This document shows positions 1 to 64,000 of a stretch of DNA of 64,000 nucleotides, in pieces; within the stretch, counting starts at the first letter, position 1; each line of letters begins with the position of its first letter. This DNA comes from Cylindrospermum stagnale PCC 7417 (lineage in GTDB: Bacteria > Cyanobacteriota > Cyanobacteriia > Cyanobacteriales > Nostocaceae), in assembly GCF_000317535.1 (NCBI RefSeq), contig NC_019757.1, positions 6,227,501-6,291,500 on the forward strand. Direction: 5' to 3'. Under the pieces are notes generated by a model. The model was not told the origin of the DNA, searched no databases, and saw only the letters and a list, made by a program, of their open reading frames with translations. Position numbers and translations under genes: made by a program.

Positions 1-9
1 CTAAATTTT

Positions 10-51
10 GAGGCAATGCTTCCAATGATCTGCCGGCATAGCGATTGCCTC
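10..51. repeat. Imperfect inverted repeat at window start
   Basis: GAGGCAAT (10-17) and ATTGCCTC (44-51) can pair around a 26-base spacer. It lies downstream of the LysR gene stop and has no T-tract, so it may be a small dispersed repeat rather than a terminator. No gene is seen in the first 132 bases. Confidence 0.3.
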
Positions 52-132
52 AGACAGGAGCGCTCCCTCGACCTGCCTCCGGTGGGTACACCGTGCCATT
101 ACACACAGTACCCAGTCTCCAGAGATGGCATT

Positions 133-1065
133 TTACAGACAGGTTGATAGCATTTGTTCAAAGACTTTGGAAAGAGCAGTTTGAAAACGCTGTCGGTGCT
201 TGAGCTTGAAAAAGGGTCGAAATATTTCTGCGTTCACTCCAGTTCCTTCTCTGTTATCAATAACTTGAATCGTTTGCAGAGTTCCCAGCCGTAGTTCTTT
301 TTTGACCATCAACTCAGAAATTCCCGTTGCACCGACACCGCTTTCCACAGCTGCCTTTGCCATCTCTCCACTGTTGAACACTAAAATTACATTTAATTCG
401 CCAAGATTGATGCCCCAATTTAGCAAGGCTTCCTCAAATCTTTGCTGTGTTCCCGAGCCAGACTCTCGCATCACCCAAGGGGTTTGAGTCAGTTCTGTGA
501 GGTAAATTTTTTGCTGTTCAAACCAAGGGTGAGTTTGGCCAACCACAACTTGTAAGCGATCGCTCCCCACAATTTCATACTCCAGAGTATTCCGTAACGC
601 AGGTTTCACCTCTCCTTCCACCAAACCCAAATCAAATTCTCCCGTCGCTGTACCTAGACATATCTCTTCTGTATTGGCAAGAGTACAGTTAATCTGAATC
701 CCTGGATATTGGCTTTTAAACTTACTAATCTTGCTGGGAAGCCAGTAATTACCAATCGTCAGACTCGAACCTAATTTCAATTCACCCCGTTGCAGATTGT
801 TCAATTCTCGCAATCCCCGTTCTGTCAAGGTGACTTGGTCGAGAATTTTCTGTGCTTCTACTTGTAGTAACTTACCCGCCTCAGCAATCTCAATATGGCG
901 ACCAATCCGATGGAACAACTTGACACCGTATTCCTGCTCAAGGCTGTGGATCGCCGCACTGACCGCAGGTTGAGTAATATAAAGCTCCTCTGCCGCACGG
1001 GTAAAGTGTAAGTGTTCTGCCACAGCTATAAAGATGCGTAGCTGATCTAGCGTCATTCCTGCCAT
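133..1065 (-). CDS. LysR-family transcriptional regulator
   Basis: DNA-binding regulator of 310 residues, the usual LysR length. The N-terminal winged helix-turn-helix is clear (residues about 4-63, with LHFTRAAEELYITQPAVSAA), followed by the linker helix and a periplasmic-binding-protein-like effector domain (about 90-300). The gene is divergent from a CadD-like transporter gene with a 198-base shared upstream region, the classical arrangement for a LysR protein controlling its neighbour, so control of the transporter pair is a reasonable inference. The start could be residue 1 (MAGMTLDQL) or the internal Met 4; the latter matches most LysR N-termini. The effector is unknown. Confidence 0.9.
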   Translation of the reverse strand: MAGMTLDQLRIFIAVAEHLHFTRAAEELYITQPAVSAAIHSLEQEYGVKLFHRIGRHIEIAEAGKLLQVEAQKILDQVTLTERGLRELNNLQRGELKLGSSLTIGNYWLPSKISKFKSQYPGIQINCTLANTEEICLGTATGEFDLGLVEGEVKPALRNTLEYEIVGSDRLQVVVGQTHPWFEQQKIYLTELTQTPWVMRESGSGTQQRFEEALLNWGINLGELNVILVFNSGEMAKAAVESGVGATGISELMVKKELRLGTLQTIQVIDNREGTGVNAEIFRPFFKLKHRQRFQTALSKVFEQMLSTCL

Positions 1066-1263
1066 TTTGCACTATCCCTCAAACTTTGGTCACATTTTCA
1101 TCACTTCTGTTTATCATTTTGACAAATAAAAGCATTTGATTCTATCGGTTAAGAAGATTACAGTATAAATCAAGCCTTTGGTACTGGGCTAAACAAGTTA
1201 AGGCAAACTTCGCTTCCAGTCAGAACTGAGAAGGACAAAACTCAATCATTGTGAGCAACGATC
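1066..1263. promoter_or_regulatory. Divergent promoter region, LysR / CadD-like gene
   Basis: This AT-rich intergenic region should carry both divergent promoters. On the plus strand there is a TTGACA at 1119-1124 and a TATAAAT-like box near 1164. They are too far apart to form one promoter, so the exact start is uncertain. A LysR operator is expected here, but no single T-N11-A site stands out. Confidence 0.35.
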
Positions 1264-1935
1264 ATGAATTGGTTAATTAGTACATCAGTTATTGGCATTT
1301 CCGCTGCTTTTGCCACCACCTTTGACGACAATTTATACTTGACCGCCTTTTTCGGAAAAGTTAATCGCACCTTTCGTCCCAAGCATATTGTTCTTGGTGA
1401 ATTTCTGGGATTCACGGCATTAGTGTGTGCTAGTCTCCCTGGTTTCTTCGGCGGACAAATCCTTCCAGAAGCCTGGATTGGATTACTAGGCTTTCTTCCA
1501 ATCACTATTGGTATCAGTCATCTAGTGAAACGGGAAGTGGAAGAAGAGGCAGTACAAGCTGTATCAATTAACTTACCCTCTCATGGCAAAACTCAGCATC
1601 ACAATAAATCACTCTGGGGCACTCTACGTGATCCTCAAACCTACCGCGTTTCCGCAGTGACGATTGCCAATGGAGGAAACAACATTGGGATTTACGTGCC
1701 GTTGTTTGCCAGTAGCAATCTCCCAAGTTTGGGTGTAATTTTGTCTGTTTGCTACGCGACTATTGGGTTATGGTGCTTCCTCTCTTACAACATGACGCGC
1801 AATCCTCTTATGGCTCCCCTTCTAGCTCGCTATGGTCGAAAAATCTGCCCGGTTGTGTTGATTTACTTAGGATTTTCCATCCTGATTAAAAGTGGAAGTT
1901 TTCAACTTTTACCCGGTTTGAGCAATGCTTTTTAA
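1264..1935 (+). CDS. CadD-like cadmium resistance family transporter
   Basis: Integral membrane protein of 223 residues of the Cad (cadmium resistance transporter) family, thought to export divalent cations. The N-terminus shows the family's acidic motif (TTFDDNLYLTAFFGK, about 18-32), followed by hydrophobic helices with SLPGFFGG and a second half containing TIANGGNNIGIYVPLF. The protein reads as two repeated halves of about three helices. It is the first of two tandem paralogs (next gene 134 bases downstream) and divergent from the LysR gene, which may regulate it. The true substrate cannot be read from the sequence. Confidence 0.85.
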   Translation: MNWLISTSVIGISAAFATTFDDNLYLTAFFGKVNRTFRPKHIVLGEFLGFTALVCASLPGFFGGQILPEAWIGLLGFLPITIGISHLVKREVEEEAVQAVSINLPSHGKTQHHNKSLWGTLRDPQTYRVSAVTIANGGNNIGIYVPLFASSNLPSLGVILSVCYATIGLWCFLSYNMTRNPLMAPLLARYGRKICPVVLIYLGFSILIKSGSFQLLPGLSNAF

Positions 1936-2069
1936 GCAGTAAAGCCGCTGATTGCACTATTGTTAAAAATTATTGGCGAAATGTAAAGCACTATTTTCAA
2001 TTACAGATTCTTTTACCTCTTGATTACCGACATATAATCAAGCATCACAATCAAAAAGGGATTTCACAA

Positions 2070-2771
2070 ATGAGCGAGTTAATAACTGCAATTACCACTG
2101 GAATAACGGCTTTTAGTGCCACTAATATCGATGATATTGTTATTTTGACTTTACTTTATTCACAAATAAATCAAACCTTCCGCTCTCGTCATATCTTCGC
2201 AGGTCAGTATTTAGGGTTTGGTTTATTAGTAATTGCCAGTCTTCCTGGTTTCTTTGGTGGACTAATTGTTCCGCAGTCTTGGATTCGACTACTAGGCTTG
2301 ATGCCAATCATTATTGGTTTCAGCAGTTTACTCAAACATGAAGAAGATTCATTACAGGAATTGTCAGTCGAAAGCGACCCATCTTACCCCTCTGCAATTG
2401 CCAGCATTCTTTCTCCCCAGACATGCAATGTAGCAGCTATTGCCTTTGCTAATGGCAGCGACAATATTAGTATATATGTGCCGTTATTTGCCAATACGGA
2501 ATTAGAGAATTTATTAGTGATTATCGGTGTATTCTTTACGCTTGTAGGAGTGTGGTGCTATGCCGCTTATAAAATAACTAAGCTACCCACTATCGCGCAA
2601 GTCTTAACTGACTACGGCAATACTTTTGTTCCTTTCATTTTGATTGGATTGGGCGTATTTATAATTATGGAAAATGTTATGTTCACTGTTTTAGCTGTCG
2701 CAGCTAGTTATTTATTCTCAGTTATCTTAGGTATGAAGAATCAGCTAGCACTGAATAGTAAAGCTAATTAA
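2070..2771 (+). CDS. CadD-like cadmium resistance family transporter (second copy)
   Basis: Paralog of the preceding gene, 233 residues, with the same signature elements: TNIDDIVILTLLYSQ near the N-terminus, SLPGFFGG in the middle and AFANGSDNISIYVPLFANT in the second half. The conserved first acidic motif reads IDD rather than FDD. It is longer at the C-terminus, with an extra hydrophobic segment. Its own leader (1936-2069) is AT-rich, so it may have a separate promoter. The duplication suggests gene dosage or altered metal preference, which is inference. Confidence 0.85.
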   Translation: MSELITAITTGITAFSATNIDDIVILTLLYSQINQTFRSRHIFAGQYLGFGLLVIASLPGFFGGLIVPQSWIRLLGLMPIIIGFSSLLKHEEDSLQELSVESDPSYPSAIASILSPQTCNVAAIAFANGSDNISIYVPLFANTELENLLVIIGVFFTLVGVWCYAAYKITKLPTIAQVLTDYGNTFVPFILIGLGVFIIMENVMFTVLAVAASYLFSVILGMKNQLALNSKAN

Positions 2772-2858
2772 GCATCTAATAGAAGTTGCCTCACCAATTT
2801 ACTACCAAGATTGATTTTTCAAATTCAACCTAGAGCATTCATCAACAGGAGTCACATC

Positions 2859-3515
2859 ATGAAAATTTGGAAATCTCTGTTAATCGTCTCAATGATTTTG
2901 GTAAATTTCGCCTTTGCTCAACCATCCTTGGCTGAAAGACCAAAATTCACCAGTAATCCTGACTATATAGAAGTCACTCAAGCACTTAATGAACTTAAAC
3001 AATCAACAGCAGCACAACTAGAAACAGAGGGTTCTATCCCACCAGAAACTCAAAAGAAAATCGATGAGTTAGCCTTTCAACAATACGCTTTAGAGTCGGG
3101 AACTTATTGGGGCCAGTGCCGTAATGAAACAGGTAAAACCCTTGCTGTCTATGGTAAAAGATCCAAAAACGAAGACAACAAAAACAATGTATACGACAAT
3201 GGGCTATATTTTCTAGCGGATGGTCAGACTACTAAAAGAAAATGGGACTGTGATGGATTTTATCTGCCGAATGATGCCAAAATTATAGGCTTAAGCCCTG
3301 ATGGACAAGCTCAAGAATTTCTCGGACCGGTTGCTGTGAAAATAGCTGATGGTAGTCAGTTGGTAATTAAGACTAATCCGGAGACTGCGGTAATAGAAAT
3401 TAACGTTCCTAATGCTCAAGTTGTCAAAACTGATGCAGTTAATTGGTTTATCCCCAATGTATCCCAAGCTCTCATAGATACAAGACTGCCTAATGCTCCC
3501 AGCAAAAAGTCTTGA
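2859..3515 (+). CDS. Secreted protein of unknown function
   Basis: Protein of 218 residues with an N-terminal signal peptide (MKIWKSLLIVSMILVNFAFA, cleavage probably after QPSLA). The start at 2859 is preferred because AGGAG lies 8 bases upstream and the signal peptide starts exactly there; a start 16 codons upstream is less likely. The mature part is soluble, with a proline-poor helical N-terminal third and a beta-rich remainder containing two cysteines (WGQCRNE, KWDCDGF) that may form a disulfide outside the cytoplasm. I recognise no family. It follows the CadD-like pair on the same strand with an 87-base gap. Confidence 0.7.
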   Translation: MKIWKSLLIVSMILVNFAFAQPSLAERPKFTSNPDYIEVTQALNELKQSTAAQLETEGSIPPETQKKIDELAFQQYALESGTYWGQCRNETGKTLAVYGKRSKNEDNKNNVYDNGLYFLADGQTTKRKWDCDGFYLPNDAKIIGLSPDGQAQEFLGPVAVKIADGSQLVIKTNPETAVIEINVPNAQVVKTDAVNWFIPNVSQALIDTRLPNAPSKKS

Positions 3516-3825
3516 ATTTAACTCATAGTTGCATTTTCAACACTCTTTTTAAATTGACATAGAGCATCAGCCAAAATTAGAGAAATGATACCACAAGCAT
3601 TGGTGTAAAAGCTCTCTAAGTTTGGTTGATTTTTTATGGCCAGTAATTTAAGGCTTGTTTTATTCCAATATCTGCATTAAAATGAATCTTGAAAAAAGGC
3701 ACAAGCATAACAGGTATATTTGGGTAGTGCGCTCATCGCACTGGATGCAAATCGTCTGGAAGCTAATTGGCGATTTTCTGAGAATTTTAGTTAAAGTAAC
3801 GTCTTTGGGAATCAGGGTGTTATCA

Positions 3826-4251
3826 ATGCAATTAAAGTCCAAACCCATAGAAGAAACAAATAAAAAGAAGCCTGGAAGGCAGAATCCGTCACGAGTTCGG
3901 GATCACTTGGCAAATGAGCGTACCTATCTCGCTTGGATGCGGACTGCGATCGCGCTTTTGGGTTTTGGTGTCGTCATCGTCCGGTTGCGTGCCTTCCAAG
4001 TACCCCTGATAGCCAATCCTGGTAACGGTTGGAAGTTAGGCTTAGTCTTCTCTCTGGTGGGTTTGCTCACGGTTTGGCTCTCTACAGCGCACTATTTTTC
4101 TGTCCGCCGCGATATTGAAGAAGATACTTATGAACCCACAGACCGCTGGATACTTCTGTTTAGTATAGCGATTATGATTCTCGGTGCTGGGGTAGTTTAT
4201 TTTGTCTTTACCACCCCGTTAAACCCCTTGAGTCCGATGATAGCTGAATGA
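3826..4251 (+). CDS. DUF202 (YidH-like) membrane protein
   Basis: Small inner-membrane protein of 141 residues. The DUF202 signature DHLANERTYLAWMRTAIALL leads into the first of three predicted membrane helices, the others being around WKLGLVFSLVGLLTVWL and WILLFSIAIMILGAGVVYF. The family includes E. coli YidH; the function is unknown. The chosen ATG has an AGGG element 9 bases upstream and gives the usual family length. The same frame stays open to 3655 with an ATG at 3682, which would add a basic and hydrophobic N-terminus not typical of the family. Confidence 0.7.
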   Translation: MQLKSKPIEETNKKKPGRQNPSRVRDHLANERTYLAWMRTAIALLGFGVVIVRLRAFQVPLIANPGNGWKLGLVFSLVGLLTVWLSTAHYFSVRRDIEEDTYEPTDRWILLFSIAIMILGAGVVYFVFTTPLNPLSPMIAE

Positions 4252-4357
4252 ATTTTGTCTACCTGCTGACAGGTGTATTCACAAACAGCAGCTGTTAGAT
4301 AGTAAGAAACAACCAGAAAATAAACAGGTTGGGCTATGCCACAGAGAAAGACGCGGC

Positions 4358-4500
4358 TTGACATCCTCCCACCGCTAATCAGTCCTTTCCTGATATAGCG
4401 GGGGATTCCAAAGATCGCTCTTTGGGCTTCCTCTTTCCACGACTCGGCTTACTTGGAGGAGTTTCCCCACCCAGGCAGAGGTCGATATCTCCAGAGGCGT
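4358..4500 (-). ncRNA. Probable omega RNA (reRNA) of the TnpB element
   Basis: In IS200/IS605 elements the scaffold RNA overlaps the 3' end of tnpB and ends at the transposon right end, with the adjoining host sequence as guide. Here the scaffold would end at 4358 and the guide would be read from 4357 downward (GCCGCGTCTTTCTCTGTGGC). The terminal region can fold (CCCCCGCTA around 4396-4404 pairing with TAGCGGTGGG around 4367-4376). The 5' limit is a guess; the element end is firm. Confidence 0.45.
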
Positions 4501-5638
4501 TAGTTCCGACATGACCTGCCGTACTCAATCCTTTTTCTAATATGTTTCGTGCTGCATTATGGTCGCGGTCTTGAGTATGCCCACAGTGAGGGCAAACATG
4601 AGTTCTGGACGAGAGAGATTTTTTGACAATCTCACCACAATTAGAGCAATTTTGGCTAGTGAAATTGGGAGGTACAGCAACCGTGACTACACCAAACACC
4701 TTACCGAAATACTCAACCCATTCACGAAACAGCGACCATGACACATCACTAATTGACTTAGCCAAGTGATGATTCTTGATCAAATTCTGCACCATCAAAT
4801 CCTCATACGCCACAAGGTCGTTAGACCTTACCACGCACCTTGCCGTTTTAATAGCAAAGTCTTTACGCTGACGACTTACTTTGAGGTGTTTACGAGCAAG
4901 TTTATTTCTAAACTTAATTCTGTTTTTAGAACCCTTTTTAGTTTTAGACATTCGGCGTTGCAACCGCTTCAAAGACTTCTCACTTTTGCGAAGATGTCTA
5001 GGGTTGGCAACAGTTTCCCCATTACTATCTGTATAGAAGTGGTTTAATCCCACATCAATACCAATAGTTTTTCCCGTTGGTTCTCGCTTTTCTACTCGTT
5101 CATGGTCGATGCAAAACTGGCAATAATAGCCATCAGCACGACGCACAACCCGCACTCTCTTAAACTGTTTGAGTTGGTAAAAATGTAGGTCACGAGTTCC
5201 CCAAAGCTTGAAGGTTCCTGCCTTAAATCCATCGGAGAAAGTGATGTATTTGCGGTCAACAGAAAGCTTCCACCCACAGGTTTTGTACTCAACAGAGCCG
5301 TGTGTTTGTTCTTTCTTGAATTGTGGATAACCCTTTTTACCCCGTTTGTTTTTCTGACAGTTATCAAAGAAGCGAGCAATCGCAGACCAAGCTCTTTCCG
5401 CAGAAGCTTGCCTGGCCATGGAGTTCAACTTGGATACCCAAGGAAACTTGTGATTAGCAGCGAGCACTGCACAGAATTTACTCAGGTCGTATCGACCAAT
5501 ACCTTTGTTATCCATCCAGTATCGAAGGCTGGCATTGCGAACAAAACGAGCGGTTCTAATCGCTTCATTCAGCGACTGATACTGCTCGTTGGTTCCCTCA
5601 AGTTTGGCCTCAAATACCAGCATATTTACGTCAAACAC
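4379..5638 (-). CDS. tnpB: TnpB RNA-guided endonuclease (IS200/IS605 family)
   Basis: Protein of 419 residues related to Cas12 nucleases. All three RuvC acidic residues appear present: Asp in GIDVGLNHF, Glu in VAYEDLMVQN and Asp in TQDRDHNAARNIL. A four-cysteine zinc ribbon (CSNCGE...CPHCGH) sits between the last two. The N-terminal part is the helix-turn-helix and beta-barrel region, with an arginine/lysine-rich helix (LKRLQRRMSKTKKG) expected to bind RNA. The start may be the internal Met at 5623 (MLVFEAKLEG). It looks intact and should be active with a right-end RNA whose guide comes from flanking DNA. The extra tail of about 50 residues after the last catalytic Asp overlaps the RNA-coding end. 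Confidence 0.92.
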   Translation of the reverse strand: MFDVNMLVFEAKLEGTNEQYQSLNEAIRTARFVRNASLRYWMDNKGIGRYDLSKFCAVLAANHKFPWVSKLNSMARQASAERAWSAIARFFDNCQKNKRGKKGYPQFKKEQTHGSVEYKTCGWKLSVDRKYITFSDGFKAGTFKLWGTRDLHFYQLKQFKRVRVVRRADGYYCQFCIDHERVEKREPTGKTIGIDVGLNHFYTDSNGETVANPRHLRKSEKSLKRLQRRMSKTKKGSKNRIKFRNKLARKHLKVSRQRKDFAIKTARCVVRSNDLVAYEDLMVQNLIKNHHLAKSISDVSWSLFREWVEYFGKVFGVVTVAVPPNFTSQNCSNCGEIVKKSLSSRTHVCPHCGHTQDRDHNAARNILEKGLSTAGHVGTNASGDIDLCLGGETPPSKPSRGKRKPKERSLESPAISGKD

Positions 5639-5841
5639 ACTAAGATAAATTATATCACGGAGTTAGGTAACTTCTTGCTTACTAGTGTGGCGATCGCAGG
5701 TACTGTTGCTATAGGTACTGGGCTACAAAACAATGCTGCCACTATGACAACACCCCTAGCAACTATGCCTATTTTCTCCACCACGGTTGCGAAATCTGTA
5801 TTAAAATAAACGTTAATTACAAACAGATAAAAAATTAACTC

Positions 5842-6405
5842 GTGAAAAATATTAATCTTAGAGATATTGTTAGAGCTAACCTAACAAGTAATTTGACGGA
5901 AGAATTTCTATTTAACTTTTTGGAATTGGATGGTAATAAGGCAGCACTGAATTTAACTAATCCTGCTCAAGACGACTTAGTACGTTATGAAGCACTTTTA
6001 CGAATAACGAATGCTGCTCATAATTCAAATTTACTCGTCCTTAGTGGTTCTAAAAATGCATCACTTCAGGTTATGCAATCTTTTCTTGAACAGCATTTGG
6101 GAGTGAAAGCAAAAAATTCTTCATTAACATATAATCCTAGTAATAAAAATATTACTATTTACTTTGAAGGTTATCAAGCTAAAAGTTGGAGAAATTGTCA
6201 GTATAACTATACCTGGATATTAGCCTCCTCCCAGAGTAACATTTTAGCTAACATTTCTAATGTTAATAGTCAAGTCACTGTTATTTTAGCGGGTGAGCAA
6301 GAGCCGGAGCAATTAACTAAATTTAATATTCTTCAAGAACAGACTTTAGTTTACGAGGGACAAGGAAATTTGAAATCATATCGTAGTAGAGGTAATAGCA
6401 TTTAA
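5842..6405 (+). CDS. Hypothetical protein
   Basis: GTG-initiated frame of 187 residues (GTGAAAAAT), AT-rich and rich in Asn, Leu and Ser. There is no signal peptide or membrane segment. The first half is leucine-rich and probably helical; the second contains alternating beta-like segments such as NITIYFEGY and VTVILAGEQ, ending in a basic tail (LKSYRSRG). I recognise no family. It begins 32 bases after the interrupted Tat-signal gene and may have been co-transcribed with it, in which case the insertion could have polar effects. The Shine-Dalgarno sequence is weak. Confidence 0.6.
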   Translation: MKNINLRDIVRANLTSNLTEEFLFNFLELDGNKAALNLTNPAQDDLVRYEALLRITNAAHNSNLLVLSGSKNASLQVMQSFLEQHLGVKAKNSSLTYNPSNKNITIYFEGYQAKSWRNCQYNYTWILASSQSNILANISNVNSQVTVILAGEQEPEQLTKFNILQEQTLVYEGQGNLKSYRSRGNSI

Positions 6406-6708
6406 TTGAAGTTCAGCCGGGATGCGCGCAAAATAGGACACGTTATAAATAAATATTAAAGAGCGTGTTTTATTGCTTTACTAACTTGCTCATATAATGA
6501 TATTGGGACAATCGAAAATTTGTACGGGGAAATCAACTCCTCACTCCTCTCAGTGGCTCAAGCTTGCCCATAAATAATCATTTTTGGTTTAAAGTGCGGA
6601 ATGTAGGTTTTTTCTGTACCTGAACCAATTGCAAACCGCTATAAAAAATAACCCTTCCCCGAAAGTAGGAAAGGGTTAAGTTAATTAAGTAATTAACCAA
6701 ACTTAATA
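6406..6708. other. Intergenic region
   Basis: Convergent gap between the unknown gene and the pirin gene. Apart from the terminator near its right end, no gene or RNA is seen. Confidence 0.5.
6640..6678 (-). terminator. Rho-independent terminator of the pirin gene
   Basis: AACCCTTCC (6650-6658) pairs with GGAAAGGGTT (6668-6677) with one bulged A. On the minus strand the hairpin is followed by TTATTTTTTATAG, a good T-tract, 31 bases after the pirin stop codon. Confidence 0.75.
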
Positions 6709-7428
6709 TCAACCCAAATCAAAAAGCAAGATTTCCGCGCTGGTATTGGTGCTAATTTCTAGTTTTTCTTCCCCGTTGATTTGCACCCCATCGCCGGCTC
6801 TGAGTTCTTCACCATTTAAGTTTGCTGTACCTTGAGCTATTTGTAACCAAGCATAGCGATGAGGTGGGACGTGATAATTAACAACATCACCTGATTCTAA
6901 AAGAGATGCATATAAATCAACATCTTGGTGAATAGTTACAGCACCATCACGTCCATCTTTAGCAGCGATTAAGCGGAGTTTTCCCCGCTTTTCTTCTGGG
7001 GTAAAAGCCTTTTGTTCATACCTTGGTGTGATTCCTTGCTTGTCAGGAAGAATCCAGATTTGCAGCAAGTGCAGTGGTTCTGTTGGTGAGGGGTTAAATT
7101 CGCTATGCTGAATACCAGTACCCGCACTCATGATTTGTGCATCCCCAGGACGAATCACTGAACCTGTACCCAAACTGTCTTTATGCTCTACTGCACCTGA
7201 TAAAACATAAGTGAGAATTTCCATGTCTCGATGTCCGTGGGTAGGAAATCCAGCACCGGGAGCAATGCGATCGTCGTTAATCACCCGCAGAGAGCGAAAT
7301 CCCATGCGGTTGGGATCATAAAAGCTGCTAAAGGAAAATGTGTGGTAACTATCGAGCCAGTCTATCTGAGCATGACCACGATTATTTCTATCATGAATTA
7401 AGTGTGTTTTTGTAGTTTGTTGAGACAT
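6709..7428 (-). CDS. Pirin family protein
   Basis: Bicupin of 239 residues in the pirin/YhhW family, some members of which oxidise quercetin. The first cupin carries the metal site ([18 protein letters not shown] with the downstream GIQHSEFN), giving the His/His/His/Glu set. The second cupin (from about residue 150) is degenerate, as usual. The length matches E. coli YhhW (about 231). Two palindromes lie upstream at 7472-7521, so expression is probably controlled by a dimeric repressor. The natural substrate is unknown; a role in redox or electrophile stress is inferred from the family and from the Dps and aldo/keto reductase neighbours. Confidence 0.9.
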
Positions 7429-7471
7429 AGGAAATTAAAGATTAAACTTGGTTTTGAACTATTTATATAGT

Positions 7472-7521
7472 AAGGTATGATACTTATAAATGAAAAGTAC
7501 GCACTTTAAAGTGACGTACTT
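7472..7521. promoter_or_regulatory. Palindromic operator pair upstream of the pirin gene
   Basis: AAGGTATGATACTT (7472-7485) and the longer AAGTACG...CGTACTT palindrome (7495-7521) both have the AAGTAC/GTACTT half-site style of small winged-helix repressors such as HxlR/QorR. They lie 44 to 93 bases upstream of the pirin start. The regulator is not in the window; the family assignment is inference. Confidence 0.5.
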
Positions 7522-7571
7522 ACCAAAAAGATACTACTAGATTAGAGACAGTTTATTTACTTTAAGATTAC

Positions 7572-8141
7572 TTATCTCACTGCGGCTGTTTTTTGAGTTT
7601 TAGTAGTAGTGGCTGCGCCATTATCTGCCTTTGCTGGGGATGCTTGCAGATGAGCTTCTAGGAACCAGAGTCGTTTGTCTATGGTGCGAGAAATTTCGGT
7701 GTAAATATCAGCGGTGTCAGCGTCGCCTAAGTCGTTGGTTTTGGCGATCGCATCTCTGATATGTTTGGCATAGGGTGCAAAACGGTCTGCTAAGGCTGTG
7801 ACGTGCTCTTTGCCATCTATAGCCTCAAAGGGAAATTCTGGTAGAATCGAGTTACTAGCGGCGATGCGGGCTGTTCCTAAAGCGTAGCCACCCAAGGCGG
7901 TAATGCGTTCGGCTACCAAATCAACGTATTCTTCCAATTCACCGGCAAGTTCGTCAAATAATTCGTGCAACTGATAGAAATCTGTGCCTTTCACATTCCA
8001 GTGTGCTTGCTTTGTCTGAGTTTTTAGATCCAAAGTTGCTGCCAATGTTTGGTTAAGAATTGACACGACTTGGACTCGCACATCGGTGGGAATATCAATC
8101 CGGGTGGAAAACAACCGTGATGAAAGTTTGTGATCGCTCAT
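7572..8141 (-). CDS. dps: Dps family ferritin-like protein
   Basis: Protein of 189 residues, a DNA-binding-protein-from-starved-cells homolog that oxidises and stores iron and protects against peroxide. The four-helix ferritin fold is visible, with the intersubunit ferroxidase residues in TKQAHWNVKGTDFYQLHELFDEL (His, Asp, Glu) and the following ELEEYVDLVAERI. The C-terminal tail (SPAKADNGAATTTKTQKTAA) is disordered and slightly basic. It sits 143 bases upstream of the pirin gene on the same strand but has its own leader. Cyanobacteria carry several Dps paralogs; which one this is cannot be said. Confidence 0.92.
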   Translation of the reverse strand: MSDHKLSSRLFSTRIDIPTDVRVQVVSILNQTLAATLDLKTQTKQAHWNVKGTDFYQLHELFDELAGELEEYVDLVAERITALGGYALGTARIAASNSILPEFPFEAIDGKEHVTALADRFAPYAKHIRDAIAKTNDLGDADTADIYTEISRTIDKRLWFLEAHLQASPAKADNGAATTTKTQKTAAVR

Positions 8142-8298
8142 GTTTCAACCTTAAGCCATTTACTCCTTAACTGTACGGATATTTGCTGGCTACAAACAAC
8201 TCTCTAGCGGTAGATATAATTAAGTCCGAAAGTTCAGTTGACGATTAAGGGAATTAATGCCTGAATGTGCAGTTTTACTGCTGTTGCTAGCTTTATAA

Positions 8299-9351
8299 TT
8301 AGAGGTGATGATTATCTATGGTGCTGAAAGTGCCATGAAAAAGGTGATCGCGAACGGCATTTTTTTGTAAGAAGTCATGGGGGAAACCCAAATCAATTTG
8401 ACTGACTTCATTCAACCGTTGCAGATGTTCTGGCGAGAGGGTGAAATCGAGATAACCTAAGTTATCTTGAAACTGAGAGAGCTTCCTAGCGCCGACAATC
8501 GGGACAATCACACCGCTTTGAGCACGTAACCAAGCCAGCGCGACTTGTGAAGGTGTGTGTCCAATTTCCGCAGCAACTTGACTAACTGTTTGAGCGATCG
8601 CTAAATGTCGTTCCGAAATAGTTCCTAGTGCCGGATTTGCCAATCTTCCCTGATGTTCATCGACGGGAATCGGTTGATTATACTTACCTGTGAGCACTCC
8701 ACCACCAAGGGGAGACCAAGGCGTTACCGCTAAATCCAAAGCTTTAGCCATTGGTAACAAGTCCCGTTCTGGTGTCCGCTCAATCAAACTATACTCAATT
8801 TGCAGAGCGACAAACTGCGTCCACCCTTGATATTGGGCGATGGTATTGGCTTGGGAAACAATCCAAGCGGGTGCGTTCGAGATCCCGATATATTGTATTT
8901 TACCTTGGCGAACGAGATCATCAAGCGATCGCATCACTTCCTCAATCGGCGTGGTGAAATCCCAAGCGTGCAGCCAAAATAAATCAATGTAGTCAGTATT
9001 CAGCCGTTTCAAACTACCTTCCAACGACTGGATCAAATTCTTGCGATGGTTCCCGCTGGAGTTAGGGTCACCAAGGCGATCATTAATCTGTAAGGGAAAA
9101 CTATATTTAGTTGCAACTACAAACCGTTCCCGGTCTTTAGCAATCAACTCACCAACAATTTTTTCACTGCTACCATCAGTGTAACAGTTGGCGGTATCAA
9201 GAAAGTTTCCCCCTGCTTCCACAAAAGCATCAAAGATTTTCTGACTTTCGTCTTTGGATGCCCCCCAACCCCGGTCTTCACCAAAGGTCATGGTTCCCAA
9301 AGAGAGTTCAGAAACTCTCAACCCACTTTTGCCCAAGAGTTTGTATCTCAT
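8299..9351 (-). CDS. Aldo/keto reductase
   Basis: NADPH-dependent oxidoreductase of the aldo/keto reductase superfamily, 350 residues from the preferred internal start (MRYKLLGKSGLRVSELSLGT); an ATG six codons upstream is possible. The (beta/alpha)8 barrel has the catalytic Asp/Tyr (LDTANCYTDG), Lys (VVATKYSF) and His (DLFWLHAWD), and the C-terminal phosphate-binding motif (IVPIVGARKLSQFQDN). An AraC-type regulator gene lies 107 bases upstream on the same strand and is a plausible activator. The substrate is unknown; detoxification of reactive carbonyls is the usual proposal. Confidence 0.92.
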   Translation of the reverse strand: MRYKLLGKSGLRVSELSLGTMTFGEDRGWGASKDESQKIFDAFVEAGGNFLDTANCYTDGSSEKIVGELIAKDRERFVVATKYSFPLQINDRLGDPNSSGNHRKNLIQSLEGSLKRLNTDYIDLFWLHAWDFTTPIEEVMRSLDDLVRQGKIQYIGISNAPAWIVSQANTIAQYQGWTQFVALQIEYSLIERTPERDLLPMAKALDLAVTPWSPLGGGVLTGKYNQPIPVDEHQGRLANPALGTISERHLAIAQTVSQVAAEIGHTPSQVALAWLRAQSGVIVPIVGARKLSQFQDNLGYLDFTLSPEHLQRLNEVSQIDLGFPHDFLQKNAVRDHLFHGTFSTIDNHHL

Positions 9352-9458
9352 AATTAAACTATTCCACATTTAATTGGCATCAAATCAATAGCTAGGATGC
9401 TTGCCAATACTGGATTTTCTAATTGGGAATTTTCAAGGAGAGAATTTGGAATTGCCTA

Positions 9459-10367
9459 CTATCTTACCTGTTCTCTGTAGACTTTAGGCGTTGTACCCAT
9501 CAATTTGCGAAAGACATTTGTAAAGTGGCTCTGATTCTGAAAACCCACTAGTTGATAGATTTGGTCTATTGTCTTTTCAGAGCGAGTCAATAAAATTTTG
9601 GCTTTTTCAATTCGACAATTGATCACATACTGATGAGGCGCAAAACCCGTTGACTGTTTAAACAGGCGCGAAAAATGATACATACTCATGCTCACCACCG
9701 CAGAAATTTCTGCCAAGGACAAATCTTTGTCGAGGTTATCATGAATATATTCCATGGCTTGTTGCAACTTTAGCCGAGACAAACCCTTACCATGAGTGTA
9801 TTGAGGAATATTTTTTTGATCTGCGCCATAGCGTTTCAGCAGGTGAATGCAAAGCGTATTTGCCAGAGATTCAATGTAAATGCGAGTACCCATGTCATCA
9901 GATTCTAGTTCTGATTTCAGTGCCAGTCCAATCTGCTGAATTAGAGGATCGGGTGTAAAAAAATGGGGTGTAATTTCAATATTTTGTAAATCTACTGTTT
10001 CTAAAGCGATGCGATTGAAAAAAGCTGGTTCTAAACTGAGGAGGATAAATTCTCCCCCCGACTCGCAACGCGATATATGGTGAGTGTTTGCCGGAATCAC
10101 TGTCACATCCCCATGGGCTATGGATTCACGCTGAGTAAGTCCATTTAACACCCGCTCTGCCTTTTTAATACCACGGTCGAGGCTGATGCCAATAGTATGT
10201 TGGTGGAAGTAGTGTTCGGGTGTTTCGTGGCTAGGCTGTCGATGATGATCTAAGCGAATACCAGCCCATTTAGCATGGTAACTAGAAACTAGGGGCGATC
10301 GCGGCAGAATGGCTGAACAAGCATCTTCTTGATCAAAATCAACAGTGACAATTTTTTCTTCTGGCAT
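9459..10367 (-). CDS. AraC family transcriptional regulator
   Basis: Protein of 302 residues with an N-terminal cupin-like sensor (about 30-140, HETPEHYFHQHTIGISLDRG) and a C-terminal double helix-turn-helix (about 195-300, with LSLAEISAVVSMSMYHFSRL and the family signature ending IDQIYQLVGFQNQSHFTNVF). Its start is divergent from and close to the DCC-family gene, and the aldo/keto reductase gene follows it downstream, so it probably activates one of these neighbours. The inducer is unknown. Confidence 0.9.
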   Translation of the reverse strand: MPEEKIVTVDFDQEDACSAILPRSPLVSSYHAKWAGIRLDHHRQPSHETPEHYFHQHTIGISLDRGIKKAERVLNGLTQRESIAHGDVTVIPANTHHISRCESGGEFILLSLEPAFFNRIALETVDLQNIEITPHFFTPDPLIQQIGLALKSELESDDMGTRIYIESLANTLCIHLLKRYGADQKNIPQYTHGKGLSRLKLQQAMEYIHDNLDKDLSLAEISAVVSMSMYHFSRLFKQSTGFAPHQYVINCRIEKAKILLTRSEKTIDQIYQLVGFQNQSHFTNVFRKLMGTTPKVYREQVR

Positions 10368-10461
10368 CGTTCTCGCCCCAGAAATAATTCAGTTTCGGTG
10401 TAAGGCTATACTTAGCTTTTCAAATATCCTAAACTATTATCCCCAAATAGCGGCTAAATAC

Positions 10462-10875
10462 ATGAATTACTACGTGATCTACGACGGAAATTGCCATCTC
10501 TGCGTCACCCTAGTGCAATTGCTAGAAACTCTAGACCGGGGAAACTTGTTTCGCTACACCTCCATGCAAGATGAGCAGACACTATCTCAGTGGGGAATTA
10601 CCCCCGAAGATTGTGAACAGGGAATGATTGTAATTGATGGTAATACACCTTCGGGGCGTTGGCAAGGAAGTGCTGCTGCTGAAGAGATTGGGCGGTTATT
10701 GCCATTGGGAAATGTATTTGTAGAGGCTTATCGGGCCCTACCGGGGATGAAGTGGGTTGGCGATCGCTTTTACGAACAAATCCGGGACAACCGTTACACC
10801 CTTTTTGGCAAGCGTTCCCAAACTTATCAGTCGGCGTATTGTGTAGATGGTAGCTGCAAAACTGATAAAGAGTAA
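10462..10875 (+). CDS. DCC family thiol-disulfide oxidoreductase (DUF393)
   Basis: Protein of 137 residues that starts almost directly with the family motif: MNYYVIYDGNCHLCVTLVQL has the DGxCxLC redox pair. The conserved arginine region (FRYTSMQDEQTLS) and the later AYRALPGMKWVGDRFYEQIRDNRY fit the thioredoxin-like DCC family. The frame is open upstream to 10345, but the ATG at 10462 matches family N-termini. Two extra cysteines sit at the C-terminus (YCVDGSCKTD), which is unusual and could be a second redox pair. The substrate is unknown. Confidence 0.85.
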   Translation: MNYYVIYDGNCHLCVTLVQLLETLDRGNLFRYTSMQDEQTLSQWGITPEDCEQGMIVIDGNTPSGRWQGSAAAEEIGRLLPLGNVFVEAYRALPGMKWVGDRFYEQIRDNRYTLFGKRSQTYQSAYCVDGSCKTDKE

Positions 10876-10979
10876 TCTTGAGTTTAAGCCAGCTTTAGTA
10901 CATAAGTTCTAGTATGCAAGAATTTAAACCTCTTTTCTGGGTGATTCCCGTCATTTTTGAATTCAGAGTCTAAAATATA

Positions 10980-10998
10980 GTTAACCTTAAGGGTTAAC
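10980..10998. promoter_or_regulatory. Palindromic operator upstream of the HigB/HigA-type module
   Basis: GTTAACC (10980-10986) and GGTTAAC (10992-10998) form a perfect 7-base inverted repeat around TTAAG, 24 bases before the toxin start. This is the expected position for autoregulation by the HTH antitoxin encoded downstream. Confidence 0.6.
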
Positions 10999-11021
10999 AA
11001 TATTTATAGAACCGTGATAAA

Positions 11022-11366
11022 ATGGATATTGTATTCGAGAGTAGCCAATTTGAAGAAGAGTGCAATAACCAACGGCAAAGGCTTCTAGTGAGAAAACACG
11101 GTGCAGATAGAGCAAAACGCATCCAAAAACGGCTAAATAGCTTACGTTACGCCAACGTACTTGAGGATATGCGAAATGTTCCAGGCCGTTGCCACGAATT
11201 GCTTCATGACCGCGCAGGTCAATTAGCGCTCGATTTGGATCATCCATATCGGCTGATTTTTGAGCCAGCAAATGAACCAATTCCTACCAAATCAGATGGT
11301 GGTCTCGACTGGAGTCAAATAACTGCCGTGAGAATCATCGGCGTGGAGGATTATCATGGAAAGTAA
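11022..11366 (+). CDS. HigB-like toxin (RelE/ParE superfamily)
   Basis: Protein of 114 residues. The fold pattern is that of the RelE/HigB killer family: two N-terminal helices rich in basic residues (RQRLLVRKHGADRAKRIQKRL), then beta-strands with ERK-like basic positions (CHELLHDRAGQLALDLDHPYRLIFE). Its last 11 bases overlap the downstream gene, which encodes an HTH antitoxin with a metalloprotease domain. Toxin-first order is typical of HigBA. The catalytic residues for mRNA cleavage are not certain from sequence alone. Confidence 0.8.
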   Translation: MDIVFESSQFEEECNNQRQRLLVRKHGADRAKRIQKRLNSLRYANVLEDMRNVPGRCHELLHDRAGQLALDLDHPYRLIFEPANEPIPTKSDGGLDWSQITAVRIIGVEDYHGK

Positions 11367-12471
11367 GATCGAAAATAGGTACAATCCAGATTACGTTTAC
11401 CCTCCTGGGGATACCCTGCTAGAAGTTCTGGAAGAACGGGGAATGACCCAGGCAGAACTGGCGGAACGGACAGGAAGACCAAAAAAAACAATTAATGAAA
11501 TTATTAAGGGTAAAGCAGCAATTACCCCCGAAACAGCATTACAGCTAGAACTGGTATTCAATATCCCAGCTAGTTTTTGGAACAATCACGAACGACACTA
11601 CCGGGAATTTTTAGCGCAACAGGAAGAAAAAAAGCGTTTAAAAAAGCAAGTAGGTTGGCTGAAAGGAATTCCTGTTACAGCCATGATTAAGTCTGGCTGG
11701 ATTCGCCGCCATCAGGATAAAGTGGAACAATTGCGGGAAGTGCTAAATTTTTTCGCCGTCGCCTCCCCTGAACAATGGGGGAGTATATGGTTGAATACTC
11801 ATATAGATTTTCGTAAATCTCCAGCATTTCAAAGTGACCCTGGTGCGATAGCTGCTTGGTTACGTCGGGGAGAAATTGAAGCATCTAAGATTGCTTGCGC
11901 TCCCTATAATGCCGACAATTTTAGGGAAGCACTGCAAAAAATCCGTGCTTTAACTGTGGAACCACCAGAAATTTTCCAGCCAAAAGTAGTAAAGTTATGT
12001 GCAGAAGCTGGTGTTGCTGTAGTTTTTGTGCCACAACTTCCCAAAACGCGAACTAGTGGAGCAACTCATTGGTTGAATTCTGACAAAGCGCTGATTCAAC
12101 TCAGCTTGCGCTATAAGACTGATGACCATTTGTGGTTTACCTTCTTCCACGAAGCTGGTCATATTTTGCTACATGGTAAGCGCGATTTCTTCCTGGAAGG
12201 GACAGGTGTTGTATCTGTCGAGGATCAAGAAAAAGAGGAACAAGCAAACAAATTTTCTGCGGATATACTCATTCCCCCTGGGTCGTGGAAGGGATTCCTG
12301 GGATCAGGTCAACAAATGAGTAAAGTAAATATTATGCAGTTTGCTGCTGAAATCGGCATTGCCACAGGGATTGTAGTTGGTAGGCTTCAGCACGATCATG
12401 TTTTACCGCCTAGTCACTGCAATGACCTGAAACAAAAATTTGATTGGGTGTTAGATGAGCAGGAAAGCTGA
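11356..12471 (+). CDS. HigA-like antitoxin fused to an ImmA/IrrE-type metallopeptidase
   Basis: Protein of 371 residues. The N-terminal part (about 15-80) is an XRE/HigA helix-turn-helix (LEERGMTQAELAERTGRPKK). The C-terminal part (about 210-340) is an ImmA/IrrE (COG2856) zinc peptidase with the HExxH motif in FTFFHEAGHILLHGKR and a downstream acidic EEQANKFSADILIP segment. In such fusions the HTH represses the operon and neutralises the toxin, while the peptidase may degrade regulators under stress. It overlaps the toxin gene by 11 bases, indicating translational coupling. Confidence 0.88.
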   Translation: MESKIENRYNPDYVYPPGDTLLEVLEERGMTQAELAERTGRPKKTINEIIKGKAAITPETALQLELVFNIPASFWNNHERHYREFLAQQEEKKRLKKQVGWLKGIPVTAMIKSGWIRRHQDKVEQLREVLNFFAVASPEQWGSIWLNTHIDFRKSPAFQSDPGAIAAWLRRGEIEASKIACAPYNADNFREALQKIRALTVEPPEIFQPKVVKLCAEAGVAVVFVPQLPKTRTSGATHWLNSDKALIQLSLRYKTDDHLWFTFFHEAGHILLHGKRDFFLEGTGVVSVEDQEKEEQANKFSADILIPPGSWKGFLGSGQQMSKVNIMQFAAEIGIATGIVVGRLQHDHVLPPSHCNDLKQKFDWVLDEQES

Positions 12472-12517
12472 TTATTTGACAATTAGCAAGGGGATTGGTG
12501 CGATATAACTGACTTGT

Positions 12518-12946
12518 TCAATCACTAGATTTATTAAAAATCTCTAAAATTTGCCGGCAAACCTGTTTCAGCCTCTCCCCGACTTCAGGAGAAGGTAGAG
12601 ACTGTCCAACAAAACTCCAGGTTTCTATCGTTGAAAGTCGCCACACCTCGCCGCGATGGTCAAATCCAGCCGCTTCCAGTCCGATGGCCCGCCGGGAGTT
12701 ATTTAGGGGATCATGATAAAACCGGATTTGAATCAAGACACTGCGACTGCGCCAGGATTTGCTGATTCCTGGAAAGTGAAAGCCGATGTCTATCGAATCT
12801 GGATCGACTAACTCCCTCGTTTCCGGGTCATTTTTCCAAGGTTTGAGATCCGATCTGGCATCAGGAAACTCGAATTTGAACAAATTAACTACCGTAGCAA
12901 TCTTGCTGGCGAGTTCAAGGTTTGTTGCCTGTTCAGATGCATTCAC
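12518..12946 (-). CDS. Hypothetical protein
   Basis: Soluble protein of 142 residues with no signal peptide or membrane segment. It begins with a helix (NLELASKIATVVNLFKFEF), followed by beta-rich sequence with several Trp (SWRSRSVLIQIRFYHD, GEVWRLSTIETWSFVG), and ends in a helix. I recognise no family; similar small proteins occur in cyanobacteria. It is convergent with the HigA-like gene (46 bases apart). Confidence 0.7.
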   Translation of the reverse strand: MNASEQATNLELASKIATVVNLFKFEFPDARSDLKPWKNDPETRELVDPDSIDIGFHFPGISKSWRSRSVLIQIRFYHDPLNNSRRAIGLEAAGFDHRGEVWRLSTIETWSFVGQSLPSPEVGERLKQVCRQILEIFNKSSD

Positions 12947-13325
12947 GAAAAAATACTCCTAATATTGCGTCATTCTATGGGGGATGTGACGACAGAAAAC
13001 CCGCCAGAAGGCTTATCTTATTAGTGCTTCAGCTTATCAAGACCTTTTAGATTTAGCAACTCTAAATCACGCTTTCCTCACAATTACTGCGGCTTATATC
13101 TGCCAAAAACTCCTGATTTCTGATTTTTGGACAAGTTAATAGCTATTGAGTAATTATACTTAATAAAATCTGGAAATAGCAGATGAAACTCTGCCCTTTG
13201 TAGAAAATTCCCATTGAAGTTCTCGGATTTTCTGCAAAAACCTTTGCTGACAAGAAAGATAAATTGCGCTAGCGATCTAAAATAACACTGTGAATTGATA
13301 AATACAAAACAAATAACTTCAGTTT
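12947..13325. other. Intergenic region upstream of psbQ
   Basis: No coding frame of note. AT-rich, and presumably contains the psbQ promoter, with a candidate TAATTATACTTAAT box near 13153. A GCGCTAGCGATC near 13267 resembles a HIP1-like octamer. Nothing else is seen. Confidence 0.4.
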
Positions 13326-13778
13326 ATGGTGCGTCAACGCTCTATTTTGTCACTGCTTCTAGTATTATTGACAACATTTCTGATCAGTTGTGGCAGTCCT
13401 AGCGCCGCAGTTGCACCTCCCACCTACACAGCGGCTCAATTAGAGCAAATTCAGGAATACATTCCTGAAATTCAGGCTGTGCGCGATCGCTCAAAAGAAC
13501 TGGAAAACCTGATTCAAAAGAATCAATGGATTAAGGTGGGTAATTTTATCCACGGACCCATAACCGAAGCAAGGTTGACCATGACCTATGTCATCCCCAG
13601 CCTGTTACCCAAAGACCAAACCACAGCGCGTCAGATAACGCGGGATTTCTTGAACCACCTGGTTAAAATCGATCAAGCAGCTACTGCCGGCAATACTCAA
13701 CTGGCCTTGAGTAGCTACCAAGATGCTTATGCAGACATTGACAAATTTCTGCAACTGCTGCCTAAAACTAGCAGTTAA
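13326..13778 (+). CDS. psbQ: Photosystem II protein PsbQ (CyanoQ)
   Basis: Lumenal lipoprotein of 150 residues that stabilises the oxygen-evolving side of photosystem II. The N-terminus is a lipoprotein signal with lipobox LISC (Cys about residue 22). The mature part is a four-helix bundle whose helical segments include TAAQLEQIQEYIPEIQAVRD, IQKNQWIKVGNFIHGPI and a C-terminal SYQDAYADIDKFLQLL, a pattern typical of CyanoQ. The length equals that of other cyanobacterial PsbQ proteins. It is probably monocistronic. Confidence 0.9.
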   Translation: MVRQRSILSLLLVLLTTFLISCGSPSAAVAPPTYTAAQLEQIQEYIPEIQAVRDRSKELENLIQKNQWIKVGNFIHGPITEARLTMTYVIPSLLPKDQTTARQITRDFLNHLVKIDQAATAGNTQLALSSYQDAYADIDKFLQLLPKTSS

Positions 13779-13872
13779 CAGTCCTTCCTTCCTTGCTGAG
13801 TGAAAAATGATGGAGTGATAGGGTGATAGAGTGAACAGTTCACTCCTCACTCCTCACTCCTAAAAAAAGCCC

Positions 13873-15015
13873 ATGAATGTAGTTATCATTGGTTGTGGTG
13901 TAATTGGCGCAGCGATCGCATACAATCTCAGCCAAGTTCAAGGATTCAAGATCACAGTTTTCGACCAACAACCACCAGCAAAAGCTTCCACAGGCGCTGC
14001 ACTAGGCGTTTTGATGGGCGTAATCAGCCAGAAAATCAAGGGTAAAGCTTGGCAGATGCGCCAGACTAGCATCCAACGCTATGAAACCCTGATTCCCGAA
14101 CTAGAAGCTTTAACCGGTCGGCAAATCCCTTTCAATCGCCAAGGAATCCTCATGCTTTTGCCTGAAAATTCAGACCCCTCCTTGCCCTTAGAAAGTGGGG
14201 TTGGGGGGATCTCCCCATGGGAAAAGCTGCGGGAAATTCGTCAATCTCAAGGTTGGCAGTTGGAAATTTGGGATATTGCCAAACTCAAAAATATTTGTCC
14301 TCAAGTCAATCACGCCAAAATTACTGGCGCTGTCTATTCTCCTCAAGACCGCCAACTTGATCCTACAGCCCTAACATTAGCTTTAGTGGAGGCTGCCCAA
14401 CACAATGGCGTAACTTTCAAATTCGGCGTGACTGTATTGGATGCCCAAACCCCGGAAATTTCCCCTCAACTTCAAACTATTGAGACTACAGAGGGAAAAG
14501 TTACCGCAGACTGGTTTATAGTCGCTGCCGGGCTAGGTTCAACGCCACTGACGGCCAAATTAAATTATAAAGTTGATATTCGCCCTGTTTTGGGGCAAGC
14601 GTTACACCTCAGCTTAGGGCATCCATTAGGAAATTCTGACTTTCAACCAGCGATTACTGGTAACGATGTCCATATTGTGCCTGTGGGCGGCGGTGATTAC
14701 TGGGTGGGTGCAACGGTGGAGTTTCCCAGTAATGGGGATGAGATATTGCCAGATAGTGAATTACTGGAATCTGTCAAACAACAAGCGATCGCCTTTTGCC
14801 CAGAATTAGCCCAAGCAACCATTATCCGCACTTGGTCAGGATTACGTCCCCGCCCCGAAGGACGCCCCGCCCCAGTAATTGGTAAGCTACCAGGGTTTAA
14901 TAATGTTCTCCTAGCTACTGCACACTATCGCAACGGTGTTTTACTCGCACCTGCAACAGCCGATGCCATTCGTGAATTATTGCAAGATAGTTCTTCCTTA
15001 TCAACTTCAGCATAA
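13873..15015 (+). CDS. FAD-dependent amino acid oxidase-like oxidoreductase
   Basis: Protein of 380 residues in the DAO (D-amino acid/glycine oxidase) family. The N-terminal dinucleotide-binding motif is clear (VVIIGCGVIGAAIAYNLS), and the C-terminus carries the family's second FAD contact (TWSGLRPRPEGRPAPVIG and ATAHYRNGVLLAP). The closest named relatives are ThiO/glycine oxidase and DadA-like proteins, but the substrate cannot be fixed. A short segment (residues about 98-118, LESGVGGISPWEK) looks like an inserted glycine-rich loop whose DNA (GGGGTTGGGGGGATC) resembles dispersed-repeat sequence. Confidence 0.85.
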   Translation: MNVVIIGCGVIGAAIAYNLSQVQGFKITVFDQQPPAKASTGAALGVLMGVISQKIKGKAWQMRQTSIQRYETLIPELEALTGRQIPFNRQGILMLLPENSDPSLPLESGVGGISPWEKLREIRQSQGWQLEIWDIAKLKNICPQVNHAKITGAVYSPQDRQLDPTALTLALVEAAQHNGVTFKFGVTVLDAQTPEISPQLQTIETTEGKVTADWFIVAAGLGSTPLTAKLNYKVDIRPVLGQALHLSLGHPLGNSDFQPAITGNDVHIVPVGGGDYWVGATVEFPSNGDEILPDSELLESVKQQAIAFCPELAQATIIRTWSGLRPRPEGRPAPVIGKLPGFNNVLLATAHYRNGVLLAPATADAIRELLQDSSSLSTSA

Positions 15016-15055
15016 CAAATCTAAAACCAAAAGTCAACACCCTAAACCCATATAA

Positions 15056-16051
15056 TTGCAAATTTCAGCAATTCAAAAAACGATGTGCGGTACCATTATT
15101 CTTCTCATTCTTCTGCTACCTATTTATAGGATGATGAAGGAAAATTCAGTATTACGCCATTGGTGCGAGGCTGTTACATTCCCAAATAGGAAACATAGCG
15201 TGTCAATTAAAGAACAAAAAATAACCGTAGATTCACTAGAATGGTTTTATCGCGAAGCTCCAGCAATTGGTCAAACAGACTTGCTGCCTGTGTTACTACT
15301 ACACGGTATAGTTTCGCAAAGTTATAGCTGGAGAAATATTCTCCCAAGTTTAGCAGCACAAGGAACAAGAGCGATCGCACCCGATTGGATTGGTTATGGT
15401 TTTTCTGCACAACCAGAAAAACGCGATTTTGCTTATACCCCCGATGCATTTATCACAGCATTAGCCGGATTTGTCAAAGCAGTAGAACTAGAACGTTTTT
15501 CCTTAGTTGTGCAAGGATATTTAGGTTCCGTAGGGTTACAATATGCCTTGCGTCACCCCGAACAAATAGCCAACATAGCGATTTTAAATACACCAATTAC
15601 CACCAGTGCCAAATTACCCTGGAAAATCCAACAACTGGGGTTACCTTTAGCAGGTGAAGTCATGACTCAAGACCCCCTATTAGTAGACAGAACATTAGAA
15701 GGTGGTACTCGTTACCGCATAGAAGATAAAGATTTAGATATTTATCGCAAACCATATTTGAAAAGTTCAGCATCAGGACGCGGCTTGTTAGCAACCGTTC
15801 GCAATTTGCAACTTTTTCCAGCAATGACAGAAATTGAAACTGGCTTTAAACAATGGCAACAACCAATTCTGATTCAATGGGGAATGATTGACCCTTGGTT
15901 ATCTGTAGATATAGCCGAAAAATTTGCCAAAAATGCACCAAATGCCGAATTAATAAAACTTAATAACGTCGGGCATTACCCCCAAGAACACTACCACGAA
16001 ACAATTCTACAAGACCTTTTGCCCTTTGTGCGTCGCGCTGAATCTAGTTGA
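15056..16051 (+). CDS. Alpha/beta hydrolase-fold protein with atypical nucleophile elbow
   Basis: Protein of 331 residues resembling haloalkane dehalogenase/epoxide hydrolase-like alpha/beta hydrolases: oxyanion-hole segment VLLLHGIVSQSYSWRNI, then APDWIGYGFSAQPE, and a C-terminal His in NNVGHYPQEH. At the nucleophile elbow the sequence is LVVQGYLGSVGLQYAL, with no Ser, Asp or Cys in the usual G-x-Nuc-x-G place, so it may not be a hydrolase. The TTG start at 15056 is weak; ATGs at 15083 and 15131 are in frame. A hydrophobic N-terminus (TIILLILLLPIY) suggests a membrane anchor if the longer start is used. Confidence 0.82.
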   Translation: MQISAIQKTMCGTIILLILLLPIYRMMKENSVLRHWCEAVTFPNRKHSVSIKEQKITVDSLEWFYREAPAIGQTDLLPVLLLHGIVSQSYSWRNILPSLAAQGTRAIAPDWIGYGFSAQPEKRDFAYTPDAFITALAGFVKAVELERFSLVVQGYLGSVGLQYALRHPEQIANIAILNTPITTSAKLPWKIQQLGLPLAGEVMTQDPLLVDRTLEGGTRYRIEDKDLDIYRKPYLKSSASGRGLLATVRNLQLFPAMTEIETGFKQWQQPILIQWGMIDPWLSVDIAEKFAKNAPNAELIKLNNVGHYPQEHYHETILQDLLPFVRRAESS

Positions 16052-16088
16052 GTTGGTAGATAAATTAACAAGACACTGCATACTTTTT

Positions 16089-16592
16089 ATGAAAATAACA
16101 ACTATCGCAGAAATAATGATCAAAGCCGACATAGAAGATGTGTTTGACAGTTCAACGGACGATCAAAATTTACCTAGATATTTCACTGGTTATAAATTAA
16201 TTCCGGCAATTGTCAGTGCTAGAACCACAGATAGTTTACCTCTTCATCAAGGGAGCAAAAGAATTATTACTAATAGGGATGGTTCAGAAATTGTAGAATT
16301 AATTACTGCCCTAAAACGACCAGCAATTCAAGAGTACAAATTAATTCAGGGGTTTAAACCTCCTTTTTCTTTGTTAGTAGATTCTGCTGCTGGAAGATGG
16401 TTATATACAAGTGGAGATTCAGGCACAAGAATTGTCTGGAATTTTGAATTTAAAATGAAAAATTATCTAGCATACTTGTTTTTCCTTGTAGCAGTAAAAA
16501 TGGCATTCCAAAAAGCTCAGGTAATTTGTTTAGAGAATCTCAAAAGCTTCCTTGAAAGTCCAAAAGCTGATGAGCAAGTTTTTCCCAGCTAG
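16089..16592 (+). CDS. SRPBCC-like small protein
   Basis: Protein of 167 residues from the ATG at 16089; the frame is open further upstream through a TTG inside the preceding gene. The pattern MKITTIAEIMIKADIEDVFD, followed by ITNRDGSEIVELITALKRP and RIVWNFEFKMKN, fits the START/SRPBCC (polyketide cyclase-like) beta-grasp used for hydrophobic ligands. A hydrophobic stretch (NYLAYLFFLVAVKMAF) near the C-terminus covers the long helix. It lies 37 bases after the alpha/beta hydrolase-like gene, so an operon is likely. The ligand is unknown. Confidence 0.65.
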   Translation: MKITTIAEIMIKADIEDVFDSSTDDQNLPRYFTGYKLIPAIVSARTTDSLPLHQGSKRIITNRDGSEIVELITALKRPAIQEYKLIQGFKPPFSLLVDSAAGRWLYTSGDSGTRIVWNFEFKMKNYLAYLFFLVAVKMAFQKAQVICLENLKSFLESPKADEQVFPS

Positions 16593-16794
16593 ATGATTTT
16601 AGATATTTTGTCAAAATTGCGGCTATTTAAACTCGGTAATTACTTAAAATGTCAGCAATAATGATGACGGCAATTCACACTTCTTAATCTATCTGGGGTG
16701 TTGTGGTCAATTGCCAGATCAGGTTTTGCTTTAACCTGATAATGGGAGTAGTAACAGCACTCTACAACAAATTGACAAAGGCAGGTTACGATTC

Positions 16795-17373
16795 ATGGCT
16801 TATTCCTGGTTTAAAGCATTTCACATTGTTGGCTTTGTAGTTTGGTTCGCTGGGTTATTTTATTTAGTGCGTCTGTTTATCTACCATGTAGAGGCTAACC
16901 AAGAACCGGAACCCGCAAGAACGATACTGAAAAACCAGTATCAGATTATGGAAAAGCGGCTTTACGGCATCATTACCAACCCAGGAATGTATGTCACTAT
17001 TGCAATGGCGCTGGGCATCATCTCCACAGAACCGGATATTTTAAAAGAACCCTGGCTACATTTCAAACTATTGTTTGTTGCCGTTTTAATTGGTTATCAT
17101 CATTACTGCGCTCGTCTGATGAAGCAGTTAGCAGCAGATGAATGCCGCTGGAGTGGTCAACATTTGCGTGCTCTAAATGAAGCGCCTACACTGATGTTAG
17201 TGGTGATTGTGATGTTGGCTGTGTTTAAGAATAACTTGCCTACAGACCTCACCGCATGGTTAATTTTTGGTTTAGTTGTTTTTATGGCTGTCAGCATTCA
17301 GCTTTATGCCAAAATCCGCAGACGCAACAAAGAAAAGCAGTTAGAACAATTAAATCAAGTTCCCCAAGCCTAA
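16795..17373 (+). CDS. hemJ: Protoporphyrinogen IX oxidase HemJ
   Basis: Membrane protein of 192 residues (UPF0093) that oxidises protoporphyrinogen IX to protoporphyrin IX for heme and chlorophyll synthesis; it is the usual form in cyanobacteria. Family hallmarks are the N-terminal SWFKAFHIVGFVVWFAGLFY with the conserved His, PWLHFKLLFVAVLIGYHH with its histidines, and LRALNEAPTLMLVVIVML. About four to five membrane helices are predicted, with a basic C-terminal tail (KIRRRNKEKQLEQ). There is no obvious operon partner. Confidence 0.93.
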   Translation: MAYSWFKAFHIVGFVVWFAGLFYLVRLFIYHVEANQEPEPARTILKNQYQIMEKRLYGIITNPGMYVTIAMALGIISTEPDILKEPWLHFKLLFVAVLIGYHHYCARLMKQLAADECRWSGQHLRALNEAPTLMLVVIVMLAVFKNNLPTDLTAWLIFGLVVFMAVSIQLYAKIRRRNKEKQLEQLNQVPQA

Positions 17374-17407
17374 AGTTAGAGGAGATTTTAGCGATACACT
17401 ATACGCG

Positions 17408-17636
17408 GTAGGGGCACAGCATTGCTCATGAGTGTCAACTTAAGGTGAAACCCTTGTAATGGCGTTATATCAAACTTATTCAATTACCAACCAATCCAGA
17501 AGAACCCCACCCCGGTTTTGCTGGCGCAAAACCTCCCCTCCCCTCATAAGGGGAGGGGATTGAGGGGAGAGGTCAAACGGCTGTGGGACAACGGTTAAAG
17601 CTTAAGTTGACACCAATGAGCATTGCTGTGCCCCTA
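17408..17636. mobile_element. MITE-like element with 37-base terminal inverted repeats
   Basis: The left end 17408-17444 (GTAGGGGCACAGCATTGCTC...) is repeated in inverse at 17601-17636 (...GAGCATTGCTGTGCCCCTAC) with only a few mismatches. The 229-base interval has no gene and carries a perfect 10-base GC-rich hairpin CCCCTCCCCT/AGGGGAGGGG (17535-17558). This architecture fits a non-autonomous palindromic repeat. A clear target duplication is not seen. Confidence 0.6.
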
Positions 17637-17679
17637 CGAATGGTCTATAGTTACACATAATTAGACTGTAGCGTAATAC

Positions 17680-17954
17680 CTCGTTCCCAGTCTCCGGCTG
17701 GGAATGCCAATTAAGAGGCTCTGCCTCCTGTCAACTGGGCACAGCCGCTTTACCTACATTTTCTGGTAGAATATGGAAATGAGATGCTGCTAAGTAGATT
17801 GACTTTTGCGATATCGCTTGATTCCGCTTTGGTTTATTCGCAATGACTGTAATTAATTTTGTTTGACTGCTTAATAGAGAAAAAAAGCGGCAGAAATGTT
17901 AGGATTGGAGGCGGAGCCTCTAAGGAGCATTCCCAGTCGGAGACTGGGAACGAG
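17680..17954. repeat. Inverted pair of a 48-base palindromic repeat
   Basis: CTCGTTCCCAGTCTCCGGCT... at 17680-17728 recurs in inverse orientation at 17907-17954, ending ...AGTCGGAGACTGGGAACGAG. Each arm also contains its own small palindromes (TTCCCAG/CTGGGAA and GAGGC/GCCTC). The roughly 180 bases between hold no gene. It may be a dispersed cyanobacterial repeat or another MITE. The region 17955-18077 shows only the small hairpin at 18007. Confidence 0.6.
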
Positions 17955-18006
17955 ATATATTAATATAGTATTGTTATTGCACCCATTCTCGGCTGAAAAA
18001 AAATTA

Positions 18007-18021
18007 TCGCGCGTAGCGCGA
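18007..18021. other. GC-rich hairpin downstream of the DGR-like variable region
   Basis: TCGCGC (18007-18012) and GCGCGA (18016-18021) form a perfect 6-base stem with a GTA loop, 57 bases after the stop of the caspase-FGE gene. DGR variable regions are often followed by a short GC-rich hairpin or cruciform that aids retrohoming. The fit in position is good, but the sequence also resembles common dispersed repeats. Confidence 0.35.
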
Positions 18022-18077
18022 GAAGAAGGGAAAAGAATTAAGAAGGGTAGAGGGCAAAAGAGCAAGAGTATAAAGGG

Positions 18078-19919
18078 CTACAAAATCCTCGCGGGGGAAA
18101 AACAAACCACCCGAAAACCGAAGTTGTAGTACCTATTGTCCGGCGCGTTCCTGCCACGAGCCGCAGAACGGCAGACCCTCGGATTGAAGTCCCACGAACC
18201 ACCGCGCAGCAGCCGACGATTATCATTCTCACCTTGCCAAGCGCTACCGTCTGTTGGCGAATTTATATAATTTTCGTGCCACCCACCTTGGCACCATTCC
18301 CATATATTACCATGCATATCGTATAAACCGAAAGCATTTGCTGGGAAAATTCCCAAATCAGTTGTTTCTTCACGATACACGCCCTTGGCACTGGATTTGT
18401 ATGTGTAGTTCCCGTTGTAATTGGCTAGATTTGTGGTGATTGTGTCACCAAAATAAAAGGGGGTAGCAGTTCCGGCTCTACAGGCATATTCCCATTCGGC
18501 TTCGCTAGGCAAGCGATATATTTTACCTGTATGCTTTTTCAATCTAGCACAAAATTCCTGGGCATCATGCCATGATACTTGCTCAACTGGTCGGTTAGCA
18601 CCTTTGAAGTTAGATGGGTTGGAGTCTAAATCAATTTTTACTTTTGGTAAAGCTGCTACCCTTTCCCACTGTGCTTGAGTAACAGGATATTTCCCCATGA
18701 AAAAGGGTTGAATAGTAACTCGATGTTGGGGACTTTGAGAAACATGGTATCCTTCCTCATTTTCTGGTGAACCCATCAAAAAATTTCCCCCAGGGATAGA
18801 AATCATGTCTAAAGTGACATTGTTTCCTAAATATTCAGTAAAATATTTGGCTTGGCAATTTTCTCTTTTTACTTCTCGACCTTCAGCATTTACAGTCACC
18901 ACCTCAAACTGAAAAATTTGTAATTTGTTTTCCTGAGTTGGTGGGGTTTCAGGCTGTACAGACCTACCTCCTACAGGCGATTTTACAGGTTCAGGTTGAG
19001 GAAATGAAGAAGAAATTCCTTGTCGCTGAGAAATTCTCGAAAATGCTTCAATTACCTGCCAATCAGAACCTCTAGCAGCTACATTCACTCGCATCCATAG
19101 CTGTTTGGCTAATTCCCAATTTCCTTGTGATTCCGCTTGAAAAGCATCATTTTTAAGTTGAAGAATATCCGTTAAAGTGGCGTGCTGCGGTAATAAAATT
19201 AAGTGTAACTTGGTGGCAGGTTCAGCTACAGCATAAGGATTCTGCTGTATTTTCCCGTGCTGTTGATTAATAGCAGGAACTCGCCATTTTAAATATTCCT
19301 GCAACCTTTCGACCGTTGCACAGTTCCCTTCACCATTGATTCTTAACCCTTCTAACAAAGCGTAGGTAAAAGAACCATGTTGTAATTGCTCAATTTCCCA
19401 AGACTTTTGCTGAGAACTGCAAGAATAAAAGGTAATTACTCCTTGATGCTCTCCGCCAATACCTACACCGCTTCTACTTCCTTCGTTTCGACAGGCATCT
19501 AAAAATAATACTACATTATCAGCACCACAGCGGCGTAATCGTTGGGTGACAAAATCCACAGAGATAGCGGTATGCTCTGGATCACCGGGGTCGCTATCCG
19601 ATAGCATTAAGTAGTCGCAGTCTGCATGACGCTGGCCATGACCGGCAAAGAAAAACCACAGGTTATCCCCTGGTTGTAACAGCGGTTCGTCAAATTGCGC
19701 TCTTAAAAAACGCCGCAAGTGTCCAAAGGTTGGTTGAGTTTCAATAGACGCAGGTGTGGCTGGAATGGGTGGGGAATCTTCTGTAAACAGGAAAACCTCA
19801 TCAAACCTTCCTTCCTTGCTAAACCAATCACCCATTCCCTCAGCATCGCCCTTGGCGTATTCTAGGGGCTTAAGGTTGCTATATTTATTTATCCCAATTG
19901 CGATCGCCCAATTAGCCAT
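18078..19919 (-). CDS. Caspase-like peptidase fused to an FGE-sulfatase domain; probable DGR target
   Basis: Protein of 613 residues. Residues about 1-245 form a caspase-like (peptidase C14) domain with catalytic His 94 in FFFAGHGQ and Cys 143 in FLDACRNEG. A helical linker of about 100 residues follows, then a proline-rich stretch. Residues about 365-610 form a formylglycine-generating-enzyme/C-type-lectin-like domain (MISIPGGNFLMGSPENEEG, YRLPSEAEWEYACRAGT, NIWEWCQ). The C-terminus LLRGGSWDFNPRVCRSAARG followed by RNAPDNRYYNFGFRVV has the shape of a DGR variable region. The paired cysteines of true FGE enzymes are not both present (SWDFNPRVCRS), so a ligand-binding rather than enzymatic role is likely. 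Proposed role: a sensor with a proteolytic effector. Confidence 0.85.
   Translation of the reverse strand: MANWAIAIGINKYSNLKPLEYAKGDAEGMGDWFSKEGRFDEVFLFTEDSPPIPATPASIETQPTFGHLRRFLRAQFDEPLLQPGDNLWFFFAGHGQRHADCDYLMLSDSDPGDPEHTAISVDFVTQRLRRCGADNVVLFLDACRNEGSRSGVGIGGEHQGVITFYSCSSQQKSWEIEQLQHGSFTYALLEGLRINGEGNCATVERLQEYLKWRVPAINQQHGKIQQNPYAVAEPATKLHLILLPQHATLTDILQLKNDAFQAESQGNWELAKQLWMRVNVAARGSDWQVIEAFSRISQRQGISSSFPQPEPVKSPVGGRSVQPETPPTQENKLQIFQFEVVTVNAEGREVKRENCQAKYFTEYLGNNVTLDMISIPGGNFLMGSPENEEGYHVSQSPQHRVTIQPFFMGKYPVTQAQWERVAALPKVKIDLDSNPSNFKGANRPVEQVSWHDAQEFCARLKKHTGKIYRLPSEAEWEYACRAGTATPFYFGDTITTNLANYNGNYTYKSSAKGVYREETTDLGIFPANAFGLYDMHGNIWEWCQGGWHENYINSPTDGSAWQGENDNRRLLRGGSWDFNPRVCRSAARGRNAPDNRYYNFGFRVVCFSPARIL
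18120..18191 (-). other. Candidate DGR variable region (VR)
   Basis: In DGR target proteins of this class, variable positions derive from AAC or AAT codons in a template repeat whose adenines are mutated. Here the positions after RGGSW read GAC, TTC, AAT, then GTC, GGC, TAC, TAC, AAC and TTC, all ending in C or T as expected, while surrounding codons (TGG, CCG, CGT, GGT) are conserved framework. No template repeat is present in this window, so it would be remote. Confidence 0.55.
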
Positions 19920-20008
19920 TACTCCAGCCTAAACCCGATTTTTCCCCGTTTGCGGTGAAAATTGACGTATTACTTTTATCATAGTAATGTCTTGCCTTGT
20001 AAATATTC

Positions 20009-20134
20009 AGGACTTACGCAACTGGCATGGCTTTGTAGGGTGCGTCAGACTCGATAATTCGGTAACAATCAGCAGATTTTTAACATCTGACGCACCCTAC
20101 AAGAATCTTTGAGTGTGAAGCTTGGGTAAGCCCT
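20009..20134. mobile_element. MITE-like nested inverted repeat
   Basis: The outer ends AGGACTTACGCAA (20009-20021) and TTGGGTAAGCCCT (20122-20134) are 13-base inverted repeats with two mismatches. Inside, TTGTAGGGTGCGTCAGA (20033-20049) and its exact reverse complement (20086-20102) give a perfect 17-base stem. No gene lies within. It separates the caspase-FGE gene from the small gene at 20173. Confidence 0.65.
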
Positions 20135-20172
20135 AATAGTAATACGCAGTTTAAGCAATAAAAATAAATCTG

Positions 20173-20592
20173 ATGTCAGAAGAAATTTCTACCCCAAAAA
20201 CAATCTGGATTGTTACAGAAGAAGTAGCTGAAACCTCAACTACTACTAGGGAAATATCAACGATTACTGGTGATAGAGGCGGTGTTGATAGAGGGGGAAT
20301 CATCGGACGTAGAACGGCTGAAGAAGAAATAATTATTACTAAAGAAAAAGACAAAGTAGTAATTACCAGGCGCAAGGCTTTAGAGGTAAATCAACTCAAG
20401 CTGCAAATGAAGGGATTTCTGCAAGCAATGCGAGAAATGCTAGATGAAGCTGACGAACCTGATTCTAAAATTCAGCTTGATGAAGTGGAAGTAGCAGTAG
20501 AAATCAACGGCGAAGGACAATTTAGCTTACTGGGAGTTGGTGGTAAAGCGGGCGGTAAAGGAAGCATGACTTTTAAATTCAAGCGCAAATAA
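20173..20592 (+). CDS. Small conflict-system protein, Pepco/Trypco1-like
   Basis: Protein of 139 residues. The N-terminal 55 residues are Thr/Glu/Ile-rich and low complexity. The C-terminal half (about 75-137: KLQMKGFLQAMREMLDEADE, then QLDEVEVAVEINGEGQFSLL and GGKGSMTFKFKR) looks like the small helix-plus-beta-strand domains named for co-occurring with caspase- or trypsin-like peptidases in bacterial conflict systems. It is divergent from the caspase-FGE gene, which supports this. The family call is from pattern memory and only moderately secure. The ATG at 20173 starts the frame. Confidence 0.6.
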   Translation: MSEEISTPKTIWIVTEEVAETSTTTREISTITGDRGGVDRGGIIGRRTAEEEIIITKEKDKVVITRRKALEVNQLKLQMKGFLQAMREMLDEADEPDSKIQLDEVEVAVEINGEGQFSLLGVGGKAGGKGSMTFKFKRK

Positions 20593-20721
20593 ACCCAGCC
20601 AAAAATGTGGCTTTATTCAAAAAAAATTATTTTCTGATGGCGCAGAATTTGCCGATATTGCTTAATAAATCTACTGTAATCCTTAATTGACAAGGCTTTT
20701 GCTGTTGAGGGTGGTCTCATT

Positions 20722-20860
20722 TTTTTAATAAAACCCCCCTTGTCGGGTAATGACATGGGGGGACTTGGAGCTAAAGTCCGGTAGGGTAATCGGGCTACTT
20801 AATATTTAATATTTATCGCGGTTGTCTCAAGTCCTCCTTTAGACAGATAAATTTCTGATC
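20722..20860 (-). ncRNA. Candidate small RNA, tandem copy A
   Basis: Read on the minus strand: a conserved 20-base core (complement of GCGGTTGTCTCAAGTCCTCC, 20818-20837), an AT-rich middle, then a strong GC hairpin (CCCCCCTTGTC/GACATGGGGGG on the plus strand, 20734-20762, one mismatch) followed by TTTTATTAAAAAAAT, like a factor-independent terminator. A second copy with the same layout lies directly beside it. The core includes GGAGG, so pairing with other RNAs is possible. Not matched to any named family. Confidence 0.45.
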
Positions 20861-20881
20861 AGAATTTTCATTTGGTATATT

Positions 20882-21018
20882 TTAAAAAAATCCCCCGTTG
20901 TCAAATATCAACGAGGGGATTTGCAGTTAAATTTCGTCAGGTGATCGGAATATTTAATTATTTAATCTTGATAGCGGTTGTCTCAAGTCCTCCGTTAGAT
21001 AGAGAAATACCTCATCAG
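20882..21018 (-). ncRNA. Candidate small RNA, tandem copy B
   Basis: Second copy of the unit at 20722. The 20-base core is identical (20974-20993), and the flanks align without gaps over about 100 bases but with many substitutions. The terminal hairpin differs in sequence yet is kept (AAATCCCCCGTTG/CAACGAGGGGATTT, 20888-20922), with TTTTTTTAAAA after it on the minus strand. Conservation of structure with sequence change argues for an RNA rather than a simple DNA repeat. Confidence 0.45.
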
Positions 21019-22004
21019 TATGTTCATGGTTGTATTTTCTAATACGTACAGTGAATATCGCTCAGAAATAGAGCAGAAATTCAAGGTTGAAAATTCAAAA
21101 TCTCCAGGCGCAAGACAAAATTGGGGTAAGTCGGTAGGTGTAAATATTTGTCGTTGGGATGAGGCGCTCATGAACTCTTGGTTTGAGAATCCTTCAAATT
21201 TCTTTACACAGTTATCTTTAATTTATGCATTTTTACTTATCTAAATATTTGTGGTGTTCTAGTGTAAATAAGTATTAAATAAAATGTATATTAATCATCT
21301 GCACTTTTCGAGAAAAACAATTCATTAATCCGAGAGTCCAGGTCTATCGAAGTTGGAACCACAAAATTTCTTCCTAAAGTTAGATAGAAACTTGGTATTT
21401 AAACCACTACTTTTAGCCTATGGGCGTTCTCACATCCAAGACCAACCTTATTGGTGTTTGACAGAAAGTGCCCTTGTGGATGTTGGCTCAATACTTGAGT
21501 GACGCAGATCACAACATTTAGTTAATGCTAGTCACCAAATAAAGTGTCTTAGCTCACGATTAAATGGTAATCTACGTCAGCTTTTTGGGTGTGAAAGCTC
21601 ATATCATCTTGGGACTTGACTCAGTATGGTGGCAGACTATCAATGATATGAGGTAGCGGGCAAGCTCGACCTAGACGAAATGCTTACCCAATCTAGCAAC
21701 GGCAATAAAGTTATTTTTAGATTTGCATAATTTATGAAAAAAGTCCTGATAAATATTTAGGTAGCATTGCTTGGCTTGTGACCCAGGGACAGATTTTATC
21801 AAAACTTTATTTGGGGAAGGATAGATTTAATTTTAGGGAACGGCTAAGAACAGGCTTGATTCTCCCTTAACAACTGCTTTTCCTAGTGTGACAAAGTTTA
21901 CTGCAACTTTATGTATATAAGGTTATATTTAATTTCAGGGAATACCTAATAACCGTCTTGATACTCTATTAATTAACAACTAATTTTCCTAGGAGGTATT
22001 TATA

Positions 22005-22508
22005 ATGCAAACCGCAGTCGAAACCCAGCAACCTATCTTACAAGTTGGTTTTGCTGGGCTTGCAGTCAAAGAGTTACAAAAGCTTTTACTACAAAGAGTC
22101 AGTGATATTGAAGGTCTAAAGGTTGATGGCATATTTGGCGAAATAACTAAACTTGCTGTTCAAGTTTTTCAGTATCGGGTTTTCCTCAAGAATGATGGCA
22201 TTGTTGAGCAAAATACTTGGCAAGCGCTCTACACTGGTCAACGCCAAGATTTACCCGAATTAAGTCGTGGTAGTTACGGTAGTGAGGTTGCCAGGGTTCA
22301 AAAACTTCTCAAATTGAGTCAAGTTGCTCAACAAGAGTTGGGCGTGAGAGGTTACTATTTTGGGGCAGTCGATAGCAACTTCGGTGCCAAAACTGAAGTG
22401 GCTGTCAAAATCTTCCAACAGGAGCAAAAACTTGTGGTAAATGGGGTAATTGGCCCTGAAACCTGGAAAGCTTTGATGGAACTTGCTGTCAGAGTTCAGC
22501 CACATTAG
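22005..22508 (+). CDS. Peptidoglycan-binding domain protein (two repeats)
   Basis: Protein of 167 residues made of two PG_binding_1 modules: residues about 15-75 (GFAGLAVKELQKLLLQRV through DGIFGEITKLAVQVFQ) and about 85-163 (GSYGSEVARVQKLLKL through DSNFGAKTEVAVKIFQQEQK). There is no signal peptide, enzyme domain or membrane segment, so the site of action is unclear. The start has a strong ribosome site (AGGAGG, 10 bases upstream). Such stand-alone repeat proteins are common in filamentous cyanobacteria. The gene follows a long AT-rich leader. Confidence 0.85.
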   Translation: MQTAVETQQPILQVGFAGLAVKELQKLLLQRVSDIEGLKVDGIFGEITKLAVQVFQYRVFLKNDGIVEQNTWQALYTGQRQDLPELSRGSYGSEVARVQKLLKLSQVAQQELGVRGYYFGAVDSNFGAKTEVAVKIFQQEQKLVVNGVIGPETWKALMELAVRVQPH

Positions 22509-22792
22509 TTTTTGCAGATGTGGCGATTGTTTAATATATTTTGCATCTACAAGTTCAGTCTTGGGCGAATCTACATAAACTACTAAATTACTTACCATCT
22601 TGTCGGTGTTCTTCTGTGCGCTCAACGCCAGTAACATAAATGGGTGGCAATTCTTGATTAAACTCTAAATAAACTGTTGTATTTGACTTTTATTATTTTT
22701 TTGTCAGTCACTTTACCCAAATTAAATGTGAGACAAAAGTACAAAGACGCAAAGGCTTGCTTTGCGTCTATAGAGGTTCTCAGGTGAGATAA

Positions 22793-25558
22793 TCAGTTGC
22801 TTTTAGGTAAAGTATCTCCAGGACCGGCGGTAACAATCACCAGATTCTCAGGCTTAATTAACTGCTTGATTACCTGTTGCACCTGAGCCATAGTCACTGC
22901 TTGAATGCGGTTGGGAAATTCGCGAATTTCCGCTGGAGAAAGCCCCAAGACAGCATTGTTCAAAATGATGCTAGCTACTTCACTGGGATTAGCTAAATCC
23001 ACAGGATAGCTGTTGGTAATTGAGCGTTTTGCTGTGTTGAATTCTGCCTCGGTGACGCCTTGGTCTCGTAACTGTTGGAGTAAAGCGATCGTGCTGGCGA
23101 TCGCTTTTTGACTATCTCCTGGTGCTGTTTGCATCTGAATCAAGAACGGGCCAGGATTGATTCCCGCAGCAAACCCACTATATATACCGTAAGTCAAACC
23201 CAGGCGATCGCGAATTTCTGTACCCAAGCGACTCGATAAAGTATCACCACCCAAAATCTGATTCAGCACCAATGCCGCATAGTAGCGTGGATCTTTGCGG
23301 GAAATGCCATTGTAACCGAGATAGGTAACAGCTTCTGCCTTACCGGGAATCACGGGATTCAGGCGTGTCAAAGTTGCCGGAATTTGCACGGAAGGCAAGT
23401 TGAGAACTGGCGGTTTACCCGTGGCTGACCATTTGCCGAATTCCTGATTGAGCAAAGCTTTCACCTCAACAGGATTAAAATCTCCCACCAGGGTGAGCGT
23501 TGTAGTATCCGGTCGATAGTGTTCTTGGTAGAAGCGCCGCAAATCATCGCGAGTAATACTCTTTAAACTCTCGCTAGTAGGAAAGCTATGAAAGGGATGA
23601 TTTTCTGGGTAAATTGCTTGCTGAAATACCCGTCTTCCCAGTCCTCTGGGGTCATCTAGCTGATATTTGAGACTCGTCAAGGCCCGCTGACGACTCAATT
23701 CCAACTGGTCAGCGGGGAAAGTGGCGTGTTGCAACACATCTGCCAGGGTTTGGATTAATATCGGTAAGTTGACTGACAGTCCCTGAGCGCTAATATCAAC
23801 TCCTTCCCGATTTGCAGCGAATTCTAAATCGGCTCCTCGGTCTTCTAAGGTTTTCGCTAAAGTCAAAGCATCTTTAGTCTGTGTCCCATTGATTAAGTTG
23901 TTAGCAGTTAAGTTTGCTAATCCAGCTTTTTGATTACCATCAAACTCATTGCCGGCGTCAATTTGCCCGCTGAGGTTAACGACGGGGAGACTAGAGTCAG
24001 GTAATAGCAGCACCTGCAAGCCATTATTCAGGGTAAATTGCTCTGGTAAAGTTTGTTTGCTGCTATCTGTAGTTGATGTGGGGGGTGGTAGATATTTAGC
24101 AAGTTCTGCTGGGTCTACAGGCTTACCAGGGCTAAAATTTTCTACAGTCCGATCAGCACCAGCGCTGGAAGTGCCTGGTTTACCGTCTGCTTGGGTTGGT
24201 TCAAAGAAACCGACGGTTTTTTTGGCAGGGTTGAGGTAAGTTTTAGCTACTCGCTGTACATCTGCTGGGGTAACATTGGCGATCGCCGCTAAATACTTTT
24301 CGATAAAATGATAATCTCCAGCAGTCGTTTGGTTATACCCCAATTGACTAGCTTGACTGGTAATATCCTGATTTCCCAGGACGAAAGAAGCTTGCAGTTG
24401 TGTTTTTGCTCGCTCTAATTCTTCCGAAGTGACTGGTTGCTGTTGCAGGTTTGCCAAAGTTGCCTGAATTACCTGGTCAATCTTGCTTAACTCTTGACCA
24501 GGAGCCGCAGTGGCATTAATTTCATACCAACCCGGTTCGATCAGTTCAGCTGCACCACCACTAACTGAACTAGCGAGTCCAGATTCCACCACAGCTTGAT
24601 AAAGTCGCGAACTGCGTCCACCTGTGAGAATGGCATCCATCACATCGATTGCTGGGACATCAGGATGGTTAATATCAGGGAGGGGATAGACAGCTTGGAG
24701 TATTGCAGTACTTCCCGGCTGTTTCAGCAAGATTGGCTTTTTCGGAGTCGCAGCAGTTGCAGTTACAGAAGCTTTAACAGTTGGTGTTTTAGCTCGTTGT
24801 GGCACTTTCCCAAAAGTGTCTTTGACAACTTTTAGTAGGGATTTTGTGTCAAAGTCCCCCGTAACTACCAAAGTGGCGTTTTCTGGGCTGTAATAGGTTT
24901 GGTAATAATTCCGCACCTGCTCCAATGTAAATTTCTCCACATCAGCTTTTGTGCCTCCCACTGGTAAACCGTAGGGGTGGTTAGGAAAAGCCGCTCGCAT
25001 GACTGCGCGATCTAAACGATAGCCTGGTGAATTCTCATAGCCTTGCAACTCCGAGATCACCACCCGCTTCTCGCTTGCCAGTTGCTCAGGATTAATTAAA
25101 GCATTTTTCATGCGATCGCTTTCCAGTATCAGCAGCGCATCTAATTTATCTCGCTGCACCGTGCCAAAATAAGCCGTTTCATCATAGCTAGTAAAAGCAT
25201 TGAACTGACTACCCAAAGCACTAAACAACCGCCCAAATTGCACCGGACGGTCAGTAGTCCCCTTAAACATCAAATGTTCCAATTGGTGAGAAATGCCGTT
25301 AATTCCCGGTCCTTCATTGCGGGAACCAACCTTATACCAAACCTGCACACTCACCACAGGAGCGGTATGTACTTCTTTAGTGAGTACTGTTAAATTATTG
25401 TCTAATACTGTTTTTTGCACCCCTTGAGTGAAAGAGACACCAAGAGCGGGTGCGACTGCTGCGGGTGTGACTGCATTGGTGATTTCGCCGGAAAATGGCA
25501 AAATACTGAGGAGGAGACTGAGGCACAACCCAATAAGCATATATGAACGTATTTTCAT
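22793..25558 (-). CDS. M16 family zinc metallopeptidase (double module)
   Basis: Exported protein of 921 residues with an N-terminal signal peptide (SYMLIGLCLSLLLSILPFSG). The first M16 module has the inverted zinc motif HxxEH in GISHQLEHLMFKGT and the downstream Glu region (KRVVISELQGYENSP). The second module (from about residue 500) has the fold (LPEQFTLNNGLQVLLLPDSS, GLTYGIYSGF) but no HxxEH, so it is probably the non-catalytic half that completes the clam-shell. Single-chain active/inactive M16 pairs resemble pitrilysin and presequence protease. It probably degrades peptides in the periplasm. Apparently monocistronic. Confidence 0.92.
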   Translation of the reverse strand: MKIRSYMLIGLCLSLLLSILPFSGEITNAVTPAAVAPALGVSFTQGVQKTVLDNNLTVLTKEVHTAPVVSVQVWYKVGSRNEGPGINGISHQLEHLMFKGTTDRPVQFGRLFSALGSQFNAFTSYDETAYFGTVQRDKLDALLILESDRMKNALINPEQLASEKRVVISELQGYENSPGYRLDRAVMRAAFPNHPYGLPVGGTKADVEKFTLEQVRNYYQTYYSPENATLVVTGDFDTKSLLKVVKDTFGKVPQRAKTPTVKASVTATAATPKKPILLKQPGSTAILQAVYPLPDINHPDVPAIDVMDAILTGGRSSRLYQAVVESGLASSVSGGAAELIEPGWYEINATAAPGQELSKIDQVIQATLANLQQQPVTSEELERAKTQLQASFVLGNQDITSQASQLGYNQTTAGDYHFIEKYLAAIANVTPADVQRVAKTYLNPAKKTVGFFEPTQADGKPGTSSAGADRTVENFSPGKPVDPAELAKYLPPPTSTTDSSKQTLPEQFTLNNGLQVLLLPDSSLPVVNLSGQIDAGNEFDGNQKAGLANLTANNLINGTQTKDALTLAKTLEDRGADLEFAANREGVDISAQGLSVNLPILIQTLADVLQHATFPADQLELSRQRALTSLKYQLDDPRGLGRRVFQQAIYPENHPFHSFPTSESLKSITRDDLRRFYQEHYRPDTTTLTLVGDFNPVEVKALLNQEFGKWSATGKPPVLNLPSVQIPATLTRLNPVIPGKAEAVTYLGYNGISRKDPRYYAALVLNQILGGDTLSSRLGTEIRDRLGLTYGIYSGFAAGINPGPFLIQMQTAPGDSQKAIASTIALLQQLRDQGVTEAEFNTAKRSITNSYPVDLANPSEVASIILNNAVLGLSPAEIREFPNRIQAVTMAQVQQVIKQLIKPENLVIVTAGPGDTLPKSN

Positions 25559-26190
25559 AGCGATTTTAGAGGCAAATTTCTCAAATGCAATCCCTGAAGG
25601 TAGTTCAAAATTAAAGTTTCAAGACACTAAACAGGCTTTCCCATTTATTGTAATCGTGGAAATTTCGCGCAAAGACGCAAAGAGGCAAAGTTTTAGATTA
25701 AGCCCTGGGTGGAAATCTCACCCAGAGGAGGAGACTTGCACAGGAAGGGTTTCCCGACTTGAGGAGCCAGTGCGTTGGACGGGTTCCCCGGCTTAAAGCA
25801 ACTGGCGTCAAAGTGTCCGTCGAGCAGAGGCACAGAGAGAGATTTAGAGAGCAATAGTGAATAAATGAGATGTAATCCAGATTTTGAGCCTTCCTGGGGT
25901 CACCGTGCCAAAATGGGAAAATTGTCCGCTAAGACTGAAACGCTTATCCAGCAAGCCTCTTAAACACTCATATTTCTATCTTGGTAGCGTACCAAAATCT
26001 CCCTTTTGCATAAAACAGAGTGGACTTACCTAATAAATGGTAATCGATGACAATACAGGTTCTTTTATGAAGACAAATGTAAAGGTTTAACGTTTATTTC
26101 TGCACAATTGCTATCAAAACCCCTTACGCTCTGCCGCTCAACTAAGCCGTTAGGCTGACTATCAGTCAAACAAAAAACTGGATAACAAAG
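25559..26190. other. Intergenic region with dispersed repeats
   Basis: No gene seen. It contains repeat-like stretches (GCGCAAAGACGCAAAGAGGC; GTGCGTTGGACGGGTTCCCC near 25770) and, at 25899-25941, a sequence (CACCGTGCCAAAATGGGAAA...) that recurs just after the following protease gene. A tRNA-like D-arm fragment near 26120-26155 on the minus strand is not a complete tRNA. Confidence 0.4.
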
Positions 26191-27339
26191 ATGAAACCCT
26201 CACGCAAATCTATGTTCTTTAATTTGTTGATTTCTACTGCTGCTTTGACCATACCCTCTTTGATGTTGACACAGACTTTACTGTTTGCACAGAACAACCA
26301 ATTGAGCAATCCTATCCTGACGCAAACTGGACGAGAATTGAAAAGAGACAATAACTGGAGTGATATAGGTAAAGCAGAATTCATCGATGCCAACACCGCA
26401 GATCGATTAATCAGAGAATTTCAAGCACAGAAAAAGCCTGAACCAACATTAGAGCTTCAAGGAAAGACTGACCCTGAAATGGAACAGCTTATTGCGGTAA
26501 GAGTAAGCGACGGGCAAACGCTAGAACAAAAGGTTGCTCGACCACGTTCACAGGACACTGAATCTAGTCAAAGCACTGTTGACAATCTTGCTACTGAGGA
26601 ACCACCTCCACTCCCATCAATCGTAGGAAGTGACGACCGTAAACTATACCTTGATATGCAGGCATATCCTCATCGAACAATTGGTGGGATAGCCCCGAAG
26701 GGAAGCACTACTTCTAGCTGTACTGGCACTTTAGTAGGCCCTCGACATGTGCTGACTGCGGGACATTGTATTCATCCAGGCGGTGGCGGTAAGACAAAGT
26801 TTTATAAAGACCGAGGTTTTGCTCCAGGGTGGAAAGGCAAGGGAAATACAAAAGCTACACACCCGAATGGATATTACAGTCCTGTTCATTACTTTGCTCC
26901 CCAAGGTTGGATAAACAAAGGAAATAGTAGATACGATTACGCACTTATAGTACTAGAAAATAACAGTGAGCTTCGCCAGCTTGGATGGTTAGGAACAACC
27001 AACGGTAATGTTGGAAATTTGACACAAAAATCGATTATAAATCGTGGTTATCCCGGCTCAAATCTTAATTGTAAAGCATCTCCCATAAAATCAGGTCCAA
27101 ACAAGGGCAAATGCTTCAACTATATGTATGGAATGACCGGTAGAGGAATTGCTGTTGGCTCTTTCAGGTTCTCGCATACTGCTGATGTAGTGGGTGGTCA
27201 TAGTGGTAGCCCACTATTTAAAAGCAATAATAAAATTTATGGAATTCATACCCAGTCTGGTCCTGTATATAGCTGGGCAATCAAAATGAGGAATGGTATT
27301 CAAGACATGATTCATGAAGCTAAAGACCAATTTGAATAG
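26191..27339 (+). CDS. Secreted S1-type (V8/trypsin-like) serine protease
   Basis: Protein of 382 residues with a signal peptide (FNLLISTAALTIPSLMLTQT, cleavage near FAQ). A propeptide-like region runs to about residue 150. The protease domain has the triad His in VLTAGHCIHPG, Asp in SRYDYALIVLE and Ser in VVGGHSGSPLF, the last being the GxSGSP form seen in glutamyl endopeptidase-like enzymes. Two cysteines in SSCTGTLVG and AGHC form the usual loop disulfide, and another pair is in LNCKASP/GKCFNY. It probably acts outside the cell. The gene is flanked by imperfect direct repeats (25899-25941 and 27343-27387). Confidence 0.88.
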   Translation: MKPSRKSMFFNLLISTAALTIPSLMLTQTLLFAQNNQLSNPILTQTGRELKRDNNWSDIGKAEFIDANTADRLIREFQAQKKPEPTLELQGKTDPEMEQLIAVRVSDGQTLEQKVARPRSQDTESSQSTVDNLATEEPPPLPSIVGSDDRKLYLDMQAYPHRTIGGIAPKGSTTSSCTGTLVGPRHVLTAGHCIHPGGGGKTKFYKDRGFAPGWKGKGNTKATHPNGYYSPVHYFAPQGWINKGNSRYDYALIVLENNSELRQLGWLGTTNGNVGNLTQKSIINRGYPGSNLNCKASPIKSGPNKGKCFNYMYGMTGRGIAVGSFRFSHTADVVGGHSGSPLFKSNNKIYGIHTQSGPVYSWAIKMRNGIQDMIHEAKDQFE

Positions 27340-27342
27340 GGC

Positions 27343-27387
27343 ATCACCGGGCCAAATTGGGAAAACTGTACGCTAAGGAATTGAGAC
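27343..27387 (+). repeat. Direct repeat flanking the protease gene
   Basis: This 45-base sequence (TCACCGGGCCAAATTGGGAA, then AACTGTACGCTAAG) matches 25899-25941 upstream of the protease gene with scattered differences. The pair brackets a 1.4 kb segment containing one complete gene. It may be a dispersed repeat family or a trace of a duplicated boundary. Confidence 0.5.
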
Positions 27388-28211
27388 TAACCTTAACTCT
27401 ATGAAAATAGGTTGTTTTGAGCAAATGGCATACCTCTATCCCTGATTCTTGACTCGAATTAGTCTTTCTTTATGGTGCAAAGTATTGGTACTACTCTGCA
27501 CCATCAAAAAAATTAACAACTCGAATCTAGACAGACAAAGACTTTCAGCAGATTCGTACGATTTTCCCGTTTGGGGTGCGACACGATGGCGCACGAAGGG
27601 CTGGAAGTCCCTATATACAAAGCTTCCAGAAGATGAGTGAGGAACCGATTCCTCCAGTCTAGTGTCCAAGGCTGTTCCTAATTCCCCCATGCAGTACTGG
27701 TAACGGCATTGTGTGAAGCGGGGAATAAAGCCCAAGGAAGCATTTAGCCTAAAAATGTAACCGGACAAAGGAAAGATTGGATGGGTGAATGTAAATGAAT
27801 CCTTGTTAAGGCATCGTTAGAAAAGGTCATCGAAAAGGCTGACACGGTGATACGAGTGAATGTACTGAATGCCCCGAAATCATCCAGTCAAGGTTCAACT
27901 CCCCAATTTAGCTGAACTGGGACACCAACCACTCCGGTGTAGAGAGGACACCCTACCCAATTACATCTCATCCGTGCGTAACGTAGTAACCCCAATGAAG
28001 TCTGGGATTTACCCAGTAAGCAACCCGTAAGGGAAGCCGAATTCTTCAGTGGGTCAAGGATGCTTCCAAAAGCGAATGCCACCAGCCGAAAGGCAAGGGA
28101 AATCCATAACCCGGTGGATAAGGCAGATGTCCAACCTGAAAGGGTGCTGACGGGAAGCAGGTGAGTCAACCAATATCCGTTGTAATGATTTCAAACCGAG
28201 GTGTAAGTTAG

Positions 28212-29885
28212 ATGCAGGCAACTGTAAACCGAACCAAGGGACAGACTGATTGGAATTGTGTTAATTGGCACAAAGCCAATCGGATTGTTCGGAATTTGAG
28301 ACAGCGAATCTTTAGGGCAAAAACTGAGGGCAACCTGAAAAAGGTACGCTCTCTCCAGAAATTGATGCTACGCAGCTATTCTAATCGCCTAGTCAGCGTT
28401 AGAAAAGTGACGCAGTACAACAGAGGTCGATATACACCAGGGATAGATAAAGTAGTAGTGAAAACTACTGCTGCCAGGGGTCAGTTAGTAAATAAATTAA
28501 CTGATTATTCCCCTTGGAAATCATCACCAGCACGACGAATTTACATCCCAAAAGCTAATGGGAAGAAACGACCTTTAGGAATCCCAGTAATACAAGACCG
28601 TGCCATCCAGGCAATGGTTAAAAATGCCTTGGAACCCGAATGGGAAGCAACTTTTGAAAGGTCAAGTTACGGTTTCCGACCAGGACGTAGCCCCCATGAT
28701 GCTATTGAAAGTATCTACAACCTAGCTCGTCCGAATAAACGGAAGAAATGGGTAGTAGATGCAGACATTCAAGGATGTTTTGACAACATTTCTCATAATT
28801 TTCTGTTAGAGCTTTTAACAGGCTTTCCAGCCCGTGAATTAATTAAACAATGGCTACTAGCAGGATATATGGAAGCGGGTTCATGGCATCCAACAGATGC
28901 TGGTACACCACAAGGGTCTGTTGTCAGTCCGTTGTTAGCAAATATAGCTTTGCACGGTATGGAATCTGCTCTGGGAGTTAAATATAACAAGGATGGAGAA
29001 CTCCGTGCAGCAAGAGCCTTGGTGAGATACGCCGATGATTTTGTGGTGTTCTGTGAAACACAAGAAGATACAAAAAATGTTATTCAAATCCTTAATTATT
29101 GGATGCAAGTCAGGGGGCTTACCCTCTCCCTGGAGAAAACCAAAATATCGCATCTCACAGAAGGGTTTGACTTTTTGGGTTTCAATATCAGGCACTATAA
29201 AGACCAAACCACTAAAACTGGATGGAAGCTGTTAATTAAACCTAGTAAAAAGTCTGTGTTAAATATTCGGAGTAAACTGCGTTCCGAATGGCTTAACTGT
29301 AAAGGTCAGCCAGTAGATGCAGTCATTAAAAAGCTCAATCCGATTATTCGGGGGCAAGCAAATTACTTCCGAATTGCTGTATCCTCAAAAATTTTCAATT
29401 CTCTTGACCACTGGTTATATGAGAAGCAGAAAATGTATGCCAAACGCACTCATCGGAATAAATCTGATAGCTGGCGTAAGGCTAAATACTGGGGAAATCT
29501 AAATCTTGATAGACCATTTGACCGATGGGTTTTTGGTAATAAACAAACCGGAGCCTATATGTTAAAATTTGCCTGGTTCAAGATTGAAAGGCACATTCTT
29601 ATTAAAGGTAAATCATCACCCGATGACCCAAAATTAAGGGACTATTGGATTAAACGGCAAGAAGCTAAAACTAAATCCGAATTAATCAAAAGTAGGCAGA
29701 AGATAGCCCAAAGGCAACAATATGTCTGTCCTGTATGCGGGGAATCTTTATTAAATGATGAGGAGTTACATCTTCATCATAAAAAGCCAAAATCTCAGGG
29801 TGGTGGTGACAATTACGGCAACCTACAACTCGTACATCTGTACTGCCATCAGCAAATACATTCTGGAACAATTTGTAGTTTATGA
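28212..29885 (+). CDS. ltrA: Group II intron reverse transcriptase/maturase with HNH endonuclease
   Basis: Multidomain protein of 557 residues. The N-terminal RT-0 region is followed by RT domains with the catalytic YADD (ALVRYADDFVVF, about residue 275) and upstream motifs RRIYIPKANGKKRPLGIP and SYGFRPGRSPHDAI. The maturase X domain (GIIM) covers about 380-470 (LNPIIRGQANYFR). The C-terminal HNH nuclease has CPVCGE, LHLHHKKPKSQGG and LVHLYCHQQIH, with paired Cys for metal. It binds its intron RNA, aids splicing and copies it into target DNA. The ATG has GAGGTG upstream. Confidence 0.95.
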   Translation: MQATVNRTKGQTDWNCVNWHKANRIVRNLRQRIFRAKTEGNLKKVRSLQKLMLRSYSNRLVSVRKVTQYNRGRYTPGIDKVVVKTTAARGQLVNKLTDYSPWKSSPARRIYIPKANGKKRPLGIPVIQDRAIQAMVKNALEPEWEATFERSSYGFRPGRSPHDAIESIYNLARPNKRKKWVVDADIQGCFDNISHNFLLELLTGFPARELIKQWLLAGYMEAGSWHPTDAGTPQGSVVSPLLANIALHGMESALGVKYNKDGELRAARALVRYADDFVVFCETQEDTKNVIQILNYWMQVRGLTLSLEKTKISHLTEGFDFLGFNIRHYKDQTTKTGWKLLIKPSKKSVLNIRSKLRSEWLNCKGQPVDAVIKKLNPIIRGQANYFRIAVSSKIFNSLDHWLYEKQKMYAKRTHRNKSDSWRKAKYWGNLNLDRPFDRWVFGNKQTGAYMLKFAWFKIERHILIKGKSSPDDPKLRDYWIKRQEAKTKSELIKSRQKIAQRQQYVCPVCGESLLNDEELHLHHKKPKSQGGGDNYGNLQLVHLYCHQQIHSGTICSL

Positions 29886-29892
29886 CTTGCTT

Positions 29893-29967
29893 GAGCCGGA
29901 TGCGTTGCAAGGCGCAAGTCCGGTTCTGAGGGGGCGGGATTATAGCGATATAGTCCTGCTACCCGAC
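29893..29967 (+). ncRNA. Group II intron domains V and VI
   Basis: GAGCCGGA pairs with TCCGGTTC; a two-base AG bulge and a TGCGTT/GGCGCA stem capped by a GCAA tetraloop form domain V with the catalytic AGC triad. Domain VI follows (GGGCGGGATTATAG... to ...CCTGCTACCCGAC), with a candidate branch-point A in CTACCC about 7 bases from the 3' end. Confidence 0.8.
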
Positions 29968-30002
29968 CATGGTGACGCCTTCCTCCGCGCCTTTGCGTGA
30001 GA

Positions 30003-30030
30003 CAAAAAAAGGTGGGAACCTCCCCACCTT
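30003..30030 (-). terminator. Rho-independent terminator of the prolyl oligopeptidase gene
   Basis: AAGGTGGG (30009-30016) and CCCACCTT (30023-30030) form an 8-base stem. On the minus strand the hairpin is followed by TTTTTTTGT, 58 bases after the stop codon. Confidence 0.75.
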
Positions 30031-30087
30031 AATCTCTTCCTTTTCTTTCTTACCTTTGCGCTCTTCGCGTCCTTTGCGGTTCGTTTT

Positions 30088-32151
30088 CTAAACCCCCAAA
30101 ACCCGCACCAAAAACGCCCACTTATCAGCCGCTTCCTCAATAATTTTCGCTGTTGGTTTACCCGCACCATGTCCGGCTTTCGTCTCAATTCTAATTAAAA
30201 CCGGCGCATCTCCACCCTGAGATGCTTGCAAAGCGGCGGCAAATTTGAAACTATGGGCAGGAACCACGCGATCGTCGTGATCTGCCGTAGTAATTAAAGT
30301 AGCAGGGTAAGCCGTCCCCGGTTTCAGGTTATGCAGTGGCGAATAAGCAGACAAAACCTGAAATTCTTCAGAATTTTCCGCCGAACCATATTCAGAGACC
30401 CAAGCCCAGCCGATGGTAAACTTGTGGAAGCGGAGCATATCCATCACGCCGACAGCGGGTATTGCTGCACCAAATAAATCGGGACGCTGGGTCATACAAG
30501 CACCCACCAGCAACCCGCCATTACTACCACCTGCGATCGCTAATTTTGCAGGTTTTGTATAATTATTACTAATCAGCCATGCCGCCGCTGCAATAAAATC
30601 ATCAAAAACATTCTGCTTTTTCTCCTTCATTCCAGCTTGGTGCCATTCTTCCCCATACTCCCCACCACCTCGGATATTTGGCATCGCATAGACACCACCC
30701 ATCTCCATCCATACCAACATACTCACAGAAAAACCAGGCGTCATTGAGGCATTAAACCCACCATAAGCATAAAGATAAGTTGGGTTATTGCCATCTAAAT
30801 TAATGCCTTTTTTGTGAGTAATAAACATGGGTACACGAGTCCCATCTTTACTTTCATAAAAAACTTGTTTTGTTTCGTAATCAGCCGGATTAAAATCTAC
30901 ATTTGGCTGCCGGAAAACTTCACTTTTACCCGTAAGCATGTCATAACGGTAGATAGTTCCCGGTATAGTAAAACTAGTGAAACTATAAAAACTTTCGGTA
31001 TCATGACGTTTACCACCAAAACCACCTGCCGAACCAAGTCCGGGTAATTCCACCTCACGCACAAACTTTCCAGCCAGGTCAAAAATTTTAATTTGGGTGT
31101 GAGCATCTTGGAGATAATCAACGACAAATTGATTATTAACAATTCCCGCATCTTCCAAAGTTTCTGCTGATTGGGGGATGATTTCTTGCCAATTTTCTGG
31201 TGCTGGTTTTTGGGCATCAATAGCAATAATTCGTCCCCGTGGGGCATTTAAATCTGTGCGAAAATAGAATAAACTATCATCATTATCAACAAAACTGTAA
31301 TCTGCCTCAAATTCCTGAATCAGTTCAACAACTTCAGCACCTGGGTTAGTCAAATCTTTGTAGAAAACCAGATTTTTGGGGTCAGTTCCCAGCCAAACCG
31401 AAATAATCAGATATTTTCCATCTTCAGTAACACCGCCACTAAAACCCCATTCCTTCTGGTCAGGACGATGATAAATTAATATGTCTTCTGCTTGGGAAGT
31501 ACCGAGTTTATGGTAATAAAGTTTTTGATAATAGTTGACATCTTCTAATTTGGTTTTTTCGTTTGGTTCATCATAACGGCTATAGAAAAAACCTTGATGA
31601 TCATGTGTCCAAGATGCACCAGAAAACTTAATCCACTTCAGATGATCTTGCAGGTCTTCACCAGTTTCTACATTGCGGACTTTCCACTCTTGCCAATCAG
31701 AACCAGATGTAGATAGACCATAAGCTAAAAGTTTACCATCTTCGCTGATAGAAAATCCCGCAAGTGCAACAGTACCATCTTCTGAAAGTTTGTTAGGGTC
31801 AAGTAAAACTTTTGGCTGGTCTTCTAAATTTTTAAGAGTATAGAGAACGCTTTGGTTTTGCAGTCCATCATTTTTGAAATAAAAATAGCTTTCCCCCTCT
31901 TTAAACGGGATACCATATTTTTCATAATCCCAGAGTTTAGTGAGGCGCTGTTTAATTTTTTCTCTGGCAGAAATTTCACCAAGATAGGCAAAAGTCACCT
32001 GATTTTGTGCTTCAACCCAAGCTTTTGTTTCTTCCGAGTCGGGATCTTCTAACCAACGGTAAGGATCGGCAACTAAAGTACCGTGGCAGTCATCAACTTG
32101 ATCACTCTTACGGCTGGGTGGGTAGCTGGGGATTTTTTCAGAGTTAGACAT
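30088..32151 (-). CDS. Prolyl oligopeptidase family serine peptidase (S9A)
   Basis: Cytoplasmic serine peptidase of 687 residues that cleaves short peptides after proline. The N-terminal YPPSRKSDQVDDCHGTLVAD and YRWLEDPDSEETKAWV lead into a seven-bladed propeller (about 75-410). The C-terminal alpha/beta hydrolase domain holds the Ser in AIAGGSNGGLLVG, the Asp in TADHDDRVVPAHSFK and the His in KAGHGAGKPT. The start MSNSEKIPSY at 32151 matches family length; an in-frame extension of 31 residues is open upstream but is unlikely. The gene is 114 bases from the hmpE 3' end on the same strand, separated by short repeat sequence. Confidence 0.93.
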   Translation of the reverse strand: MSNSEKIPSYPPSRKSDQVDDCHGTLVADPYRWLEDPDSEETKAWVEAQNQVTFAYLGEISAREKIKQRLTKLWDYEKYGIPFKEGESYFYFKNDGLQNQSVLYTLKNLEDQPKVLLDPNKLSEDGTVALAGFSISEDGKLLAYGLSTSGSDWQEWKVRNVETGEDLQDHLKWIKFSGASWTHDHQGFFYSRYDEPNEKTKLEDVNYYQKLYYHKLGTSQAEDILIYHRPDQKEWGFSGGVTEDGKYLIISVWLGTDPKNLVFYKDLTNPGAEVVELIQEFEADYSFVDNDDSLFYFRTDLNAPRGRIIAIDAQKPAPENWQEIIPQSAETLEDAGIVNNQFVVDYLQDAHTQIKIFDLAGKFVREVELPGLGSAGGFGGKRHDTESFYSFTSFTIPGTIYRYDMLTGKSEVFRQPNVDFNPADYETKQVFYESKDGTRVPMFITHKKGINLDGNNPTYLYAYGGFNASMTPGFSVSMLVWMEMGGVYAMPNIRGGGEYGEEWHQAGMKEKKQNVFDDFIAAAAWLISNNYTKPAKLAIAGGSNGGLLVGACMTQRPDLFGAAIPAVGVMDMLRFHKFTIGWAWVSEYGSAENSEEFQVLSAYSPLHNLKPGTAYPATLITTADHDDRVVPAHSFKFAAALQASQGGDAPVLIRIETKAGHGAGKPTAKIIEEAADKWAFLVRVLGV

Positions 32152-32265
32152 AGTTCCTAGGGATTGGCGATTGGCGACTGGGAAAAAGTTTTTTTTACAA
32201 TTTGGTTGGGGTTTGAATCCCATCAAAATTATCCCAATCCCCAATCCCCAATAGCTAATCCCATT

Positions 32266-35200
32266 TTAAACGGTGATCATGAGTTTTTCTCCTTTCAACA
32301 TCCGGGAAGCGGCTTCAAGTAGCGCTTCTTCTAGATATGGCTTGGTGAAGTAACCACTAGCACCTAATTGAACCGCCATTTGTCTGTGTCTGTCTGCACC
32401 CCGCGAGGTGAGCATGGCGATCGGCAGGTGGTTGAGGTTAGAGTCTTTTTGGATGCGTGAGAGTAACTCCAGACCGTCACAGCGGGGCATTTCGATGTCG
32501 CAAAATACGATATCGCAAGGCAAACCTGAGCGGAGTTTATCCCAAGCTTCTTGGCCGTCACGCGCTTGTTCGACCCGATAGCCTGCTTTGTTAAAAGTGA
32601 GAGAAAGCAATTCCCGGACTGTAATGGAGTCATCGACAATTAGCACTGTCGGGTCAATCTTCTCAGCAGCGGTTGGTACAGGTGGAGCAGCTTTTTGCTG
32701 CCAAGCACTACCACCAATTTGTTTAGCCATCCGTCCCTGGAAGATGTCAATGATTTCCAGCACGTCAGCAATGGGCATAATCCGACCATCACCTAAGACT
32801 GTAGCACCAGCTACACCGATGGGTTTAGGTGCTGGACCTTCAAATTGTTTAATGACAATTTCCTGTTCGCTCAATACTTGGTCAATCTGTAAGGCAATCA
32901 TCGTATTTCCCGATCGCACTACGACCACAGAAACCATATCATCATCTCGTGTACCGCCGTACACACTACCGCGACTGATTTGGCGATTGAAGGTTAACAG
33001 TTCCTTCAGGGGTCGGAATGGTAGCGCTGTCTCCCGCCAGTAAATAAATGATTGTCCTTCAGCATTTTGCTGAATATTTTTCATCGGGATATCTAATGTG
33101 TCTTCCACCCCATCCATCGGGAAGGCAATTCTAGCTTTATCGGAGACGCAGCAGAGGGCTTTACAAATACTGAGAGTCAGTGGTAGACGAATGGTGAAGG
33201 TAGTGCCCTTACCGATCGCCGAATCGGTGTTAACTATGCCGCGAATTTCGCTAATTTCCGAGCGCACTACGTCCATACCCACACCACGACCAGAAAATTC
33301 ATCGGCTTGGTCTTTCATTGAAAAACCTGGCTGGAACAGTAGATCGTAGATTTCTAGGCGAGAGATATTTTTGCCTTGATCTGGTGTAATCATGCCAATT
33401 TTGAGCGCTTTGGACTTGACCTTTGTGGGATCAATGCCTGCACCGTCATCGCCTACAGAAATCACGGTTTGGTTGCCTTGGTGGAAGGCGCGGATGGTGA
33501 TTACTCCCGCTGGTGGTTTACCTGCGGCCATGCGTACTTCTGGGGTTTCAATTCCATGTGCGATCGCATTATTCAGCATATGCGTCAGCGGGTCAGTTAG
33601 ATGATCCAAAATCATCTTGTCAATTAAGGTGTCTCCACCTTCAATCACCAACTCCACTTGTTTGCCACACTTGATCGCGTTGTCGCGCACTCCTCGCCGC
33701 TTACTGTCAACAGCTTGGGAAAAAGGCACCATTCGCGCTCTTGTTAGTCCCTCTTGTAGCTGGGTAGTTACCTGACGGAACTGCCGCGCTACCCGCTCGG
33801 TTTCTTCGGTGACAAAGTCGATGTCACTCGCTGACTCTCGCACCCGCACAATGAACTCAATCATCTCTTGAGACAGTGTATGGAATGGGGTAAAGCGATC
33901 CATTTCTAGGGCGCTAAAACCCCTGTCTGTATTGGCGTCTGGGGCTATAATGCCGAAGTCTTTAGGTTTGCGGCTAGCGAGTAGTGAGGCTTCTAGTAGC
34001 GATCGCTCATACAACTCCTGCATCCTCGCTCCCACATCTGAGAGCTGTTGCACCTGAATCAGCAAGTTATCTAGTGACTGTCGCAGACGCTCATGATCCT
34101 GCTCTAAGGTATTCCTATTTACCACCAACTCCCCAACCAAATTGCTCATATCATCCAGCTGCTTGACTGGAACCTTCATCGTTTCTTCAAATCTGGCAGC
34201 ACGACGAGTAGAAGAACGGGTAGTTTTGCTTGTATTTGATTTTACAGACGGTGTGTGTGATATGGTTCGATTCGCCTCTTCCAGCATCTCCTCCAATTCA
34301 CTAAATTCATCTTTTTCTGGTGATGAAACAGCATTATGAGATTTTTCGGTTATCGGTTGAGTTATATAAGATGGCTGCGCCTTAGGTACCACTGCTGCTT
34401 CATCATCATCCATACCCAACAATGCTTCTAAAGCAGCAAAATCAGATTCTGCTATAGAAGTAGGATTAGCGATGGGTGCTAATTCCTCTTCTAGCAATGC
34501 TTCTAACTCAGCAAATTCATCTAGGTCATCTGTCTCATTTTCATCGAGAGTAACATCTGCTGTAGTTTCCGCCTCCAATTCTTCAGTTGGCGGAACAATA
34601 GCATTTTCTCCCTCAATCACTGGTGCGGCTGGCGCTGTCTCGCCAAAATCCAACAGATCCTCAGACAACTCCGCTGCGAAATTTGGCTCCATATCCAAGT
34701 CACTGTTGTCTGTGTTTTCGGCTAACTCTTCCTGGTTTCTAGCCTCTGGTAGAGCAGTTTCTGTCACCAATAAACCATTAACTAAACTCAGTTGTGCAGT
34801 CTCAACAACAGAGATTTCTGTGAACTCAAAGGCATCTACCGAGGCATCGCTCATCTTGGTATCTACAGCCTCTGGATGTATCTGCTCACTCGCTCTGACA
34901 TCTACTTCTGTTTCTATACCAAATAATTCACCAGCATCACTGTCTGTCAGTTCTGGTTGAATATAAGTTGAGTCAAAGGATAGCGGCAGATTTTCGGCGC
35001 TGTCTTCTTCCAGACTATTCCCAAATAATTCACCAGCATCACTGTCTGTCAGTTCTGGTTGAATATAAGTTGAGTCAAAGGATAGCGGCAGATTTTCGGC
35101 GCTGTCTTCTTCCAGACTATTCCCGAATAATTCACCAGCATCACTGTCTGTCAGTTCTGGTTGAATATAAGTTGAGTCAAAGGATAGCGGCAGATTTTCT

Positions 35201-35487
35201 TCGCTGTCTTCTTCCAGACTATTCCCGAATAATTCACCAGCATCACTGTCTGTTAGTTCTGGTTGAATATAAGTTGAGTCAAAGGACAGCGGCAGATTTT
35301 CTTCGCTGTCTTCTTCCAGACTATTCCCGAATAATTCACCAGCATCACTGTCTGTCAGTTCTGGTTGAATATAAGTTGAGTCAAAGGACAGCGGCAGATT
35401 TTCTTCGCTGTCTTCTTCCAGACTATTCCCGAATAATTCACCAGCATCACTGTCTGTCAGTTCTGGTTGAATATAAGTTGAGTCCAA
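32266..35487 (-). CDS. hmpE: HmpE CheA-type histidine kinase, 3' part after a frameshift (kinase, CheW, receiver)
   Basis: The 3' part of a CheA/PilL-like hybrid kinase of the hmp motility cluster, 1073 residues from a TTG used only because the frame begins there. After six copies of a 34-residue acidic repeat and a long acidic linker come the CheA dimerisation region (VKQLDDMSNLVGELVVNRNT), the ATP-binding domain (NAIAHGIETPEVR, GDDGAGIDPTK, GRGVGMDVV), a CheW-like domain and a receiver (VLIVDDSITVREL, phospho-Asp in FCDIEMPRCDG, Lys in TKPYLEE). The frame is not continuous with the Hpt-coding part because of two one-base insertions near 35485 and 35528. In an uninterrupted gene both parts would be one protein of about 2,080 residues. 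Confidence 0.88.
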   Translation of the reverse strand: MDSTYIQPELTDSDAGELFGNSLEEDSEENLPLSFDSTYIQPELTDSDAGELFGNSLEEDSEENLPLSFDSTYIQPELTDSDAGELFGNSLEEDSEENLPLSFDSTYIQPELTDSDAGELFGNSLEEDSAENLPLSFDSTYIQPELTDSDAGELFGNSLEEDSAENLPLSFDSTYIQPELTDSDAGELFGIETEVDVRASEQIHPEAVDTKMSDASVDAFEFTEISVVETAQLSLVNGLLVTETALPEARNQEELAENTDNSDLDMEPNFAAELSEDLLDFGETAPAAPVIEGENAIVPPTEELEAETTADVTLDENETDDLDEFAELEALLEEELAPIANPTSIAESDFAALEALLGMDDDEAAVVPKAQPSYITQPITEKSHNAVSSPEKDEFSELEEMLEEANRTISHTPSVKSNTSKTTRSSTRRAARFEETMKVPVKQLDDMSNLVGELVVNRNTLEQDHERLRQSLDNLLIQVQQLSDVGARMQELYERSLLEASLLASRKPKDFGIIAPDANTDRGFSALEMDRFTPFHTLSQEMIEFIVRVRESASDIDFVTEETERVARQFRQVTTQLQEGLTRARMVPFSQAVDSKRRGVRDNAIKCGKQVELVIEGGDTLIDKMILDHLTDPLTHMLNNAIAHGIETPEVRMAAGKPPAGVITIRAFHQGNQTVISVGDDGAGIDPTKVKSKALKIGMITPDQGKNISRLEIYDLLFQPGFSMKDQADEFSGRGVGMDVVRSEISEIRGIVNTDSAIGKGTTFTIRLPLTLSICKALCCVSDKARIAFPMDGVEDTLDIPMKNIQQNAEGQSFIYWRETALPFRPLKELLTFNRQISRGSVYGGTRDDDMVSVVVVRSGNTMIALQIDQVLSEQEIVIKQFEGPAPKPIGVAGATVLGDGRIMPIADVLEIIDIFQGRMAKQIGGSAWQQKAAPPVPTAAEKIDPTVLIVDDSITVRELLSLTFNKAGYRVEQARDGQEAWDKLRSGLPCDIVFCDIEMPRCDGLELLSRIQKDSNLNHLPIAMLTSRGADRHRQMAVQLGASGYFTKPYLEEALLEAASRMLKGEKLMITV

Positions 35488-36130
35488 AGGACAGCGGCAG
35501 ATTTTCTTCGCTGTCTTCTTCCAGACTTATTCCCGAATAATTCACCAGCATCACTGTCTGTTAGTTCTGGTTGAATATAAGTTGAGTCAAAGGACAGCGG
35601 CAGATTTTCTTCGCTGTCGTCTTCCAGACTATTCCCGAATAATTCACCAGCCTCACTGTCTGTCAATTCTGGTTGAATATAAGTTGAGTCAAAGGATAGC
35701 GGCAGATTCTCTTCGCTGTCTTCTTCCAGACTATTCCCGAATAATTCACCAGCATCACTATCTGTTAGTTCTGGTTGAATATAAGTTGAGTCAAAGGATA
35801 GCGGCAGATTTTCTTCGCTGTCGTCTTCCAGACTATTCCCGAATAATTCACCAGCCTCACTGTCTGTTAGTTCTGGTTGAATATAAGTTGAGTCAAAGGA
35901 TAGCGGCAGATTTTCTTCGCTGTCGTCTTCAAGCGTATTCCCGAATAATTCACCAGCATCACTATCTGTTAGTTCTGGTTGAATATAAGTTGAGTCAAAG
36001 GATAGCGGCAGATTTTCTTCGCTGTCGTCTTCAAGCGTATTCCCGAATAATTCACCAGCCTCACTATCTGTTAGTTCTGGTTGAATATAAGTTGAGTCAA
36101 AGGATAGCGGCAGATTTTCGGCGCTGTCGT
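34920..36130 (-). repeat. Twelve tandem 102-base repeats inside hmpE
   Basis: Each unit encodes 34 residues beginning DSTYIQPELTDSxAGELFGN and ending ENLPLSF. Twelve copies lie between 34972 and 36098, and that distance equals 11 units plus 2 bases. Copies vary by D/E at one site, NS/NT and EE/DD/AE, with an alternating pattern in the upstream half that suggests duplication of two-unit blocks. One copy (35455-35560) has the extra C and extra T. Confidence 0.95.
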
Positions 36131-38537
36131 CTTCCACAGTACTAAACAAATCAATTTCCAGGTCAGCAGATGCTTTGGGAGAATCAGCAGCAGTTGTCTC
36201 TGGAGCCAGGTTGGTAAATTCCGGGATGAAATCCAACGCTTCTGGCTCTTGCGAAAAGCCGCGAATTTCCTGCAAAGGCACTTCATCATCGCCAATGGCT
36301 GGAGAGATTATGGAGTTGCTTCCCGCCAAATCGTCGAACAAGTTATCCCCAGCATCTGAAGCAAAGATGAGATTCTGAGGTTGCTCTGGCTGTAGGAAAG
36401 TGATATCAAAATCTTCCAGTTCAAAACTTGCTGTGGAAGAGGGACTAGATTGCTGAGAGTCGGCAAAAATTTCACCAGAAGTCGCAGCTGCAAATAAACT
36501 TTCTTCTAAGTCCCTTGCTACATCCTGCTCGACTGTAGAATCAAGTTCGTTTGGTTGTGCTTCATTTGTCTGGTTCCAGAAGTTGCTCAGTTCATCATCT
36601 GAAGTAGAAACTTCTGCTGCTGTTGCTTTTGGTGAATCAAATAAATCACCAATTTCTGACTCATCTGTAGGCTGTGGTGTATTTTCTTCTAGTTCTGCAA
36701 ACAGATTGTCTAAAGATAAGCTGTCTGGCTGGGGCGGGGGAAGCTCCTCTAGGGGTACTGCATTCGTAGTTTCTGATTCTAAATCATCAAAACTGCTTTG
36801 GGAAACGCTTGGTAGTTCTCTGCTGGCGATATTTTCCGTTTCTAGTGAAGTTACTTCGCTTGTGGGCAATGACTCATTGTCATCTAGCGTCAGCGCCAAT
36901 AAGTTTTCTTCCACAGGAGATTGCGGCGATTCGCTAGAACTTACCGTAAATTCCTCTAAAATCTCGACAGTCGAGGGGCCTAAATCCGAATTAAAACCGG
37001 TAATATCGCCAACTTCTACAGATGCAGGAGATATTGGTTGATTTTGCGGTTCTAAATTCTCCCTGTCTAGGAAGCTTTCGTCGCCAAATAACAGATTTAG
37101 TTCTTCTGTACTACTTGTGGTCGTTTGGCGATGATCATTACTTGTGTCGTCGTCAAATGACAGAAAATCGGCTAAATCCTTATCATCATCTTTAATGTCG
37201 CTGTCGCCCATTCCCAATTGATTGGCGGCGATAGTGTCTAAGATTTCTTCTTGATGCCAGGTTTCATCCAGTTCGGGACTATCGCCTTCAAACAAGTCAG
37301 CAAGGCTATTTAATTCGGCGATTCCTACGACTGGGCCATGTGTATCAATATTACTTTCGCTCAGAAGTGTCTCTTCTTCATGATCAAACAAGGGTACAGC
37401 AGCAAAAGGAGTGGCAGTCAAGGCAGTTACAGGTGTTCCTTGCAACTGATCAGAGGCACTATCACCTGTATTTTCCTTGAGATTATCAAGTAGGCTATTT
37501 GTGCTGTTTTGTGGCTGCAAATCGGCTGTTGCTGGTTCAAGAGTGCTGGCGGCTTCTGCCACAACCTGTGGTTGTTCGACAACAAAATCAGGAGTTATTT
37601 CTAACAACTCAATTTCTGCAAAGCTCAAGAGTGCATTTAGTTGTGGACTAATGACAATTTCGACTTCCCTACCTTGAAGGACTAATTCTTGAGCCTTCTT
37701 GATTTCGGTAATGACAATTTTGGCTAAATTGAGATAGGAATTATCGGTATTGGCGTTCGCCCCGCTATTCGCGATCGCACTGGCTGCTGCTTGGCACAAA
37801 CCACTCCAATGGGACAAATTGTGAGCCGCACCAAGTTTGGATAACTGGTGACAGCATTGCTGAAGATTTTGCCGCGTCGAGGGTGTTGTTGTTTGCTTAA
37901 ACAGTTGCAACATTTCCCGCAGGGTTTGTAGCACCGTAGCTTGAAACTCGCCCCAATTCTGATTTAAGGAGGTTTCTGTAGATGGGCGGCGGGTGTCTAC
38001 TTCCCTGTTGGGAATATTCTGCGGCGGAAGCATCTGTGTTGGTGTAGTCCCACCATTTACCGATGCTAGTTGCCGTTCTGTTGCTCTTGCAGTGATTGCT
38101 ACCCCACTATTCCCTTGTTCTACGAGTTCTTCCAGATGTTCATTCAGCCATCGAAAGACTGGCTCGGTTTCTGACATCAAAGAATTAGCTGCTTCTTCCG
38201 AGAGACCAAATGGCCCGCTCAAATGCTCTAACAGCACTTTTAGGGTATCAGATACACCGAGAAACAAAGACTCTAACTTTTCATCTACCTGAACTGGATT
38301 ATCTTTGAGAACTTTGAAACAATCTTCCAAACGGTGAGCGGTGTGCTGGATGCTATTCAGCCCAAGCATTGCCGCTCCTCCTTTAATGGAATGAGCCGCC
38401 CGGAAGACTTCGTTGATCATTTCCGGGTCGTTCAGGGTACTTTGGAGATTCAGCAACCCCTGTTCAATGGTGTTCAGGTGGTCTCTGGCTTCTTCGAGAA
38501 AGTAACCTAAAATCCGCTGTTGTTGTTCCGGCAGCAT
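35457..38537 (-). CDS. hmpE: HmpE CheA-type histidine kinase, 5' part (Hpt domain and acidic repeats)
   Basis: The 5' part of the kinase, 1026 residues ending shortly after the frameshift. Residues 1-110 form a histidine phosphotransfer domain with the phosphorylated His 49 in FRAAHSIKGGAAMLG. A second helical domain (about 195-310) and a very long acidic, low-complexity linker follow, then six copies of the 34-residue repeat. The last copy leaves the frame at the extra T (35528) and ends in an unrelated tail (SGRRQRRKSAAV...). The gene is the fifth of the hmp cluster, 90 bases after hmpD. It should signal from the HmpD receptor to the CheY-like regulators to control type IV pilus-driven gliding of hormogonia. 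Confidence 0.88.
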   Translation of the reverse strand: MLPEQQQRILGYFLEEARDHLNTIEQGLLNLQSTLNDPEMINEVFRAAHSIKGGAAMLGLNSIQHTAHRLEDCFKVLKDNPVQVDEKLESLFLGVSDTLKVLLEHLSGPFGLSEEAANSLMSETEPVFRWLNEHLEELVEQGNSGVAITARATERQLASVNGGTTPTQMLPPQNIPNREVDTRRPSTETSLNQNWGEFQATVLQTLREMLQLFKQTTTPSTRQNLQQCCHQLSKLGAAHNLSHWSGLCQAAASAIANSGANANTDNSYLNLAKIVITEIKKAQELVLQGREVEIVISPQLNALLSFAEIELLEITPDFVVEQPQVVAEAASTLEPATADLQPQNSTNSLLDNLKENTGDSASDQLQGTPVTALTATPFAAVPLFDHEEETLLSESNIDTHGPVVGIAELNSLADLFEGDSPELDETWHQEEILDTIAANQLGMGDSDIKDDDKDLADFLSFDDDTSNDHRQTTTSSTEELNLLFGDESFLDRENLEPQNQPISPASVEVGDITGFNSDLGPSTVEILEEFTVSSSESPQSPVEENLLALTLDDNESLPTSEVTSLETENIASRELPSVSQSSFDDLESETTNAVPLEELPPPQPDSLSLDNLFAELEENTPQPTDESEIGDLFDSPKATAAEVSTSDDELSNFWNQTNEAQPNELDSTVEQDVARDLEESLFAAATSGEIFADSQQSSPSSTASFELEDFDITFLQPEQPQNLIFASDAGDNLFDDLAGSNSIISPAIGDDEVPLQEIRGFSQEPEALDFIPEFTNLAPETTAADSPKASADLEIDLFSTVEDDSAENLPLSFDSTYIQPELTDSEAGELFGNTLEDDSEENLPLSFDSTYIQPELTDSDAGELFGNTLEDDSEENLPLSFDSTYIQPELTDSEAGELFGNSLEDDSEENLPLSFDSTYIQPELTDSDAGELFGNSLEEDSEENLPLSFDSTYIQPELTDSEAGELFGNSLEDDSEENLPLSFDSTYIQPELTDSDAGELFGNKSGRRQRRKSAAVLWTQLIFNQN

Positions 38538-38627
38538 AATTCAAAGTTCTGAGTTATAAGTTCTAGGTTCTAAGTCGTTCTTTGTCTTTTGTCCTTGGTC
38601 ATTGACGCAATGACTAATGACTATTAA

Positions 38628-41537
38628 CTATTGTCTTGATTCGATGGTTTCCACTCGGAAGCGTTCCACGGAGGAAATCAAGTCGCGGGATACACCTACT
38701 AAGTGTTGTAGGGCACCGGAAACTCGCTGCGCTTCTTGGGAGTTTTCTTGAGCGGTGAGTTCTACTGATTGCATCACCTGGGCGACAGCGCGGGAGGTTT
38801 CTGTCTGTTCCACGGTGTCACTGGTAATTGAGCGCACCAAAATATCAATTCGATTCGCTACTTGAATGATGTTTTCTAGCGATCGCTTGGCTTCTTCAGC
38901 CAATTTTGTGCCTTTAATTACCTGTTGTGTACCTTCTTCCATCGCGGTCATTACTGAGCCAGTTTCGCTCTGGATTTGCATGACTATTTGTTCAATTTCC
39001 TTTAAGGATTTGGCAGATTTGTCCGCTAACTGGCGCACTTCATCCGCCACGATCGCAAATCCGCGTCCAGCTTCTCCCGCTCGTGCCGCCTCAATACTAG
39101 CATTGAGTGCTAACAAGTTGGTTCTGGAGGCAATCTGGGAAATCAAAGCCACAATTTTAGAAATTTCTTGGGAAGATTCCGCTAGCCGTTTGACTTTCCG
39201 GGTAGTTTCGGCTACAGTCTCCCGAATTTCCAAAATCCCCGCCACGGTATTTTCTACTGCTTCCCCACCCTTGAGTGCGATCGTGCTGGCATCGCGAGCC
39301 ACAATTTCTGCTTCCCGCGCCGCTTCTGCTACCCGTTGGATTGAGTCGGTCATCACTTGCACAGAATTCAGTGTTACCGCCAACTCTTCTGCTTGCCGCA
39401 AAGCATCACTAGATAAGGCTCTAGCGAAGGTTTCCGAGTTGGTTGAACCTTTTGTCACTTCTTTGGCCGCCACTTTCACCTGTTGCACAATATCCCGGAG
39501 GTTTTGAATTGTCAGGTTAAAGGCATCGGCTACGGCTCCCAAAACGTCGGCTGTCACCTCTGCTTGGACTGTTAAATCTCCTCTAGCGGCTCCTTCCACA
39601 TCATCCAAGAGGCGAATCACCTGGCGTTGCAGGTTTTCTTTCGCTTCTTCTTGTTCCACGGCTTTACGTTGGGCGTCATTGGTGGTCGTGAAAATTACAC
39701 GAGCCATATCGTTAAAGCCAGTGGCTAAGTGTCCTAATTCATCTTCGGAATAGACTGTGGCTTGAACATTGAGATTTCCTTGGCTGACGGCATCAAATTG
39801 AGCTTGCAAATCTTTGGTTGTCCGCCGAATTTGCTTGAGTGAAATATTCCCCATGAAACCAGCGGTAGCACCACCGGCGATTCCAGATGCCAGTGCCATT
39901 GCCCAGCCTGTGTTTTGTACTGACTGCCGTTGTTGGGATGGAGTAAATGAGGTGATGGCCGAGCTGACAAGAGCTGCTACCACCGCTGAGACAGCCCCTA
40001 CACCAATGGCGATGTACAATGGTTTCTGTTTTAGGGGGGCATTTTCTAAGAATGCCAATACGCCTTGCTCGACGCCGACGTTGGGTTCTACCTTTGAGAT
40101 GTCAGATTGAGTAAAGGCTGGGACTGCTTCTTGTGAACCTGTGATCGTGAACAGTTCCTCTTCGCGATCGCTAGCAGCATTATCTGGGAAAGTATCGCTA
40201 ATTTTACTGGGGGAATTGCTTCTGTTTTCCAGTAATGCCACATCATCGAAGCTAGAATCTCCTCCTAGTTCAAACCCTGGAATGTTGCCTAAATCGTCAA
40301 ATTCATCAAAGTCATCGAGAAAATCTATATTACTCTTAGTATTTTCTCCAGCCAGTATATTGTCTCTGTCTTCAGAAGTTAAGTCTTCTGAGCCAAAAGC
40401 AGATTCAAATGCCTCGATATCAAAACTATCATCATCAAAGTTATTTGGGTCTACCGTTGCATCCGATTGAATAGTTTTTGCTTCCGGGGCAAAATTCCCA
40501 TTAAAAGATGAGGCTACCTCATTTAACTTTGACGGGGCTGATTCTGCCTCCCTTGGCAATTCTCTCTGATGTAATTCAGACAAATTATCTTGATTGCTGT
40601 CTTCAAAATTATTTGTTTTGGTCAAATCATTGTTTAATTCCTTGCCAACAATCACTAAATTCTCATCTCCATAGCTATTGTTTGTCAAGTCAGAATTCCC
40701 AATACGCAAGTCTTGGTATTCTTGTTCTGTAAACAATTCAGTAGCCACTTCTAAATTACTTGTTTGTAAATCAACTTCTCCAAAAGGTGAATGACCATTA
40801 TTATCAGTTACTGAATGCTCGTTAGCTGAATTTGCGTCAATGAGAGGGAAATAACTGTTGCCAACTTGCTGTTCAATACTCTCTTCAGAAATATCTTCTT
40901 GCCAGAAAGCTGGTAACTCTAACTCTGCTGGCTCCTGCCAACTCTTGCTATTCGACTCTTGCTCATGGAGTTGTTGATTTAAGGCAAAAGGATCATCGCC
41001 AAAAGCTGCTGATTCCTCTGGTGTTTGAGCAAATTCTCTACTGTCAGAGATGTCAAAAGGACTGCTCGATGATAGGTCTTCGATAACATCTGTAGATGAT
41101 TCATAGGAACCAAAAGATTGTAAATCAAAGCTGTTGCTATCAAGATCCTCATTCACCTCTAAATCTGGAATTGCTGCTGAATTTACCAGATCCAAAGACC
41201 GTTCTGCGGAATTTATTTGCTCATCAGCCTCTATTATCACAACATGAGCGTCTGACGCATTTAGGTATTGATTGATGTTCTCAAGACCGTGAGTGGCAAA
41301 ACCAAGGATTTCTTGATCTTCTGTCAAACTCAAGACCTGTTGATATTCTGCTGTTGCTATATCGTAATGCTGCAAAACGTAGTAGATGTGACCTCGCAAC
41401 AAATGGGAGTTGGGATCATCTGGTAAATTTTGCACCACTTGGTCAACTAAAGCAGCAGCAACTGCATAATTTCCCTGTGTATAGGCTGTTACTGCCTGCT
41501 GATATGTTTGATTGTAATCATCTATACTTGTTGCCAT
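38628..41537 (-). CDS. hmpD: HmpD methyl-accepting chemotaxis protein
   Basis: Chemoreceptor of 969 residues. The N-terminus carries TPR-like repeats ([40 protein letters not shown]), followed by a long acidic low-complexity region. Two hydrophobic segments ([37 protein letters not shown]) precede two HAMP-like units and the signalling hairpin with the tip [20 protein letters not shown]. The start [10 protein letters not shown] is chosen because GGGAGGGAGG lies just upstream and the preceding hmpC ends at 41554. There is no classical extracellular sensor domain. It partners with HmpC and HmpE. Confidence 0.9.
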
Positions 41538-41553
41538 GTCCTCCCTCCCAATT

Positions 41554-42084
41554 TCATCCTGCCCACCGCGCACTCCGCAAAATTGCCATTTGATCTAGCA
41601 GTCGTAGACACTGTTTGTTTTTAGCATCAAATAACCACTCTCCACGCAAAAAGGGAGCCATAGCATCCGGTACGTTACTAGGTGGCATCAGATACTGTAC
41701 ATCAAGCCAGTCCATACCACCGATGTCTTCGACCGCTAAACCCACGATTGTGTCTTGCTCTTCAATAGCAATCACCGCAATCTCGGCTCGATCCGTATTT
41801 AACGCAGTTGCTTCCCCAAGAAATTGACCCAAGTCAGCTACCCAAATTACTCTACCTCGTAAATTTAGAGTACCCAAAAGTAAAGGAGAAGCATTAGGAA
41901 TTGGGGTGATTCTATCAGGACTTAGTTCAATTACCTCCCGGATGCCAGTTGCTTGTAGTGCAAACTCCTGATGAGAGGGAATGTAAAACCGCAAATGTAG
42001 CTCACCTTCGGGAGTTTCTACTTGTAATTCAGGGCGGAAGTGGTCTTGACCACTGGCACTAAAAAAATCTGGTTTACTGAGCAT
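41554..42084 (-). CDS. hmpC: HmpC CheW-like adaptor
   Basis: CheW/PilI-like protein of 176 residues that couples the HmpD receptor to the HmpE kinase. The CheW fold is read from [40 protein letters not shown] (the conserved NLRG core) and [20 protein letters not shown]. An N-terminal extension of about 28 residues precedes the domain, and a C-terminal segment ([20 protein letters not shown]) follows. It sits 16 bases before the hmpD start on the same strand, consistent with an operon. Confidence 0.9.
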
Positions 42085-42155
42085 TTTGTTTTCATCTTGT
42101 TTTCGCGGGATACCCTACCTATGGCTAATGGCTAACGCCACGCTACGCTTGACCC

Positions 42156-42521
42156 TTATCCTCGCAGCAGTTGTTTGACTGTTCCCACCAACTCGGTTGG
42201 TTGAAACGGTTTGGCTATGTAGGCGTCTGCACCCTGTTTCATACCCCAGTAACGATCAAATTCTTCACCCTTGGAAGAACACATTACCACAGGGACATTT
42301 TGGGTTTTCGGATCGGACTTTAACCGACGACAAAGTTCGTAGCCGTTCATTCGGGGCATGACAATATCCAACACCACTAAATCGGGAGCTGCGCTTTGAA
42401 TTGCCTCCAAAGCTTCAACTCCATCTCCGGCATGGATGACTGTTAAGCCACTGGCTTTCAGGAGGTCTGTAATCATCTCCCTTTGGGCGATACTGTCTTC
42501 CACAATCAGAACTGTACTCAT
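42156..42521 (-). CDS. hmpB: HmpB CheY-like response regulator
   Basis: Single-domain receiver of 121 residues. The phosphorylation site is Asp in DLVVLDIVMPRMNGYEL, with the acidic pocket in VLIVEDSIAQRE, the conserved Ser/Thr in VMCSSKGEE and the Lys in AKPFQPTEL. There is no output domain, so it acts by protein contact, as PilH/CheY proteins do in pilus motility. It lies between hmpA and hmpC in the cluster (71 bases before hmpC). Confidence 0.9.
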   Translation of the reverse strand: MSTVLIVEDSIAQREMITDLLKASGLTVIHAGDGVEALEAIQSAAPDLVVLDIVMPRMNGYELCRRLKSDPKTQNVPVVMCSSKGEEFDRYWGMKQGADAYIAKPFQPTELVGTVKQLLRG

Positions 42522-42694
42522 AAATGCCTATCTACCTCCTGATGTCGACGTTCCTATTTGGAACATTCCCTGATTCCCCCGCAAATATTAACTGTATAAA
42601 TTATTTCTATTGTTTCACTACTTTACTGGATCTTGGCGTTTTACTAGGTTTAGCTGATTCTGTGATAACATTTTTTACCCCATCTTTTAGTGAA

Positions 42695-43921
42695 TCAACA
42701 AGTCTTGTATCCCGTTTGTATCCCTACACAAGAATCTATATTGATATATTTTTCTACGAGCATTTGTAACTCAGTATCTGCAAATGGTTTTGTCAAATAA
42801 TCTGTCGCACCGACCATCCTAGCTCTGACTCGATCAATAAATCCATCTTTACCAGTAAGCATGATAATTGGTACAAGCCGAAATACTGTGGAATGTCTCA
42901 GCATGGCACAAATCTCGTATCCATCCAATTCCGGCATAGTAATGTCACACAAAATTAAATCTGGCTTGAGCTGAAAAACGAGACTCAGGGCTTCTAAGGG
43001 ATTTGTCAGGGAGATCACTTCATATCCCTGTGGTTTTAAGATCGACTCTATAGTCTCACAAATGGCGATCGCATCCTCAATACATACTATCCGTCCCTTT
43101 TGGTTACCCACCAGTCCACAGTCTTCTGTCTGTGTACTAGAGTGAGTTGTGCTCGCATAAGCTAGTTGCAGCCAACCCTGCTGCACGTAAGGATATATCG
43201 CTTTGGCGACTGTCAAAATGTCGCGGTTGAGATAGCGAGCTAGTTGGCGCAGGGTTGTTTTCCCGTCTGCCCAATGCTGTAGCTTATTCACTGTTGCCTC
43301 TGGTAGTGAGGAATGTAGCCGAGCGATATCAGCCAACAACGGTAATTGTTCGGGTGACTGGATTTGTGGATATAGTTGTTTCCACTCTTGCACCTGCTTG
43401 GTAATTTTGGTAACCAAGGGAGCAATTTCTAAGGTAGTTAGTTGTGGCACCAGTGCCGTATCTAGATCGAAAATGAAACTGCCTTGGTGTAAACTCAGCA
43501 GGTCAAAAAGCGTCTCATGCACTAAGCCGTGGATGATACTACGAGCTACCTTGGGGTTGATAATATTCCGCTCTAGGAGCTTCCAGAGATAGGCGTACTC
43601 TGGGGAGTTGGTTGATGTTAGTGCAGCAAGTTGCATTTCATCCAGTTGTTTCTCGACTCGGTAATGACGTAAATAATCGCCGATGCGGGATAAACTACTA
43701 TCGCCTGCTTGGCAATAAACAATTTGACCGTTGAGGAAAAAGACGAACCAAGACTGTGGTTTACCCTCCCAGTTGGCGCGATGTGCGTGAGCCTCGTCTC
43801 CACCCGGCTTGTTACTCTGGTAAGAGCTGCGAGCTTCCACCCACAACTGCCCAGTTCGCTGTCCTAACTCAATCAATTGCAGGATACTGCAAATATCAAT
43901 TTCATTTAAATTTCCCTGCAT
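42695..43921 (-). CDS. hmpA: HmpA PatA-like response regulator
   Basis: Protein of 408 residues. The N-terminal PATAN (DUF4388-type) domain is seen in MQGNLNEIDICSILQLIELG and in TGQLWVEA...WFVFFLNGQIVYCQAG. A helical middle region follows. The C-terminal receiver domain has VCIEDAIAICETI, phospho-Asp in LILCDITMPELDGYEI and Lys in YLTKPFADTE. This is the PatA/PilG-like architecture. It is first in the hmp operon and divergent from hmpF over a 431-base intergenic region. PatA-like proteins regulate pilus activity in hormogonia and, in Anabaena, heterocyst spacing. Confidence 0.9.
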   Translation of the reverse strand: MQGNLNEIDICSILQLIELGQRTGQLWVEARSSYQSNKPGGDEAHAHRANWEGKPQSWFVFFLNGQIVYCQAGDSSLSRIGDYLRHYRVEKQLDEMQLAALTSTNSPEYAYLWKLLERNIINPKVARSIIHGLVHETLFDLLSLHQGSFIFDLDTALVPQLTTLEIAPLVTKITKQVQEWKQLYPQIQSPEQLPLLADIARLHSSLPEATVNKLQHWADGKTTLRQLARYLNRDILTVAKAIYPYVQQGWLQLAYASTTHSSTQTEDCGLVGNQKGRIVCIEDAIAICETIESILKPQGYEVISLTNPLEALSLVFQLKPDLILCDITMPELDGYEICAMLRHSTVFRLVPIIMLTGKDGFIDRVRARMVGATDYLTKPFADTELQMLVEKYINIDSCVGIQTGYKTC

Positions 43922-44352
43922 TTAGCTAAAAAGTACTCCTTGTGCTCCTATTGACATTCTTGATCAATTGTGACTTTTAGTTTCTCCGTGTTTCTAGCAG
44001 GCAGATGCGGTGGTGAGTTTTGACTCTTGGCAAGATTATTGCCCATACAACTAGCCTGAAAAGCGAAATATTACGCTATAAACCTTAAACTTTTGTCATG
44101 TACTTTGACAAAGGTAGTGATTGTACGGAAGTCAGCGTCACTATCATCAGTACAAAATATAAAGGCGACCTAGTCGCTCCTATAAATATCAAGATGTGAT
44201 ATTTCATGTCTAGAAGACGTGACATCTCGTGTCTATTAATAGTTTTGTCTGTCTTGTACTGCTAAACTTAAGGTTGAACAAGACAATTTAACAGAATTAT
44301 CTAAGGTATATCTCAAAACTCGGATATCAAGTACATCAAAAGGATAAACGGT
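43922..44352. promoter_or_regulatory. Divergent promoter region hmpA / hmpF
   Basis: A 431-base gap between divergent motility genes. An AGACGTGACATCTCGTGTCT stretch (44214-44233) is partly palindromic and may be an operator; a GGCGACCTAGTCGCTCC palindrome lies at 44164-44180. No named hormogonium sigma-factor motif could be located by eye. Confidence 0.4.
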
Positions 44353-46113
44353 GTGCTGTATTTAGCAGAAGTACAAAAACAGAAAGGCGGCTTACTCAGT
44401 GGCGGTTCCAAAACTGAACTCAGGCTGCTAGCTTGTCAGCGAAGCGACCAGAATTGGAGTACTGTGTCGGAAGAAGTGATGGCTGCTGAAGAAGCAAGCA
44501 AACTAAACGATGGCGCACTGGTACTGGTGGATCTGAGTCCGAACCGTCAAGTGCAGTCGATTAAAGAGGCGGGGCGGCCTCTAGTGAATATTTTGCAGAA
44601 TTTTTCCCGTCAGTTGGAAAAATTTAAGCTCAAAGAGGACGAAATCGACCAGTGGAAGCAGTCACTGACGTTTCAGGCGCAAGAATTAAATCGCCGGGAA
44701 ATGGATATGGAAGCACGCCTAGAACAACTGCAAGATCTGGAGGATGACTCTCAACGCTTGGAGGAGCAAAAACAGGAAAATGAAACGTCCCGCGCCGAAA
44801 TTGAACGTTTGCAAACAGAAATGGCGCGAAATCGCCAGGAACTTGAAGGAGCTTGGGAGCATTTGCGGGGTGAGCAGCGTCGCCTGGAAGAGTTTCAAGC
44901 TGACTGCCAACAGGGGACGGTTTTGGATGAGGAGCAAAGTCGGGCAATCAGTGAGTTACTCAATCGCTTGTCTAGTGGCGTTGCTCCCACCGAAACAGTG
45001 CGGGAAAATCTCCATTTCGCTTTTGAATTGGTAGAACGGCAGCAAGCTACTCTAAATCCACACTGGCAACAGCTAGAGGAAAAACGAAATTTAGCAACTC
45101 TTCAGCAAGAGGAAGTTGAACGCCTGAGTCAAACGCTGCGCGATCGCCAAAACTCATGTCAACAGGCACAAAGTTCTTTAGAGCAACAATTAGCCCAATT
45201 CCATCTGAATACAGCTACACTTGCCAGCAAGCAAGACTATGCTCGAATTCTCAAAGAGCAATTGCAAATTCAACAAGCGTTATACCAACAGATTCACTCC
45301 TTGGCTGCCACGTCTATTGATGCGGTTTTCAGCCAGCAAGTTGATGTAGAACCTTTGCAGAAAATGCCCCTTGAAGAACTGCAAAAGATGGTACAAGACT
45401 TGCAGAACAAGCTGTCTATAGACTCCAGCTTCGTTCATGATCAAGAACAAGAACTTAATTACAAACAAGAAGTTATAGAAGAATTACAAAGAAAAGTTAA
45501 GCAGGCATCTGGCAAGGCTTTGCAAAATTTAGAAGGAGAATTAGCGGATGAACAAGACCTCTACCAAATGGTAAATCAATCTTTGGTAGGACAACGCCGC
45601 AATTTGCTAGAGCGGGAGAAAATTTTTAAACAACACCAAGCTGTGCTGATGCAGCGCCAAGGACGTTCTATTGATAACGCACCAGGTGATAACAAACTTG
45701 ATTTAGGTCCAATTCTCTCGCAAATTGAAGCCCAGCGACAACAACAGTCGCAGGAACTGCAAAGGCTGGAATATGAGATTGAGCAGATGCGTGGTGGGAT
45801 TGAGCTAGACCAAGGAATGATTAGCAATCAAACCCACGATTTAGAGCAAAAGCGCCAAGAACTAAAAACGATCGAGGAGAACTTGCTCAACCTGCGAACA
45901 GCAACCGCTGAATGCTGGGGTCGCGTGAATCTCTATCAAGAAGCACTACAACCCATTCAGGATGCTCTGGATGGGTTGCGGCATAAGTTGCAAGGAATTG
46001 CTGAATCTTTGGCTCAAGTCCAAGAATCTGGTGATTATCAACTGCAAACTATCACTCAAATGCGCCAAGCTCTCCAGAGTTTAATAAATCAGCCAGAATT
46101 GCTAGCGTCTTAA
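44353..46113 (+). CDS. hmpF: HmpF pilus motility protein (coiled coil)
   Basis: Coiled-coil protein of 586 residues. The short conserved N-terminal globular part (LYLAEVQKQKGGLLSGGSKT, then LLACQRSDQNWS) is followed from about residue 90 by almost continuous heptad-like sequence rich in Glu, Gln and Leu. In Nostoc punctiforme HmpF localises at cell junctions and is needed for type IV pilus-driven hormogonium motility. It starts with GTG, preceded by AAAAGGA. There is no signal peptide or membrane helix. Its place next to hmpA and its size and layout support the name. Confidence 0.88.
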   Translation: MLYLAEVQKQKGGLLSGGSKTELRLLACQRSDQNWSTVSEEVMAAEEASKLNDGALVLVDLSPNRQVQSIKEAGRPLVNILQNFSRQLEKFKLKEDEIDQWKQSLTFQAQELNRREMDMEARLEQLQDLEDDSQRLEEQKQENETSRAEIERLQTEMARNRQELEGAWEHLRGEQRRLEEFQADCQQGTVLDEEQSRAISELLNRLSSGVAPTETVRENLHFAFELVERQQATLNPHWQQLEEKRNLATLQQEEVERLSQTLRDRQNSCQQAQSSLEQQLAQFHLNTATLASKQDYARILKEQLQIQQALYQQIHSLAATSIDAVFSQQVDVEPLQKMPLEELQKMVQDLQNKLSIDSSFVHDQEQELNYKQEVIEELQRKVKQASGKALQNLEGELADEQDLYQMVNQSLVGQRRNLLEREKIFKQHQAVLMQRQGRSIDNAPGDNKLDLGPILSQIEAQRQQQSQELQRLEYEIEQMRGGIELDQGMISNQTHDLEQKRQELKTIEENLLNLRTATAECWGRVNLYQEALQPIQDALDGLRHKLQGIAESLAQVQESGDYQLQTITQMRQALQSLINQPELLAS

Positions 46114-46173
46114 GGATTGCTGAGTTGAAAGTTAGGAAGTGCGGAGCCATTTTTAGCAAACCACAGATGATCG

Positions 46174-46296
46174 TAGGGACACAGCAATTCTGTGTCCCTA
46201 GGGACTTCCAAATAATAAAATATCCTAAAATTTTCTTGTGGGGTGGGCTTCTAGCCCGCCCGGAATATGGGACGGGCTAGAAGCTCATCCCACAAG
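46174..46296. repeat. Two palindromic repeats between convergent hmpF and tilS
   Basis: TAGGGACACAG/CTGTGTCCCTA (46174-46200, 5-base loop) and a longer hairpin starting CTTGTGGGGTGGGCTTCTAG and ending ...CTAGAAGCTCATCCCACAAG (46235-46296) lie in the convergent gap. They look like dispersed palindromic repeats and may also end transcription from both sides. Confidence 0.6.
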
Positions 46297-46334
46297 ATTG
46301 GGTAATTTATTTCTTGGAAATCCCCTACACCATG

Positions 46335-47327
46335 CTATAAATCCTGAAAGCAGATCCAGTCGTCTATGACTTGAGCGATCGCACCACCAGGAAAAGGATC
46401 AGTTTGCGAACGATTTGGCGCTGTAATTAAAGCCGTTAATTTTTCGATATGTTCAAAGCCAGGGGCATCAGGCAATATTTGTTGTAATACCTGACGCATC
46501 ACACGCCGCTGCAATGCCAGCGGTGCTGTCCTTAATACCCGCCGATTTAACCTTAAGGCTATATCATCCCCTTTGCCTAATTCCATCGCATCTAAACGCA
46601 AATTTCCGGCTGTTTGCTCTAAATATTCCACTTCTGCTTGCAGCAGTTCGGCGGTTTGGGCTAAGGCTGATTCAACTTTGGGGTTGAAATTTTCTTGCAA
46701 ATATGGTAAAAGCTCCTGGCGGATGCGGTTACGGGCATATTTCCAATCTTGATTGGTGGCATCTTCCCAAATTGGCAAGTTAAACTCTTGACAAAATTTC
46801 TCTGTTTCTGAGCGAGTAATTTCTAAGAGGGGACGTACTAACATAATGCTCGCAGTTAGTGGGCGTTGCCAAGTGAGAGCCTGCAAACCATCAGCGCCGG
46901 TACCGCGAATTAAATTGTAAAGGAGAGTTTCGGCGCGATCGCTTGCCGTGTGTCCTGTGACAATATATTGATAATTATTAGTTTGGGCAATTTTACTTAA
47001 AGCTTGATATCGCCAATTCCGTGCCGCAGCTTCACTCTTCACAGGTTCCTTAGCTGTGGCTAAATAAAAAGGAGTTTCCCAAATTTTAGCTAAACTTTCT
47101 ACATGACGAGCATTAGCTTGGGAATCATCACGCCAGCAATGATCACAGTGAGCAATGCCTAAGCGCCATCCCCACTTTGGTTGTAAATCTAACAGTATTT
47201 TTATTAAGCACAGAGAATCTTGTCCACCGGAAACAGCAACCAATAAGCTTTGATTCGGCTCAAATAAATGCCGTGCGCGGATAGTGCGGTGTATTTTGGC
47301 GTGTAGGGGAGTCCATAACATTTCCAT
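46335..47327 (-). CDS. tilS: tRNA(Ile)-lysidine synthetase TilS
   Basis: Essential enzyme of 330 residues that changes C34 of tRNA-Ile(CAU) to lysidine using ATP. The N-type ATP pyrophosphatase loop is LLVAVSGGQDSLCLIKI (SGGxDS). The conserved IVTGHTASDRAETLLYNLIR and the tRNA-recognition helices (WKYARNRIRQELLPYL) follow. The protein is near the short cyanobacterial TilS length and lacks the large extra C-terminal domain of E. coli TilS. The first Met residues (MEMLWTPLHAKI) fit. Confidence 0.93.
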   Translation of the reverse strand: MEMLWTPLHAKIHRTIRARHLFEPNQSLLVAVSGGQDSLCLIKILLDLQPKWGWRLGIAHCDHCWRDDSQANARHVESLAKIWETPFYLATAKEPVKSEAAARNWRYQALSKIAQTNNYQYIVTGHTASDRAETLLYNLIRGTGADGLQALTWQRPLTASIMLVRPLLEITRSETEKFCQEFNLPIWEDATNQDWKYARNRIRQELLPYLQENFNPKVESALAQTAELLQAEVEYLEQTAGNLRLDAMELGKGDDIALRLNRRVLRTAPLALQRRVMRQVLQQILPDAPGFEHIEKLTALITAPNRSQTDPFPGGAIAQVIDDWICFQDL

Positions 47328-47468
47328 ACTTCTTTATTAAGCACCTAAAAGCCTTCCAGCCTAGCGCTGAAACTCTTGAAAATTCGTGAATAAAAGTCAA
47401 TTATGATGCTGTTTTAAGCTTTTAAATAAATTTGTAGTTGATCACGGCTTACCCATTAGCACCTATCT

Positions 47469-47759
47469 CTAAGGGTGAGGTGTGATGGTGAGTATTGTCA
47501 GTTCATATTGATCTGGGCCATAATACCAAAATATCCTATAAGCAGCCGGAGTATTATTTTCGACATAGGCTTCAAAGACTTTTTCTTTATTTGGCCCTTT
47601 TAGAGAATCATACTCATGAGTTTTGAGACTAGCATGACGTAAGTTTTTTTCCATGAAGCCTAAAGTTTTCATTACTTTCTTATGTTTCTTTTCATCATTT
47701 ATTTTTAATATTTCTAATACTTCTTTAGCTTCATCTGTAAATTTTAGTTTGTACTGCAC
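47469..47759 (-). CDS. RelE/ParE-superfamily toxin-like protein
   Basis: Basic protein of 96 residues with the small helix-helix-sheet pattern of RelE-like toxins: YKLKFTDEAKEVLEILKIND, KKHKKVMKTLGFMEKN, then strands VFEAYVENNTPAAYRIFWYY and YELTILTITPHP. A small gene encoding an antitoxin-like protein lies 140 bases upstream on the same strand, giving an antitoxin-first module. It is AT-rich compared with its neighbours, suggesting transfer. Catalytic residues are not certain. Confidence 0.75.
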   Translation of the reverse strand: MQYKLKFTDEAKEVLEILKINDEKKHKKVMKTLGFMEKNLRHASLKTHEYDSLKGPNKEKVFEAYVENNTPAAYRIFWYYGPDQYELTILTITPHP

Positions 47760-47899
47760 TGTTAATTTGCTACCAATTTATAAAAAACTATTTTTAGTAC
47801 ATGAGCTATTATAAAACCGTAAGCCCCAAAACTACTTGTAAGCAAGCGGTCTAAGGGCTTTGGCTGAGTTAATTAATTGTAACAGATTAAGACTGATAC

Positions 47900-48205
47900 T
47901 TAGTCGTCAATTTCTAAATCTGCATATTCGGCAAAAGAACCTAAATCATGTAGTTCTCCAGCCGCAGCTTGTTGCATACCTTTTTCCAGAGAAGCACGAG
48001 CTTGTGAGTTTTTCCATAGCCACAGTTCACGCTCTGGAATATTAACTACTGGATCAAGTAATATTTGACCAGATGAGTTCATAAATACGCGGTAATTTTT
48101 TGATTTTGCCTCGGCTCCCAACGTTAAGCGTCTTCTGTCATCAATTGATGCAGATTCTTTGATTTGTTTGAAGTTTCCATCTGAGACTAGGGCTTTTGTG
48201 TACAC
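47900..48205 (-). CDS. Antitoxin-like protein partner
   Basis: Protein of 101 residues. The segment SASIDDRRRLTLGAEAKSKN and YRVFMNSSGQILLDPVVNIP is a small beta-rich domain like the AbrB/MazE-type DNA-binding part of some antitoxins. The C-terminal segment with ELWLWKNSQARASLEKGMQQ, AAAGELHDLGSF and AEYADLEIDD is acidic and helical, typical of toxin-neutralising tails. The upstream frame position fits co-expression with the toxin-like gene downstream. Confidence 0.75.
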   Translation of the reverse strand: MYTKALVSDGNFKQIKESASIDDRRRLTLGAEAKSKNYRVFMNSSGQILLDPVVNIPERELWLWKNSQARASLEKGMQQAAAGELHDLGSFAEYADLEIDD

Positions 48206-48541
48206 TTTAATTCACCTTTCAATAACTTTCATGTAAATTATTCAGATGCATGAAAAATACACTGCCCATGCTAAAACTTGCAACCTATAAGTATCTCTTA
48301 CAAAATAGAGGTTGGAGAAAAAGGTTTTTGCTTGGGAAGAATAATATGAAGCAATTTGGCAACAAACACTAGCACATAAAGTTAATTGCTTAGATTCTAT
48401 TAGGATAGCAATAAATTTTAAAATGGGCAAGTGGGTAAGTGGGTATTTAGTTTTCAGCTTATATTTCCCAAGAGACAGCTATAAATATCACATCCAACAT
48501 TTCCCCTCTCCGCCAGCAGAGAGGGGTTAGGGGTGAGGTAC
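48206..48541. other. Intergenic region with hairpin near the ccsB 3' end
   Basis: No gene seen. CCCCTCTC (48503-48510) and GAGAGGGG (48519-48526) form a perfect 8-base stem 16 bases from the ccsB stop. It lacks a T-tract and resembles a common dispersed cyanobacterial palindrome, but may end ccsB transcription. Confidence 0.45.
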
Positions 48542-49594
48542 TTAGAAAAACCAACCGTAAGAATGTAAACCTTTACCCAAGAGATTTACACCGAGATAGC
48601 AAATCCAGACGACAACAAAACCAGTAGCCGCTAAGATTGCGGGACTGCGTCCTTGCCAACCGCGAGTGATTCTAGTGTGGAGATAAGCGGCGAAAACTAA
48701 CCAAGTGATTAACGCCCAAGTTTCTTTTGGGTCCCAACTCCAGTATGAACCCCAAGCTTCATTTGCCCAAACGGCACCGGCAATAATGCCAATTGTCAGC
48801 AGGGGAAATCCCAAGCCGATGATGCGATAGCTGATGTTATCCAGGGTTTCGGCTAGGCTGAGGCGTTGGGGAGAAAGTGGTTCGGCAGATGAGACGGTTT
48901 TAGATTCAGGGGCTGTGATTAAATTCAAAACAGCGGTACCGTTGCCGTTGTTATTGCTTTCGTAACGTGAAAAACCATTATTTTCGGCGGCGGTTGCTGG
49001 GAGTTGAGAAATTAACTCACCTGCTTTGCGTAATTGATAGCCGTTGCTGCGATAACCGCCGGTACCAACAGAACTGCCTTGTAGTTGGATGTTTTGCCCG
49101 CGAGTGACGATCAAAAATGCGATCGCCATCAGCGCACCCACCATCAAAGCCGAATAACTCAACATCATCACGCTGACGTGCATCATCAGCCAATTCGACT
49201 TTAGCGCCGGCACTAAAGGTTCAGACAGTTGCATACCTGATGGCAAAGTCAAGGTAGCAAAAGCCGCAATCCCCATAGCTACGGGGGCAGTCACAACGCC
49301 CACCAAGCGGCTGCGGCTGCTATTTTCGGCAATTAAATGAACGGCTGTAATTCCCCAAGTTAAGAAAAATAGGGATTCATACAGATTGCTCAAAGGAAAA
49401 TAGCCAGCTTCGATCCATCGTGCCCCTAGTAGGGTAGCTATGCACAAATTCGCGATCGCCATACATGCTGTCCCCAAAGCGGCAAATGCTGGCAGATTTG
49501 GAAAAGCCGCCCCAACCCAATACACCAGCATGGTGAGGAATAAAATCGCAAAGGAGGCATTGTCCAGCCAGTTCTGGAGTACAACCAGATTCAT
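48542..49594 (-). CDS. ccsB: Cytochrome c biogenesis protein CcsB (CcsA-type)
   Basis: Integral membrane protein of 350 residues with about eight helices, part of system II heme delivery to c-type cytochromes in the thylakoid lumen. The tryptophan-rich heme-handling motif is present ([18 protein letters not shown]), with conserved histidines in [11 protein letters not shown] and in [10 protein letters not shown] and the C-terminal GLHSYGWFF. The name differs by convention: the plastid homolog is CcsA, while cyanobacterial annotation uses CcsB. A loop of about 70 residues rich in Gly and Asn is a variable insert. Confidence 0.92.
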
Positions 49595-49727
49595 AAAGTC
49601 TTCTCCCTAGTGGATTATTTAAAATATCGATTCTGACTATTCTGATCCTATCCGCTTAGAGACTCATGGGGCATGGTTGTTAGCCGTCCTTAAGTATTGC
49701 TCAAGCTGATGTCGCACCTGAAAAAGA

Positions 49728-51527
49728 TTAGGGAGATGGATTTGGTGTTGCTGTAGGTACGGGTACTAGGGGAGTAGCAGCAGCGCCAGGACTTGGTATA
49801 GGGGCTGGGTTGCCAGCTTTTTTGAGTGCTAGAAAAATATCATAGCGAGTACTACGACTGTCGTTGACAGCAGTTGTCACCCCAATTGAACGTGTGGCTG
49901 CAAGCATTGTTTGTTGATTGGGGAATAGTGAATTTAGCGTAAAACTTTTGACAGTCTGTTCCACATCCAGGAAAAATTGCCCATTGCTGGGTGATGGTTC
50001 TTTGGGAACAGTTTGTTGAAAGGGGAGAGTATTGCCTAGGGGATTGTTTGGGTTTGTAACAATTTTATCGGTGATGGGAGCGCCCACTACTAAAAAAGCC
50101 ACGTCTCCATCTAACCAACCATGGGTTGCGGTTAAAGTGCCAAAAGGTGAAATCCAGTTGACAACGGGTTTACCGGAGACTGTCCCCGGTTGGATTTGGA
50201 ACTGGTATTGATTTTTCATCACATCATCCAGCTGTTGTAAAGATGTTTCAGCGGCATTGCGATTACTTGCCTGTACCATAAACACCAAACCCGCCCGAAA
50301 ATTCTCTGGGGAACTGTCTTTTGAGCTAGTGGGAATTACAGAGAGGGAAAACTCGCCTTTCATCCAACGGAGAAAATCCCGTTCTAAGTCCAGATTTGTC
50401 AGCGATTTCACACCACCTCGCAATTGTTCTGGCGTCATCGGCGCTAAGGGATTTCCCTGAGCCGTTAAAACATAATCAGCCCACAACCGCTGTAAGTTAC
50501 TACCAGACAGCATCATCAAAGTTTCCCCAGGTACTCGGCTTGGCATTTTTCCAGCTTTGTTTTCCACTGCTAGCAAACGCCGACTATTAGGGTTTAACCA
50601 AGAAATTCCCTTGAAGCGCATTCCTTCTGGCTCCAAACTCACTGTCCCAGCTATTCCTTGGTTATTTTGAAGTTGAGCCAAAACTTGAGCAGGTAACCGA
50701 TGCTTGGGAGCAGCAGCAGCTATTCTCGCTGCTATGGGTACATTTACATAAAACTGGGCAAAGGGCTGGTAAGTGGCGATTTTCGGGAAATTATCCGAAA
50801 ATCCGCCAATTGTTGCTAAAGATATTTTGCTTTTGTAGGCGTCAATCGCTCGTTCTGTGGCTTGAGGATTATCGGTAATCACTAAGTAACGCTGATCTAA
50901 TAATGCTGCTGAAAAGTTAGCTCCAACTTGTCCCTCAGTCTGTTTAATGGCGATTCCCTGATAAGTGCGATCAATCCATTTGCCTTGTTTGAGAGGTTTA
51001 GGTTGTGCCAAAATGCTTTTAGCGATTTCTGGATTTTTCACCGGCAGCACCATTACCACTGACTGCTGACTACTAGTAGCATCTCCATCGGTAGCTACAG
51101 GTTTGGGTGCAGGATTTGTAGCTTGGGGGGCTAAAATGGCGATCGTTACTTCATTACCTACCCAAGGTTGAATATCTTTCTCAAAATTGTAACCATTATT
51201 CGTCAGCAAGCGATCGCCAGCGGCGTACCGGAGGTAATCGCGCAACTGCACAATACTTTTATCCACTTCTCCTTGGGTTTCTGGCGTCCCAAACTCCCGT
51301 AATTTCTGCCATTGTCTAGGATCTGTCGTTAGAGAAACCGCAAATAAAGCATCTTGTGGAATAATCTTGACACCTACTGGCAAATCTCTGGAAAGTGGTT
51401 GTCCCTGGGTTAACAACCAATATGCTGCACTCCCCGCACCAATCAATAACCCAGCAGCCGAGAGCGTCAACACCAGAGACGGTTTCTTTTTTTTATTCTT
51501 TACAGCAGACACAACACGCAGTGCCAT
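49728..51527 (-). CDS. DUF3352 domain protein
   Basis: Protein of 599 residues with a single N-terminal membrane segment (SLVLTLSAAGLLIGAGSAAY) after a basic start, so the bulk is likely outside the cytoplasm. The rest fits DUF3352 of cyanobacteria (QDALFAVSLTTDPRQWQKLR, WVGNEVTIAILAPQ, GVTTAVNDSRSTRYDIFLAL). It ends in a Pro/Thr-rich tail. The function is unknown. It is 133 bases upstream of ccsB on the same strand; a shared transcript is possible. Confidence 0.85.
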   Translation of the reverse strand: MALRVVSAVKNKKKKPSLVLTLSAAGLLIGAGSAAYWLLTQGQPLSRDLPVGVKIIPQDALFAVSLTTDPRQWQKLREFGTPETQGEVDKSIVQLRDYLRYAAGDRLLTNNGYNFEKDIQPWVGNEVTIAILAPQATNPAPKPVATDGDATSSQQSVVMVLPVKNPEIAKSILAQPKPLKQGKWIDRTYQGIAIKQTEGQVGANFSAALLDQRYLVITDNPQATERAIDAYKSKISLATIGGFSDNFPKIATYQPFAQFYVNVPIAARIAAAAPKHRLPAQVLAQLQNNQGIAGTVSLEPEGMRFKGISWLNPNSRRLLAVENKAGKMPSRVPGETLMMLSGSNLQRLWADYVLTAQGNPLAPMTPEQLRGGVKSLTNLDLERDFLRWMKGEFSLSVIPTSSKDSSPENFRAGLVFMVQASNRNAAETSLQQLDDVMKNQYQFQIQPGTVSGKPVVNWISPFGTLTATHGWLDGDVAFLVVGAPITDKIVTNPNNPLGNTLPFQQTVPKEPSPSNGQFFLDVEQTVKSFTLNSLFPNQQTMLAATRSIGVTTAVNDSRSTRYDIFLALKKAGNPAPIPSPGAAATPLVPVPTATPNPSP

Positions 51528-52153
51528 TGAAACCTACACCTCATACTTGCGAACTCATTACTTGCTTTATTAGCTAATTAGATAAATTTTTCCACCCTGG
51601 ATATTGTTGATACTTCGGTAATCAACTTTCCCGGCACTTTCAAAAAAAGTGTTTTTGTGGTTAGTTACTTTTAACATGCTTTGTTTAACTTCGCAGAACC
51701 TTTCCCTGAAAAGTTTCTCTCTAGCAGCAAGTCTTTGGGAGATAAATTTCTCACTGCCATCAATCCTCCTGATAACTAACCCGCAAAAGCGGCAAGTCAT
51801 CAGCAGCTAATATTACCCTTTATTGGTACATTTTCAATTTAAGAGGTTAACTGAATCAAACCGGTAACAATTAACTTTCCAGATTTGAAGCTTGATTGCC
51901 AAATAAAATGATCAAATTTCAGAAATTTCGCTTCCTCATACACAACAGTTGTTATTTTTGCTGATGATCAACTGCTATTTTTCTCGAAGCTAATAAAAAT
52001 TAATTAATCAGCAACAAATCAGGCAATTTGGCTAAAAATGACTAAATTAACCATATTTAGTCGCCAATCTCAGCTTGATAGCCACACTAAACTGGAAAAC
52101 TAATCAACCCTCTCAGTGCTGACTAGGAGCTTTTTTGATCATCTGGTAGTTTC
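51528..52153. other. Intergenic region
   Basis: No convincing gene. A 76-codon frame at 51570-51800 on the minus strand has no recognisable product. The region is AT-rich, with no clear hairpin. Confidence 0.45.
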
Positions 52154-52786
52154 CTAACTCATTAATTCGCCATTGACACTCAGCTGCATGGGCCCCAGAT
52201 ATTTAGTTAAATAAGGCGAAAAAACTTCATAAATCAAGGTTAAAGGCTGTCCACGATGCCAAAATAAATAATGGCGTCCCCAAAAAGGCCCAATCTCATC
52301 AAAACCTGACTGTAGCGCTTCAGAGTAACCGTAGTAAACTCCTTGGACATCTCGATATAATTCTGTGCGGACACGAGCTAAACTCGCCCAAATTGGTAAC
52401 GAACGGTTTTGCAGATACTCATCTACATGACTCGCTTCCCACCATGAAGAAGCGTAACCCAGGCGCTGTCCAGAAGCTGTACGCAGCCACACCTGTCGCC
52501 GCAGTCGTGGGCCAGGAACAGCTTCGATGAGCGGAGGCGCATGATCTGAGTCCATACCAAGTAAAGACATATCAATGACATCCACTTCCGTAGGCTCACT
52601 TGTAAGCAATTGTAAATGCCTTGTTGGGGAGCCATCGCCTAAAAGTAGCAATTGCCAAGCTGGTGCCATTTGAGTGTGAGGCAAACCAGATTGCAGAATT
52701 TCCTCCCCACCTTGCCAAATCGGAGTCAGGCGATGCCAAGCAACTGGCAGTGTTAAGTTGTTTGTCGGCGTAACAGTAGTAGTCAA
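52154..52786 (-). CDS. Chorismate lyase (chorismate-pyruvate lyase family)
   Basis: Protein of 210 residues, family DUF98/chorismate lyase of cyanobacteria, which makes 4-hydroxybenzoate from chorismate for plastoquinone. Recognised by PTRHLQLLTSEPTEVDVIDM, GPRLRRQVWLRTASGQRLGY, ASSWWEASHVDEYL, and GRHYLFWHRGQPLTLIYEVF near the C-terminus. It is unlike E. coli UbiC in sequence, so no gene symbol is given. The gene is 168 bases from the tRNA-Leu gene, both on the minus strand. Confidence 0.88.
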   Translation of the reverse strand: MTTTVTPTNNLTLPVAWHRLTPIWQGGEEILQSGLPHTQMAPAWQLLLLGDGSPTRHLQLLTSEPTEVDVIDMSLLGMDSDHAPPLIEAVPGPRLRRQVWLRTASGQRLGYASSWWEASHVDEYLQNRSLPIWASLARVRTELYRDVQGVYYGYSEALQSGFDEIGPFWGRHYLFWHRGQPLTLIYEVFSPYLTKYLGPMQLSVNGELMS

Positions 52787-52953
52787 TGTTTTTTACAAAA
52801 CTTCACCTATCTATATAAAAGCATAAAAAAACTGGCGTCCCAAGAGCTTTTGCAGCGGAAATTAGGTGAAGGGTTTATGGAAAGGTTGGGAAATGGCGAG
52901 AAATCCTGTCTCAGGACTCCTCACTCACTCCGCCAAACTCAGCACTGAAAAAA

Positions 52954-53034
52954 TGCGGATGGCGAGACTCGAACTCGCAAGGCAAAGCCACACGCACCTC
53001 AAGCGTGCGCGTATACCAATTCCGCCACATCCGC
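52954..53034 (-). tRNA. tRNA-Leu (GAG)
   Basis: Minus-strand cloverleaf of 81 bases. The acceptor stem GCGGATG pairs with CATCCGC, with discriminator A. The D-arm (GGCGGAATTGGTATACGC) and T-arm (CGAGTTCGAGTCTCG) are normal, and the long variable arm is typical of class II tRNA-Leu. The anticodon stem CACGC/GCGTG encloses TTGAGGT, giving anticodon GAG. The 3' CCA is not encoded. Confidence 0.95.
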
Positions 53035-53441
53035 ACGGTATCTCTAGAAATAGAATATAGCATAAAAAATAATTGAAGTGAAATATTTTCCAAATTTTTT
53101 CAGTAAGGATATCTGACTGACAGAAATCTAGTAGCGGCAGTGATATTAAAAAAAGTAGAGCGTCTGTGAATTGCATCGGGCGATATCGCCAAAGCCGAGT
53201 TCCCGAACTCGGCAAACACCACTTACAGCCGCAATCTTGTTAGTCTAGTTAAAACTCGTGGAGGCGGCAGAGCCAAGTCTCACCCTTTGGGAAGCAGCCC
53301 TTCATCAGGTGTCTACACTCTGCTCAGAACGAGAGTTGGCAATTGACTATGATTATTTGAAATAATGCCAAATGCCACAGCGTTATTTCAACTGGATAGG
53401 AGAGAATATCAATCTACTAGTACTGATATCGAAGCTAGAAA
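53035..53441. other. Intergenic region upstream of accC
   Basis: No gene seen. It contains small palindromes (GCCGAGTTC/GAACTCGGC at about 53195-53214) and probably the accC promoter. Otherwise featureless. Confidence 0.4.
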
Positions 53442-54794
53442 ATGAAATTTGACAAAATATTAATTGCTAATCGGGGAGAAATCGCCCTTCGTATTCTCCG
53501 AGCCTGTGAAGAAATGGGAATTGCGACGGTTGCGGTTCACTCTACTGTTGACCGTAATGCCCTCCATGTGCAACTTGCTGACGAAGCGGTTTGCATTGGC
53601 GAACCTGCCAGCAGTAAAAGTTATTTGAATATTCCCAATATTATTGCCGCTGCCTTGACTCGCAATGCCAGCGCCATTCATCCTGGTTATGGCTTTTTGG
53701 CAGAAAACGCCCGGTTTGCGGAAATCTGTGCTGACCATCATATTGCCTTTATTGGCCCCACTCCCGAAGCCATCCGGCGGATGGGGGATAAATCCACAGC
53801 TAAAGAAACGATGCAAAAGGCTGGGGTGCCAACAGTGCCTGGCAGTGATGGGTTGGTAGAGACTGAGCAAGAAGGACTGCTACTCGCCAAGGATATTGGC
53901 TATCCCGTGATGATTAAAGCCACGGCGGGTGGTGGTGGAAGGGGTATGCGGCTGGTGCAATCTGAAGACGAATTCGTCAAACTTTTTCTAGCGGCTCAAG
54001 GGGAAGCGGGAGCTGCTTTTGGCAATTCCGGCGTTTATATCGAAAAATTTGTTGAACGTCCCCGCCACATTGAATTTCAAATTTTGGCGGATAACTACGG
54101 TAATGTCATCCACTTGGGCGAGAGAGATTGCTCGATTCAGCGCCGGAATCAAAAGCTACTGGAAGAAGCCCCCAGCCCGGCGCTCGACTCAGAACTACGG
54201 GAGAAAATGGGACAAGCTGCGGTGAAAGCTGCCCAGTTTATTAACTACACTGGGGCAGGTACCATCGAGTTTCTCCTCGATAAATCCGGTAAGTTCTACT
54301 TTATGGAAATGAACACCCGGATTCAAGTTGAGCATCCGGTAACGGAGATGATTACTGGGGTAGATTTGGTCGTCGAACAAATTCGCATTGCTCAAGGGGA
54401 AAGACTCAAACTTACCCAAGACCAAGTAGTTTTAAGGGGTCATTCAATTGAATGCCGCATCAATGCCGAAGATCCTGATCATGATTTTCGCCCCTCCCCT
54501 GGACGCATCAGTGGCTATCTTCCCCCTGGAGGCCCTGGTGTCCGCATTGATTCCCATGTGTACACAGATTACCAAATTCCGCCTTACTACGATTCCCTAA
54601 TCGGTAAGTTAATTGTTTGGGGGCCAGACCGACCGACTGCGATTAACCGGATGAAACGGGCATTGCGGGAATGTGCCATCACTGGACTACCTACCACCAT
54701 TGGGTTTCATCAGAGAATTATGGAAACCCCCCAGTTTTTGCAAGGTAATGTCTATACCAATTTTGTGCAGGAGATGAACAACTTGGGGCAATAG
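53442..54794 (+). CDS. accC: Biotin carboxylase subunit of acetyl-CoA carboxylase (AccC)
   Basis: ATP-grasp enzyme of 450 residues that carboxylates the biotin on AccB, the first step of fatty acid synthesis. Recognised by [37 protein letters not shown], the glycine-rich ATP loop [14 protein letters not shown], the active-site [20 protein letters not shown] and [20 protein letters not shown]. The length matches E. coli AccC (449). The gene stands alone here; accB and the carboxyltransferase genes are elsewhere, as usual in cyanobacteria. Confidence 0.96.
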
Positions 54795-54799
54795 TCAGG

Positions 54800-54945
54800 G
54801 ATTGGGGACTGGGGACTGGGGACTGGGGGAAAAATTCTCTCCTGTGCACCCTAACTCCTGCCCCTCTGCCTCTTCAGCCAATTACCAATTACCAATTACC
54901 AATTACCAATTACCAATTACCAATTACCCATCACCAATTACCTAA
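54800..54945. repeat. Short tandem repeats downstream of accC
   Basis: A GGGGACT heptamer is repeated (GGGACTGGGGACTGGGGACT, about 54803-54829), followed from about 54878 by seven or so copies of the 10-base unit ATTACCAATT, slightly decayed at the end. Both are common intergenic simple repeats in Nostoc-type genomes, and copy number is likely variable between strains. Confidence 0.8.
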
Positions 54946-55235
54946 TTCGCACGAGACAGCATGGTTAGCAATCCTTGCTGACCTAGCAAAATTTCTCGCA
55001 CCAGACTGAAGATTGCCACCCCAATGATGGGTGTAATGTCCACTCCGCCTATGGGTGGTACTAGCTTTCGCAACAGCAATAAAAAGGGTTCTGTGGGCCA
55101 AGCTATGAGATTAAAGGGGAACCGATTCAGATTCACTTGCGGATACCAAGTGAGAATGATGCGGAAAATAAACAAAAATATCATCAGTCCCAACACAAGG
55201 CCGAGAATCAAAGCAGTCAGGTTAACGCCAGTCAT
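54942..55235 (-). CDS. YggT family membrane protein
   Basis: Protein of 97 residues with two hydrophobic segments (LTALILGLVLGLMIFLFIFR and DITPIIGVAIFSLVREIL) around the conserved loop LTWYPQVNLNRFPFNLIAWP and EPFLLLLRKLVPPIGG. The family (YggT/Ycf19) is linked to membrane and cell-shape or thylakoid functions in cyanobacteria and plastids. It has a good start at 55235 and the stop overlaps the simple repeat. Confidence 0.9.
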   Translation of the reverse strand: MTGVNLTALILGLVLGLMIFLFIFRIILTWYPQVNLNRFPFNLIAWPTEPFLLLLRKLVPPIGGVDITPIIGVAIFSLVREILLGQQGLLTMLSRAN

Positions 55236-55603
55236 TGGTTTGAGCTACTATCTGTGAAGAAAGAAAAAATTTGCCAGCTTGGGAATTTTAAGCTTTGTAA
55301 AGCATTCTCTCTCTAATTTTAACCAAATGCTGTCACTTCCTTTGGCAATAGAAAAGCAAAGTGGCTGAGGTGGTGAACTTAGTGAAGCGATTACTAAGTA
55401 CAAAATTTCGTCAGTGCGTATCGTTAGAAGACAAGATTTAGGGCTTTTAGTTGTGTTGTCGCACTAAAACGCGACTATCAACGTTAACGCTACGAATTTA
55501 TGTAAAGCTGTACTAAGTTTGGTGGCTCACAATTTAGAGGCTTCTCAAGAAAGTGATACACCATTAAAATTGAGATGAACTGTGTAAAAAAAGGTTGAGA
55601 ACT
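55236..55603. other. Intergenic region upstream of psbX
   Basis: No gene seen. It presumably carries the promoters of the divergent YggT gene and psbX. No clear palindrome. Confidence 0.4.
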
Positions 55604-55723
55604 ATGACGCCTTCTTTAGCAAATTTTCTTTGGAGTCTTGTAGCGGGTGCTGCGATTGTGGTTATCCCGGCGACAGTTGGTTTGATTTTCATTAGCCAGA
55701 AAGATAAAATTCAGCGTTCTTAA
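55604..55723 (+). CDS. psbX: Photosystem II reaction centre protein PsbX
   Basis: Very small membrane protein of 39 residues, beginning [17 protein letters not shown] and ending KDKIQRS, with one transmembrane helix ([20 protein letters not shown]). Sequence and length match cyanobacterial PsbX, a peripheral low-mass subunit of photosystem II near cytochrome b559 and the QB site. The start has AAGG upstream. ycf66 follows 227 bases downstream on the same strand. Confidence 0.93.
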
Positions 55724-55950
55724 TGCTTGGGGGAGTCGCTTTGACTCTGGGGACTGGCTAATGGGGATTGGGGACTGGAATATTCTTCTTTTCTCTCATC
55801 CCTAAGACCCAATCCCCAAACCCCGATTGCGATCAACGGCTTCAGAGCTGATGGCGCCAGATGCTTTGAAGCTTAAATATATTGCGTCTAATTAAAGTAG
55901 TGATTTTAATTGTGACTCGCTAACATAGATTTGATGTTGGGAAAACAGCA

Positions 55951-56871
55951 ATGATAAATTTTGGGCTGAACTCAGCCAGTATTCTAGGTCAGGTAAATGT
56001 AGGGGCCACTCCAGCCACTTTTCTAGGAATTTTCCTGGCTGTAGCTGGGGCAGCTCTGTATTTTCTCCGCACTATCCGCCCTGAGTTATCACGAGATCAA
56101 GATATCTTTTTTGCGGCGGTAGGTCTACTCTGCGGCTTCATTCTCATTTTCCAAGGATGGCGGTTAGACCCAATTCTGCAATTTGGTCAGCTGCTTTTGG
56201 TGGGTACAACTGTGTTTTTTGCGGTTGAAAGTATTCGCCTGCGGAGTATAGCTACCCAGCAAGCGAAGCGCAATACTCCGATTGTGGACGACGAGCGAGA
56301 GGTGAGCAGAAACTACTCATACTCTGAGCGGCGAAATTATGAGGCTGAGATGGATGCAGACTTAGAGCCACTACCTTATGAAGAGGAGCAGCGCCCGGCA
56401 CGTCGGCGAATTCCAGGTAGTAGGGATGAGCGATCGCCTCGTGATGACTACTACGAAGATCAAACCCCCCGTCGTTCTGAACGCCGCAACACGCGGGAAA
56501 GACCAGAAGTAGCAGATAAAAGACGTCGTCCTAGTTCTGGGCGTCCAGTGAATCGTCCCTCTGAGAGTTATGAAGATGAAAATTGGGGTTCTACTTCTGC
56601 TAAGGAAGTAGATGATTGGGATAGTTCGGGCACAGAAACCAGAAAACCGGCACGTCGTGGTAATAGCGGTAATAACAGACCCCAGCGTCCAGAAAATCGC
56701 GAAGATAATGCCACTCCTAGACCGAGAAGGCGTCGTCCACCTGCTGACTCGACTCCTCGTCGAGAACGGGAAGATGATGAGGCGATACCAACTGAATATG
56801 TACCATACAACCCGATTGAAAAGCCAAATGGCGAGCCAGATAATTCGACCGATTTTGACGACGATATTTAA
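55951..56871 (+). CDS. ycf66: Ycf66 family protein
   Basis: Protein of 306 residues. The N-terminal third is the conserved Ycf66 membrane part with three hydrophobic helices (LGIFLAVAGAALYFLRTI, FFAAVGLLCGFILIFQGW, GQLLLVGTTVFFAVESIRLR). The remainder is a long disordered tail rich in Arg, Pro, Asp and Glu (for example RPRRRRPPADSTPRRERE), much longer than in plastid homologs. The function is not established. It is followed 47 bases later by a TolB-like gene. Confidence 0.9.
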   Translation: MINFGLNSASILGQVNVGATPATFLGIFLAVAGAALYFLRTIRPELSRDQDIFFAAVGLLCGFILIFQGWRLDPILQFGQLLLVGTTVFFAVESIRLRSIATQQAKRNTPIVDDEREVSRNYSYSERRNYEAEMDADLEPLPYEEEQRPARRRIPGSRDERSPRDDYYEDQTPRRSERRNTRERPEVADKRRRPSSGRPVNRPSESYEDENWGSTSAKEVDDWDSSGTETRKPARRGNSGNNRPQRPENREDNATPRPRRRRPPADSTPRREREDDEAIPTEYVPYNPIEKPNGEPDNSTDFDDDI

Positions 56872-56918
56872 AACATTTGGTGTTGAGTCAGGCTTAGAGG
56901 CGACGGAAAACAGTTGAG

Positions 56919-57476
56919 GTGAATAAATTTACGCCTACATTTTGGCTCCAAAGACCACTTTATTGGAGCCTGATTTTTGGTTTAACAAGTTTGGTTGTAT
57001 CTTGTGGTACTAATGAGATTCCTCTAGGGTCTACTTCGCTCAACAGTCGCTACACTGAGGAGCAACCTGCTTTGAGTGGAAATGGGCGTTTTTTGGCGTT
57101 TGTATCTCATCGCAATGCTAATCAGCAGTTACTGGTGTACGACTTAGAAGAACAAAGGTTTATTCGCACACCAAGCTTAAATCGACCAGAGACAATTGCC
57201 GAAAGTCCTAGTCTGAGTTATACCGGACGTTACATTGCTTACCTTACGAGTGACCAAGGTAGACCAGTGGTAGCGCTTTACGATCGCGCTACCCAACAGT
57301 CGCAAATCCTCACTCCTATCTATCGCGGCTGGGTAAGAAATCCCCATATCAGCCCAGATGGACGTTATGTTGTCTTTGAAACCGCTAGCCGTGGTCAGTG
57401 GGATATTGAAGTACTAGACCGAGGCCCCAATATTGAGTTAGATATTCCTAATGGTGCAACTGTAGCCCCACCGTAG
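56919..57476 (+). CDS. TolB-like beta-propeller lipoprotein
   Basis: Protein of 185 residues starting with GTG. A lipoprotein signal peptide ends in lipobox VVSC (Cys about residue 29). The mature part contains PD40/TolB-type repeats (PALSGNGRFLAFVSHRNANQ, ESPSLSYTGRYIAYLTSDQG, NPHISPDGRYVVFETASRGQ), too few for a full propeller. The next gene encodes a paralog of similar size, so the two may together complete a domain. The partner is unknown. Confidence 0.8.
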   Translation: MNKFTPTFWLQRPLYWSLIFGLTSLVVSCGTNEIPLGSTSLNSRYTEEQPALSGNGRFLAFVSHRNANQQLLVYDLEEQRFIRTPSLNRPETIAESPSLSYTGRYIAYLTSDQGRPVVALYDRATQQSQILTPIYRGWVRNPHISPDGRYVVFETASRGQWDIEVLDRGPNIELDIPNGATVAPP

Positions 57477-57492
57477 TCAAGGAGATGGGGAG

Positions 57493-58086
57493 ATGAGGAG
57501 AATTACTAATGACCCCTCCGGGGTTCGTCAGTCGCTCATGGGGGAAACCCCCAAGACCGCGCTGACTCACCAATTACCAATTGCTTTATTTTTATGTTCT
57601 AGTTTATTAACTGGGTGTTTTGGCTACCCTCGTCTGTTGAGTTATCCGTTTGATCCAGGGGGCCGGGGTCTGAATAGTTTGGCTTCAGAATTAAATCCCC
57701 AAATTTCTGGGAGATATATTGTGTTTATTAGTGACCGTCGGGGTAGCCAAGATGTTTATATGTTTGATACACTATCTCGCAATTTGGTGGATTTACCAGG
57801 AATAAATTCTTTGGATGCGATCGCCACTCATCCTAGTGTGTCTGAGGATGGTCGTTATATTGTTTTTGCTTCTAGTCGTCAGGGTCGCAAGTCTATTTTC
57901 CTCTACGACCGGGAAACACGCCAATCGCGGAATTTGACTGCTAACTTGCCAGCAGAAGTTGGCAATCCTACAATCAGCGCTGATGGTAATAGGATTGCTT
58001 TTGAGACGAGTGACAATGGACAGTGGGATGTTTTAGTCTATGACCGTTTTGGAAGACGGTTAAATATACCTCAAGATCCGAGGTGA
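57493..58086 (+). CDS. TolB-like beta-propeller lipoprotein (paralog)
   Basis: Protein of 197 residues with a lipobox LTGC (Cys about residue 42) and PD40 repeats (NPQISGRYIVFISDRRGSQD, HPSVSEDGRYIVFASSRQGR, NPTISADGNRIAFETSDNGQ). It is the paralog of the preceding gene, 16 bases away. The first 25 residues before the signal core come from a dispersed palindromic repeat inside the reading frame; the original start may have been lost or shifted by that insertion. Confidence 0.8.
   Translation: MRRITNDPSGVRQSLMGETPKTALTHQLPIALFLCSSLLTGCFGYPRLLSYPFDPGGRGLNSLASELNPQISGRYIVFISDRRGSQDVYMFDTLSRNLVDLPGINSLDAIATHPSVSEDGRYIVFASSRQGRKSIFLYDRETRQSRNLTANLPAEVGNPTISADGNRIAFETSDNGQWDVLVYDRFGRRLNIPQDPR
57527..57566. 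repeat. Dispersed palindromic repeat inside the second TolB-like gene
   Basis: GTCAGTCGC...GCGCTGAC arms enclose a GGGGGAAACCCCC hairpin. Placed near the 5' end of the coding frame, it adds an unusual N-terminal segment (VRQSLMGETPKTALTHQ) before the signal peptide. Confidence 0.65.
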
Positions 58087-58141
58087 GCAAGAGGTAATAG
58101 GCAATAGGCAGGGGGAGAAATTCTCACTTCTTACTCAGCGC

Positions 58142-59140
58142 TTAAGACTCAGCTTGTTGCACAGATTCAATCAGCGATCGCACTTGTTCAGTTCCCTCTG
58201 AAGGTTCAAATGAAAGAGGGAATTTACCCCGGACTATCATCCGCAAGCCTAGAGGTGCAAGACTGAGTAATCCTTTAAGATCGCGAAAGTAGTTACCGAC
58301 AACTTGCACACCAAATTGACGTTCATCAATCCAGCCACCTTCTTTTACTAACTCGATCAATACTTTGCGGTGACGAATTGAGCGACTGTCGCTGGCTTGT
58401 TTGCGATCAAGAATTTCTTGTTTAATTTTGGTGATTTGCTCTAGTGGAGCCACTTCCATTGGACAGACTGAGTCGCAGTAAAGACAACGGGTGCAACCCC
58501 AAACACCTTGAGTACCTTCGTTATAGCTTTCTAAACGATTTTCAGTATCGCTATCGCGGGAATCTGCCACCATCCGGTAGGCTTTAGCGAGAGCATGGGG
58601 GCCAACAAAGTTGGAATCAACTTCCCTCGCATTGCACTCAGAGTAGCAAGCACCGCACATAATACAGTTACCAGTTTGATCAAGAAGCGATCGCTCTTGT
58701 GGTGTTTGCAAAAACTCCCTTTCTGGTACTTTTCGCGCTGCTGTACTCACATAAGGAGCAACTGCCTCCAGATTATTCCAAAAACTACTCATATCCACAA
58801 CCAAATCCTTAATTACAGGCATATTCCCTAAAGGAGCCACCGTAATTTCTGGAATAGCTGTGTCCTGAGATTTTGGCGATGGGATTTGCTGTAATCTGGC
58901 AAGTTCGCTGCCAACATTTTCCTTACAAGCTAAAGCCGAACGCCCATTTATTCGCATAGTACAGCTGCCACAAATGGTATTGCGACAATTTTTGCGAAAT
59001 GCCAAAGTCCCATCTTGCTCCCACTTAATCCGATTGAGACAGTCCAGGATTGTATTGCCTGGTTCTGTCTCCAAGAGGTAAGTTTGCACAACAGGGGAAG
59101 AATTTTGTTGCTGCCGAATGACTTTAAAAAGAACTTCCAT
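58142..59140 (-). CDS. sdhB: Succinate dehydrogenase/fumarate reductase iron-sulfur subunit
   Basis: Iron-sulfur protein of 332 residues that passes electrons from the flavoprotein to quinone. The plant-type 2Fe-2S site is CRNTICGSCTMRINGRSALAC, split across loops. The 4Fe-4S and 3Fe-4S sites are CIMCGACYSEC and CTRCLYCDSVCP. The C-terminus is longer than in most SdhB. The start MEVLFKVIRQQQ is preferred because the preceding 16 codons do not resemble the family. In cyanobacteria succinate dehydrogenase subunits are scattered; no sdhA is nearby. Confidence 0.92.
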   Translation of the reverse strand: MEVLFKVIRQQQNSSPVVQTYLLETEPGNTILDCLNRIKWEQDGTLAFRKNCRNTICGSCTMRINGRSALACKENVGSELARLQQIPSPKSQDTAIPEITVAPLGNMPVIKDLVVDMSSFWNNLEAVAPYVSTAARKVPEREFLQTPQERSLLDQTGNCIMCGACYSECNAREVDSNFVGPHALAKAYRMVADSRDSDTENRLESYNEGTQGVWGCTRCLYCDSVCPMEVAPLEQITKIKQEILDRKQASDSRSIRHRKVLIELVKEGGWIDERQFGVQVVGNYFRDLKGLLSLAPLGLRMIVRGKFPLSFEPSEGTEQVRSLIESVQQAES

Positions 59141-59188
59141 TGCCACCAACCAAAATCTTGAAATTACTCCACCTGCCTCAGAAATCAA

Positions 59189-60452
59189 GAGTACAGACAG
59201 GTGGTTGCGAAAAATGAGCTATACCCTTGTTGCTCTTTATTCAACTTCAGCTAGTTAATAGGCTGATGAGCAAAGAGCTACTGATTCTAGTTTAAGGATA
59301 ACCATTAAAATTTTAGTTGTAGAAGCGCCGCCAGCGACATTTGTCTCCAACTCTACGCCCAACAGCAAATAAAGTAATCAAGGCTATGGATTTAATGGGA
59401 TCTGTTTGTCCTGCTAGGGAAGAGGCGTTGCATCCTCCAGAGAGACTTGCTTGCGTTCATTCCCTGCATAGGGAAAATAAGCAAATAAAATACACGTTAA
59501 GTTATGGATACATCTTGATGTCAACTTGAGTCAAGTCCTGGCTAAAAAATCCCTCAAGCGCCAGCAAAGAGGAAATTTTTTGGTTATATATTCGTGTTAA
59601 AGCGGATGAAGATCATCTAGTGGCGGCAATTAAGCACCAGGCAAATGTGGTAAATTTATTCTTCCCCTAGACAGACGTGCAGAATAAGTTGAGAGTTTGT
59701 TGCCTGATTGTCATAAACAGTGAGGAAAATCTACACTGCTGTCTTGAAAAGTTCACGCACCGGGAAACCCGGACGCGCGAGAGTTTTCGCTTTTTGTCTG
59801 CTCTCAATCAAGAAAATCTGGGATTTAACTCATTGATCAAAACTGAAGAGTCGAAATTAGATGAATTTTTATAAAATTTGTGCGCCAATACTCTCTAGGC
59901 AATAGAGCATGAGAAAAATCCACATCGCTTTTTCCCCAACCTAGTCCAGGAATTTAGATAAAAGTTTACCAAAGACTTTAATTCAAATTTAAACAAATAT
60001 TTTGCTATTATTAGTCCATGCTAGTATTTAATATAAAATTACGAAGAAACAAAACCAGTATCAATAGCCGTATAAGCGCGGCTGCTACCGCTTTGTTTCT
60101 TCGTAATGTAGAGATCAGAAAATTCACGTCTCTACAGGCAGGACAAAAGGGTGATATGTCCGTAAGTCCAGATTCAAATACTATGCTGTCCTAAGCTTGA
60201 GAGGATGAGTAGGGACAACCCGACAACTCAAAGGCAATAAAGGCAAGCACTGAAAGTGAAAAACCTGCTATTACTGGGCTGCTACGACTTATTTGTAGTA
60301 GAACCAACCCAATTTGTAAAGGTGGCTTAAAGTTACACCGCTACAGTAGCGCCAAAAGAGAAAAAAAATAATTTCCGATGGCGAATGATGGTTAAAAGTG
60401 CCGTAAAATCACCGAAATTAATGTTTGTGGCGACCATGACATCTAATCTGTT
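59189..60452. other. Long intergenic region upstream of the cyAbrB gene
   Basis: About 1.26 kb with no convincing gene. A stretch at about 59580-59670 keeps an open frame (reading FWLYIRVKADEDHLVAAIKH) that could be a decayed gene end. A long perfect inverted repeat is at 60039-60106. The last 300 bases probably hold the regulator's promoter and leader. Confidence 0.4.
60039..60106. repeat. Long hairpin with 15-base perfect stem
   Basis: TTACGAAGAAACAAA (60039-60053) and TTTGTTTCTTCGTAA (60092-60106) are exact reverse complements, with an inner AGCCG/CGGCT pair that can stack. It has no gene inside and could be a small RNA, a repeat element or a terminator of an unseen transcript. Confidence 0.6.
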
Positions 60453-60611
60453 GTGGATAACCATAATAGAGGTGTTTGGGCTGCCTATCAGCAGGAATTA
60501 ACCCCTTACCCTAGGGTTCTCAGTCGCTCTGTGCAGATGCTAAAAAGCCAAACACTGGCACGAGACGACATAGTTTATCAGTTTGGAGAGATTAAGGAAA
60601 TTTTGAGCGTA

Positions 60612-61052
60612 ATGACAGAAACTGCAACCGCGCCGTTAACCGGAAAAACACTGCTGGCTAAAGTAAAAGAACTTTCCACTTTACCAAGAAGAGAAAGAGC
60701 CAAACAGTGCGGCTATTACACCGTTACTAAAAATAACCAGGTTCGCGTCAATCTCACCGATTTTTATGATGCCTTGCTGTCGGCTAGAGGAATTCCCCTC
60801 AGTCCAGAAGCACCGAAAGATGGACGTGGTCGCGAACCGACATATCGGGTTAGTGTCCATCAAAACGGTCAGATTGTGATTGGTGCTACCTACACCAAAG
60901 CAATGGGCTTAAAGGCTGGTGATGAGTTTGAAATTAGGTTGGGTTACAAGCATATTCACCTGATTCAACTTGGTGAAAGTGATAAAAAATTAACCGCGCC
61001 AGATTTAGACTCAGACGATGTTGACGAAGAAGAATTAGAAGATGAAGAGTAA
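60612..61052 (+). CDS. cyAbrB transcriptional regulator
   Basis: Protein of 146 residues in the cyanobacterial AbrB-like family (CalA/CalB). The conserved core is visible: MTETATAPLTGKTLLAKVKE, CGYYTVTKNNQVRVNLTDFY, DALLSARGIPLSPEAPKDGR, and the AbrB DNA-binding part GQIVIGATYTKAMGLKAGDE. The C-terminus is very acidic (DSDDVDEEELEDEE). The frame is open 53 codons upstream to a GTG at 60453, but the ATG at 60612 matches the family. These proteins regulate nitrogen, carbon and, in Anabaena, heterocyst genes. Which paralog (cyAbrB1 or cyAbrB2) is not certain. Confidence 0.9.
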   Translation: MTETATAPLTGKTLLAKVKELSTLPRRERAKQCGYYTVTKNNQVRVNLTDFYDALLSARGIPLSPEAPKDGRGREPTYRVSVHQNGQIVIGATYTKAMGLKAGDEFEIRLGYKHIHLIQLGESDKKLTAPDLDSDDVDEEELEDEE

Positions 61053-61975
61053 AATCTTCTAGTGATAGGGGTAAGTTTGAGGCGAATGCTTGATAACTTG
61101 TCCCTATTTCTACAGCCAACTAACAACTGTAGCTGGAAATTTGGGTCACGGCAAAAAAATAAGATTCGACCTACGGTGAAAGTCCTAATTGCTTCGTTCA
61201 TGAGTACAAGCAAAGAGACTTTCACTATTTGTTGTGAGCGTAGCTTATGGCGTCTCTGGCACAAGTTGTCAATTTTAGCTTAAAAAGTAGAAGCCTCTCA
61301 CCTACCCGATAGGGAGGTGATGAGATGAATACGAGTGAGTTGACGACAGTTCTCCGACCAATGCCGCAGGCGAGGAAGGAGAACAAGTCCCAAACGTAGC
61401 TTGCTTCCCGAAGGGTACAAATCTTAATTCTTCTCACCAAGTGATATAATTTGACTGATAGGTGTAATCCAATTAAATGCTGAAAAGCAGCCTATCATAA
61501 TAAAAGCTAATTGTTTGAATCAACCAAAGAACCGTGGGGCGCACGGTCTTAAAGCTCAGTCAATGTCTTCAAAGAAGAGTCCCCCAGATGCCCACACTCA
61601 CCCAAACGCGAACAGCGTCTCGCAGAGAAGGGGAGTGTGTGGAGTACGTCACTAGACTCTTGATTAATAAGCAAGAAATTTATTTCTGCTTATAATCTGT
61701 AGTGTTTTTTTGTCGGTTTTGGTAGCATTTTTAGAGCCATCAGCCAATACCTTACTGGCATTTCAGGAAGATGAAATGCTAGAGGTCGTGGTGATGGCAT
61801 TTTTCATTGCTTGGGTAGGATGCTGGTTGCCATGAGTAGGGATATTAGCGATCGCTCTCTGCGGGTGCTGTTGCCCAACCATCCTTTCAGAATGGTTGCA
61901 CCGTGCCTTTGGTACGGTGAGACCTATGTGAAAACGAAAATATTCAAAAAATAAACACTGTCGTTAATCGTCTAA
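61053..61975. other. Intergenic region before the CHAT gene
   Basis: About 920 bases without a convincing gene. It contains a short palindrome AGAAATTTATTTCT near 61675-61688, a CACCGT/ACGGTG pair near 61900-61921 and scattered HIP1-like octamers. The promoter of the CHAT operon must lie in its right part. Confidence 0.4.
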
Positions 61976-62833
61976 ATGAACAGTAATGGTCAAATCAAGA
62001 TTCTGTTTCTCGCAGCCGACCCCAGTGATGTTGCGCGATTACGCTTGGGGCAAGAGTTGCGCGATATTCGGGAGCGGCTACAACTAGCTAAAGAGCGAGA
62101 TAGATTTGTGATCGAGTCCCGTGAGTCTGTACGTCCGGGAGATATCAGCCAAGCCATATTTGATGTTGAGCCGCAGATTGTGCATTTCTCTGGACATGGA
62201 ACAAGTGCCGGGGAGCTTTGCTTTGAAGACTTACTAGGAAATTACCAACCGGTACAACCCGAAGCCCTAGGGGCACTATTTGAACTGGTAGCTGATCAAA
62301 TTAACGGTGTAGTTTTGAATGCTTGCTATTCAGAAGCCCAAGCAAAAGCCATTGCAGAACATATTCCCTTTGTCATTGGGATGAATCAAGCAATTAAAGA
62401 TCAAGCGGCGATCGCATTTGCAGTTGGTTTTTACAAAGCCTTGGGTGCTGGAAAGACCATAGATAAAGCTTTCCAGTTCGGTTGCGTAGAAATCAGACTG
62501 CAAGGCATTCCAGCCCATTTGACTCCAGTTCTGTACATCAAACCAGAGGTACAGCAGATAGCTGCCAATGCTCCTGGTGAACCAATAATTTCTCCGCCAA
62601 ATTCCCCTACAACTAATCTGAGTACTGGACAACGACGGCGAATTTCACAGGAACTCGAAGGACTCCAGCAACAATATGAGATGTTAACAGACAAGCTGAA
62701 TTACCTGCAACGGGAATTAGTCACACAAGCAGGTGCTGCTATTAAGTTTCAACTCCAAAAAGAAATTGAAGAAGTTGAAGCCGAAAGAAAGAAAGTAACT
62801 CAAAAAATCGAGCAGTTAGAAAACAGCCTGTAA
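61976..62833 (+). CDS. CHAT-domain caspase-like protease with C-terminal adaptor domain
   Basis: Protein of 285 residues. Residues 1-190 form a CHAT-type caspase-fold peptidase with catalytic His 74 in PQIVHFSGHGTSAGE and Cys 117 in GVVLNACYSEAQ. A Pro/Asn/Ser-rich linker (about 195-215) leads to a helical C-terminal domain (about 217-285) that recurs at the N-terminus of the next gene's product, with AGAAIKFQLQKEIEEVEAER as its core. Such shared effector-associated domains recruit effectors to sensors in bacterial conflict systems. CHAT proteases are executioners in several immune systems. The substrate is unknown. Confidence 0.85.
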   Translation: MNSNGQIKILFLAADPSDVARLRLGQELRDIRERLQLAKERDRFVIESRESVRPGDISQAIFDVEPQIVHFSGHGTSAGELCFEDLLGNYQPVQPEALGALFELVADQINGVVLNACYSEAQAKAIAEHIPFVIGMNQAIKDQAAIAFAVGFYKALGAGKTIDKAFQFGCVEIRLQGIPAHLTPVLYIKPEVQQIAANAPGEPIISPPNSPTTNLSTGQRRRISQELEGLQQQYEMLTDKLNYLQRELVTQAGAAIKFQLQKEIEEVEAERKKVTQKIEQLENSL

Positions 62834-62927
62834 TAAAAATTACAATTTTCGTTGACTTTGCCAGTGTTATATTTAGTTATATGGTTAGGTTTATTCGTGC
62901 CTAATTACTTAACAAAGAAACTCACGT

Positions 62928-63935
62928 ATGTTTTCAGTTCGGCACTTTCAGCAAAAACTCAAAGAATCACAGCAAGAGTACAAAGTTCTCAGTGAGAAAA
63001 TATCTCACTTAAAGGAAAAATATCACCGAGAGGCTGGCGCTGCAGTACAGTTTCAGCTAAAGAAAGAGATAGAAGAAGCTGAATCAGAACGTGAGCTTAT
63101 TGTCAAGCAAATTGATAAATATGAGAATGCAGATAAGATTGAACGTCTCAACAATGCCCTGTTACGCCTAGACTACGAGAAACAAACACTTTTATTTAAA
63201 GAATTTATTGAACAAGAACAGCGAATTGGAGTTTTTCTAGTTCATGGAGAATCAGAAGAACATGGGCAAATCTGGCTATTGAACCGTCTGTTAGGGCGAG
63301 TGCCGGAGATGGAGACGATCACACTAGAATTTCACTTGTCTCGCAAATCACGGCGACATGATATTAGTGCTTTATGGCGAGAATTGGGTGATAAAGTTGG
63401 GGCAAGATTAAACTCCCGTGCAAGTATAATCACTGAGGAAGAAATTGAACGCGTTCTTCAAGGAGTTATTCAAAAGTTAAGAACCGAACACGTAATATTG
63501 GTTCTTCATCAGGTAGATCATGTAACTGAAGCTTATCTTAACGAGCTTTTACATAACTTTTGGTTACCATTAACAAGCTTAGTACGTAAGTCTATTGACC
63601 AAAAGAGCGATCGCTTACTGCTGATGTTTTTAATAGACTGCGAAGGTTGTGTCAGTACCTGGAATATCACCTTTGCACAGGAGTTTGACTCAGCTTGGGA
63701 ACCGCATATTCCCATAAGTTTGCCCATGATTAAGTGTTTATCTAGTGATATCTTGACTAATTGGTTCAGATATGAAGTTGAATCACTACCAACCAGGGTA
63801 ACTAAAGAAATTAGCTCTAACGTTCAGGAAATTATGCTGATGAGTGAAGGCGTTCCTGAACTTGTGTTTGGGCATATTTATGATTTGTGTAATTGTGATG
63901 GGCAAGAATGGAGGCATAGGTGGCAAAAGCTATAA
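62928..63935 (+). CDS. Adaptor domain plus degenerate STAND-like NTPase (iSTAND) protein
   Basis: Protein of 335 residues. Residues 1-70 form a helical adaptor nearly the same as that of the upstream CHAT protein (AGAAVQFQLKKEIEEAESER). From about 95 there is a STAND-like P-loop NTPase fold in which the Walker A region reads VFLVHGESEEHGQIWLL, with no GK[TS], so it is probably inactive in nucleotide hydrolysis. The Walker B-like strand is HVILVLHQVDHV. It follows the CHAT gene by 94 bases and overlaps the next gene by 16. Proposed role: a scaffold or sensor that recruits the CHAT protease through the shared domain. Confidence 0.75.
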   Translation: MFSVRHFQQKLKESQQEYKVLSEKISHLKEKYHREAGAAVQFQLKKEIEEAESERELIVKQIDKYENADKIERLNNALLRLDYEKQTLLFKEFIEQEQRIGVFLVHGESEEHGQIWLLNRLLGRVPEMETITLEFHLSRKSRRHDISALWRELGDKVGARLNSRASIITEEEIERVLQGVIQKLRTEHVILVLHQVDHVTEAYLNELLHNFWLPLTSLVRKSIDQKSDRLLLMFLIDCEGCVSTWNITFAQEFDSAWEPHIPISLPMIKCLSSDILTNWFRYEVESLPTRVTKEISSNVQEIMLMSEGVPELVFGHIYDLCNCDGQEWRHRWQKL

Positions 63936-64000
63936 ACGGAAAGCGGCTTAAATACACAGGCAAGATACAACCCAAGCCTGGAGAACAAGATCCGCAGACA
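63920..64000 (+). CDS. Partial gene at window edge, possibly a MoxR-type AAA ATPase
   Basis: A GTG with GGAGG 6 bases upstream opens a frame (VAKAINGKRLKYTGKIQPKP, then GEQDPQT) that runs off the window and overlaps the preceding gene by 16 bases, showing tight coupling. The N-terminus resembles the leader of MoxR-like AAA ATPases found beside STAND-like adaptors in conflict systems, but only 27 codons are visible, so the family call is a guess. Confidence 0.5.
   Translation, partial: MAKAINGKRLKYTGKIQPKPGEQDPQT

Follow-up and report, generated by a model that had tools for sequence, protein, structure and literature searches.

The two adjacent genes near the 3' end of the window, that is, of the whole stretch of 64,000 nucleotides of Cylindrospermum stagnale PCC 7417 DNA that was analyzed, are quite probably the signalling front end of an iSTAND-class MoxR-vWA ternary conflict system whose switch has been destroyed in this genome, leaving a locus that is decaying or partly rewired. 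The first gene encodes a putative CHAT protease and the second an iSTAND protein, and the two proteins share an EAD9-like adaptor. A CHAT gene, a STAND-like gene and a third open reading frame, overlapping the iSTAND gene by 16 bp, were all found where a preliminary description had located them. The features in the window are:

61976..62833, + strand: gene of a putative CHAT protease with C-terminal EAD9-like adaptor, 285 aa
62612..62830, + strand: adaptor copy 1, predicted EAD9-like helical hairpin at the CHAT C-terminus, predicted helices 217-250 and 254-284
62928..63935, + strand: EAD9-iSTAND gene, 335 aa, iSTAND core at residues 78-236
62928..63143, + strand: adaptor copy 2, predicted EAD9-like helical hairpin at the iSTAND N-terminus, predicted helices 4-34 and 38-95
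63920..64000, + strand: start of a truncated MoxR-type AAA+ gene, its frame running past the window to L003:4213

Coordinates prefixed L003 refer to a stretch reaching beyond the window, in which L003:1 is window position 60001.

The protein encoded by the first gene passed the CHAT profile search (PF12770, 32.7 bits; cut-off 24), confirming the identity proposed for it. Its motifs HFSGHG and NAC contain H74 and C117, which we take to be the His/Cys dyad, and both motifs are invariant in the six aligned CHAT-EAD9 heads and align to PDB 8tl0, a SAVED-CHAT protease filament (alignment E 2.7e-12). The structural model (mean pLDDT 76) was also nearest to 8tl0 (Foldseek E 2.3e-11), the next matches being caspases and some other structures with E from 4.5e-4. 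By sequence and model, then, this is a putative protease having the CHAT fold and His/Cys motifs in common with the filament protein. The latter is a SAVED-CHAT protein according to the entry title, whereas the window protein has a short EAD9-like adaptor instead.

The second protein matched the iSTAND family (PF19995) at 95.2 bits, well over the cut-off of 24, and was the sole iSTAND match in its genome. The Walker A or P-loop motif is GxxxxGK[ST]; the window protein has HGESEEHGQIWLL at the expected place and no GxxxxGK[ST], in agreement with the earlier view that it is a STAND protein with a degenerate P-loop. An HG and a GQI motif are invariant in the four aligned iSTAND sequences. The structural model, built on four aligned sequences, was poor (mean pLDDT 56), and its low-confidence matches to ZAR1, TnsC, ORC, Apaf-1 and CED-4 (E 7e-4 to 0.035) make a structural likeness to these proteins only suggestive. 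PADLOC gave CHAT-type matches for the protease and no match for the iSTAND protein. Plasmid records matching the CHAT protein numbered 69, only two of them covering at least 80% of the protein, and one matched the iSTAND protein; these matches indicate nothing specific about a plasmid origin.

The adaptors of the two proteins aligned without gaps, with 27 of 64 residues identical (Smith-Waterman score 153), so that the approximately 25 of 59 identities counted before were about right. None of 5000 composition-preserving shuffles reached this score (mean 34, maximum 71). Both adaptors were modelled as two-helix hairpins, and helix 38-95 of the iSTAND copy is predicted to extend on into the iSTAND core. 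The segment is helix-rich and charged, Pfam gives weak sub-threshold matches to unrelated coiled-coil families, and weak EAD9 matches are frequent in control genomes, all of which would fit a chance resemblance between generic coiled coils. This explanation is very improbable and was rejected, since no shuffle reached the observed score; in addition, the two hairpins align gapless, and other genera have adaptors of this type at both of these gene positions, with three exceeding the EAD9 cut-off. The similarity, which might have vanished in a profile comparison, survived comparison with homologues; matches of our adaptor profile A1 on the window copies are by construction, as both were included in building it.

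EAD9 (PF19962) is a small helical adaptor shared, as in the window locus, by a signalling enzyme and a core component, although the window copies fall under its Pfam cut-off of 25. The CHAT copy scored 15.4 bits, and the Pfam scan of the iSTAND protein listed no EAD9 match; an EAD9 profile search of the whole genome gave 19.1 and 14.0 bits for the two window copies. Since the same search gave matches at E up to 1, none over the cut-off, in 10 of 14 control genomes, these scores alone prove nothing. On the other hand, L043, L044 and L046 carry adaptors, matched by the CHAT tail at 9e-10 to 3e-9, that lie at the same operon position and exceed the EAD9 cut-off (30.9, 28.6 and 26.3 bits, respectively; three of the ten proteins scanned). 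The window adaptor was therefore placed in the EAD9 kind, and the two copies are best described from their sequences as EAD9-like members of a divergent subgroup that is sub-threshold in Pfam. The second copy expected of EAD9 on the adjacent gene for a core component was also found.

The operon continues past the window, as the preliminary description had said. The overlapping third gene begins as a MoxR-type AAA+ gene (AAA, PF00004, 26.3 bits; cut-off 21.2). The following features were identified there:

L003:3920-4198: MoxR residues 1-93 (of 318), 88% identical to residues 1-93 of intact MoxR
L003:4288-4935: MerR-resolvase recombinase, PF00376 and PF00239 over cut-off
L003:4295-6067 as called, true start probably later: TnpB frame, PF07282 over cut-off
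L003:6089-6490: vWA residues 240-373 (of 376), PF05762 (CoxE-type) 34.5 bits
L003:6520-7140: PD-(D/E)xK gene
L003:7180-8472: effector gene, 430-aa protein with DUF1257 at residues 346-427

A serine recombinase with a MerR-type HTH plus TnpB characterizes the IS607 type, to which the inserted element belongs by its domain content. Where MoxR residues 94-318 and vWA residues 1-239 would be expected, the operon has this element, and about 1.4 kb of operon is gone at the insertion compared with Nostoc KVJ20. An intact MoxR AAA+ gene beside the iSTAND gene is absent here and is full length in the complete operons L047, L155, L157 and L158; an intact vWA (CoxE-like) gene is likewise absent, only its C-terminal remnant being present. 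No second match to the window MoxR was found in the genome at E up to 1e-5. With MoxR and vWA truncated around the transposon, a working ternary system is improbable in this strain. The CHAT-EAD9, EAD9-iSTAND and effector-gene reading frames are all open.

The iSTAND protein was searched against 388 genomes of the class and matched in 27, namely the window genome, G116 and G177 (adaptor matches only), G022 and G184, and the genomes of 22 further loci. Counts are given for these 22 loci from 22 other genomes, with G022 and G184 left out. The gene following iSTAND matched MoxR in all 22 (truncated in L052 and L062), and a vWA gene and a vWA-L-like gene were each found in 19; in L061 the vWA start lies at the contig end. 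An EAD9-like adaptor was present on the iSTAND protein in 7 of the 22 loci (L041, L042, L043, L044, L046, L047 and L056), and L058 showed a weak adaptor-profile match (4.8e-7) beside EAD1. The heads carried on EAD9 varied among CHAT, TIR and caspase C14. The N-terminal parts of ten other iSTAND proteins were TIR (three), trypsin (three), C14, EAD1 and helix-turn-helix (one each), with none called in one, and the C-terminal parts of ten effector proteins were FGE-sulfatase (two), FHA, WD40, pentapeptide and KAP-type NTPase (one each), with no family in four. Signalling heads and effectors thus vary between genomes, and the operon does not behave as the conserved housekeeping unit that the preliminary description had weighed against its own reading.

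Searching named genomes with the CHAT protein revealed 14 loci. Three were complete CHAT-EAD9 operons (L155 of Dendronalium, L157 of Nostoc KVJ20 and L158 of Hassallia, in which two frames make up the effector region), two had CHAT-EAD9 and no iSTAND in the stretch covered (L154 of Cylindrospermum FACHB-282 and L156 of Fischerella), and nine had a CHAT protein without an adaptor of the window type. A fourth complete CHAT-EAD9 operon is L047, from genome G107 of the same family. Among the three genomes of the window genus, iSTAND was found only in the window genome. The same-genus genome G116 has kept an open CHAT-EAD9 gene and lacks iSTAND; only scraps of the iSTAND-to-effector stretch were found, short matches to the end of vWA and to the region preceding the effector start. 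In G388, the remaining genome of the genus, neither iSTAND nor a full-length CHAT-EAD9 protein was matched.

Kaur et al. (2020; PMC7159879) described iSTAND-class MoxR-vWA ternary conflict systems with effector-associated domains (EADs), in which an EAD lies on the iSTAND N-terminus with a second copy on an adjacent gene, adjacent copies being more alike, and named EAD9 among the recruiters of signalling components. The gene order is that of the window locus: an EAD-iSTAND gene with an adjacent signalling peptidase carrying the same EAD, then MoxR and vWA, then a variable effector downstream; the difference is that MoxR and vWA are truncated here (PMC7159879). The main text of that paper has caspase-like peptidases and no occurrence of "CHAT", whereas the head here is a CHAT domain, and it likewise has no occurrence of DUF1257, which is present in the window effector gene. 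For a minority of iSTAND systems, Kaur et al. (2021; PMC8195603) further describe vWA-L with effectors encoded in a separate gene. Since iSTAND ternary systems and the EAD principle are given in PMC7159879, and iSTAND and EAD9 are in Pfam, the locus is a member of a described kind. The suggestion that these genes follow the logic of an immune or programmed-death operon was right in so far as the locus matches these systems in sequence, from which we infer an immune function. The combination had also been called little studied; this holds for experiments, none having been found on an iSTAND ternary system in a literature on iSTAND and MoxR that consisted, in the texts available, of comparative genomics (PMC7159879, PMC8195603, PMC12839542), but not for the principle, already in Kaur et al. 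(2020).

BrxB and other BREX iSTANDs are among the known systems nearest to the window locus; the 2026 paper that covers them (PMC12839542) also lists MoxR-vWA iSTANDs as proposed sensors among rapidly evolving inactive STANDs. No BREX gene was named among the scanned frames of L003. MoxR-vWA-VMAP genes have been noted near CRISPR loci (PMC10910872), and the antigen-sensor role proposed for the conflict systems of PMC10907252, the available text of which has no mention of iSTAND, is given there as still to be tested.

In intact relatives the EAD9-iSTAND protein would act as sensor and scaffold and the MoxR-vWA pair as an ATP-driven switch. On activation, the EAD9 hairpin of iSTAND would pair with that of the CHAT protease by homotypic contact, concentrating and activating the protease, which in turn would release or activate the effector on the downstream vWA-L-like protein and lead to cell shutdown or death. 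The CHAT protein is more fittingly described as a signalling protease that is recruited to the core, with the variable effector further downstream, on the vWA-L-like protein. The Apaf-1/caspase-9 apoptosome likewise has a STAND scaffold and a caspase-fold protease that both carry a helical adaptor. Its likeness to the CHAT-EAD9/EAD9-iSTAND pair would be one of working only: the window adaptor is a predicted two-helix hairpin without a death-fold assignment, and the window STAND has no P-loop. In the window genome the switch is destroyed, with the IS607-type element in its place, and the CHAT-EAD9, EAD9-iSTAND and effector genes are open but disconnected; for this reason the locus is most likely decaying or partly rewired.

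To what extent the remaining genes are still under selection was judged from the window genome and G116. The catalytic part of CHAT differed by 9 non-synonymous and 14 synonymous changes (dN/dS 0.18, p 9e-5), indicating purifying selection, and the adaptor by 10 and 3, respectively (dN/dS 0.93), which is indistinguishable from neutral. The adaptor differed from the catalytic part with p 0.041, linker plus adaptor from the catalytic part with p 0.025, and the window CHAT adaptor from the head adaptor of the intact TIR-EAD9 operons L043/L044 with p 0.004, all nominal values among several comparisons. In three intact TIR-EAD9 operon pairs dN/dS was 0.076-0.086 for the head adaptor and 0.12-0.23 for the iSTAND adaptor; the contrast with the window adaptor rests on small counts (10 + 3 changes) and on pairs of unequal dS, about 0.1 against 0.7-1.4. 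The kept CHAT domain thus looks constrained and its adaptor relaxed, a new point, on few changes.

These data also bear on passive decay, in which the locus would be dead and the remaining open frames merely awaiting loss, a reading that has somewhat less than an even chance. The breakage of both core genes, the lack of iSTAND and the short scraps in G116, the lack of both iSTAND and full-length CHAT-EAD9 matches in G388, and the relaxed-looking adaptor are all as expected of it, as is a whole-gene dN/dS of 0.37 for CHAT, less constrained than three neighbouring genes (0.053, 0.012 and 0.13). The purifying selection on the catalytic part and the open iSTAND and effector frames argue against it.

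The pairing of the adaptors was analyzed by comparing head and iSTAND copies of the same locus with permuted ones. Identity was 42.2% against 33.9% over 11 loci (0/20000 permutations), 39.7 against 33.1 over 9 less redundant loci (0.00015) and 38.2 against 31.1 over 7 loci (0.0007); over the 5 CHAT loci the signal was weak (41.9 against 38.7; 0.025). A separate version of the test gave 41.2 against 33.1 for 8 loci (0.0005) and 37.1 against 29.7 for 6 loci (0.004). Shared ancestry confounds this signal and accounts for part of it. Among the iSTAND copies, only 3 of 11 heads scored highest with their own (L003 of the window, L157 and L043), and an NB-ARC-linked EAD9 outscored the own iSTAND copy for four (L041, L042, L056 and, by one point, L158). 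In L041 and L042 the head is encoded downstream of the core genes and not beside iSTAND, and in L056 it is a bare adaptor.

With the MoxR-vWA core lost, CHAT-EAD9 could have switched to an EAD9-NB-ARC-TPR (Apaf-1-like) hub, forming an apoptosome-like pair. Proteins with an EAD9-type start followed by NB-ARC and TPR were found with the adaptor profile in the window genome G000 (L127, 802 aa) and in G116 (L129, 840 aa), and the constrained CHAT catalytic part in a genome without iSTAND would agree with such a partner; G276, outside the 27 genomes with an iSTAND-protein match, has both an EAD9-NB-ARC-TPR protein (L140) and an EAD9 protein with a head that is TIR-like by eye (L138). We nevertheless consider the switch unlikely: the window CHAT adaptor scores 142 with its own iSTAND copy and 114 with the NB-ARC copy, that of G116 scores 137 with an iSTAND copy and 107 with NB-ARC, and the near-neutral dN/dS of the CHAT adaptor is unlike the constraint expected of a part in use.

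Truncation of MoxR was not confined to the window locus. Counting the window, 3 of 23 iSTAND loci have a MoxR match that breaks off early, at codon 93 (window), 64 (L052) or 94 (L062); the iSTAND frames of L052 and L062 are open. About 0.6 kb past the break L052 has a frame with HTH_38 over cut-off and rve at 25.5 bits, below cut-off, and about 0.2 kb past the break L062 has an ISAzo13-type DDE frame (184.6 bits). That MoxR is repeatedly cut at much the same codon, close to transposase genes, is a new point; transposons presumably made the cuts, as judged from genes near the breaks.

The effector gene at L003:7180-8472 has a conserved N-terminal region of approximately 250 residues common to the downstream gene of 19 of the 22 loci, labelled vWA-L on position and homology between loci rather than on a curated model, followed by DUF1257. 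DUF1257 (Ycf35) is a near-universal protein of cyanobacteria and plastids. The C-terminal third of the effector protein shares 80-82% identity with the DUF1257 proteins of 13 genomes and keeps 79 of the 102 residues invariant in 13 copies, 9 of the 23 missing being due to a C-terminal cut; these copies are similar ones, from the best matches listed, so the count overstates the invariance of ordinary copies. The whole effector protein matched in 329 of 388 genomes at E up to 1e-10, among the matches listed mostly through the DUF1257 part, and among these both parts occurred in one frame only in the window genome. That the effector gene carries a captured DUF1257/Ycf35 domain is also a new point. 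A phage search with this protein alone gave no match, and the titles and abstract starts of the papers listed contained no link of DUF1257/Ycf35 to conflict systems.

Taken together, the repeated MoxR cuts and the kept CHAT domain might point to self-silencing by loss of the motor: transposons would repeatedly cut MoxR at codons 64-94 and leave the sensor open, the freed CHAT-EAD9 would be kept under selection with its adaptor released from its partner, and DUF1257 would have been captured in this lineage as an effector or as a bait mimicking a cellular target. This is a tentative proposal, and improbable as a whole. The reading we favour remains that of a signalling front end whose switch is destroyed. 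In three named genera the operon is complete, here its motor is broken, and a relative of the same genus has only the protease left, which gives a natural before-and-after series for a predicted bacterial immune system. The series raises the question of whether iSTAND systems are costly enough to be disarmed repeatedly, and a few constructs would suffice to test the adaptor principle on it.

Directly past the window end, on L003 (window position 60001 is L003:1), an IS607-type element (MerR-resolvase and TnpB) sits where the end of MoxR and the start of vWA should be. Three other matches to this element were found in the same genome, all of them partial.

L003:4198-6100, IS607-type element

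Truncated MoxR genes were also detected in the iSTAND loci of two other genomes, L052 and L062, and in both of them transposase genes lie near the truncation. The iSTAND frame is open in both loci.

L052:2572-2781, truncated MoxR, cut at codon 64
L062:7696-7983, truncated MoxR, cut at codon 94

A relative of the same genus retained CHAT-EAD9; the end of vWA and the region preceding the effector gene have short matches there.

L059:8190-8620, remnant in this relative

The order vWA, PD-(D/E)xK, vWA-L-like was found in two genera (L003, from Cylindrospermum, and L158, from Hassallia). The DUF1257/Ycf35 domain fused to the vWA-L-like region of L003 is a captured copy, the source protein being near-universal in cyanobacteria. 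The Dendronalium operon (L155) has CHAT as its signalling head as well as in the effector protein.

L003:6520-7140, PD-(D/E)xK gene between vWA and vWA-L-like genes (PADLOC, 173.9 bits)
L158:13269-13925, PD-(D/E)xK gene, same position
L003:7180-8472, vWA-L-like region fused to DUF1257/Ycf35
L155:12984-16052, effector protein with two CHAT stretches and AAA_35

EAD9-type stretches occur in other proteins as well.

L127:3829-6237 (C. stagnale, G000), EAD9-type start, NB-ARC and TPR
L129:6983-9505 (G116), EAD9-type start, NB-ARC and TPR
L130:3446-7978, 1510-aa protein: NACHT/NB-ARC (weak matches), HEAT repeats, EAD8, metallophosphoesterase domain, EAD9-type stretch

The L127 protein contains the P-loop-like GITGIGKTALAERL. 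In these two same-genus genomes the EAD9/NB-ARC/TPR protein is a candidate second hub, of the Apaf-1 kind, for the EAD9 adaptor.
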